IMG/VR virus record: IMGVR_UViG_3300046750_000103
Location: 1 to 32,625 of that record
Strand: one strand, 5' to 3'
DNA length: 32,625 nt
Source: a virus
Shown: positions 1-32,625 of the stretch, piece by piece
How positions within the stretch are numbered: the first letter of the stretch is position 1
Layout: each line of letters begins with the position of its first letter
Notes under the pieces: generated by a model
What the model was told of the DNA's origin: nothing
Seen by the model: the letters and a program-made list of their open reading frames with translations, nothing else
Database searches by the model: none
Position numbers and translations under genes: made by a program

Positions 1-286
1 GTCAGAAGAATTAAACTCAAGAATTGGTGGTGCTATTTCATCTGCTCATAAAGAAGGTTTAGCGATAGATTTAGATTCTTTAGGGGGTAAAACTAATCTT
101 GAAATGTTTCATTACATAAAAGACAATTTAGATTATGATATTTTAATTAACGAATATCCAAATGAAGAAGGCGAACCAAAGTGGATTCACGTTAGTTGGA
201 ATAAAAAGAAAAACAGAAAACAAGTTTTAGAAATAAAACGCAAAGGCAGGTACTATACATATACAGGGTGTAAAGGCTGCAAATGA
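1..286 (+). CDS. M15 peptidase endolysin, 5'-truncated copy
   Basis: The first base is the last base of a codon. Residues 63-156 of the endolysin are then read from base 2 to the TGA at 284-286. The gene is cut by the window edge, not broken; the complete copy is at 31470-31940. The segment keeps the zinc-site motif SAHKEGLAIDLD and the second motif WIHVS. The DNA is identical to the full copy over this stretch. It overlaps the next start codon as ATGA. Confidence 0.9.
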   Translation, partial: SEELNSRIGGAISSAHKEGLAIDLDSLGGKTNLEMFHYIKDNLDYDILINEYPNEEGEPKWIHVSWNKKKNRKQVLEIKRKGRYYTYTGCKGCK

Positions 287-444
287 AAAAAATAGAGTTT
301 GCTATTATAGAAAGGTTTGCTTTAGGTATTTTAATAGGTTTTAGTTATTTACCAGAAGATGAAAGTAGTGATTTTAGTGAACTAAACATTTATGTAATAT
401 TTATTGTATTACATTTTAAATTTTATAATAATGCCAATACCTAA
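283..444 (+). CDS. Small hydrophobic protein, 53 aa, unknown function
   Basis: A 53-codon frame starts at an ATG that overlaps the endolysin TGA (ATGA), the usual coupled arrangement in this genome. The product begins MKKIEFAIIERFALGILIGF. It has two hydrophobic stretches (about residues 12-23 and 36-47) separated by an acidic segment with E25, D26, E27, D30 and E33. It could be a small lysis-associated membrane protein, but I recognise no family. Its last codons overlap the next gene. Within that overlap the A/G difference at 436 between the two terminal copies changes N52 to D here but is silent in the next gene. A second copy lies at 31937-32098. Confidence 0.5.
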   Translation: MKKIEFAIIERFALGILIGFSYLPEDESSDFSELNIYVIFIVLHFKFYNNANT

Positions 445-868
445 AAAGAAACAAGGAGAAAAACAAAAAGACTATATGATGAGATGCGTACCTCAATTAA
501 TGAAGTACCATCCTGAAAAACAAGCTGTAGCGATTTGTTATAAATCTTTTAAAGGTTCTGTAGAATTAGAATCATATAATGACTATCCACAAGGTGCAAA
601 AAACAATGCAAAAAGAGCAATAGCATTTAAAGAAAAAAATGGTTCTAAATGTGGAACACAAGTTGGTTGGACTCGTGCAAGACAATTAGCAGATGGTAAA
701 AACATAACAAGAGATACTATTGCAAGAATGGCTTCGTTTAAGAGACATCAACAACACAAAGACGTTCCATATACAGAAGGGTGTGGAGGTTTAATGTGGG
801 ATGCTTGGGGAGGTTCTGCAGGAGTTAATTGGGCAATAAGTAAACTAAAACAAATAGACAAAAAATAA
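431..868 (+). CDS. Conserved phage protein of unknown function, 145 aa
   Basis: The product starts MPIPKKKQGEKQKDYMMRCV. The frame can be extended to a TTG at 404, but the ATG at 431 is preferred: the upstream gene ends in this overlap and the family starts MPIP. Two modules are visible. The N-terminal Cys motif (RCVPQ, later AICYKS) resembles motifs attached to phage head proteins. The longer C-terminal part is rich in invariant-looking residues: YNDYPQGAKNNAKRA, TRARQLA, RMASF and GCGGLMWDAWGG. From memory this second module occurs in many Bacteroidota and marine phages, alone or fused to head proteins, with no established function. It sits between the endolysin and a membrane protein. The second copy (32085-32522) differs by one residue (Ala to Ser before RMASF) despite 13 base changes in the frame. 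Confidence 0.75.
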   Translation: MPIPKKKQGEKQKDYMMRCVPQLMKYHPEKQAVAICYKSFKGSVELESYNDYPQGAKNNAKRAIAFKEKNGSKCGTQVGWTRARQLADGKNITRDTIARMASFKRHQQHKDVPYTEGCGGLMWDAWGGSAGVNWAISKLKQIDKK

Positions 869-1177
869 ATGGCAACAAAGATTAGTGAAGATACAAACGT
901 ACAATTAGATTTAAAAACTATTGGTATTATAATAGCAGGAACAATATCACTTGCGAGTATGTGGTTTACTTTACAAGGAGAAATAACTACATTAAATAAT
1001 AAGATTGATGGATTTAGTGGAGATGAATTTGTACAAAGAATGGAGTTTCAGTTAAAAGATGAATTAATTAGAAATAACGTGATACAAATTGATAAACTTA
1101 CTGAAAATATGAAAGAGGATATTGAAGAAAATAAAGAATCAATTAAAGATTTAGAAAATAAAGTTTACAGAAGATGA
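869..1177 (+). CDS. Membrane-anchored coiled-coil protein, spanin-like
   Basis: This 102-residue protein has a short polar N-terminus and one transmembrane helix at about residues 17-36 (TIGIIIAGTISLASMWF). The remaining 65 residues are charged and helical, with a heptad-like pattern ending ESIKDLENKVYRR. It starts directly after the preceding TAA and shares an ATGA overlap with the next gene. A single anchor plus a periplasmic coiled coil, between an endolysin and a lipoprotein gene, fits an inner-membrane spanin subunit. It could instead be a holin accessory factor. Similar proteins next to endolysins are familiar in flavobacterial phages, but their function is not proven. Confidence 0.6.
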   Translation: MATKISEDTNVQLDLKTIGIIIAGTISLASMWFTLQGEITTLNNKIDGFSGDEFVQRMEFQLKDELIRNNVIQIDKLTENMKEDIEENKESIKDLENKVYRR

Positions 1178-1500
1178 AACATTTAATATATGTATTGTTT
1201 GTTTTGTTATTATGTTCGATAGGTAATGCACAAGATTTGACATTACTGCACATAAACGCAAAATGGAATCAATCAAATAATTATAATTTAAAAGGAATAA
1301 AGAATTGTAAAGTAAAAATGACTTTATTAGAAGATTTAGTTCCTTCTATGAAAGCACAAATTAAATCAGTACCTACTATTATTTTACTTGACAAAAACGG
1401 TAAACCTCGTGGTCAATGGAAGGCAGGTTTAAGTTTTAAAGTAGAAGCAACAAAAGAAGAAATACAAGATAGAGTTAATATAATACATTTAGAAAAATGA
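1174..1500 (+). CDS. Secreted thioredoxin-fold protein lacking the CxxC site
   Basis: The 108-residue product has a Sec-type signal peptide (MKHLIYVLFVLLLCSIGNAQ, likely cleaved near residue 20). The mature part follows the thioredoxin pattern: a first strand LTLLHINAKW, then a central helix region, then KSVPTIILLDKNGKP with the cis-proline position P67, then a final strand and helix. Where thioredoxin has WCxxC this protein reads WNQSNN, so it should not act as a disulfide reductase. The only cysteine in the mature part is C45. It lies between a membrane coiled coil and a lipoprotein with 4-base overlaps on both sides, so it is translated with the lysis genes and probably works in the periplasm. 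The fold is inferred from pattern only. Confidence 0.6.
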   Translation: MKHLIYVLFVLLLCSIGNAQDLTLLHINAKWNQSNNYNLKGIKNCKVKMTLLEDLVPSMKAQIKSVPTIILLDKNGKPRGQWKAGLSFKVEATKEEIQDRVNIIHLEK

Positions 1501-1841
1501 GAATATTACTATTGTTATTATTTATAGTTAGTTGTGGAACATACAACACAAAACCTAAAATACAAATAACTCACGTTTTAGCAGTTACAGAACAAGGAGA
1601 TACATTAAGGCTTCCTATTAATATGATTAGACCAAATATCTATTACAATGTAGTATCATACCCTAATTACCCACGATACTATGATAATTGGTATAACAAT
1701 AATTGGAATAGAGGTTATAGAAATAACCAACCTATTTATGTAGAAAAAAACAATAACAAAACTATAAATAAACCTAAAGCAGAAACAAAAGACATTTCAA
1801 GATTAGAGGTTAATAATAGTAAAATAAAAATTAAAAATTAA
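1497..1841 (+). CDS. Lipoprotein, candidate outer-membrane spanin
   Basis: The 114-residue product starts MRILLLLLFIVSCGT, a short signal sequence followed by a lipobox I10-V11-S12-C13 with the modified cysteine at C13. The mature chain has a β-like segment (ITHVLAVTEQGDTLRLP). A Tyr/Asn/Trp-rich stretch follows (about residues 54-84), then a basic tail. It overlaps the thioredoxin-fold gene by 4 bases. A phage lipoprotein two genes after a membrane-anchored coiled coil is the arrangement expected of a two-component spanin, which disrupts the outer membrane at the end of lysis. The low-complexity middle would be an extended reach rather than a fold. The lipobox is clear; the spanin role is inferred. 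Confidence 0.6.
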   Translation: MRILLLLLFIVSCGTYNTKPKIQITHVLAVTEQGDTLRLPINMIRPNIYYNVVSYPNYPRYYDNWYNNNWNRGYRNNQPIYVEKNNNKTINKPKAETKDISRLEVNNSKIKIKN

Positions 1842-1844
1842 ATT

Positions 1845-1985
1845 ATGGAAACTATAAAACACTTATTAGGTTTTTGTGGGGAACATTGGCATCCTAACTT
1901 ATTTACAATTTCAATTACATTAATTATATTAAAATTAGTTTATGAAAAATATTTTAGCAAAACTTTTTGGAGCAGCAGGTTCTAA
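1845..1985 (+). CDS. Small one-TM protein, 46 aa, holin-like
   Basis: An ATG three bases after the previous stop opens a 46-codon frame, METIKHLLGFCGEHWHPNLF and onward. One hydrophobic helix lies at about residues 19-33 (LFTISITLIILKLVY), followed by a short basic tail. The motif CGEHWHPN resembles short holin-like proteins of Bacteroidota phages that have a CG(D/E)xH segment before the helix. The last 44 bases overlap the start of the 3-TM holin gene in another frame. Position inside the lysis cluster supports a membrane role in lysis; a holin or antiholin partner is possible. Confidence 0.5.
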   Translation: METIKHLLGFCGEHWHPNLFTISITLIILKLVYEKYFSKTFWSSRF

Positions 1986-2349
1986 TATAGCAGAAAAAAT
2001 TTCTGGTATAATAGACACACATACTTTTAGTAAAGTTGAAAAAGCTCAATTTGAAAAAGAGATGGAAGAAGTTTTTATAAAAGCTGAACTTGATTTAGAA
2101 AAAGAAATAACATCAAGACACGCAGCAGATATGTCAAGCGATAGTTGGTTAAGTAAAAACATAAGACCTATGCTAACTATATTTTCTTTGTTCCTATACA
2201 CTCTATTTGCTTTAATAGACGGAAACATAGGAGAATTTAATATAGCGAATCAATACGTTGATTTACTTGGTCAAATAGTTATAATGAGTTTAGGATTTTA
2301 TTTTACATCAAGAGGTATAGAGAAAACTGCTAAAATAATTAAAAAGTAA
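1942..2349 (+). CDS. Holin of the 3-TM / GTA-holin type
   Basis: This 135-residue protein has an N-terminal glycine/alanine-rich amphipathic segment (ILAKLFGAAGSNIAEKI) and a charged helical middle (residues 31-58). The signature RHAADMSSDSWLSKNIRP follows at 59-76, then two strong membrane segments at about 77-93 and 105-123 and a basic tail. The RH-x2-DM-x2-DSWLSKNxRP motif before the membrane helices is characteristic of the family named holin of 3TMs, for gene-transfer release. It would form the lesion in the inner membrane that lets the endolysin reach the cell wall. It is the last gene of the lysis run and is followed by a 164-base non-coding stretch. Confidence 0.8.
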   Translation: MKNILAKLFGAAGSNIAEKISGIIDTHTFSKVEKAQFEKEMEEVFIKAELDLEKEITSRHAADMSSDSWLSKNIRPMLTIFSLFLYTLFALIDGNIGEFNIANQYVDLLGQIVIMSLGFYFTSRGIEKTAKIIKK

Positions 2350-2362
2350 AATTAAATAATAT

Positions 2363-2453
2363 TTTATATATTTGTCTGGCTTATAGCAAAACTTGCACAA
2401 CCTAATAAAGATGGACGGTGCTTGGAACAGGTAATTAAAATTATTTCTTTTTT
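2363..2453 (+). ncRNA. Candidate small RNA or structured leader
   Basis: This stretch after the holin has no convincing gene. TATATTTG at 2367-2374 matches the Bacteroidota -7 consensus TAnnTTTG, though I see no good -33 element. The next 57 bases (2375-2431) are about 44% G+C, clearly above the surroundings. They include GCAC (near 2391) and GTGC (near 2418) that could pair. A weak hairpin GGTAAT / ATTATT (2430-2435 and 2440-2445, loop TAAA) is followed by a T-run at 2448-2453 and could be a terminator. It may be a short RNA or simply the terminator region of the lysis operon. Confidence 0.3.
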
Positions 2454-2460
2454 GTAGGCT

Positions 2461-2506
2461 TTTTTCTTTCTTTTTCTTTTTGTCCTTTTTCTTTTTCTTT
2501 CTTTTT
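2461..2506. repeat. Perfect 21-nt polypyrimidine mirror repeat (H-DNA candidate)
   Basis: Left arm 2461-2481 reads T5 C T3 C T5 C T5. Right arm 2486-2506 reads T5 C T5 C T3 C T5, the exact mirror. The four-base spacer is GTCC. From 2459 to 2506 only one base (G at 2482) is a purine. Homopurine-homopyrimidine mirror repeats are the classical requirement for intramolecular triplex (H-DNA). The element lies between the lysis genes and the first early gene and ends 7 bases before the start codon at 2514. I see no coding frame through it. Confidence 0.85.
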
Positions 2507-2513
2507 AGTTATT

Positions 2514-2636
2514 ATGAATTGTAGATACTGTAAAATAAAAATGTTATATTTAGGAAGCAACCAAAATGGTTATTATTACTTGTGTTTAAAATGTAATAAC
2601 GTCATACCAACTAATGAAGAAATTAAGCAGAAGTAA
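2514..2636 (+). CDS. Zinc-ribbon micro-protein, 40 aa
   Basis: A 40-codon frame reads MNCRYCKIKMLYLGSNQNGY and ends with a second knuckle, CLKC. The CxxC at residues 3-6 and CxxC at 24-27 make a classical four-cysteine zinc ribbon. It is the first gene after the mirror repeat and overlaps the NinG-like start codon by 23 bases, so the two are co-expressed. Function is unknown; DNA, RNA or protein binding is possible. Comparable Cys-pair micro-proteins occur at 11676 and 12791. Confidence 0.55.
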   Translation: MNCRYCKIKMLYLGSNQNGYYYLCLKCNNVIPTNEEIKQK

Positions 2637-3003
2637 ACTTATAAAAAAACTTGACAAAGTATTTAGTTTATATATAAGACAAAGATATGCTAAAAATGAA
2701 ATAGCTCAATGTTTTACTTGTGGCAAAAAAAATCATTGGAAAAAATTACAATGTGGTCACTTCCAAAGTCGTAAACACTATTCAACAAGATGGGATGAAA
2801 TAAACTGCCAAGTACAATGTGCAGGATGTAATGTATTTAAGTATGGGGAACAATTTATTTTTGGTAAAAATCTTGATTTAGAATATGGAGCTGGATGTTC
2901 AGAAGCGCTTTATTATAAGGCAAAACAAATAACTAAATTTTCTACACCTGAAATAAATGAGTTAATAACTAAATATAACTTGTTAATAAACGACTTAAAC
3001 TAA
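2614..3003 (+). CDS. ninG: NinG/Rap-like recombination endonuclease
   Basis: This 129-residue protein carries the NinG layout. A basic N-terminal helix comes first, then C33-x2-C36, C47-GHF, a basic stretch with R53 and R59, N64, then C69-x2-C72-N and a gly-containing YGEQF segment. Lambda NinG (Rap) and relatives are zinc-containing nucleases that cut Holliday junctions and branched DNA during phage recombination. The length is shorter than lambda NinG (about 200) but typical of Bacteroidota phage versions. Neighbours (annealing protein, SSB, RecA-like ATPase) fit recombination-dependent replication. A terminator hairpin follows at 3049. Confidence 0.75.
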   Translation: MKKLSRSKLIKKLDKVFSLYIRQRYAKNEIAQCFTCGKKNHWKKLQCGHFQSRKHYSTRWDEINCQVQCAGCNVFKYGEQFIFGKNLDLEYGAGCSEALYYKAKQITKFSTPEINELITKYNLLINDLN

Positions 3004-3048
3004 TTTATATATTTATAGTGTTCTGTACATTTGTCTTTGTCAAGAAAG

Positions 3049-3077
3049 GGGGTTAATTTTATTAGCTCCTTTTTTTT
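3049..3077 (+). terminator. Intrinsic terminator after ninG
   Basis: Arm GGGGTTAAT (3049-3057) pairs with ATTAGCTCC (3061-3069), nine pairs with two G-T wobbles and a TTT loop, followed by eight T (3070-3077). It ends the zinc-ribbon/NinG transcript. It abuts the promoter box that starts at 3076, so one unit ends where the next begins. Confidence 0.8.
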
Positions 3078-3117
3078 ATTAAATATTTTGTGTATATTTA
3101 TGATTCATTTAAAAATA
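3076..3117 (+). promoter_or_regulatory. Early promoter box, copy 1
   Basis: TTATTAAATATTTTGT at 3076-3091 is identical to the boxes at 6880 and 11783 and one base from the one at 7375. TTTTG (3086-3090) would be the -33 element. Nineteen bases later TAAAAATA (3110-3117) is a weak -7 candidate. The start codon at 3123 is only five bases downstream, so a transcript from here would have almost no leader. Shared sequence is strong evidence; the -7 of this copy is poor. Confidence 0.5.
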
Positions 3118-3122
3118 AATAT

Positions 3123-3308
3123 ATGACAAAAGAAAGAACAATTTCCTATCACGAACATTACGTTCAAGTTGGTTTTTATCAAAACTTTATCAAAGGTAAA
3201 GAAGAAGAAATCCAAAAACTTAAAAAACAATTACAATTTACTTTAGAAGCAAAAGATGTTTTAGAAGCTAAATTGGAAGTACAATCGCAAAATCTACTGA
3301 CATTATGA
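3123..3308 (+). CDS. Coiled-coil protein, 61 aa, unknown function
   Basis: The ATG at 3123 is chosen. An in-frame GTG at 3090 lies inside the promoter box and cannot be on a transcript from it. The product starts MTKERTISYHEHYVQVGFYQ and continues as a charged helix with heptad repeats (KGKEEEIQKLKKQLQF, LEAKDVLEAKLEV), so it probably forms a dimer. It overlaps the next gene by 4 bases (ATGA) and heads the recombination/replication operon. No family recognised. Confidence 0.55.
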   Translation: MTKERTISYHEHYVQVGFYQNFIKGKEEEIQKLKKQLQFTLEAKDVLEAKLEVQSQNLLTL

Positions 3309-3733
3309 ACAAAGAAAAATTAAAAGAACTTTATCACAAGTACAATCTATCAAAAGAAGATTTTTTTAAACATCAACATTACACAATTATAACAAGAACA
3401 GGTGTTGAAAAAATAGAGGCACAAGAAAACATAAAAATAAATTATGAATCTATAAAATCTGAACCTAATTTTGCAGTAATACAAGCCTTTGGAGAATTGA
3501 ATGATAGAAAAATGGAAACATTCGGTTCTGCATTAAAAGGTGATAACTACAAAGACGGAAACTGTAATAGCTGGTATGTAACCGAAATGGCAGAAAAAAG
3601 AGCATTTTCAAGAATAGTTTTAAAGTTAACAGGATTTTATGCTTTAGGAGTATTTGGAGAAGATGAATCTGAATCATTTAAAAAGAAAACTACAAAAGAA
3701 GAATTAATCACTAAAATTAAGAAAGATGTATAA
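3305..3733 (+). CDS. Putative recombination (annealing) protein
   Basis: The 142-residue product has a central α/β region with the signature YVTEMAEKRAFSRIVLKLTG (residues about 91-110). This kind of EMAEKRAxSRxVLKL segment is common in phage proteins encoded beside SSB and linked to ERF/Rad52-type annealing proteins, but I cannot place it firmly in a named family. The early part (KEDFFKHQHYTIITRTGVEKI) is a conserved-looking helix-strand unit. It sits two genes before SSB and three before a RecA-like ATPase, matching a recombination role. If it is a Rad52-like annealing protein it is a compact one. Confidence 0.4.
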   Translation: MNKEKLKELYHKYNLSKEDFFKHQHYTIITRTGVEKIEAQENIKINYESIKSEPNFAVIQAFGELNDRKMETFGSALKGDNYKDGNCNSWYVTEMAEKRAFSRIVLKLTGFYALGVFGEDESESFKKKTTKEELITKIKKDV

Positions 3734-3896
3734 AGAACATAACGCATTTGAAAATCAAATATTTGACCATTATAGGCAAAAAGCAAAAGAGTTAAATAAA
3801 GCAATTAATCTTTTAACTGAACACAATTATACAGTTATTGACCTACAAGGTAAATGGATTACAAAAGAAAATAATATTAATATAAAAAATCAATAA
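3726..3896 (+). CDS. Small protein, 56 aa, unknown function
   Basis: The ATG at 3726 overlaps the end of the previous gene by eight bases. The 56-residue product, MYKEHNAFENQIFDHYRQKA onward, is mostly helical. It has a C-terminal strand-like segment (YTVIDLQGKWITKEN) reminiscent of small phage proteins that follow annealing genes. It is spaced three bases from the SSB start. No family recognised. Confidence 0.55.
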   Translation: MYKEHNAFENQIFDHYRQKAKELNKAINLLTEHNYTVIDLQGKWITKENNINIKNQ

Positions 3897-3899
3897 ATT

Positions 3900-4193
3900 A
3901 TGAGTGCAATTATCAATGCAAGTATTAGGGTAGATAAATTACCTAAAGAAAAATTTATCAAAGGTAAAGACGGAGCTGTTTACTATAACTTAACAATTTC
4001 AGTAAATGACGAAACAAGATACGGAAACAACGTAGCTGTAATGGATTCTCAAACAAAAGAAGAACGAGAAGCTAAAGCACAAAGAAACTATCTTGGAAAT
4101 GGTAAAGTAGTTTGGACTAACGACATTATAAAGTTAGCAGAAAGAGAAGAAGTAAATGCTTCTGCTCCTGTATCAAATGACCTACCATTTTAA
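3900..4193 (+). CDS. ssb: Single-stranded DNA-binding protein
   Basis: This 97-residue protein has an OB-fold-like strand pattern (AIINASIRVDKLP, AVYYNLTISVND, NNVAVMDSQT, KVVWTNDIIKLAE). It ends in SNDLPF, which matches the acidic DLPF tip by which SSBs recruit other replication proteins. It is shorter than bacterial SSB (about 170), with the linker nearly absent, as in several Bacteroidota phages. It would coat single strands during replication and recombination. Position within the recombination operon agrees. A terminator follows 26 bases after the stop. Confidence 0.8.
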   Translation: MSAIINASIRVDKLPKEKFIKGKDGAVYYNLTISVNDETRYGNNVAVMDSQTKEEREAKAQRNYLGNGKVVWTNDIIKLAEREEVNASAPVSNDLPF

Positions 4194-4219
4194 GAACTAA
4201 AAAACATTTTTTTTTAAGA

Positions 4220-4244
4220 GGGGTCTAACACACCCCTTTTTTTT
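4220..4244 (+). terminator. Intrinsic terminator after ssb
   Basis: GGGGT (4220-4224) pairs with ACCCC (4232-4236), loop CTAACAC, followed by eight T (4237-4244). The next gene starts nine bases later with no obvious -33 box in between, so partial read-through is likely needed for the ATPase and sigma genes. Confidence 0.8.
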
Positions 4245-4252
4245 ATATATTT

Positions 4253-5101
4253 ATGCAAATGCAATTACGACTGGACGAACAACAAACAGAACAATATCTT
4301 ATAATGCAATCTATTGAAGAAGATTGTAATATAGATATAAATGAAAAATTAGATTATCCTCCTGTAGCTTTATCGCTTGGAGAAACATTAATAAAAGGAA
4401 AAATAAAAGATATGCTTTTGCCAATACCTATTGGAACTTATGGAAACTTTAGCTTTGTACAAGCACCTCCAAAGACTAAAAAGACATTCTTTATATCATT
4501 AATAGCTTCCGTTTATTTATCAGACCAAAATCATTTCGGAGGAGATTTAAAAGGTCATAGAGAAGGCAAAGAATTAATCCACATAGATACAGAACAAGGT
4601 AAATGGCATTGTCAAAGAGTTTTTAAAAGAGTAGCAGAAATGTCTGGAACATCTAATGGTTACTTGACTTATGGTTTAAGAACTATAAATTATAAAGACA
4701 GAATTGATTTTATAGATTATTGTTTAGAACATAAAGCAGAAAATGCTGGTCTACTTATTGTAGATGGTATTGCAGACTTATGTGCAGACGTTAACAATAT
4801 TGAAGAATCCAATGCTTGTGTTCAAAGACTTATGGAATGGTCAGCTAAACATAAAGTACATATTATGTGTGTGATACATTCTAACTTTGGTTCTGACAAA
4901 CCTACAGGACATCTTGGAAGTTTTTTAGAAAAAAAAGCAGAAACACAAATACAATTAGAAGCAAATACAGTTAATAAAGAATGGATAACCGTTAAGTGCA
5001 AAAGAAGTAGAGGTTATGCGTTTGAGACATTTAGTTTTAAGGTAAATGATATAGGACTACCTGAAATCGTAGGGGATTTATACGACCCATTACAAAACTA
5101 A
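4253..5101 (+). CDS. RecA/RepA-like ATPase (putative replicative helicase)
   Basis: A 282-residue RecA-fold ATPase. The Walker A position is SFVQAPPKTKKTFF, with APPKTKKT at 71-78 in place of the usual GxxxxGK(S/T). DTEQ at 112-115 gives a catalytic acid. Walker B is LLIVDGIADL at 167-176. H209-S and the following KPTGHLGSFLEKKAE match the sensor/finger region of RepA-type hexameric helicases and related phage ATPases. It probably unwinds DNA or loads recombination proteins. The listed start (4253) is followed closely by Met at codons 3 and 18, so the true start may be 4259 or 4304. It follows ssb and precedes a sigma factor. Confidence 0.7.
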   Translation: MQMQLRLDEQQTEQYLIMQSIEEDCNIDINEKLDYPPVALSLGETLIKGKIKDMLLPIPIGTYGNFSFVQAPPKTKKTFFISLIASVYLSDQNHFGGDLKGHREGKELIHIDTEQGKWHCQRVFKRVAEMSGTSNGYLTYGLRTINYKDRIDFIDYCLEHKAENAGLLIVDGIADLCADVNNIEESNACVQRLMEWSAKHKVHIMCVIHSNFGSDKPTGHLGSFLEKKAETQIQLEANTVNKEWITVKCKRSRGYAFETFSFKVNDIGLPEIVGDLYDPLQN

Positions 5102-5104
5102 ATT

Positions 5105-5584
5105 ATGAAGAATTACTTATCGGAAATCTATAAGAAACATCAAGTATGGATTGACATTGTTTGCTCCTTTGGCTGCAATAAAGAAACTGCAGAAGATATT
5201 ACACAGGAAATGTACATCAAAATTCAAAAAAGAATCAACAAAGGTTTAGACATAGATTTTGGAGATGACTATAATTATTACTATATTTTTAAAACATTGA
5301 AATCTTTATTCTTGGATTTAAAACGTAAAGAAGCAAAAGTGACTACATTATCTATAGACAATATGAGGGATTTTTTAGCAGACTTTGATTGTGCTAACTA
5401 TGAAGATGTATATGCTACAATACAAAACGAACTAAACAATATGTATTGGTATGATAAAAAGATATTTGAAATAATAGAAGGTGGAGAAAGTATTGCACAA
5501 CTATCAAGAAAGTCTGGCATACCTTATTATTCGCTTTACAACACTTATAAAAAAGTAAAAGAGAAACTAAAAAAATTATTATGA
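5105..5584 (+). CDS. ECF-like RNA polymerase sigma factor
   Basis: The 159-residue protein has the two conserved sigma-70 parts only. Region 2 (about residues 14-75) includes CNKETAEDITQEMYIKIQKR, the helix that contacts the -10 element and core enzyme, and a basic stretch LFLDLKRKEAKV. Region 4 (about 115-158) has a helix-turn-helix, GESIAQLSRKSGIPYYSLYNTYKKV, for the upstream promoter element. Regions 1 and 3 are absent, as in ECF sigmas. In a phage without its own RNA polymerase it is the natural candidate for redirecting the host enzyme to late promoters such as the ACGTTATATA sites found here. It shares ATGA with the next gene. Confidence 0.75.
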   Translation: MKNYLSEIYKKHQVWIDIVCSFGCNKETAEDITQEMYIKIQKRINKGLDIDFGDDYNYYYIFKTLKSLFLDLKRKEAKVTTLSIDNMRDFLADFDCANYEDVYATIQNELNNMYWYDKKIFEIIEGGESIAQLSRKSGIPYYSLYNTYKKVKEKLKKLL

Positions 5585-5724
5585 GACAATTTGTTCCAAT
5601 AAAGAAAAACAAAAAAACTAATAAACAAAAAGCTATTTCTAAAATACAACGAGAAAGATTTATCGAAGAAGAAAGAAAACCTAAAGTAAAAAGAAATGGT
5701 GTTTTAATAAATAAAGAATTATGA
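5581..5724 (+). CDS. Small basic protein, 47 aa
   Basis: The ATG overlaps the sigma factor stop (ATGA). The 47-residue product, MRQFVPIKKNKKTNKQKAIS onward, is strongly basic and contains KIQRERFIEEERKP. Its coupling to the sigma gene suggests a partner or regulator of it, or a small nucleic-acid-binding protein. No family recognised. Confidence 0.5.
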   Translation: MRQFVPIKKNKKTNKQKAISKIQRERFIEEERKPKVKRNGVLINKEL

Positions 5725-5736
5725 TAATTACATTTT

Positions 5737-6132
5737 ATGAGTTTAATTAGAAATAGAAATCAAACTAAACAAGCAATAGATTTTTCTGGAATACAGAATG
5801 GCAAAATACATCCTACTGACATAGATGGTGTTTTAGAATTTGATAATGAAGTATTAATACTCTTTGAAGTCAAAAGATTTAATAATGAAATCCCTATAGG
5901 TCAAAGATTAGTATTAGAAAGAATATGTGATTCTTGGAAAACAAAAAAATCAATAGTATTATTTGTAAATGTAAATGTCAAAAAAGATGCTGATTACATT
6001 CCATTAAAAGATGGTTACGTTACTAAATATTACTATAATGGGAAATGGCAAGATTATAATACATATAATAAAATTACAGATGTTTTAAATAAACTTGGTA
6101 ATAAATGGAATATAAAAAAACTAAAGATATGA
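5737..6132 (+). CDS. PD-(D/E)XK-fold nuclease-like protein
   Basis: The 131-residue protein shows the core of the restriction-endonuclease fold: HPTDIDGVLEFDNEVLILFEVKR, with D30, E44 and K46 as the D...ExK triad and hydrophobic strands on both sides. A further strand, SIVLFVNVNV, follows. Compact proteins with this pattern in phage replication clusters resemble VRR-NUC or Holliday-junction-type nucleases. Intact catalytic residues suggest activity. It lies between a small basic protein and another small conserved gene, with ATGA coupling downstream. A second protein of the same fold is at 6468. Confidence 0.55.
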   Translation: MSLIRNRNQTKQAIDFSGIQNGKIHPTDIDGVLEFDNEVLILFEVKRFNNEIPIGQRLVLERICDSWKTKKSIVLFVNVNVKKDADYIPLKDGYVTKYYYNGKWQDYNTYNKITDVLNKLGNKWNIKKLKI

Positions 6133-6275
6133 GATTAGGAGACTTAATATTTTACTTCACAAAATATACAGGCATTAAATGGCTTGTAGATTGGTATTCA
6201 AAAAAGACTGGAACAGATTGTGGATGTGATAAAAGGAGAAAAAAATTCAATGAGATAAAAATTAAAAGATGGTAA
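6129..6275 (+). CDS. Conserved small phage protein with DCGC motif, 48 aa
   Basis: The 48-residue product has the pattern TKYTGIK ... GTDCGCDKRRKKFNEI. A short amphipathic helix is followed by D30-C31-G-C33-D-K-R and a basic tail. I remember this TGIK...DCGCxxRxxxLN pattern from many Bacteroidota phages, where it is a frequent unannotated gene of the replication region. The two cysteines may bind metal as a dimer. It overlaps both neighbours. Confidence 0.6.
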   Translation: MRLGDLIFYFTKYTGIKWLVDWYSKKTGTDCGCDKRRKKFNEIKIKRW

Positions 6276-6478
6276 AATTTAATAAATATGATTTCAAAAG
6301 ATGGGAAGAATTTAGGCTTTCAAAAAAATCAACAATTAGTCGTGAAGAATTTGAAATGGTTTGTCAGTTCCACTCGACCTACTATAAGCATCCGATGCAC
6401 CACCCTTGTACCTGCAATCCAAAACTAATTAATAAATGGATTCAAGAATTAAACGTAGTATGGGATAATGGGAATTAA
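6269..6478 (+). CDS. Conserved small phage protein, Cys/His-containing, 69 aa
   Basis: The 69-residue product has a helical N-terminus with ISREEFEMVCQFHSTYYKHP, then HHPCTCNPKLINKWIQELN. The cysteines (C32, C47, C49) and histidines around HPMHHPCTC could bind zinc. The pattern is one I associate with flavobacterial phages; function unknown. It overlaps the previous gene by seven bases and the next by eleven. Confidence 0.55.
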   Translation: MVKFNKYDFKRWEEFRLSKKSTISREEFEMVCQFHSTYYKHPMHHPCTCNPKLINKWIQELNVVWDNGN

Positions 6479-6878
6479 AACTATTAAAAAACTTGAAGAA
6501 GCTGTTGTTAAATTTTTGAACTTTGATGGCTGGAATTTAGAATGGACTGGAGATGGTTTTAAACACTATGACGCTTGTGGTTTTACACGCAAAGGAAATC
6601 CTTGTGTAATAGAAATGAAGTTTAGAAATAAATATTATGAAGATAAAATGTTAGAGAAGTCTAAATATGATGCTCTAATGAAAATGGATAAAGAAGTAGT
6701 TAAACTTTATTTTGTAAATGACCCTAAAGGTAATTACTTGTATTGGTTAAATACTTTAAAACTTCCAGAACCAGTAGATATGTATTGCCCTGATACTACA
6801 CTATGGACTAAAAAAAGATTACTTAAACCTGTTTATTTACTAAAAGAAAACGAAGCTACAAGAATAAATCTAAATTAA
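6468..6878 (+). CDS. Second PD-(D/E)XK-fold nuclease-like protein
   Basis: The 136-residue protein has the motif HYDACGFTRKGNPCVIEMKF, with D35, E49 and K51 as the D...ExK triad, followed by a conserved-looking helix (YYEDKMLEKSKYDALM) and strand (KLYFVND). This is a restriction-endonuclease-like fold without an attached DNA-recognition domain. It may resolve or trim replication intermediates, or degrade host DNA. The last gene of this operon, it is followed at once by an early promoter box. Confidence 0.55.
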   Translation: MGIKTIKKLEEAVVKFLNFDGWNLEWTGDGFKHYDACGFTRKGNPCVIEMKFRNKYYEDKMLEKSKYDALMKMDKEVVKLYFVNDPKGNYLYWLNTLKLPEPVDMYCPDTTLWTKKRLLKPVYLLKENEATRINLN

Positions 6879-6879
6879 G

Positions 6880-6921
6880 TTATTAAATATTTTGTTTATA
6901 ACTTTAGTTGTTATATATTAG
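6880..6921 (+). promoter_or_regulatory. Early promoter, copy 2
   Basis: TTATTAAATATTTTGT (6880-6895) contains TTTTG at 6890-6894. Exactly 19 bases later is TATATTAG at 6914-6921, close to the Bacteroidota -7 consensus TAnnTTTG. Spacing and both elements are the same as at 11783. The predicted transcript start lies about six bases on, right at the hairpin at 6926. Confidence 0.7.
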
Positions 6922-6925
6922 CTAT

Positions 6926-6947
6926 ATAATTACAACGAAGTAATTAT
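6926..6947 (+). promoter_or_regulatory. 5' leader hairpin, copy 1
   Basis: Arm ATAATTAC (6926-6933), hexaloop AACGAA, arm GTAATTAT (6940-6947): eight consecutive pairs. It would sit at the very 5' end of the mRNA. The copy at 11829 keeps the fold with an A-U to G-C change and a U-A to U-G change, and loop AATGAA. A 5'-terminal stem-loop could protect the mRNA or be a binding site. Confidence 0.7.
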
Positions 6948-6964
6948 TAAAACAAACAAAACAA

Positions 6965-7321
6965 ATGGAAAATTTAAGATTTAATCAAGAAGTTGAAAGC
7001 CTTTTTCTAAAAGGTGGCTCACTTGTAAAAACCTGTATTAGTTCAGATGAAGGTTTTTTAGTTGGTGTTGTAAAAATGCCAAAGGATAGTTTAGTAGATG
7101 ATATAATATTTAAGTCAAAAAGAAAATTTGAGTATGTAATGATTTCTAATTACAAAAATTCTTATTTTGATAATAATGGCGAATTAGTTTATTCTAAAAT
7201 TGAAATATGTTCTTTACACAATGGTAATTTAAGGAGAATTAAAAACCTTTGTGTTGAACAATATAATGAGGATATAGTTTGCTACAGAAAAAGAGCAGAA
7301 TCAAAAGAATATATTTGGTAA
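6965..7321 (+). CDS. Unknown protein, 118 aa, in its own transcription unit
   Basis: The product starts MENLRFNQEVESLFLKGGSL and appears mixed α/β, with strands GFLVGVVKMP, FEYVMIS and YSKIEICSLH and a C-terminal basic part. It has two cysteines in the N-terminal half and two in the C-terminal half, but no clear metal site. It has a promoter, a 5' hairpin and its own terminator, a layout repeated for the gene at 11865. This resembles a moron-type accessory gene. The protein is unrelated to the 51-residue protein of the other cassette by eye. Function unknown; anti-host or modulatory roles are possible. Confidence 0.65.
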   Translation: MENLRFNQEVESLFLKGGSLVKTCISSDEGFLVGVVKMPKDSLVDDIIFKSKRKFEYVMISNYKNSYFDNNGELVYSKIEICSLHNGNLRRIKNLCVEQYNEDIVCYRKRAESKEYIW

Positions 7322-7340
7322 TTATTAAAATAATAACAAT

Positions 7341-7367
7341 GGGAGGGTAAAACCTCCCTTTTTTTTT
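7341..7367 (+). terminator. Terminator of the 6965 cassette
   Basis: GGGAGG (7341-7346) pairs with CCTCCC (7353-7358), followed by nine T (7359-7367). The preceding bases AAAATAATAACAAT are the same as before the terminator at 12033, so the two cassettes share their 3' ends too. Confidence 0.85.
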
Positions 7368-7374
7368 AATTAGA

Positions 7375-7416
7375 TTATTAAACATTTTGTTTATAAACCA
7401 ATTTTGTTTAGTTTTA
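7375..7416 (+). promoter_or_regulatory. Early promoter, copy 3
   Basis: TTATTAAACATTTTGT (7375-7390) differs by one base from the other three boxes. TTTTG is at 7385-7389; after 19 bases comes TAGTTTTA (7409-7416). The exonuclease ATG is at 7421, four bases further, so the predicted start of transcription is at or next to the start codon. Confidence 0.65.
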
Positions 7417-7420
7417 TAGA

Positions 7421-8134
7421 ATGATATTACTCATAGACGCAGACAGCTTAATCTTCGCAAGTTGCTACAGAACAAAAGACGAAGAAAACCAAGACCCTTA
7501 CTATAGAGACATAGAAGATTCTATTGCTAAATTCGATGAACAATATATGAAAATTGTAAACGATTTAGAAGAAGATTACGAAATAGAAAAAGTAATTACA
7601 TTTAACGGAAGCAAAGGAAACTTTAGAAAAATACTTACACCAGTATATAAAGCAAACAGAAAGAAGCAGGAGTTACCTCCACTTCTTCACGATATGCACC
7701 AATACGTTAAAGATACTTTTGAAAGCAAATTTGTATATGGATTAGAAACAGACGATTTAGTAGCTAAATACTGGCAAACACTATCAAATGAATTTGGAAG
7801 GGATAATGTAATGATTGTAAGTATAGACAAGGACTACAAACAATTCCCTTGCTTAATGTATAACTATCATTATAAAACAAGAAAGGTATTAGACATAAGC
7901 GAACAAGAAGCATTGTATAACTTCTATGAACAGATGATAGTAGGAGATACTGCAGACAATGTAAACTACTTCAAAGGTAAAGGTAAAAAGTTTGCTGAAA
8001 GATATTATGCAGATTGCAAAACCAAATATCAATACACAAAAAAACTATACGAACTATTTAAAGAACAATACAAAGGTAAGGCAAGACAGAAATACGCAGA
8101 ATGTTATAACCTATTAAAATTAAGGACAAATTAA
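7421..8134 (+). CDS. FEN-type 5'-3' exonuclease
   Basis: The 237-residue protein shows the PIN/FEN nuclease pattern of T7 gp6 and T4 RNase H relatives. D6 and D8 are in LLIDADSLIF; a helical-arch region follows with YKANR (76-80). E109, D111 and D112 are in LETDDLVAKYW, D136 and D138 in VSIDKDYKQFP, and D176 and D179 in GDTADNV. These acids bind the two metal ions. It would remove primers or resect DNA ends, giving the single strands used by SSB and annealing proteins. It is shorter than bacterial Pol I 5' nuclease domains but complete. It has its own early promoter and may be leaderless. Confidence 0.8.
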   Translation: MILLIDADSLIFASCYRTKDEENQDPYYRDIEDSIAKFDEQYMKIVNDLEEDYEIEKVITFNGSKGNFRKILTPVYKANRKKQELPPLLHDMHQYVKDTFESKFVYGLETDDLVAKYWQTLSNEFGRDNVMIVSIDKDYKQFPCLMYNYHYKTRKVLDISEQEALYNFYEQMIVGDTADNVNYFKGKGKKFAERYYADCKTKYQYTKKLYELFKEQYKGKARQKYAECYNLLKLRTN

Positions 8135-8136
8135 TT

Positions 8137-8922
8137 ATGGATAATATACATATTACATCAGATTTAAAGTTAAGAATTGATTATGAAAAAATTAATTTTA
8201 AATCAGATAAAGGATTAAAATATAAAAAAAACATAGAAAATTTTAGAAAAAGAGTAAAAGAAAGTTTTGAATATTCTGATGAAGCTTATTGTTATTTACA
8301 CATTGAATATATTTTATCTAAAGAGGATTTTATGAGAGATTTTTTTATTGATATATATAAATATCATACACCTTATTCTTGTATCTATGAAGTTAAAGAT
8401 AGTGATATAGATACAGACATTTTTTATACGTTAGATACATTTAAAGAAAAAATAGAATTTGTCAGGGATTTTTATAATGTTAAACTTGAACTTTATTATT
8501 CTTGTGATGAGATTATTTATGAAATTTCAGAAGATTACATTGATAAACGATTTACTATATATACAGAAAAATGGATAAATGAAATGTTAAAAGATGAGTA
8601 TATTATATATTTAAAAAATATTAACAATAAAAAAAGTATACAAGATTTCAACCAAAAAAAAATAAAGACTAAATCAAAAAAACAAAAAACATATATATTA
8701 AAAGATAATAATACTGGATATTATAAAATAGGAAAATCAAATAATCCTTTAAATAGAGAAAAAACTTTACAGTCTGAAAAACCTACTTATACTTTAATTA
8801 AAACATTTAAAAAAAATATAGAAAAAGATTTACATAATAAATATATAAAACAAAGAATTAGAGGGGAATGGTTTAACTTAAATAATATACAATTAAAGTA
8901 TATTTGTACAAATTATAAATAA
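8137..8922 (+). CDS. Protein with C-terminal GIY-YIG (T5orf172/MUG113-type) domain
   Basis: The 261-residue protein has a C-terminal domain from about residue 186. YILKDNNTGYYKIGKSNNPL matches the GIY-YIG first strands and the KIGKS turn, and LHNKYIKQRIRGEWFNL gives the later conserved helix and E/W motif. This is the pattern of T5orf172/MUG113 proteins, probable nucleases. The N-terminal 170 residues are acidic, Tyr/Asp-rich and unknown to me, followed by a Lys/Gln-rich linker. The gene is visibly richer in A+T than its neighbours, with poly-A stretches, suggesting later acquisition. It interrupts the exonuclease and DnaA-like genes. A homing-type origin is possible but unproven. Confidence 0.6.
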   Translation: MDNIHITSDLKLRIDYEKINFKSDKGLKYKKNIENFRKRVKESFEYSDEAYCYLHIEYILSKEDFMRDFFIDIYKYHTPYSCIYEVKDSDIDTDIFYTLDTFKEKIEFVRDFYNVKLELYYSCDEIIYEISEDYIDKRFTIYTEKWINEMLKDEYIIYLKNINNKKSIQDFNQKKIKTKSKKQKTYILKDNNTGYYKIGKSNNPLNREKTLQSEKPTYTLIKTFKKNIEKDLHNKYIKQRIRGEWFNLNNIQLKYICTNYK

Positions 8923-8931
8923 AATTAAGAA

Positions 8932-9483
8932 ATGAATAAAGAAAACGAATGGGCTAATGATTTAATCGTTTACAATGATTGGTCAGTACAAAATGAAATA
9001 GCAGAAAAAGTAATTCAGCTATCAGGAATAAACATATTTGAAAAAACAAGAAAAAGAGAAGTAGTAGAAATGCGAGGATTATTCTTCTACATATTAAGAG
9101 AAAAAGTAAATATGGGATGGACTGAAATATCAAGATACTTTGAGGATTCAGGAACACCTATTAATCACGCAACAGTAATGCATTCATTAAAAAACTATGA
9201 GATATACAAATCAACAAATAAAAAGATTCAAGAAATAGAAGAAATGATTGTACTTAAAACAAGTATGAATCTAAAAGGAATAAATAGAGAAAACTATTTG
9301 GAAGTAAAATGTAAAGAACTTGAAGAAGAAATACATAGATTAAAAAACGAAACACCATTATATAAGTTAGTAAATCAAATACCTAAACATTTAGAAGGAG
9401 AAGCATTAACAAGAATAGAACTGCTTATAAAAGGTTGGGAATGGAAATATAGAGATAGCACAACAGCTTATGCAGGAGAATAA
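8932..9483 (+). CDS. DnaA domain IV-like DNA-binding protein
   Basis: The 183-residue protein has a segment at about residues 41-91 resembling the DNA-binding domain IV of DnaA. It includes KREVVEMRGLFFYILRE, a helix-turn-helix MGWTEISRYFEDSGTPINHA, and TVMHSLKNYE. The (N)HATVMHSL piece corresponds to the DnaA signature helix that reads the DnaA box. No ATPase domain is present. The C-terminal half is a coiled coil (YLEVKCKELEEEIHRLKNE) plus a helical tail. It could mark the phage origin, recruit host replication, or compete with host DnaA. I found no clear cluster of DnaA boxes. It overlaps the next gene by 14 bases. Confidence 0.6.
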   Translation: MNKENEWANDLIVYNDWSVQNEIAEKVIQLSGINIFEKTRKREVVEMRGLFFYILREKVNMGWTEISRYFEDSGTPINHATVMHSLKNYEIYKSTNKKIQEIEEMIVLKTSMNLKGINRENYLEVKCKELEEEIHRLKNETPLYKLVNQIPKHLEGEALTRIELLIKGWEWKYRDSTTAYAGE

Positions 9484-9688
9484 ACTAAAAGATAAAGCAC
9501 TACTAAAAGTGCAATCAAAAATATGGGAACAAAAAAGATTCATAAGAGAAATAGAATCCGATGTAGAAAAAGATAATAATATAGATTTTGAAACTATAGA
9601 ACTACACTTAAACGAAGCCCTATCAACATTAGAGTTATACGAATACATAAAAAAAGCAATACAGAATTATGAATCAACAAGAATTTAA
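9470..9688 (+). CDS. Helical protein, 72 aa, unknown function
   Basis: The 72-residue product, MQENKLKDKALLKVQSKIWE onward, is predicted helical throughout, with Lys/Glu-rich coiled-coil character and no motif I recognise. It overlaps the DnaA-like gene by 14 bases and the next gene by 20, so the three are one translational unit. It may be a subunit or partner of the DnaA-like protein. Confidence 0.55.
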   Translation: MQENKLKDKALLKVQSKIWEQKRFIREIESDVEKDNNIDFETIELHLNEALSTLELYEYIKKAIQNYESTRI

Positions 9689-10004
9689 AGAAACAAAAAA
9701 ATATCTACTTGATAAATGTCAAGAGATAATGGAAGCTAAACAACCAGAATACACACAAAAGAATATAGACATTCTAAACAACTTTAAATCTACTGCAGAA
9801 AGCATAGGCATTGAACCTATGGAAGTTTGGGCAGTATTCTTTAATAAACACATACAAGCAATCTTAACACACGCAGGAGACCCTTATATGCCACAAGCAG
9901 AACCAATAGAAAGTAGATATGCAGACGCTATTAACTATTTATTATTAGGCTTTAGTATTCTACAAGACAGACCAAAAAAAGACATAATATCTGGTACTGA
10001 ATAA
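9669..10004 (+). CDS. MazG / Nmad1-like all-helical protein
   Basis: The 111-residue product has the pattern CQEIMEAKQPEYTQKNIDIL ... NFKSTAESIG ... FFNKHIQAI ... EPIESRYADAINYLLL. The E/K...EY...N-D in helix 1 and R-x2-DAINYL in the last helix are typical of small phage proteins related to DUF1599 (nucleotide modification associated domain 1) and the all-α NTP pyrophosphatases. Possible roles are clearing a non-canonical nucleotide or supporting base modification. No partner hydroxylase or methyltransferase is encoded here, so the role stays open. It is the last early gene before the late box at 10002. Confidence 0.45.
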   Translation: MNQQEFKETKKYLLDKCQEIMEAKQPEYTQKNIDILNNFKSTAESIGIEPMEVWAVFFNKHIQAILTHAGDPYMPQAEPIESRYADAINYLLLGFSILQDRPKKDIISGTE

Positions 10005-10029
10005 ATTAAGCTAAAAATTACGTTATATA
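10002..10029 (+). promoter_or_regulatory. Late promoter motif, copy 1 (before terminase)
   Basis: TAAATT (10002-10007), 12 bases, then ACGTTATATA (10020-10029). The 10-base element is identical in all five copies. It starts 16 bases after the last early gene. Unlike the other copies, the next start codon is not immediately adjacent (ATG at 10060, 10073 or 10205). Confidence 0.65.
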
Positions 10030-10059
10030 TATAGATTGAATAAACAATAATATTTCAAT

Positions 10060-10194
10060 ATGGATTCTAAAAATGGAAACAGTCAACTTAATGAAGAAAG
10101 AAACAACTTTAATAATAAGGTTTCAAGATTAAATATATTAGGAGATTGTAGGAGTATTAAATGGAATAAGCAAAGACGCTTTAGAACAATTTAA
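10060..10194 (+). CDS. Uncertain small frame upstream of terminase small subunit
   Basis: A 44-codon frame begins MDSKNGNSQLNEERNNFNNK. Its second half (NKQRRFRTI) looks like an out-of-frame reading. The frame of the terminase small subunit is open from 10142 to 10204 and reads naturally as EIVGVLNGISKDALEQFKKH just before the ATG at 10205. Either could be translated. I list this one with low confidence; see the finding on this leader. Confidence 0.25.
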   Translation: MDSKNGNSQLNEERNNFNNKVSRLNILGDCRSIKWNKQRRFRTI

Positions 10195-10204
10195 AAAACA
10201 TATT

Positions 10205-10471
10205 ATGGATAATAGAAAAAACAATGGTGGAGCAAGAGAAGGTGCAGGTAGACCAAAGAAAGCAGACGAACTAAAACTAATTGAAAAACTTGATGCCTTA
10301 ATAGACAATGACGAAGTAATAAAGACTTTAGGCAAACAAATACTAAAAGGAGATTCAAGAGCTATGAACTTGTACTTTGGATATAGATATGGCAAACCTA
10401 AAGAATCAGTAGACATATCATCAAGTGATGGCTTTAATATAAACTTTAAAGACTTAATTAAGTTTAAGTGA
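10205..10471 (+). CDS. terS: Terminase small subunit
   Basis: The 88-residue product starts MDNRKNNGGAREGAGRPKKA, a Gly/Arg/Lys-rich N-terminus seen in many Bacteroidota phage small terminases. Helices follow (IEKLDALIDNDEVIKTLGKQ), then RAMNLYFGYRYGKPKESVDI and a C-terminal tail NINFKDLIKFK. It would recognise the phage packaging site and hand DNA to the large subunit. Its TGA overlaps the GTG start of the large subunit. It is shorter than most small terminases (about 120-180), so the true start may lie upstream in the open stretch from 10142. Confidence 0.75.
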   Translation: MDNRKNNGGAREGAGRPKKADELKLIEKLDALIDNDEVIKTLGKQILKGDSRAMNLYFGYRYGKPKESVDISSSDGFNINFKDLIKFK

Positions 10472-11676
10472 TTAAGATAAATAAAAAGTATTCGCCTATT
10501 GCAGAATCAGATGGGAGATACTTTATAGTAACTGGAGGGCGTGGTTCTGGTAAATCATTTTCTATAAACCTCTTATTAGTTCTCTTAACTTATGAAGCTG
10601 GGCATACTATTCTGTTTACTCGTTACACTTTATCTTCTACTTATATTTCTATTATTCCTGAATTTATTGAGAAGCTCGAACTGCTTAAAAAGTTTGATGA
10701 CTTTCATATCACAAAAGATGAAATAAGAAATAAGCGTTCTGGAAGCAAGATAATATTCAAGGGGATAAAAACATCAAGTGGAGACCAAACGGCTAATCTA
10801 AAGTCATTACAAGGCGTTACAACCTTTGTATTAGATGAAGCAGAAGAACTTACTAATGAAGATACATTTGATAAGATTGATTTATCAGTAAGACAACAAG
10901 GCAAACAAAATAGAGTAATACTAATCTTAAATCCTACAACTAAAGAACATTGGATATATAAAAGATTCTTTGAAGATAAAGGAGTGCAAGAAAGTGTAAA
11001 CACCTCAAAAGATAATGTTACCTATATACATACAACCTATTTAGACAATCTTGAAAACCTATCAGAAAGTTATTTAAACCAAATAGAGAATATAAAGAAA
11101 CGTAGACCAGAAAAATACAAACATCAGCTTCTTGGCTCATTCTTAAACAAAGCAGAAGGCGTTATATTTACCAACTGGTCAATAGGTAGGTTTAAGGAAG
11201 TAGGAGTTCCTGTTTATGGTCAAGATTATGGATTTGCATCAGACGAAAACACTCTTGTAAAAACAAGTATAGATACAGCTAATAAAATAATATATTTAGA
11301 AGAATGCTTTTTTCTAAAAACATTAACAACAAGTGAGATAGCAAGGCTTAATTTAAAACACGCAAAAGATAGTTTAATAATAGGCGATAGTGCAGAAAAA
11401 CGTCTAATTTATGAGCTAAAACAACGTGGCTGTAATATTGTAGAAGCAATCAAAGGAGCTGGGTCAGTTACCTTTGGAATTGCTCTTATGCAAGATTATG
11501 ACCTTGTAGTAACAGAAGATTCAATAAACTTAATAAAAGAACTAAACAACTACAGTTGGCTTGAGAAGAAATCTAAAACACCAATCGATAAATTTAATCA
11601 TTTGATTGATGCAATTAGAATGGCAGTAAGTTACCAGCTACAAAATCCTAACAGGGGCAAATACTATATACAATAA
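10468..11676 (+). CDS. terL: Terminase large subunit
   Basis: The 402-residue motor-nuclease is complete. The ATPase part has Walker A GGRGSGKS (23-30), Walker B TFVLDEAEE with D123 and E124, and the coupling motif ILNPTT (152-158). The nuclease part has acidic residues D253 (GQDYGF), D307 (LIIGDSAE) and D381 (HLIDAIRMA), as in PBSX-type large terminases. It pumps DNA into the prohead and cuts the concatemer. The start is a GTG at 10468 overlapping the terS stop (GTGA), which keeps the family N-terminus. Confidence 0.9.
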   Translation: MIKINKKYSPIAESDGRYFIVTGGRGSGKSFSINLLLVLLTYEAGHTILFTRYTLSSTYISIIPEFIEKLELLKKFDDFHITKDEIRNKRSGSKIIFKGIKTSSGDQTANLKSLQGVTTFVLDEAEELTNEDTFDKIDLSVRQQGKQNRVILILNPTTKEHWIYKRFFEDKGVQESVNTSKDNVTYIHTTYLDNLENLSESYLNQIENIKKRRPEKYKHQLLGSFLNKAEGVIFTNWSIGRFKEVGVPVYGQDYGFASDENTLVKTSIDTANKIIYLEECFFLKTLTTSEIARLNLKHAKDSLIIGDSAEKRLIYELKQRGCNIVEAIKGAGSVTFGIALMQDYDLVVTEDSINLIKELNNYSWLEKKSKTPIDKFNHLIDAIRMAVSYQLQNPNRGKYYIQ

Positions 11677-11777
11677 TGGAATGTAAAAAATGTAAACAGA
11701 CAATGACTATATATTCAGGTAAAGACAATAAAGACTACTACTACTGTAGCAAGTGCGATATATTAGAGTTTGAATAA
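11676..11777 (+). CDS. Zinc-ribbon micro-protein, 33 aa
   Basis: The ATG uses the last base of the terL stop (TAATG). The product starts MECKKCKQTMTIYSGKDNKD and has CxxC at 3-6 and 24-27, a four-cysteine zinc ribbon almost the same size and spacing as the one at 2514. Directly coupled to the packaging motor gene. Function unknown. Confidence 0.55.
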   Translation: MECKKCKQTMTIYSGKDNKDYYYCSKCDILEFE

Positions 11778-11782
11778 ATAAG

Positions 11783-11824
11783 TTATTAAATATTTTGTTA
11801 ATTAAATAAATAGTTATATATTAG
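11783..11824 (+). promoter_or_regulatory. Early promoter, copy 4
   Basis: TTATTAAATATTTTGT (11783-11798), TTTTG at 11793-11797, 19-base spacer, TATATTAG at 11817-11824. All elements match the 6880 promoter exactly although the spacers differ. It gives an early-type promoter inside the otherwise late terminase region. Confidence 0.7.
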
Positions 11825-11828
11825 CTGT

Positions 11829-11850
11829 ATAATTGCAATGAAGCAGTTAT
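11829..11850 (+). promoter_or_regulatory. 5' leader hairpin, copy 2
   Basis: Arm ATAATTGC (11829-11836), hexaloop AATGAA, arm GCAGTTAT (11843-11850), eight pairs with one G-U. Compared with copy 1 one A-U pair has become G-C, a compensatory change that supports a real RNA structure. Confidence 0.7.
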
Positions 11851-11864
11851 AAAAACAAAACAAA

Positions 11865-12020
11865 ATGAAAAATTTATTATTAAATGTAAACTCAAAAGAT
11901 TTAAAGTCAATGTCAAGTAGACAACTTGGAAGATTAAGGTATCAATTAAATGATATGAAAGAATTAGTTTCTAAAGAATTAGAAAAACATAGTAAAGAAG
12001 ATAATTTATTAGTAAACTAA
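11865..12020 (+). CDS. Small protein, 51 aa, in its own transcription unit
   Basis: A 51-codon frame starts MKNLLLNVNSKDLKSMSSRQ and continues as a charged helix (LRYQLNDMKELVSKELEKHSK). It has a promoter, a 5' hairpin and a terminator shared in design with the gene at 6965. The short helical form could suit an inhibitor or adaptor of a host protein. No family recognised. Confidence 0.6.
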   Translation: MKNLLLNVNSKDLKSMSSRQLGRLRYQLNDMKELVSKELEKHSKEDNLLVN

Positions 12021-12032
12021 AATAATAACAAT

Positions 12033-12055
12033 GGGAGTGTAACAGCTCCCTTTTT
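12033..12055 (+). terminator. Terminator of the 11865 cassette
   Basis: GGGAG (12033-12037) pairs with CTCCC (12046-12050), followed by five T. It is preceded by the same AAAATAATAACAAT run as the terminator at 7341. Confidence 0.75.
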
Positions 12056-12068
12056 AAAAACAGAACAA

Positions 12069-12221
12069 ATGACATTAGAAGATAAATTTAAAATTAACAA
12101 TGTTGAATCTACATTAAAGTGTTTATTACAATATGCAGATTTAAAATCACATCACAAAGATTGGGTTCTTGAATCTTATAAAAACATTTTAGACTTCAAA
12201 CATCAAAACGACATAATATGA
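12069..12221 (+). CDS. Small protein, 50 aa, unknown function
   Basis: The 50-residue product, MTLEDKFKINNVESTLKCLL onward, is helical with a segment YADLKSHHKDWVLESYKNIL. It opens a run of overlapping tiny genes to 12904 (ATGA overlap with the next). No family recognised. Confidence 0.5.
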   Translation: MTLEDKFKINNVESTLKCLLQYADLKSHHKDWVLESYKNILDFKHQNDII

Positions 12222-12352
12222 AAAAAAGACAATATAGAAGTAATCAAGGTAGAAGTCCAAAAAAAGAAAATGACTCAATGAAAATCATAGGCATATTACT
12301 TTTAATAGCTTGGACTGCAGGTATAATCTCTTTAACACTAAAATTAGTATGA
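12218..12352 (+). CDS. Small one-TM protein, 44 aa
   Basis: A basic polar N-terminus (MKKRQYRSNQGRSPKKENDS) is followed by one membrane helix at about residues 22-42 (KIIGILLLIAWTAGIISLTL). It overlaps both neighbours (ATGA and TATGA). It probably pairs with the next membrane protein. Function unknown. Confidence 0.55.
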   Translation: MKKRQYRSNQGRSPKKENDSMKIIGILLLIAWTAGIISLTLKLV

Positions 12353-12522
12353 AACATTATTACGAAGTAAACGGACAGCGTAGATATTACATTGCAAAGA
12401 AAATATCTCCAAAAGAAAACAAAGAATCATTTTTAAAAATTGTAGGTTATGCAGCTTTAGGCTGGGCAATATTTTATGTAGCTATGTTTTTTTTCTTACA
12501 TTTGTTAGAAACAATAGTATGA
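12349..12522 (+). CDS. Small one-TM protein, 57 aa
   Basis: The ATG at 12349 is chosen over a TTG at 12310 because it overlaps the previous stop, as elsewhere in this run. The product starts MKHYYEVNGQRRYYIAKKIS, with one membrane helix at about residues 36-52 (GWAIFYVAMFFFLHLL). Possible superinfection-exclusion or envelope protein, but this is only a guess from size and topology. Confidence 0.55.
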   Translation: MKHYYEVNGQRRYYIAKKISPKENKESFLKIVGYAALGWAIFYVAMFFFLHLLETIV

Positions 12523-12794
12523 GAAACAAGATACAGAACTTACAAGATTTAGAATATACCAGTAACGCTATAATACTTGGCGAACTAATTAACAAGTGGG
12601 TAAAAGCTAAACCAAAGAATAAAGAGCTATTACAATTCCAACAACTATTTATAGACAACTCTATTTATGTTGCAGGATTACAAAACGATTTAACAGCTTG
12701 TAAAATGGCTAATAGCGATTACAGGGAACGAATGAATGAAGCCCTATACGATTTAGAATTATACAAAGAAGAAATGAAAGCCTACAATTTATGA
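12519..12794 (+). CDS. Helical protein, 91 aa, unknown function
   Basis: The product starts MRNKIQNLQDLEYTSNAIIL and is helical, with a C-terminal coiled-coil stretch (YRERMNEALYDLELYKEEMK). It overlaps both neighbours by 4 bases. No family recognised; similar short helical proteins are common in the accessory part of phage genomes. Confidence 0.55.
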   Translation: MRNKIQNLQDLEYTSNAIILGELINKWVKAKPKNKELLQFQQLFIDNSIYVAGLQNDLTACKMANSDYRERMNEALYDLELYKEEMKAYNL

Positions 12795-12904
12795 ACTACT
12801 ATACAGAAACACCAGACGATATGCCACAATACAAATGTATTGAATGTGAAAGACCAATTTATAAGAAGGGGTATTGTAGTCATCAATGCGAATATATAGA
12901 TTAA
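12791..12904 (+). CDS. Cys-rich micro-protein, 37 aa
   Basis: The 37-residue product has C16-x2-C19 and C29-x3-C33 (KCIECERP ... GYCSHQCEY). This is a compact zinc knuckle of the treble-clef or ribbon sort. It is the last gene of the small-protein run and precedes the terminator at 12934. Function unknown. Confidence 0.55.
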   Translation: MNYYTETPDDMPQYKCIECERPIYKKGYCSHQCEYID

Positions 12905-12933
12905 TAATTTTGTTTTGTTTTTAGTGGAAAAAG

Positions 12934-12961
12934 GGTGTTAGAAATAGCACCTTTTTTTTTA
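12934..12961 (+). terminator. Terminator before the tail module
   Basis: GGTGTT (12934-12939) pairs with AGCACC (12946-12951), loop AGAAAT, then ten T. It ends the small-gene run; the late box begins four bases later. Confidence 0.85.
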
Positions 12962-12964
12962 TAC

Positions 12965-12992
12965 TAAAATCGTACTTTAATTACGTTATATA
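12965..12992 (+). promoter_or_regulatory. Late promoter motif, copy 2 (tail module)
   Basis: TAAAAT (12965-12970), 12 bases, ACGTTATATA (12983-12992). The start codon of the tail chaperone is at 12996, three bases later. Confidence 0.7.
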
Positions 12993-12995
12993 AGT

Positions 12996-13646
12996 ATGAA
13001 AGCTAATATAAACGTGCCTACAGAACTTAATGAGATTACATTGAAGCAATATCAAAAGTTCTTAAAAGTGCAAAACAGTAGCAAAGACAATAACTTCATA
13101 CAATCAAAAATGATTGAGATATTTTGTAGAATTAAAACACAAGATGCTCTTAACATTAAATTATCTGACGCAGACCGTATAGCAACATTAATAACTAATA
13201 TGTTTGAAGAAAAACCAGACTTGGTTAAAAGTTTCTATTTAGGTGGTGTTGAATATGGGTTTGTTCCTGATTTAGATGAAATTACATTAGGCGAATATAT
13301 TGACCTTGATACCTATATGGGGGATTGGGATAATATTCATACAGCTATGAATGTACTATACAGACCTATTAAACAAAAGTTAGGAGATAAATACCTTATA
13401 GAAGATTATAATGTAGAAACAAAAGACCTCCTACTACAGATGCCAATGGATGCTGTATTTGGTTCTATTATTTTTTTTTATCATTTAGGCATCGACTTAT
13501 CGAAAACTATGATGAATTATTTGGAGAACAAGGAGGAGAAACAACTTCTTCAAGAGCTGGGTTTTCAAAAAAGTGGGGATGGTATTCGAGCCTTTACGGA
13601 CTCGCTGCAGGAGATATTACACGATTTGAAAATATCACTAAATTAG
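12996..13646 (+). CDS. Tail assembly chaperone, 0-frame product
   Basis: The 216-residue product has an N-terminal segment ELNEITLKQYQKFLKVQN and a conserved-looking middle LDEITLGEYIDLDTYMGDWD ... AMNVLYRPI, typical of tail chaperones in Bacteroidota phages. A helical end follows. It probably binds the tape measure protein during tail assembly, as lambda gpG does. A second reading frame continues past its end, reached by a -1 slip at 13472-13478, giving a gpGT-like longer form. It is the first gene after a late promoter motif and is translated at most three bases from it. Confidence 0.7.
   Translation: MKANINVPTELNEITLKQYQKFLKVQNSSKDNNFIQSKMIEIFCRIKTQDALNIKLSDADRIATLITNMFEEKPDLVKSFYLGGVEYGFVPDLDEITLGEYIDLDTYMGDWDNIHTAMNVLYRPIKQKLGDKYLIEDYNVETKDLLLQMPMDAVFGSIIFFYHLGIDLSKTMMNYLENKEEKQLLQELGFQKSGDGIRAFTDSLQEILHDLKISLN
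13472..13478 (+). promoter_or_regulatory. Slippery heptamer T-TTT-TTT for -1 frameshift
   Basis: In a run of nine T (13471-13479) the 0-frame codons are TTT 13473-13475 and TTT 13476-13478, so the heptamer at 13472-13478 fits X-XXY-YYZ perfectly. After slipping, the -1 frame is open to the TGA at 13730. I see no other in-frame slippery heptamer between here and the 0-frame stop. Confidence 0.7.
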
Positions 13647-13732
13647 GTATGCACCAATGTTTAATGATGTTAGCATTTATGAAAGACAAAAACGAATTAG
13701 AATCGAAACAAATAAAAAGTAAATTTAAATGA
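13478..13732 (+). CDS. Tail assembly chaperone, -1 frameshift extension
   Basis: The -1 frame encodes 84 residues from the slip, making a fusion of about 245 aa. It carries FSKKWGWYSSLYGLA and GDITRFENITKLG, then CLMMLAFMKDKNELES. The W-G-W-Y ... LA...GD..RF..IT pattern is that of a conserved tail chaperone extension. The frame has no early start codon (first ATG is late, in LGMHQC), so it needs the frameshift. Its TGA overlaps the ATG of the next gene (ATGA at 13729-13732), whereas the 0-frame stop at 13644-13646 is 83 bases away. That overlap supports real translation of this frame. Confidence 0.7.
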   Translation, partial: LSFRHRLIENYDELFGEQGGETTSSRAGFSKKWGWYSSLYGLAAGDITRFENITKLGMHQCLMMLAFMKDKNELESKQIKSKFK

Positions 13733-14199
13733 GCCAACAAGGAATAAGAGGTTTTTACCAATTAACTGAAACTATAAAAGCACAATTACTTGCAGACATA
13801 AACTGCAATACAGTAACTACAGGAGACATATACGATGTTAATTTAAACAAACAAGATATATTTCCCCTTGCTCATATTATAGTAAACAACGTAACACAAG
13901 AAGAACAAACGCTTAATTTTAATATAAGCATCTTGGCAATGGATATAGTAGACCAATCTAAACAACCTACAACAGATAGGTTTACAGGAAACAATAATGA
14001 ACAAGATATTCTAAACACTCAACTTGCAGTATTAAACAAGGCAATACAAGTATTAAGAATGGGAACATTACATCAAGATATGTACCAGCTTGATAGTCCT
14101 GTAAATTGTGAACCATTTTATGACAGGTTTGAAAACCAATTAGCAGGATGGACGGCTACAATGGATATAGTAATTTATAATGACATAAGAATCTGTTAA
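13729..14199 (+). CDS. Putative tail terminator/completion protein
   Basis: The 156-residue product is mixed α/β. An N-terminal helix (FYQLTETIKAQLLADINCNT) leads into GDIYDVNLNKQDIFPLAHII and strands around LNFNISILAMDIVD. The C-terminal strand is WTATMDIVIYNDI. The helix and strand order and the place before an HK97 gp10-like gene suggest the neck or tail-end protein that caps the tail tube. No catalytic motif. Its ATG overlaps the frameshift product stop, and its own TAA shares a base with the next ATG. Confidence 0.5.
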   Translation: MSQQGIRGFYQLTETIKAQLLADINCNTVTTGDIYDVNLNKQDIFPLAHIIVNNVTQEEQTLNFNISILAMDIVDQSKQPTTDRFTGNNNEQDILNTQLAVLNKAIQVLRMGTLHQDMYQLDSPVNCEPFYDRFENQLAGWTATMDIVIYNDIRIC

Positions 14200-14732
14200 T
14201 GAATTTCAAGAATATAAATAAAGCATTAAACGATTTTGGTAAATATGTTGTTCAACAATCAAAGTCACGCCTAACTAAAAACAATCAGGGTGGTGGTGCT
14301 TTATATGATTCTATTAGGTACACATTAGACGAAGAACAAAAAGGGTTTATACTTGACTTCTATATGGAAGATTATGGTATGTTTCAAGACGAAGGAGTTA
14401 AGGGTGCTAATCCAAGTTTAATAAAAGGGGGTAAACAAAAAGCACCTAATAGTAAGTTTAGTTATAAGCAGAAGATGCCACCAATGCAACCTTTAAGAGA
14501 TTGGGCGCAAAAAAAGAATATAAGATTTAGAGATAAAGAAGGTAAATTTAAAAAAGGGAGTTATAAGAGTATGGCGTTTGTATTACAAAGAAGTATATAT
14601 GCACAAGGTTTTAAACCTACATACTTTTTCACTAAACCATTTGAAGCAGCTTTTAAAAGACTGCCAGAAGAATTAGTAAAAGACTTTGTATTAGATATAG
14701 AAAAAGGAATAATATTAGGAACAAAAAAATAA
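14199..14732 (+). CDS. HK97 gp10-like neck/tail protein
   Basis: The 177-residue protein starts with a helix, NFKNINKALNDFGKYVVQQS, then strands around ALYDSIRYTL and FILDFYMEDYGMFQDEG. MPPMQPLRDWAQKKNIRFRD and a C-terminal segment FKPTYFFTKPFEAAFKRLPE follow. The FxDxG turn, the MPP...L..W basic loop and the KPTYFFTKPFE piece are familiar in HK97 gp10/tail completion proteins of Bacteroidota phages. It likely joins the tail to the head-completion complex. Confidence 0.6.
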   Translation: MNFKNINKALNDFGKYVVQQSKSRLTKNNQGGGALYDSIRYTLDEEQKGFILDFYMEDYGMFQDEGVKGANPSLIKGGKQKAPNSKFSYKQKMPPMQPLRDWAQKKNIRFRDKEGKFKKGSYKSMAFVLQRSIYAQGFKPTYFFTKPFEAAFKRLPEELVKDFVLDIEKGIILGTKK

Positions 14733-14735
14733 ACA

Positions 14736-15731
14736 ATGGCAGCAATAGCATTAAGAAGTCCACAATATAAATACGCAGCAGCAGGTACAGGAGCTAATTC
14801 TGCTAAAATAACTATTAGTATTGATGGAACAATAGAATATACTTTAATAAAAAAAGCAACAGCAGGAGCAAATATGCTTTGGGAAATAGCAGAACTATGT
14901 AGAGATTTTATAAACATAACTTATGATGGTAGTTATACTGCTGAAACTTTAGCCATTATATCTACTTTAACTTCACACGCATCAACAGATGGAAGTGGAA
15001 CAGCTTTAACAACATCAACAATAACAGATGTAGGTTACGATGGGTATGGAACTTTTACAGAAGGTAGCAATCCAACAGTACCTTTTGGCTCAAGACCTAC
15101 TTGGCTTATTAGTGGAGACCCTAATCATACAGGGATAAATGATGAATACTATATTTATGTGCCTAACAATACATCTGGTTCAGTTCCTTATATAATTGCT
15201 AATGAGACTATGGGCTATCAAAGTTATGGAGCTACAGCTTTAGATATTGTAGGAAGTCCAGCAGGAATTAAAATGAATATAAATAGAATTGATTGTACGA
15301 AATATGGAAACGGACATAAAATTACATTTGTAAATAAGTATGGAGCATTACAAGACTTGTGGTTCTTTTTAAAATCTGTAAACACTACTACAAAAAAACA
15401 AGAGAAGTTTCAAAGAGTCGTTACAAATACAGCAGGAGTTTATAGTCCTTATGTACATACTAAACAAGATTATAATACAGTAGCAAATACAAGCATAACT
15501 TTAAGTAGTGGGTATTATCCTGAATGGGCTAATCAATGGTTTGAACAATTATTATTATCAGAACAAGTGTGGTTAACAAGACTTGACCCTACTAATCCTA
15601 ATTCAACACAATATGTTCCTGTCAATGTAAAGAAAAATAGTATGGTTCAAAAGACTTCACTAAACGACAAACTTATAGATTACACATTTGATTTTGATAT
15701 GTCATTTGATTACATAAACAATATTAGATAA
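14736..15731 (+). CDS. Putative tail structural protein, 331 aa
   Basis: This protein is β-rich and low in charge. The N-terminal domain (ALRSPQYKYAAAGTGANSAK, ITISIDGTIEYTLIKKATA) contains a helix MLWEIAELCRDFI. A Ser/Thr/Gly-rich middle follows (about residues 80-150). The C-terminal domain has RIDCTKYGNGHKITFVNKYG and LQDLWFFLKSV. I recognise the RI(D)CTKYG...FVNKYGALQDLWF segment from structural proteins of Bacteroidota phages but not a proven function. Lying directly before the large tail protein and the tape measure gene, it may be the distal tail or tail-tip adaptor. Confidence 0.5.
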   Translation: MAAIALRSPQYKYAAAGTGANSAKITISIDGTIEYTLIKKATAGANMLWEIAELCRDFINITYDGSYTAETLAIISTLTSHASTDGSGTALTTSTITDVGYDGYGTFTEGSNPTVPFGSRPTWLISGDPNHTGINDEYYIYVPNNTSGSVPYIIANETMGYQSYGATALDIVGSPAGIKMNINRIDCTKYGNGHKITFVNKYGALQDLWFFLKSVNTTTKKQEKFQRVVTNTAGVYSPYVHTKQDYNTVANTSITLSSGYYPEWANQWFEQLLLSEQVWLTRLDPTNPNSTQYVPVNVKKNSMVQKTSLNDKLIDYTFDFDMSFDYINNIR

Positions 15732-18085
15732 TGCAAAAACTACAACTATATATTAGTGGAGAAAGAGTAGATTTATTTAAAGATGAACAGGTTTCATTTA
15801 ATCAATCAATACAAAACATTAAAGACCCTGCAAAGATATTTACTGAATTTACTCAAACATTTACAGTACCAGCTTCTAAAACTAATAACAAATTATTTCA
15901 ACATTATTACAACTTTAATATATCAGGTGGGTTTGATGCAAGAAATAAAGTAGATGCAAACATAGAACTAAATAACGTAGCTTTTAAGCAAGGTTATATA
16001 AGACTTGAAGGTGTTGACCTAAAACTAAATAAAGCCTACGCATATCGAATTACATTCTTTGGAGAAACAGTAAACGTAAAAGATATATTAGGAGATGACA
16101 AACTGGGAGCATTAGATGATTTAAACCAATACAATTTAAATTATGATGCTTCTACAGTAAAAGCAAGATTACAAAACACAAGCAACGCTATATTATGTCC
16201 TCTTATAACATCAGGAGCAAGTGGAGAAGAATCAAGATTGTTTTATAATAGTAATAATTCAGCACATACAGACGATACAGGTAATTTGTATTACCATACT
16301 GGAAGTAGTAATAATCACGGTGTTTTATATTCTGATTTAAAATATGCTATAAGATTATATGAGATAGTAGAAGCAATTACAGTTAGTTATCCTTCATTAG
16401 TTTTTACAGATGATTTTTTTAGTACAAGTAATGATGAATTTTATAATCTTCATTTGTGGCTACATCGTAAAAAAGGTAGTGTAGCTCCTGCATCACAAGT
16501 AACAACATTTCCTACTTTGGTAGATGGTTTTGGAATACCAACACCAAGTAATGAAACAGGAATGATTAATGGGTCTGGTTTACAAATATTCGGTACTGCA
16601 TTACCAACAATACAACAACAATTAACATTAACACCTGCTAATAATACTACTGAATATGATGTAATAATAAATAAAGGTACTTCCGTTTGGTTTACAAGGT
16701 CTAATTTAACTGGTCAGCAAGTATTTGATGCAAGTGATATGGGTAATATGGATGCTGAAACATATACAATAGTAATACAAACTACTACTACGCTTGACTT
16801 TAATTTAGTTAGGTGGGATTTGTCAGGATATTTTCAAGGAGCAGGTTCAGGGTGGTCTGAATTTTGGGAAACAACAGTTTTTACAGCAAGTGCTACATTT
16901 CAATTTATTATTACAGAACAAATACCTGATATGAAGATAATTGACTTCTTAACAGGAATATTTAAAATGTTTAATCTAACTGCTTATTATGTAAGTAATA
17001 GACAAGATGCAGATTATGGTAAAATTAAAGTACAAAAATTAGATGATTTTTATTTAGCAGGAACAAGTTATGATATAAGCGAATATGTAGATACAAATAC
17101 AAGTCAAGTAAATGTAGCATTACCCTATAAAGAAATAGAGTTTGGTTATGAAGGAACAGGAACATTACTTGCTTTACAATACGAACAGTTACAAGGTAAG
17201 AGTTGGGGTGCAGAAAAATTTACAGGAAACGCAACAGTAGGCAATAACTTTGATGCACCAAATCCAACATATAAAGTAACACTACCTTTTGAGCATATTC
17301 AAATGGAACGTCTTGTGAATGTTAATCCTACTTTATCTGCTCCACAAACAACAATACAATATGGATATTTTGTTGATGATAATTTGGAAGCATACTTTGG
17401 TAAACCATTAATATTTTATCCAATTAAAATTACAAGTGGAACAGAAATATCTTTTAGAGATAGTAAAACAAGTCAATCTTCATTAACTACTTATTACATA
17501 CCAAGTAATAGTTTAAGTATAAGTTCATCGACAAGTACAAAAAATATAAACTTTTATTTAGAAGTAAATGAATATAGTTTAGATACAACTTTTACAGGAA
17601 CTTTGTTTGAAGAACATTATTTAGAATACATACAAGACATATTTAATAATAAAAGAAGGTTAACAAAATTAAAAGCATATTTCCCATTAAAGATTATTTA
17701 CAATTTAAATATGAATGACAAGGTTGTAATTAATAATCAAGGTTATTTAATAAACAACTTAAATACTAATTTAATTACAGGAGAAAGTTCAATGGAATTA
17801 TTGAATGATGATACAACAAACTTTTTAACATTAACAAATATTGGACTTTTTGGTAGTTCAACTAATACTTATTATTATTCTAATTTAATTGGAGATGCAC
17901 AAAATTTAGCAATAGGAAATGTTATATATACTGACAATAGTTTAACAACAACGCTTGCAGCAGGAACATATTATCAGGCAGGTTCTACAGCCAGTACAAC
18001 ATTTTGTAATTCAAGTGGCGATGAAGGGTCTGTTATAGTAAATTCATCAGGAGTAATAACATCAATAGGATGCGCACAACCTTAA
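15731..18085 (+). CDS. Large tail protein, putative baseplate hub or tail tip
   Basis: The 784-residue protein begins MQKLQLYISGERVDLFKDEQ. Its N-terminal domain has DPAKIFTEFTQTFTVPASK, YYNFNISGGFDARNKVDA and GYIRLEGVDL, a conserved entry of large tail proteins in Bacteroidota phages. The middle (about 180-400) is Ser/Thr/Gly-rich β structure. A hub-like part with MKIIDFLTGIFKMFNLTAYY and KIKVQKLDDFYL follows. The last 45 residues include GTYYQAGSTASTTFCNSSGD, a short Ser/Gly/Cys tail. Size and place suggest the tail-tip hub (Tal-like). The start shares one base with the previous stop. Confidence 0.55.
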   Translation: MQKLQLYISGERVDLFKDEQVSFNQSIQNIKDPAKIFTEFTQTFTVPASKTNNKLFQHYYNFNISGGFDARNKVDANIELNNVAFKQGYIRLEGVDLKLNKAYAYRITFFGETVNVKDILGDDKLGALDDLNQYNLNYDASTVKARLQNTSNAILCPLITSGASGEESRLFYNSNNSAHTDDTGNLYYHTGSSNNHGVLYSDLKYAIRLYEIVEAITVSYPSLVFTDDFFSTSNDEFYNLHLWLHRKKGSVAPASQVTTFPTLVDGFGIPTPSNETGMINGSGLQIFGTALPTIQQQLTLTPANNTTEYDVIINKGTSVWFTRSNLTGQQVFDASDMGNMDAETYTIVIQTTTTLDFNLVRWDLSGYFQGAGSGWSEFWETTVFTASATFQFIITEQIPDMKIIDFLTGIFKMFNLTAYYVSNRQDADYGKIKVQKLDDFYLAGTSYDISEYVDTNTSQVNVALPYKEIEFGYEGTGTLLALQYEQLQGKSWGAEKFTGNATVGNNFDAPNPTYKVTLPFEHIQMERLVNVNPTLSAPQTTIQYGYFVDDNLEAYFGKPLIFYPIKITSGTEISFRDSKTSQSSLTTYYIPSNSLSISSSTSTKNINFYLEVNEYSLDTTFTGTLFEEHYLEYIQDIFNNKRRLTKLKAYFPLKIIYNLNMNDKVVINNQGYLINNLNTNLITGESSMELLNDDTTNFLTLTNIGLFGSSTNTYYYSNLIGDAQNLAIGNVIYTDNSLTTTLAAGTYYQAGSTASTTFCNSSGDEGSVIVNSSGVITSIGCAQP

Positions 18086-18089
18086 AATT

Positions 18090-18242
18090 ATGATTAAAAA
18101 TATATTAGAATTATTAAAGATAGCAGAAGGAGAAACAGAAACAATTAGAATTGCACAAGGCAAATATAAATTAGCTGAAACCTTTAAAGAAGGATTTAAA
18201 CAAATTAAAAATGAAATAAAATGGGTCAGAAATTACAAATAG
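18090..18242 (+). CDS. Small helical protein, 50 aa
   Basis: A 50-codon frame starts MIKNILELLKIAEGETETIR and is helical and basic at its end (KWVRNYK). It overlaps the start of the tape measure gene by 22 bases, so it is likely translated with it. No family recognised. Confidence 0.45.
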   Translation: MIKNILELLKIAEGETETIRIAQGKYKLAETFKEGFKQIKNEIKWVRNYK

Positions 18243-20053
18243 AATTAGAAGTTGACAATAAGGGTGCAATTAAAAGTATAAAATCTTTAAATGATAATTT
18301 AGTAAATCTAAATGAAACAACAGAAAATACTAAAAAAAATACTTCTGCATTAAAAAAAGGCTTAATTGCAGTAGGTAGTGCAGGTAAAAAAGTAGGTAAA
18401 GGAGGGTTAAAGGCTGTTGCATTTGGTTTAAAAGGAATTGGTAAGGCATATAAAGCTGCTGGGATTGGCTTAATTGTTTCTGCATTTGGTTTATTGTTTG
18501 CTGCTTTCAAAGAAAATCAAGCAGTTGTAGATAAGTTTAATGTAGTAATGCAAACTATAGCAAGTGTAGGTAAACAAGTAGGAGATGTTATAGCAGGAGT
18601 TTATAAAAACGTATCACAATCTACAGAAAACTTTGATGCACTTGGTAAGGTTTTAAAAGGTGTTCTTGATATTGCTTTAGTTCCAGTTCGTGTAGCATTT
18701 CAAACTATCAAAGGCGCAATAATAGGCGCACAACTTGCGTGGGAACAATCTTGGCTTGGAGGTAATGATGATGCAAGAATTGCTGAATTAAAATCACAAT
18801 TAGACGAAGTAGGTCAAGAATTTATAAACATAAAAGATGACGTTGTTGACGCATCAAGTTCTATTGCAAATAATTTTACAGAAGCAGTAAGTGAAGCAAC
18901 AAGTATAGCTGGAGATGTTATTGAAGGAGTTAAAGAAATTAGTATTGAAGCAGCTTATGAAAATGCAGAAGCAAATATACAATTAAAAAAATCTGCAGAT
19001 ATTGCAAGGGCAGCTAATCAAGGATTGATAGAAGATTATGATAGACAAGCAGAACAACAAAGACAAATTAGAGATAATGATTTAATAAATATCGAAGATA
19101 GAATTAAAGCAAACGAATTATTAAAACAAAAACTTGAGGAGCAAGAAAAATTAATGCTTGAAAATGTAAAAGCTATACAAGATGCAGCACAAGCACAATT
19201 TGATTTGACAGGTAAAGATGAAGATTATATAGCTTTATTAGAAGCTAAAAATGAAGTTAAGGCAGTAGAAGCACAAATTGAAGGCTTTATGTCAGAACAA
19301 GAATCTAATCGTGTGGCATTGCAAAAAGAAAAAATTGAATTAGCTCAATCGGAAACAGATGCTACAGCAGAAAGGCAAATAGCTGAAAGAAATTTTAATG
19401 CAGAAATGATGGAAAATGATGTGTTAAGATTACAAGCGCAACAATCTAATGCTATTAAAGAAAAAGAATTAGAAGAAAAAAGATTAAAAGATAAAAGAGA
19501 TTCATACCAAGCAGGTACTCAAGCGTTTCAGGATGCACAAAATGAATTAGATGCTTATTCAGAAGAAAGTGCAAGAAATCAAGTTAAAATACAAAAAGAT
19601 TTAGATAAAGCTAAAGAAACACAAATGACTCAAACTTTAGGAAATCTTGCAACTATTGTAGGTAAAAACTCAAAGTTTGGTAAAGCTATAGCAATAGTAC
19701 AAGCTATTAGAGATACTTATGCAGGTGCTACAAAAGCATTATCACAAGGAGGTATATTTGGTTTTATAGGTGCAGCAGCAGTTACTGCAGCAGGTATTGC
19801 AAATGTAAAAGCTATAACATCAACACCAGACCCAACGCCACCAGCAGGAGCGTCTGTAGGTGGAGGTTCATCAATTCCACCAACACCATCAACACCACCT
19901 GCATTTAATATAGTAGGTCAGGGGGAAACAAGTCAGTTAGCAGACGCAATAGGAAGTCAAGCGAGTGAACCTGTTAGAGCATACGTTGTAAGTAATGATG
20001 TAACAACTGCACAAGGGCTTGAAAGAAATATTGTAGAAGGAGCAACAATATAA
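18221..20053 (+). CDS. Tail tape measure protein
   Basis: The 610-residue protein has the typical layout. A helical N-terminus leads to a Gly/Lys-rich region with a hydrophobic segment at about 80-96 (AGIGLIVSAFGLLFAAF). Long Gln/Glu/Lys/Ala-rich coiled coils fill the middle (about 200-480). A second hydrophobic stretch lies near 510-530 (FGFIGAAAVTAAGIANVKAI), then a Pro/Gly-rich end. It sets tail length and enters the host membrane at infection. At roughly 1.5 Å per residue a tail of about 90 nm would be expected. The short size suits a small siphovirus. Confidence 0.8.
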   Translation: MGQKLQIELEVDNKGAIKSIKSLNDNLVNLNETTENTKKNTSALKKGLIAVGSAGKKVGKGGLKAVAFGLKGIGKAYKAAGIGLIVSAFGLLFAAFKENQAVVDKFNVVMQTIASVGKQVGDVIAGVYKNVSQSTENFDALGKVLKGVLDIALVPVRVAFQTIKGAIIGAQLAWEQSWLGGNDDARIAELKSQLDEVGQEFINIKDDVVDASSSIANNFTEAVSEATSIAGDVIEGVKEISIEAAYENAEANIQLKKSADIARAANQGLIEDYDRQAEQQRQIRDNDLINIEDRIKANELLKQKLEEQEKLMLENVKAIQDAAQAQFDLTGKDEDYIALLEAKNEVKAVEAQIEGFMSEQESNRVALQKEKIELAQSETDATAERQIAERNFNAEMMENDVLRLQAQQSNAIKEKELEEKRLKDKRDSYQAGTQAFQDAQNELDAYSEESARNQVKIQKDLDKAKETQMTQTLGNLATIVGKNSKFGKAIAIVQAIRDTYAGATKALSQGGIFGFIGAAAVTAAGIANVKAITSTPDPTPPAGASVGGGSSIPPTPSTPPAFNIVGQGETSQLADAIGSQASEPVRAYVVSNDVTTAQGLERNIVEGATI

Positions 20054-20056
20054 ATG

Positions 20057-20084
20057 CAAAATTTTTAATTTAATACGTTATATA
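20057..20084 (+). promoter_or_regulatory. Late promoter motif, copy 3 (head module)
   Basis: CAAAAT (20057-20062), 12 bases, ACGTTATATA (20075-20084); start codon four bases later at 20089. The preceding ATG makes ATGCAAAA, also present at copy 4 at the same distance. Confidence 0.75.
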
Positions 20085-20088
20085 AAAT

Positions 20089-20688
20089 ATGAAGATAGTC
20101 GAATTGATACTTGACGAAAATCAAGAAGAATCTGGAATCGAAGCAATATCCATAGTTGAAAATCCTGCCATAGAAGAAGATTTTGTTGCTTTAAAAAGTA
20201 ATGAAATTAAACTTGCAGAAATAGATAAAGAAAAAAAGATATTAATGGGAGCTTTGTTAATACCAAACAAACCTATATATCGAAATAATGGAGAAGATGA
20301 ATATTATATATACTTCTCTAAAGATACGGTATTGAAAGCATCCCAAATGTATTTGACAAAAGGCAATCAAAACAATTCAACATTAGAACACCAACATTCA
20401 TTAAGTGGTTTAAGTTTGGTAGAATCTTGGCTTGTTGAAGATGAAGTACACGACAAGTCCAGAAAGTATGGTATGAATGTACCTGTAGGAACTTGGATGG
20501 GAGCTGTAAAAGTCAACAATGATGAGGTGTGGAATGACTATGTCAAAACAGGTAAAGTAAAAGGGTTTTCTATAGAAGGCTACTTTGCAGATAAAATGGA
20601 ACGACCTAAAGATTCTGTTGGATTATCAGAAGATAAAGAAGCAGACGATTTATTAGATAAAATAAAAGAGATATTAACTAATGCCTAA
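20089..20688 (+). CDS. XkdF-like prohead protease
   Basis: The 199-residue protein shows the phage XkdF-type protease pattern. MKIVELILDENQEESGIEAI SIVENPAIEE is followed by a strand MGALLIPNKPIYR, the histidine region LEHQH (H101/H103), VESW with S113, and WMGAVKVNNDEVW ... VKGFSIEGYF. The conserved His and Ser would form the catalytic pair that trims scaffold and capsid proteins during head maturation. It is encoded before the scaffold and major capsid genes, the normal order for this function, and follows a late promoter motif by four bases. Confidence 0.75.
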   Translation: MKIVELILDENQEESGIEAISIVENPAIEEDFVALKSNEIKLAEIDKEKKILMGALLIPNKPIYRNNGEDEYYIYFSKDTVLKASQMYLTKGNQNNSTLEHQHSLSGLSLVESWLVEDEVHDKSRKYGMNVPVGTWMGAVKVNNDEVWNDYVKTGKVKGFSIEGYFADKMERPKDSVGLSEDKEADDLLDKIKEILTNA

Positions 20689-20830
20689 AAAAACATTTTT
20701 CCCAAGTCATTCGAGTCCTAAAAGTTCAAGACGTGCTTGTTTATGTAAAGATAAAAATACTTATTCAAGAAAATGTTGTGATGGCTCTTTATGGGCGCAA
20801 GGCATAGGAGTTATATCAAGAACAATATGA
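20681..20830 (+). CDS. Conserved Cys-rich small phage protein, 49 aa
   Basis: The 49-residue product contains SSPKSSRRACLCKDKNTYSR, then KCCDGSLWAQGIG. Four cysteines (C20, C22, C32, C33) in the CLC...KCC arrangement plus SLWAQGIG form a motif I have seen repeatedly in Bacteroidota phages, in the head gene region and without assigned function. It overlaps the protease gene by eight bases. It may be a minor virion component. Confidence 0.6.
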   Translation: MPKKTFFPSHSSPKSSRRACLCKDKNTYSRKCCDGSLWAQGIGVISRTI

Positions 20831-20835
20831 AAATG

Positions 20836-20863
20836 CAAAAAAATTAATTAACCACGTTATATA
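20836..20863 (+). promoter_or_regulatory. Late promoter motif, copy 4 (scaffold/capsid)
   Basis: CAAAAA (20836-20841), 12 bases, ACGTTATATA (20854-20863); start codon seven bases later at 20871. This unit would drive scaffold and major capsid genes, the most heavily expressed late genes. Confidence 0.75.
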
Positions 20864-20870
20864 TATAATT

Positions 20871-21530
20871 ATGAAATCAACTGAAATGTTAAACCAAATC
20901 AAGACGCTTCTAAACATAGAAGTTAAACTTGAAGAACAAAAACTTGAGAACGGCACTCGTGTAGAAGCAGAATCGTTTGAAAAAGGTAAAGAGATATTCA
21001 TTCTTACAGATGACGAAAAAGTTGCTATGCCAGTAGGAGAATACCTACTTGAAGATGGTAGACTTGTAGTTGTTGCAGAAGAAGGAATTATTGATGACGT
21101 TAGAGAAGTATCTGACGAAGTTCCACAAAAGGAAGAAGAATCTAAAGATGAAACCGAAGATTTAGAAAAAGAAGAAGAAGAAATGGAAGAAGAAGCTGAC
21201 GTTGAAGATTGGGCTGGTATGGAAAAAAGAATTAAAAACCTTGAAGATGCCATTGCTGACCTTAAATCTAAAGTAGGAGAAAGCAATATGGAAGAAGAAA
21301 AAGAAGTTGAAATGGAAGAAGAAGTTTCAAGACAACCTAAATCCAGAACAATTAAAGAAGAATTTAACGAAGAAGTAAACGAGCAATTAAAGGAAGAATT
21401 ATCACAACCTGCTGCTGCTCCAATCAAGCATAATCCAGAAGCTGGAAATGCAAAAAAGGAAAATTTTAGAATTGCTCCTAACAGACGCCCTTCTACAATG
21501 GACTATATATTAAATCAATTAAATAAATAA
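20871..21530 (+). CDS. Capsid scaffolding protein
   Basis: The 219-residue protein has an N-terminal helical segment and a small β domain (GTRVEAESFEKGKEIFILTD, VAMPVGEYLLEDGRLVVVAE). A very acidic coiled-coil centre follows (about residues 84-155, many consecutive Glu), then a basic, Pro-containing tail ending RRPSTMDYILNQLNK. An acidic helical core with a basic C-terminus that could bind the capsid protein is what a scaffold needs, and the gene lies directly between the protease and major capsid genes. No enzymatic motif. Confidence 0.7.
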   Translation: MKSTEMLNQIKTLLNIEVKLEEQKLENGTRVEAESFEKGKEIFILTDDEKVAMPVGEYLLEDGRLVVVAEEGIIDDVREVSDEVPQKEEESKDETEDLEKEEEEMEEEADVEDWAGMEKRIKNLEDAIADLKSKVGESNMEEEKEVEMEEEVSRQPKSRTIKEEFNEEVNEQLKEELSQPAAAPIKHNPEAGNAKKENFRIAPNRRPSTMDYILNQLNK

Positions 21531-21541
21531 AATAAAAAATT

Positions 21542-22495
21542 ATGCCACAACCAACTATTACTACTACTTATGCTGGAGAATTTGCAGGTAAGTACATCGC
21601 TGCTGCTCTATTGAGTGGTAACACATTAAGTCAGGGTGCTGTCGAGATTAAGCCAAACATTAAGTTTAAAGAAGTTATGAAAAAAGTAGTTACTTCTGGT
21701 TTAATTACAGATGATTCTTGTGACTTCACATCTGCTGGTTCTGTAACACTTACAGAAAGAATTATCCAGCCAATAGAATTTCAAGTAAACCTTGAATTAT
21801 GTAAAACACCTTTTGAATCAGACTGGGGTGCAGTATCTATGGGATATTCTGCTTTTGATAATTTACCTCCTGATTTTTCAAGTTTTTTAATTGCTCACGT
21901 TGCAGAACAAGTATCTGCTAATACTGAAAGCAATATCTGGCAAGGAAATCTTGGTGGAGCGCAAGCTGGAGAATTTGATGGATTTACAACTTTAGCTACT
22001 GCAGATGCAGATGTAATTGACGTTGCTGCTGTAGGTGGTGGAGTTAATTCTGGTAACGTAGTTGCTGAATTAGGTAAAATTGTTGATGCAATTCCAAGCA
22101 CATTATATGGTAAAGATGATTTACACATTTACGTTTCACAAAACATTGCTAAAGCATACGTTAGAGCTTTAGGTGGATATGCTGCTATTACAGATGCTAA
22201 TGGTGGAGGAGTTGCAAACGGTATTGACAATAGAGGAACATTATGGTACGGAGGTAACGAAAACCTTTCTATTGATGGTGTAAAAATCTTTGTTGCTAAT
22301 GGTTTACCAAACAACTATGCAATGGCTGCACAAAAATCTAACTTATTCTTTGGAACAGGCTTAATGTCTGATTACAACCTTGTTAAGCTAATTGATATGG
22401 CTGACATAGACGGAAGTAAAAACGTAAGAGTAATTATGAGATTTACAGCTGGAGTACAATACGGAATTGGGTCTGAAATAGTACTTTATTCTTAA
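21542..22495 (+). CDS. Major capsid protein
   Basis: The 317-residue protein begins MPQPTITTTYAGEFAGKYIA. Features fitting a HK97-type capsid subunit are an N-terminal arm with EIKPNIKFKEVMKKVV, a helical spine region (SFLIAHVAEQVSANTESNIW), and a β-rich A-domain with LHIYVSQNIAKAYVRALGG. A loop follows (NEN..IDGVKIFVANGLPNN), then a final strand group (NVRVIMRFTAGVQYGIGSEI). It follows the protease and scaffold genes, is low in charge, and is ended by a strong terminator. I infer the fold from order and pattern, not from a detected family match. Confidence 0.8.
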   Translation: MPQPTITTTYAGEFAGKYIAAALLSGNTLSQGAVEIKPNIKFKEVMKKVVTSGLITDDSCDFTSAGSVTLTERIIQPIEFQVNLELCKTPFESDWGAVSMGYSAFDNLPPDFSSFLIAHVAEQVSANTESNIWQGNLGGAQAGEFDGFTTLATADADVIDVAAVGGGVNSGNVVAELGKIVDAIPSTLYGKDDLHIYVSQNIAKAYVRALGGYAAITDANGGGVANGIDNRGTLWYGGNENLSIDGVKIFVANGLPNNYAMAAQKSNLFFGTGLMSDYNLVKLIDMADIDGSKNVRVIMRFTAGVQYGIGSEIVLYS

Positions 22496-22519
22496 TAAAT
22501 TAAATTAACCAAAAATAAA

Positions 22520-22555
22520 GGGTAGGTGGGTATATGCTTACTTACCCTTTTTTTT
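22520..22555 (+). terminator. Strong terminator after the major capsid gene
   Basis: A 12-pair stem with some G-U pairs: GGGTAGGTGGGT (22520-22531) against GCTTACTTACCC (22536-22547), loop ATAT, then eight T. Tail-tube transcription must arise from read-through or a promoter I cannot identify before 22575. Confidence 0.85.
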
Positions 22556-22574
22556 ATAAAATAAAATATAAACT

Positions 22575-23102
22575 ATGGCTTGTACATTAAACACAGGTAG
22601 AAAATTACCTTGTAAAAGTGCCTTTGGTGGCATAAAAACAGTTTGGCTTGGAGATTTTGGTGGTATTACTGGTGTAACTGTAGATTCTACTACAAAACAA
22701 GTAACAACTATCGCAGGAACACAACCAGACTGGTATCAATTTGACGTAAAAGGAAATTCATCACTTGAAACAACTGTAACAAGTTCAAGAGAAAACGGAA
22801 CTACTTTTTATACTCAAACATTAAATTTAACACTTACTTACCTTGACGCTAAAACTCAAGCTGAATTGCAAGATATAGCAGTTGCAAGACCTTATGTTGT
22901 TGTTGAAGATTATTACGGAAATCAATTCTTATGTGGACTTGAAAACGGAATGGAGTTTGTTTCTGGAACTGTAGTTTCTGGAGCTGCTGCAGGAGATTTA
23001 TCAGGATTTACTTTAGTAATGGAAGGTCAAGAAGAATTAGCTCCTTACTTTTTAGATTCAGGATTAATTACTGCAGACGCAGAACAAATTGTACCTAACT
23101 AA
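22575..23102 (+). CDS. Major tail (tube) protein
   Basis: The 175-residue protein is β-rich with a short N-terminal Cys segment (MACTLNTGRKLPCKSAFGGI). Strands include TVWLGDFGGITGVTVD, QPDWYQFDVKGNSSLETTVT, TFYTQTLNLTLTYLD, ARPYVVVEDYYGNQFLCG and GDLSGFTLVMEGQEELAPYF. A single β-barrel-like domain of this length, flanked by terminators on both sides and next to the major capsid gene, is typical for the abundant tail tube subunit in Bacteroidota siphophages. Function is inferred from size, composition and place. Confidence 0.65.
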   Translation: MACTLNTGRKLPCKSAFGGIKTVWLGDFGGITGVTVDSTTKQVTTIAGTQPDWYQFDVKGNSSLETTVTSSRENGTTFYTQTLNLTLTYLDAKTQAELQDIAVARPYVVVEDYYGNQFLCGLENGMEFVSGTVVSGAAAGDLSGFTLVMEGQEELAPYFLDSGLITADAEQIVPN

Positions 23103-23124
23103 TATTTATTGATATTAAATTAAG

Positions 23125-23150
23125 AGCATCCTTTGGGGTGCTTTTTTTTT
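23125..23150 (+). terminator. Terminator after the tail tube gene
   Basis: AGCATCC (23125-23131) pairs with GGGTGCT (23136-23142), loop TTTG, followed by T-run 23142-23150. With the terminator at 22520 it isolates the tail tube gene as a single-gene message. Confidence 0.85.
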
Positions 23151-23165
23151 GCAATAACATTTTCA

Positions 23166-23193
23166 CAAAATAAGTTATTTATTACGTTATATA
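23166..23193 (+). promoter_or_regulatory. Late promoter motif, copy 5 (portal module)
   Basis: CAAAAT (23166-23171), 12 bases, ACGTTATATA (23184-23193); start codon four bases later at 23198. It drives the portal, adaptor and fibre genes. Confidence 0.75.
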
Positions 23194-23197
23194 TAAA

Positions 23198-23626
23198 ATG
23201 ATTGTATTAAAGACTATTACAACGGCTCAAGACTTTAAGGTAATACCAAGAGTTTACGGAAGCGAATTTACTTTATCTATAAGAGACGATAGTACAAACG
23301 TAAAGCAAACATATCAGGTTTCTAATGCTACAACATCTGGAAATTATTTAACATTTTCACAAGCGTTTAGTCCTGTACTTGTAGAAGGTCATTTTTACGA
23401 CATAGAATTATATAGTGACCCAAATTTTTGGAATACTAATTATTTTTTATGGGAATTATATAATGAGTTTTGGAATGTAGATACAACAGACATTGTAGAT
23501 ATATTTAAAGATAGGATTTTCTGTACTGACCAAGAAATAGACCAAATGGATAATTTATATTATGACATAAATCAAGGTCAATACATAACAGATAATTCTT
23601 ATAATAATGATTACATTGTAATATGA
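23198..23626 (+). CDS. Putative structural protein, 142 aa
   Basis: The product starts MIVLKTITTAQDFKVIPRVY. It is β-rich in the first half (SEFTLSIRDD, GNYLTFSQAFSPVL, GHFYDIELYSD) and helical near WNTNYFLWELYNEFWNV. The ending FKDRIFCTDQEIDQMDNLYY, then DINQGQYI, resembles a segment I know from structural proteins of flavobacterial phages, where it lies upstream of a portal gene. It may be a connector or minor virion protein. It overlaps the portal start by 4 bases. Confidence 0.5.
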   Translation: MIVLKTITTAQDFKVIPRVYGSEFTLSIRDDSTNVKQTYQVSNATTSGNYLTFSQAFSPVLVEGHFYDIELYSDPNFWNTNYFLWELYNEFWNVDTTDIVDIFKDRIFCTDQEIDQMDNLYYDINQGQYITDNSYNNDYIVI

Positions 23627-25662
23627 AAAAAAGAAAAAGAAATAGTTTAGGTCAATTTGTTAGAGGGTCTAAATCAGAAGTTAGTTTTGTTAATTTAAGC
23701 ACTTATACAAGTCCTGAAATCATTGAAGTTCCTAATCAAGATTGGATTGCTTATGGAGATGACAACAATTACTTTCAATTTTTAATAGACAGATACAATG
23801 GAAGTCCTACAAACAACGCCTGTATTAATGGTATTAGCCAACAAATTTACGGTAAAGGTTTAGGAGCTACAGATTCAAATAAAAAGCCAGAACAATACGC
23901 TGAAATGATTACACTTCTAAAAAAAGATGTAGTTAGGAAATTAAGTTATGACCTAAAACTTATGGGTCAATGTGCTATGCAAGTAATCTATTCTAAAGAC
24001 AGAAAAAAGATTGCACAAATAGAACACATACCAGTAGAAACTTTAAGAGCAGAAAAATGTAATGAAGATGGCGATATTCCTGCTTACTATTATTTTAAGG
24101 ATTGGGCTAAACTAAAGCCAAGCGACAAGCCATTGAGAATACCAGCTTATGGAATGTCAAAAGAAAATATTGAAATATATTACATAAAGCCATACAAGTC
24201 TGGTTTTTATTACTATGCACCAGTAGATTATCAAGGTGGAATACAATACGCAGAATTAGAAGAAGAAATATCTAATTACCACCTAAACAACATAATGAAT
24301 GGATTAAGTCCTTCAATGTTAATTAACTTCAATAATGGAACACCTAATCCACAAGAAAGAGAACTTATAGAAGCAAGAATTGCACAAAAGTTTTCAGGTA
24401 GTTCTAATGCAGGTAAATTTATTTTAAGTTTTAATGACAATAAAGATGCACAAGCTGAAATAACACCAGTTCAATTATCAGACGCACATAATCAATATCA
24501 ATTCCTTTCTGACGAATCACAAAGTAAAGTATTAGTAGCTCATAGAGTAGTAAGCCCTATGCTTTTAGGTATTAAAGACAATACAGGATTAGGTAATAAT
24601 GCAGATGAAATAAAGACTGCTTCCTTGCTTATGGATAATACCGTTATAAGACCATTTCAAGAGCTTTTAATAGATTCTTTTGATAATGTATTAGCTTATA
24701 ATAATATTGCCTTAAACCTATACTTTATTACGTTACAGCCATTAGAATTTACAGACGTAGACAGAAGCGTACAAAGTGATGAAGATATAGAAGAAGAAAC
24801 AGGAGTTAAAATGTCTGTTGAATTAAAAGAAGTAGATGGTTACGAAGTTTACGAAACTAAAGAAGAAGCAGAAGAACAAGCTAAAAAAATGGGATGTTCT
24901 GGTCATCACGAACACAAAGAAGGAGATAAAGTATGGTATATGCCTTGTGAATCACACGATGAAATAGATTTAAAGAAACCTTGTGAAGCTGGTTACGAAC
25001 AATACGGAATGAAAGTAAAAGGAGGGCGTTTAGTTCCTAATTGTATTCCTATTAAAATGTCAAGTGAACAAGCAGATGTTATTTTAGAAAACTTAAAAGG
25101 CGAAGTAATAAATGACGAATGGGAACTTGTAGATGAATTACAAGAAGGTTCTGAAATTAGTGATGAAGATTGGGCAAACATTTGTATTGATGAAAAAAAG
25201 AGTTTATTTCAACAACTAAAAGACGAAATAAGTGCTAAACCAGATGGTTTTAGTTATTTAGATTCTAAAAATTATAAAATTAGATATAAGTATGCAGTAG
25301 GTTCTACTAAACCAAGTAATTCTACAAGAGATTTTTGCGAGAATATGATGCGTTTATCTAAAAGTGGAATTGTATATAGACTTGAAGATATTGATAAAGC
25401 GTCAAGAGATGGTGTAAATAGAGAATTAGGACATAACAAAAAACCTTATGATTTATTTAAATTTAAAGGTGGAATATATTGTAGACATAAATGGATGCGT
25501 CAATTATACCGTTTAAAGAAAAACACTAAACCATCGAAAGATTTAAGCGATTATAAGAAAACAAGAACAATACCAAAAACGTATATTAAAAATCCAAGAG
25601 GAACTAAACAATCAGAAATAGCACCAATTAATATGCCAAATAGAGGAGCATACCCAAATTAG
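23623..25662 (+). CDS. Portal protein with long C-terminal extension
   Basis: The 679-residue protein opens with RKRNSLGQFVRG and EIIEVPNQDWIAYGDDNNYF. It continues with the portal-like SPTNNACINGISQQIYGKGL, LMGQCAMQVIYSKDRK, IEHIPVETLRAEKC, the adhesion-helix region ISNYHLNNIMNGLSPSMLIN and HRVVSPMLLG. The portal part ends near residue 385. The remaining 290 residues hold a Cys/His cluster (C425, H428, H429, H431, C442, H445), a KxxGGRLVPNC segment, and a domain with STRDFCENMMRLSKSGIVYR ... YDLFKFKGGIYCRHKW. The portal forms the dodecameric DNA channel; the extension may aid assembly or be packaged. Unusually it lies after the tape measure and capsid genes. Confidence 0.75.
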   Translation: MKKRKRNSLGQFVRGSKSEVSFVNLSTYTSPEIIEVPNQDWIAYGDDNNYFQFLIDRYNGSPTNNACINGISQQIYGKGLGATDSNKKPEQYAEMITLLKKDVVRKLSYDLKLMGQCAMQVIYSKDRKKIAQIEHIPVETLRAEKCNEDGDIPAYYYFKDWAKLKPSDKPLRIPAYGMSKENIEIYYIKPYKSGFYYYAPVDYQGGIQYAELEEEISNYHLNNIMNGLSPSMLINFNNGTPNPQERELIEARIAQKFSGSSNAGKFILSFNDNKDAQAEITPVQLSDAHNQYQFLSDESQSKVLVAHRVVSPMLLGIKDNTGLGNNADEIKTASLLMDNTVIRPFQELLIDSFDNVLAYNNIALNLYFITLQPLEFTDVDRSVQSDEDIEEETGVKMSVELKEVDGYEVYETKEEAEEQAKKMGCSGHHEHKEGDKVWYMPCESHDEIDLKKPCEAGYEQYGMKVKGGRLVPNCIPIKMSSEQADVILENLKGEVINDEWELVDELQEGSEISDEDWANICIDEKKSLFQQLKDEISAKPDGFSYLDSKNYKIRYKYAVGSTKPSNSTRDFCENMMRLSKSGIVYRLEDIDKASRDGVNRELGHNKKPYDLFKFKGGIYCRHKWMRQLYRLKKNTKPSKDLSDYKKTRTIPKTYIKNPRGTKQSEIAPINMPNRGAYPN

Positions 25663-25668
25663 AAAACT

Positions 25669-26181
25669 ATGGCAACAGCATTATTTATAAATAGAACTGA
25701 CCTTGTAAGAAATTCCATATTAGATGGAAATGTAGATACTGATAAATTTATACAGTTTATTAAAGTAGCTCAAGAAATAGATATACAAAACTATACAGGT
25801 ACAGACTTATATAATAAAATATCAACATTAATAGCTAATGGCGAAATTGATGACGTTGCTAATGCTAAATACAAGACATTATTAAACACCTATTTACAGC
25901 CAATGTTAATTTGGGCAGCTCAAGTATATTATATTCCTTTTGCAGCTTATTCTATTAAGAATGGTGGAGTGTTTAAACATAGGTCAGAAACAAGCGAAAC
26001 GGTAAGTAAAAATGAAGTAGATTATTTGGTAGATAAAGCAAGAGAATTTATGGAATATTATTCAAGACGCTTTATTGATTTTATGTCATTTAACCAGTCA
26101 GATTATCCTGAATATACAAGTAATACAAACGATGACATTTACCCTGATTATGACGCTTTATTTAATGGCTGGGTATTATGA
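25669..26181 (+). CDS. Putative head-tail adaptor
   Basis: The 170-residue protein starts MATALFINRTDLVRNSILDG. It is mostly helical (KFIQFIKVAQEIDIQNYTGT, YLQPMLIWAAQVYYIPFAAY, VSKNEVDYLVDKAREFMEYY) with a polar C-terminal tail. The segments FINRTDLVRNSILDGNVD and DIQNYTGTDLYNKI match a conserved family of Bacteroidota phage head-completion proteins (I recall it as a DUF-type adaptor family, number uncertain). It follows the portal by six bases, the expected position for an adaptor gp6-like protein. The stop overlaps the next ATG. Confidence 0.6.
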   Translation: MATALFINRTDLVRNSILDGNVDTDKFIQFIKVAQEIDIQNYTGTDLYNKISTLIANGEIDDVANAKYKTLLNTYLQPMLIWAAQVYYIPFAAYSIKNGGVFKHRSETSETVSKNEVDYLVDKAREFMEYYSRRFIDFMSFNQSDYPEYTSNTNDDIYPDYDALFNGWVL

Positions 26182-26273
26182 GATATAAACCAAAACAAAA
26201 GAATATAGAAAAACTAAAGACGTTTTTAAAAAAACAAGAAAATAAAAATAAAAAATATGGCAAGTCTATTTAA
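26178..26273 (+). CDS. Small basic protein, 31 aa
   Basis: A 31-codon frame, MRYKPKQKNIEKLKTFLKKQ and onward, starts at an ATG overlapping the adaptor stop and ends 17 bases inside the fibre gene. It is strongly lysine-rich and helical. Similar tiny basic peptides occur between adaptor and fibre genes of related phages. Real translation is plausible because of the overlaps. Confidence 0.4.
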   Translation: MRYKPKQKNIEKLKTFLKKQENKNKKYGKSI

Positions 26274-29200
26274 CACAAGAATATCAGATACTTATTCAGG
26301 TTTAATAAAAACTATTGATAACGCTGCTTTAACTGCAAGTCTAAAAGAATTAACAGACGGTTCAGGTTTATCTTCTGGATTGTATATGAATAATGCAGGG
26401 GATTTTAAAGTTACTGCTATATTAGAATTTGGTTCTTTAAAAGATACAGGAGAAAATATAATCATAAGTAAATTTGTAGATGCTGCAGATGGTATAGGAA
26501 ATAACGACAACGATACTACAATTCCTACTACTGCTGCAATTATAGATTATGTAGCTGCTCAAATTACTATAGAAGATTTAGATTTTACAGGCGATACAGG
26601 TTCTGGTCAAATAGATTTAGATTCACAAATATTTTCAATAGGTGGAACTACTAACGAAATCACAACAGTAGCTTCTGGTCAATCATTAACATTATCTTTA
26701 GATTCTACAGGTGTTAATTTACCTGACAATTCAACTGCTATTACACAAACAGCAGGAGATAATTCAACAAAAATAGCTACAACATCTTATGTAGATACTT
26801 TAGATGCTGCAAGTGATTTAGATTTTAGTGGAGATAGTGGAACTGGCGATGTTAATTTAAACACACAAACATTCGCAGTAACAGGAACAGCTAATCAAAT
26901 AGAATCAACTGCTTCTAATCAAGGATTAAGTTTACAATTTCCAAGTGCAGGTATTACATTACCAAATGGTTCTGTAGCTACAACTCAAAGTGCAGGAGAT
27001 AATAGTACAAAGGTAGCAACAACTTCTTACGTTGATACACTTGATGCTGCTTCTGATTTAGATATAACAGATGGCACAAATACAGGAGATGTAAACCTAA
27101 ACACTCAATCATTAAGTATTTTAGGAACAACAAACGAAATAGATAGTGTTGTAAGTGGTCAAAGCGTTACTTTAGGACTGCCTAATCAAATTAATGTAAA
27201 TGTACAAGGTAATTTAACAGGAAACGTAACAGGAGATGTTACAGGCGATTTAACAGGTAATTCAGCAGGTACTCATACAGGAGCAGTTATAGGAAATGTA
27301 ACAGGAAATGTTACTGGAGATGTAACAGGAGATTTAACAGGTAATGCAGATACGGCTACAGCTTGGGAAACTGCAAGAGATTTATCTTTAACAGGTCAAG
27401 CTACAGGAACAATATCAAGTGTTGATGGTACAAACAATGTAAGTGGTGCTGTAACGTTAGATAATAATTCAGTAACAGGCAAAGTATTAACAGGATTAAC
27501 TTCGCCTTCTGCAAGTTCTGTTTTAGCAACAGATACAATAGTAGAAGGTTTTGGAAAACTACAATCACAAGTAAACGGATTAGCAGGTGGATTAAGATTT
27601 ATGGGTTCGTGGGATGCAGATACAAATTCTCCTGTTTTAGGTTCAGGTGGTGGAGAAGCAGCAGCAGGAACAACAACTGCTACAACTGCAAACAAGTTAG
27701 TTGATAGTTCTGCTTCTTTCACAAGTACAGTAACAGTAGGAGACCAAGTAGTTAACCAAGTAGATGGTCAAACTGCATTAGTATCAAATGTAGATAGTGA
27801 TACAACACTTTCTTTAGATGCAGATATAATGCTAACAGGAGAAGCCTATACAATAGATAATAGCCCTTTTATAACACAAGGACATTATTACGTTGTTAGT
27901 GTAGGAGGTACTACTACATTAAATGGTGTTTCTAACTGGACTATTGGAGATTGGGTAATTGCAGGAGCAAACAATCAATGGACTAAATTAGACCATAGCC
28001 AAGTAGATGGAACAGGAACAACAGGTAACTTAACTAAATGGTCATCAACAAGTGTAATAGCAGATTCAATAGTTTCTGAATCAGGTAGTGCAATAACAGT
28101 AGATGGCTCATTAAGTACAAACACTAATTTAAGTTCAACAGGAAACTTTGCAGTAAATACAGATAAATTTACAGTAGCAGCTTCAAGTGGAAATACTGCC
28201 TTTACAGGAGATTTAGCAATTAATACAAATAAGTTTACAGTAAATGCTACAAGTGGAAATACTTTAGTCGCAGGAGATATAACAAGTGGTGGAAATATTC
28301 TACTTAATGGGGGTGTTTTATATAAAAATTCTGGTTCTATTGAAATTAAAGCTGAAAATATAAGAATTAAAGGAGTAACTACTAATGAAAATTTAGCTGG
28401 ATTTTATGAAAATGGTTCAGTCGAATTATTCTATGATAATGTACAAAAATTTGAAACTACAAGTACAGGTGTTAGTGTAACAGGAGATGGAATTTTTACA
28501 AATTCAGGAACTTTTGGAAATGATGTTTTTGTTGCACAAAACAAAGGTATTTTCTTTAATGGTGCATCTGATTTTTCGTCTGGTATTGCAGGAACATCAG
28601 CAGGTCAAGGGGTAAGAATATTTGCAGGTGGTTCAGCTAAAGTAACTATTGACAGTTCAGGAAACTCAACTTTTGCAGGAAATGTAACTTCTACAGGATT
28701 TATATTAGCAACAAATTCAGCACCAATTTTAGAGGCTCGTTCTACTTCAGGAACTCAAAACAGTTCTTTAATTTTAACTAATATAGCAACTTTAGTAGGT
28801 ACAGCAGCAGAAGGATTAAAGTTATATTATTCTGGTTCTACTGGAAATACTTTTTTAGATAGTTATTATTCAACTGGTAGTATTAATTTTAGAACAAAAG
28901 TATCAAGCACACCAATTACAGCACTTTCTATATCAGCAGACGGAAACTCAACTTTTGCAGGAGATGTAGAAATAAGAAGTGGAAATAAACTTATTTTACA
29001 AAGACCCAATAATGCAGTAGCAACTGAAATATCTACTGATTCTACAGGTGCTATGATATTAAATAGTATTAATGACGAAGGATTCTTTTTTAATAATAGT
29101 GGAACTAATGCTTTTAAGCTTGACCCAATTAACGCAACTTTTACAGGAAATGTAACAGCACCAGAACTTCGTTTACAAGCATCAGGTACAACGTATCTTA

Positions 29201-31056
29201 ATATCGGTAATGATACTACAGGTTCAGCAGCAAGTGATGGAGCAAGTATAGGATTTTTTACAGGTCAATCTTCTTTACAAATTGTTAATAGAGAAAATAA
29301 TGATATAGTTTTCTCCTCTAATAATACAGAAAGATTTAGAATAGATGCTAATGGTGGTATTTATAATTCAGATTCTAATGCTCCAAATAGAAATACTTTT
29401 TATGGTAGAACTGCAGGATATAGCTTAACAACTGGTCAATTTAATACAATTTTTGGTGGCGATGCAGGTGGTGCTATAACCACTGGACTTGGAAACAATT
29501 ATTTTGGATGTTTTGCAGGTCGTTATAATACTACAGGAGATTATAATGTTGCAATAGGAGAAGAAGCATTAATGGGTTTAACCGTAGGAAATGCTAATAT
29601 TGCAATAGGAAGAGCAGCAGGTACTTTAGGAGACTTTAGCGAAACTGTATTTATTGGAGCATTAGCAGGGTATCAAAACACTCAAGGTGCTACAGTAGGA
29701 ATAGGAAACGAAGCATTAAAAAATAATACAGGAATTCAAAATACAGCAGTAGGACATAGAAATTTAATAAATAATACATCTGGTGCAAGAAATACTGCTT
29801 TAGGTTTTAGAAGTTTAGATACAAATGTATCAGGAAATGATAATACTGCAATAGGTAACGAAGCTTTAAGAAATTCAACAGGCTCAAGAAATACTGCAGT
29901 TGGGGATAGGGCTTTATTAGATAATACAGATGGTTCTTATAATACTGCAGTAGGTATGGCAGCTTTAAAAGCAGTTACAAGTGGAACTTTTAATGTGGGT
30001 ATAGGTTATGATGCTTATCAATTAGTTACAACAAGTTCATATAATACAGGTGTGGGAACTTCTACAGGTACTTACCAAACAGGAAACTACAATACATCTG
30101 TTGGTTATAATTCTAATTTTGGTGTTAATGGTCAATCTTCTGGAGACTATAATACAATGGTAGGTTACTGGGCAGGTAAGGAAAATAAAGCAGAAAACAA
30201 TACTTGTTTAGGTGCTTTATCAGGAAGATTTATAAGTACAGGAACACAAAACACTATTGTAGGTTCTCAGGCGTGTGATAATAATGCTATTACTGGTTCT
30301 GAAAATGTGGTTCTTGGTTTTGCTGCAGCACAAAAATTAACCTCTGGCGCAGAAAATACCATACTTGGCGCAGCAGCAGGATTAGTTGGAATATTTACTG
30401 GAAGTAATAATGTTTTAGTTGGTAGGCGTGCAGGTTATTATATAAATAGTGGTCATACAAATACAATCGTTGGTCATCAAGCAGGTTATGCAGTAACAAC
30501 TGGATATAACAATACTATTATTGGAAAAAATGCAGCTTCTGCTATGACAACTGGCGCACAAAATGTTATGATAGGTATATCTGTTCAAGCAGTGAATGCT
30601 ACTAATAATAATTCTATTGTAATAGGGTCAGGAAATGAAGTTGGTAAAGGTAGTAATACAGGATTTATTTCTGCAAATGGTGGTTCAATTTTTCAAGGAG
30701 ACAACAATACAACTTGGTCAACAACTTCTGATGAAAGAATAAAAAAGAATATTATAGATAATAATAAAGGATTAGAGTTTATTAATAAAATTCAAATAAG
30801 AAACTTTGAATATAGAACAGAAGAAGAAATTACAGATTTTGAAAATCCAAAAGGTGCAGTAATAAAAAAACAAGGTGTTCAATTAGGTGTAATCGCTCAA
30901 GAAATTGAAAAAGTTTTACCTGAATTAGTTGAAGAACAAACAACAGGAGTTAAAACTGTAAATTCTGATAATTTAACTTGGTATTTAATTAATGCAGTTA
31001 AAGAATTAAAAGCAGAAGTAGATTTGTTAAAGAAAGAATGTAAATGTAAAAATTAG
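26257..31056 (+). CDS. Tail fibre with YadA-like repeats and S74 chaperone
   Basis: The 1599-residue protein is the largest of the genome. It opens with a short adhesion domain and three imperfect 80-residue repeats (about residues 107-346) containing AGDNSTK(V/I)ATTSYVDT. A Gly/Thr/Val/Asn/Asp-rich TGNVTGDVTGDLTGN stretch follows, then a long β-rich shaft. From about residue 1044 to 1462 there are roughly 20 repeats of the type NTAIGNEALxNxTGSxNTAVG, the left-handed roll seen in YadA heads. The end carries a peptidase S74 chaperone with TSDERIKKNI (likely cleavage at Ser1491), QLGVIAQEIEKVLPELV and a C-terminal coiled coil. It trimerises, is self-processed, and binds the host surface. Confidence 0.85.
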   Translation: MASLFNTRISDTYSGLIKTIDNAALTASLKELTDGSGLSSGLYMNNAGDFKVTAILEFGSLKDTGENIIISKFVDAADGIGNNDNDTTIPTTAAIIDYVAAQITIEDLDFTGDTGSGQIDLDSQIFSIGGTTNEITTVASGQSLTLSLDSTGVNLPDNSTAITQTAGDNSTKIATTSYVDTLDAASDLDFSGDSGTGDVNLNTQTFAVTGTANQIESTASNQGLSLQFPSAGITLPNGSVATTQSAGDNSTKVATTSYVDTLDAASDLDITDGTNTGDVNLNTQSLSILGTTNEIDSVVSGQSVTLGLPNQINVNVQGNLTGNVTGDVTGDLTGNSAGTHTGAVIGNVTGNVTGDVTGDLTGNADTATAWETARDLSLTGQATGTISSVDGTNNVSGAVTLDNNSVTGKVLTGLTSPSASSVLATDTIVEGFGKLQSQVNGLAGGLRFMGSWDADTNSPVLGSGGGEAAAGTTTATTANKLVDSSASFTSTVTVGDQVVNQVDGQTALVSNVDSDTTLSLDADIMLTGEAYTIDNSPFITQGHYYVVSVGGTTTLNGVSNWTIGDWVIAGANNQWTKLDHSQVDGTGTTGNLTKWSSTSVIADSIVSESGSAITVDGSLSTNTNLSSTGNFAVNTDKFTVAASSGNTAFTGDLAINTNKFTVNATSGNTLVAGDITSGGNILLNGGVLYKNSGSIEIKAENIRIKGVTTNENLAGFYENGSVELFYDNVQKFETTSTGVSVTGDGIFTNSGTFGNDVFVAQNKGIFFNGASDFSSGIAGTSAGQGVRIFAGGSAKVTIDSSGNSTFAGNVTSTGFILATNSAPILEARSTSGTQNSSLILTNIATLVGTAAEGLKLYYSGSTGNTFLDSYYSTGSINFRTKVSSTPITALSISADGNSTFAGDVEIRSGNKLILQRPNNAVATEISTDSTGAMILNSINDEGFFFNNSGTNAFKLDPINATFTGNVTAPELRLQASGTTYLNIGNDTTGSAASDGASIGFFTGQSSLQIVNRENNDIVFSSNNTERFRIDANGGIYNSDSNAPNRNTFYGRTAGYSLTTGQFNTIFGGDAGGAITTGLGNNYFGCFAGRYNTTGDYNVAIGEEALMGLTVGNANIAIGRAAGTLGDFSETVFIGALAGYQNTQGATVGIGNEALKNNTGIQNTAVGHRNLINNTSGARNTALGFRSLDTNVSGNDNTAIGNEALRNSTGSRNTAVGDRALLDNTDGSYNTAVGMAALKAVTSGTFNVGIGYDAYQLVTTSSYNTGVGTSTGTYQTGNYNTSVGYNSNFGVNGQSSGDYNTMVGYWAGKENKAENNTCLGALSGRFISTGTQNTIVGSQACDNNAITGSENVVLGFAAAQKLTSGAENTILGAAAGLVGIFTGSNNVLVGRRAGYYINSGHTNTIVGHQAGYAVTTGYNNTIIGKNAASAMTTGAQNVMIGISVQAVNATNNNSIVIGSGNEVGKGSNTGFISANGGSIFQGDNNTTWSTTSDERIKKNIIDNNKGLEFINKIQIRNFEYRTEEEITDFENPKGAVIKKQGVQLGVIAQEIEKVLPELVEEQTTGVKTVNSDNLTWYLINAVKELKAEVDLLKKECKCKN
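26575..27294 (+). repeat. Three 240-bp tandem repeats within the fibre gene
   Basis: Units start near 26575, 26815 and 27055 (240 bases, 80 codons, each beginning with a DLD-type segment), and each encodes DL(D/E)-F-x-G-(D)-x-G-T-G-(x)-(V/I)-N-L-N-T-Q then TTSYVDTLDAASDL. The sequences have diverged in DNA and amino acids, so the duplication is old. They probably modulate shaft length. Confidence 0.6.
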
Positions 31057-31088
31057 TATATTTATATCTTAATCATAAAATTAATAAA

Positions 31089-31325
31089 ATGTCAAAAATT
31101 ACAAAAGAAGAATTAAAAGATTTACAAGAATCAACAAGTAGAATCAATGCTATTAGACACGACATCGGTTTATTAAGTACACAAGTACATAGTTTAAACC
31201 ATTTGCACGTTGAAGAAATTTCTAAACAAGAAGAACTTAAAAAAGGTTTAGAAGAAAATTACGGTAAAATAAACATAGATTTAAAAGACGGTTCTTACGA
31301 GATTATAGAAGAAGAAACTAAATAA
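31089..31325 (+). CDS. Coiled-coil protein, 78 aa, unknown function
   Basis: The product starts MSKITKEELKDLQESTSRIN and is a single long helix with a repeated hydrophobic pattern (INAIRHDIGLLSTQVHSLNH), then an acidic end. Comparable short coiled-coil proteins lie between fibre and lysis genes of marine phages, with unassigned function. It could be a minor virion component or lysis-timing factor. Confidence 0.5.
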   Translation: MSKITKEELKDLQESTSRINAIRHDIGLLSTQVHSLNHLHVEEISKQEELKKGLEENYGKINIDLKDGSYEIIEEETK

Positions 31326-31330
31326 TAATA

Positions 31331-31501
31331 ATGAGCATACAGGATATGAAATTATATGCAATGAATTTTTCAGCGTTCACGTTGAGTTTTACTAATATTG
31401 ATATGGTATTAAAAATCATATTGCTTGTAGTTACTATCCTGTACACAACTCATAAATGGTATTTAATGTATGAAAAAAATAAGCGAAAACATAAGCTATA
31501 A
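31331..31501 (+). CDS. Small one-TM protein, holin-like, 56 aa
   Basis: A 56-codon frame starts MSIQDMKLYAMNFSAFTLSF. It has one membrane helix at about residues 25-40 (MVLKIILLVVTILYTT) and ends in a basic tail WYLMYEKNKRKHKL. It overlaps the endolysin start by 32 bases. Similar short proteins immediately upstream of M15 endolysins are frequent in marine phages. A pinholin or holin-like role is inferred from position and topology. Confidence 0.55.
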   Translation: MSIQDMKLYAMNFSAFTLSFTNIDMVLKIILLVVTILYTTHKWYLMYEKNKRKHKL

Positions 31502-31940
31502 GGAAGCAGTACGTTCCGAAACAGCAAAGCGTTTAGGCATATCTAATAAGCCTAAAAAAGAACATATTGAAAATATGGAGTTAATAGCTGAAAAAATATT
31601 CCAACCATTAAGAGAATGGGTAGAACACCCTATTAGAATAAACAGCTTTTATAGGTCAGAAGAATTAAACTCAAGAATTGGTGGTGCTATTTCATCTGCT
31701 CATAAAGAAGGTTTAGCGATAGATTTAGATTCTTTAGGGGGTAAAACTAATCTTGAAATGTTTCATTACATAAAAGACAATTTAGATTATGATATTTTAA
31801 TTAACGAATATCCAAATGAAGAAGGCGAACCAAAGTGGATTCACGTTAGTTGGAATAAAAAGAAAAACAGAAAACAAGTTTTAGAAATAAAACGCAAAGG
31901 CAGGTACTATACATATACAGGGTGTAAAGGCTGCAAATGA
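31470..31940 (+). CDS. M15 family peptidase (endolysin)
   Basis: The 156-residue enzyme matches the D-Ala-D-Ala carboxypeptidase/endopeptidase M15A pattern. A helical N-terminus is followed by SFYRSEELNSRIGGA. The first zinc motif is SAHKEGLAIDLD with H78 and D85 (H-x6-D). WIHVSW with H125 supplies the third ligand, and an acid in EEGEP before it would be the general base. It cleaves peptidoglycan cross-links. No signal peptide is visible, so a holin must release it. The tail (VLEIKRKGRYYTYTGCKGCK) is basic with two cysteines. It overlaps the holin-like gene before it. Confidence 0.85.
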   Translation: MKKISENISYKEAVRSETAKRLGISNKPKKEHIENMELIAEKIFQPLREWVEHPIRINSFYRSEELNSRIGGAISSAHKEGLAIDLDSLGGKTNLEMFHYIKDNLDYDILINEYPNEEGEPKWIHVSWNKKKNRKQVLEIKRKGRYYTYTGCKGCK

Positions 31941-32098
31941 AAAAAATAGAGTTTGCTATTATAGAAAGGTTTGCTTTAGGTATTTTAATAGGTTTTAGTT
32001 ATTTACCAGAAGATGAAAGTAGTGATTTTAGCGAACTAAACATTTATGTAATATTTATTGTATTACATTTTAAATTTTATAATAATGCCGATACCTAA
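31937..32098 (+). CDS. Small hydrophobic protein, 53 aa (second copy)
   Basis: Second copy of the frame at 283-444, overlapping the endolysin stop as ATGA. Two substitutions separate the copies: a silent one in codon 32 and N52 to D in the region overlapping the next gene. Confidence 0.5.
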   Translation: MKKIEFAIIERFALGILIGFSYLPEDESSDFSELNIYVIFIVLHFKFYNNADT

Positions 32099-32522
32099 AA
32101 AGAAACAAGGAGAAAAACAAAAAGACTATATGATGAGATGCGTACCTCAATTAATGAAGTACCATCCTGAAAAACAAGCTGTAGCTATTTGTTATAAATC
32201 TTTTAAAGGTTCTGTAGAATTAGAATCATATAATGACTACCCACAAGGTGCAAAAAACAATGCAAAAAGAGCAATAGCATTTAAAGAAAAAAATGGTTCT
32301 AAATGTGGAACACAAGTTGGCTGGACTCGTGCAAGACAATTAGCAGATGGTAAAAACATAACAAGAGACACAATATCTCGTATGGCTTCGTTTAAGAGAC
32401 ATCAACAACACAAAGACGTTCCATATACAGAAGGATGTGGAGGTTTAATGTGGGATGCTTGGGGAGGTTCTGCAGGTGTTAATTGGGCAATAAGTAAACT
32501 AAAACAAATAGACAAAAAATAA
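32085..32522 (+). CDS. Conserved phage protein, 145 aa (second copy)
   Basis: Second copy of the 431-868 gene with the ATG at 32085. All but one of the encoded residues are unchanged (Ala to Ser before RMASF); 13 bases differ, mostly at third positions. This is the pattern of two natural variants under purifying selection rather than of read errors. Confidence 0.75.
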   Translation: MPIPKKKQGEKQKDYMMRCVPQLMKYHPEKQAVAICYKSFKGSVELESYNDYPQGAKNNAKRAIAFKEKNGSKCGTQVGWTRARQLADGKNITRDTISRMASFKRHQQHKDVPYTEGCGGLMWDAWGGSAGVNWAISKLKQIDKK

Positions 32523-32625
32523 ATGGCAACAAAGATTAGTGAAGACACAAACGTACAATTAGATTTAAAAACTATTGGTATTATAATAGCAGGAACAATA
32601 TCACTTGCGAGTATGTGGTTTACTT
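32523..32625 (+). CDS. Membrane coiled-coil protein, 3'-truncated copy
   Basis: First 34 codons of the gene at 869-1177, cut by the window end within the membrane helix. One silent base differs (892 in left-copy coordinates). Confidence 0.85.
   Translation, partial: MATKISEDTNVQLDLKTIGIIIAGTISLASMWFT

Follow-up and report, generated by a model that had tools for sequence, protein, structure and literature searches.

Genomic setting of the mirror repeat

The window, meaning the whole 32,625-nucleotide stretch of viral DNA analyzed here, is a phage genome of ~31.65 kb that is apparently near-complete and either circular or permuted. Positions 1–971 and 31655–32625 overlap for 971 bp with 98.5% identity, showing strain variation at the join. 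Because the window ends overlap, the gene of a 154-aa protein is found twice. A pyrimidine tract is located between a holin-family gene (1942–2349, PHROG 3427) on its upstream side and a small Cys-rich ORF plus the gene of a NinG/Rap-like endonuclease (NinG) on its downstream side (Table 1), in agreement with an earlier note on this DNA that had placed it where the late lysis operon borders on the first early gene. Pfam and PHROG searches with the Cys-rich ORF gave no match. GC skew was positive throughout the window and gave no origin signal, its sign being driven by coding on one strand, where nearly all genes lie. It is possible that the tract is a replication origin or a polymerase pause site. 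Direct repeats were also observed at 6871–6976 and 11775–11876 (82%, 107 bp) and at 7326–7363 and 12018–12055 (92%, 38 bp); these sites lie in the early region and immediately after the terminase gene, and they are possibly further shared regulatory elements.

Reading of the sequence and a script both confirmed the description in the earlier note, namely a perfect 21-nt mirror around GTCC with a single purine (G2482) among the 48 bases of 2459–2506. The right arm is the exact reverse, and not the complement, of the left arm. When mirror repeats with loops of at most 10 nt were ranked in the window, this tract was the longest by far, with an arm of 21 compared with 11 for the runner-up. The 46-nt tract was further shuffled 20,000 times, and an arm of 21 was never reached; the maximum was 20, obtained in six shuffles. 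Therefore, the symmetry exceeds mere T-richness, and the claim that a simple T-rich run would not show it was borne out. The window tract is a homopurine·homopyrimidine mirror repeat with a short axis loop, as is characteristic of H-DNA.

A coding origin of the tract was rejected, since its length changes among relatives are not multiples of three, the window itself has, compared with most relatives, an additional A within 2431–2460 that disrupts the plus-strand frame, and an ORF covering the tract on the minus strand is absent. Two tract-like sites in the window (436–471 and 32091–32125) were weak matches that represent Lys-rich coding sequence.

Architecture and distribution of the element

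The mirror tract forms the 3′ module of a conserved element of ~140 nt (2367–2506), in which a promoter-like box, a base-paired RNA core, a spacer, and the tract follow each other from 5′ to 3′ (Table 1). The box matches TAnnTTTG, which is the Bacteroidota −7 promoter consensus. In all relatives, the spacing between core and tract is 24–36 nt, and in every element the T-rich strand of the tract is the RNA-like strand, so that the U-rich polarity is fixed. A G-run, ranging from TAGGC to GGGGGGC, is nearly always found between the pyrimidine run and the left arm in all elements, and it recalls the G-run/U-run sites of transcription arrest.

Table 1. Positions of the modules of the element and of its 3′ neighbors in the window
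Feature	Position	Strand	Remarks
Promoter-like box TATATTTG	2367–2374	+	TAnnTTTG match; position shared by most relatives, some with TATATTTA
Hairpin GCTTATAGC	2379–2387	+	Short, P1-like; at the presumed RNA 5′ end
P3 core hairpin	2392–2430	+	CUU-GCAC (2395–2398)-loop with CCUAAUAAAG-GUGC (2418–2421)-UUGGAACAG (2422–2430)
Spacer	2431–2460	+	Pyrimidine run and short G-run (TGTAGGC) directly 5′ of the tract
Left arm T5CT3CT5CT5	2461–2481	+	Read from the sequence and by script
Mirror-axis loop GTCC	2482–2485	+	In relatives, 4-nt (mostly GTCC, ACTC, ACCC) or 6-nt (GNYTAC-like) loops
Right arm T5CT5CT3CT5	2486–2506	+	Read from the sequence and by script
Small Cys-rich ORF, zinc-ribbon-like	2514–2636	+	3′ neighbor, outside the element
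NinG/Rap-like endonuclease gene	2614–3003	+	PF05766; usual neighbor; source of the tree

NinG relatives were scanned in viral contigs, in which the tract was seen within a block that was more conserved than its flanks. The set of relatives was defined by pattern scans for this block combined with a structure-aware filter, and membership required a T-rich mirror tract as well as an RNA core. As a result, 129 distinct elements were obtained in 129 loci, all from uncultured viral contigs; NinG adjoins the element in 103 of these loci. There is one element per ~31–35 kb record, the checked records being mostly of this size. The cultured-phage records of INPHARED, in which the NinG relatives are distant, contained no element. 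The class A core pattern (see below) gave no matches in bacterial genome contigs, and one Flavobacterium-centred family, represented by 397 genomes, had no match to the class B core. The bare tract pattern matched many bacterial genomes, and those matches were short simple repeats having neither the core nor long mirrors. The element family is thus known only from uncultured viral contigs, as none was present in the cultured-phage records or the searched bacterial genomes.

Coordinated change of the two arms

Next, the arms were compared among the 129 elements, which comprise 64 distinct tracts and 33 series of T-run lengths. Examples of such series, each reversed across the loop, are 5-3-5-5, 4-4-5-5, 5-3-3-5, 4-4-6-5, 4-4-3-3-5, and 4-3-4-5-7, the last reading in full 4-3-4-5-7 before the loop and 7-5-4-3-4 after it. 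The earlier note had held that relatives keeping a pyrimidine tract without mirror symmetry would speak against a triplex; instead, 49 of the 64 distinct tracts are perfect mirrors. The symmetry itself, and not composition alone, is maintained in the relatives by coordinated changes in both arms.

In a permutation test, arms of the same phage matched at 17.58 of 18 mirror positions, whereas arms taken from different phages gave 12.97 (sd 0.27); the former level was reached in none of 20,000 permutations. Perfect pairs accounted for 21 of 33 unique arm pairs but for only 4 of 1056 non-cognate pairs, and the identity of the arms in direct orientation was just 12.7/18. Over the 1.12 Mb of sequence that these loci comprise, exact mirror arms of at least 16 nt numbered 105 inside elements and one outside them.

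Arm changes were then placed on the branches of a tree built from the NinG proteins of 95 loci. The left arm changed 35 times and the right arm 33 times, with 30 branches carrying both changes against 6.2 expected; 25 of these 30 double changes yielded a perfect 16-nt mirror again. Among 28 edge-disjoint closest pairs, both arms had changed in 23, three of which (L203/L226, L029/L209, and L187/L185) represent a shifted loop assignment, and one arm had changed in five. All five single-arm changes were single-base substitutions, and none was a length change. Close relatives sometimes differ across the whole tract, so that recombination exchanging entire blocks may make same-branch changes seem more numerous than they are. 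Nevertheless, neither shifts of loop assignment nor recombination of whole tracts accounts for the mirror symmetry of nearly all variants.

As for the composition of the arms, adjacent Cs were absent from every arm of the 64 tracts, and the only purines interrupting the arms of relatives were single G or A residues. A few mirror-position pairs were C/G, G/G, or A/A, which make poor triads. Single-base mismatches between the arms are tolerated and register changes are not; the types of mismatch at mirror positions gave no indication of which arm would be the third strand. The axis loop was 4 nt long in 93 elements and 6 nt in 22. Isolated Cs, T-rich arms, and loops of 4 or 6 nt fit what would be expected for a Y·R·Y triplex with a folded pyrimidine strand. 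The letters of the loop are nonrandom, being mostly RYYC (GTCC, ACTC, ACCC) in 4-nt loops and mostly GNYTAC in 6-nt loops. In L164/L007 (IMGVR_UViG_3300017746_000077), the tract region consists of long T-runs with scattered changes, and the downstream ORF is also damaged; this state is probably a sequencing or assembly error, although it may be a real degenerate copy.

Covariation in the RNA core

The class A core, to which the window belongs, has the form CUU-(4 bp)-NCCUAAUAAAGNNGGANN-(4 bp)-UUGGANCAG. In its P3 hairpin, the four pairs that make up the stem are the most strongly covarying column pairs of the alignment; they are canonical in all 107 sequences, with three or four pair types each. 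In classes B and C, the P3 loop is shorter, and an H-type pseudoknot of P1 and P2 lies upstream, at the place of the GCTTATAGC hairpin of the window. P1 occurs in these classes as GTAG/CTAC, TCAG/CTGA, CTAG/CTAG, and ACAG/CTGT, and P2 as GTAA/TTAC, GTAG/CTAC, GCAA/TTGC, and GCAC/GTGC. In a 24-sequence alignment, 97.8% of the cells of the pseudoknot and P3 were paired, and 43 cells had changed on both sides compared with 11.7 in shuffles; none of 500 shuffles reached the observed level. When the partners were slid by 1–3 columns as a control, pairing fell to 14–48%. Covarying pairs are therefore present above the controls, as in a structured non-coding RNA. G-U pairs are present on the strand of the element, indicating that the reading direction of the RNA is the one that makes the tract U-rich. 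An Rfam 15 covariance-model search found no family that matches the element. Single-strand folding of the window leader was unremarkable (z +1.35), as is expected for short covarying helices with a U-rich tail, and the tract-less core of L486 likewise folded only slightly better than shuffles (z −1.08).

Cores without a mirror tract were observed in L480, L486, L490, L463, L468, L465, L466, L469, L483, L500, L502, and L505, and they carry a hairpin of the form CUU-stem-CCUAAUAAAG..GGA-stem-UUGGANCAG. Some of them, for example those of L480, L486, L490, and L465, lie in gaps between tail genes and are antisense to them. Since some phages have the core alone, the core works without the tract, and from their sequences these copies look like members of a wider phage RNA family. 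Conversely, on the minus strand of L328, a T-rich mirror tract (T3CT5CT3CT5, loop ACCC, and the mirrored arm) comes directly after a very dissimilar structured RNA (95 nt, −24.5 kcal/mol), which suggests that such a tract can be reused as a 3′ module. Taken together, the cores lacking a tract and the tract of L328 on another RNA indicate that core and tract are separable modules of small RNA genes.

Proposed mechanism and alternative explanations

Mirror symmetry, and not inverted symmetry, is the requirement of an intramolecular triplex, in which the purine strand forms normal pairs with one of the pyrimidine arms and is overlaid in parallel by the other. As judged by comparison of the relatives, the co-variation of the arms is evolutionary evidence for a putative three-stranded structure that these viruses keep and use. 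A purine partner that tracks the arm variants was absent elsewhere in the fetched loci, where the match was 15.1/18 for a phage's own arms and 15.0/18 for arms of others; the simplest partner is therefore the DNA strand complementary to the tract itself. The pyrimidine strand would fold back over the 4–6-nt loop and place the third strand in parallel on its own purine strand, forming T·A-T and C+·G-C triads. The folding strand might be the DNA itself, giving H-DNA of the H-y type driven by transcription supercoiling, or it might be the nascent U-rich RNA, which would clamp the purine template strand. Such a triplex would probably arrest RNA polymerase and set the 3′ end of the RNA, and the opened A-rich single strand, or the tethered 3′ end of the RNA, may start phage DNA replication. 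The fixed polarity together with the fixed spacing to the core favors a role for transcription. We consider it probable that a phage RNA gene has the tract as its 3′ module, that the symmetry of the tract is selected, and that its pyrimidine strand folds on its own purine strand, arrests polymerase, and may start replication. The cores that lack a tract and the mirror pairs that make poor triads speak against this model. A more specific proposal, in which these elements would constitute a class of RNA genes with a self-templated triple-helix 3′ end that stalls polymerase and primes or opens a replication origin, is offered as a tentative one.

An element acting purely as DNA, that is, as H-DNA serving supercoil-sensitive origin unwinding or pausing with the RNA core as an independent neighbor, is possible and in our judgment rather unlikely. 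Mirror symmetry with a 4–6-nt axis loop is the signature of H-y DNA, the complement supplies the purine strand automatically, each record has one element, and its orientation is independent of the genes. However, the spacing to the core would then not be expected to be fixed, and free-standing H-DNA would be expected in both polarities, whereas the T-rich strand is always RNA-like; this polarity suggests involvement of RNA, for which pure H-DNA has no need. Involvement of RNA could also be in trans, with the U-rich 3′ tail clamping a purine-rich RNA or DNA target of the host or phage as a triple helix. The clamp geometry of two pyrimidine arms and a short loop would fit this, as would the polarity and the appearance of a stand-alone RNA gene, but the 33 series would need equally many co-evolving targets, and no arm-tracking purine partner was present in the fetched phage DNA, which makes such a function improbable.

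The position of the window element and most class A elements, just upstream of and on the same strand as the Cys-rich ORF and NinG, would agree with a 5′ leader of the early operon or with an insulator, transcribed or not, that separates the first early gene from the late lysis genes. This arrangement is not general: in 24 of 123 elements (~1/5), both neighboring ORFs, or the sole visible one, are on the opposite strand, and the elements of L472, L478, L525, and L536 run opposite to NinG. Moreover, no intrinsic terminator, i.e., a G+C-rich hairpin followed directly by a U-run, was found; the tract begins 30 nt after P3. A stand-alone RNA gene fits the flipped loci better, and we regard a leader or insulator as hardly probable. 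Accordingly, the earlier note's view of a mirror repeat able to form a triplex is upheld by the coordinated arm changes, whereas its view of the setting is only partly upheld: rather than being an isolated boundary element or insulator, the tract ends a conserved structured-RNA element that is flipped in these loci. Lastly, T-runs are mutable, and their lengths vary between closely related phages, as would be seen under neutral low-complexity drift or under concerted evolution of the tract by slippage or arm-to-arm gene conversion. However, no templated copying makes mirrors, because template switching gives inverted repeats and conversion gives direct repeats; furthermore, the ordered series stay reversed with low direct-orientation identity, and one-arm length changes are absent among independent pairs. 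Such an origin is thus extremely improbable.

Comparison with known systems

The structure of H-DNA is already known, and prokaryotic triplex motifs have been catalogued as G/C-rich intrastrand motifs or bulk mirror counts. As far as can be told, the element, the RNA family, and the type of evidence are new; in the open-access literature, neither this RNA nor a mirror repeat conserved through compensatory mirror changes was found to be described. Whether intramolecular DNA triplexes have a role in vivo has been debated from the 1980s onward, with disease repeats and plasmids supplying most of the arguments. In the present case, evolution has apparently performed the compensatory-mutation test, producing dozens of variants of which most are perfect mirrors again. 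The logic is the same as that by which RNA secondary structure was established, with mirror symmetry replacing complementary symmetry. We know of no other natural nucleic-acid triplex recognized by compensatory (mirror) covariation, and if our reading is true, this would be the first found in this way. It would provide a small, concrete, and testable element together with an undescribed phage RNA family, and genome scans for mirror covariation are suggested as a general route to functional triplexes.

In a survey of prokaryotes, mirror repeats occurred at normal frequency in most phyla (PMC4060949). Bacterial intrastrand triplex motifs (TM/BoxC) are conserved prokaryotic triplex candidates; they are G/C-rich, have many copies per genome, and consist of a strand folded twice into two hairpins that share a purine strand (Holder et al. 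2015; PMC4666352). Unlike these motifs, whose three arms including the purine arm lie on one strand, the phage tract is T-rich, occurs once per genome, and has no same-strand purine arm, both arms in the window being T/C. Rfam RNAs such as preQ1 and SAM-II type pseudoknots, 6S-flavo, and Flavo-1 similarly combine a covarying H-type pseudoknot with a hairpin, whereas the phage element is a stand-alone gene tied to no single downstream gene. In ENE/MALAT1-type RNA triple helices, U-rich arms can likewise sandwich a purine strand. The ENE arms are part of an internal loop, and what they bind is the A-rich 3′ end of the same RNA; in contrast, the phage RNA has no A-rich strand, and the ordered Cs of its arms require matching Gs.

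Transcription-primed origins include the R-loop origins of T4, RNA II of ColE1, and the mitochondrial CSBII G-run plus U-run. By analogy, the phage element might share with them a promoter, a structured RNA, a G-run followed by a U-rich run, and one copy per genome. It has no sequence relation to them, its role in replication start is putative, and to our knowledge its mirror symmetry has no counterpart among them. Features shared with H-DNA, such as GAA/TTC tracts, are exact mirror symmetry, >95% pyrimidine, arms of 18–27 nt, an axis loop of 4–6 nt, and isolated Cs. Known natural cases of H-DNA are mostly simple repeats. In contrast, each phage tract is a unique, complex series that is kept by coordinated change and joined, always in the same polarity, to a structured RNA.
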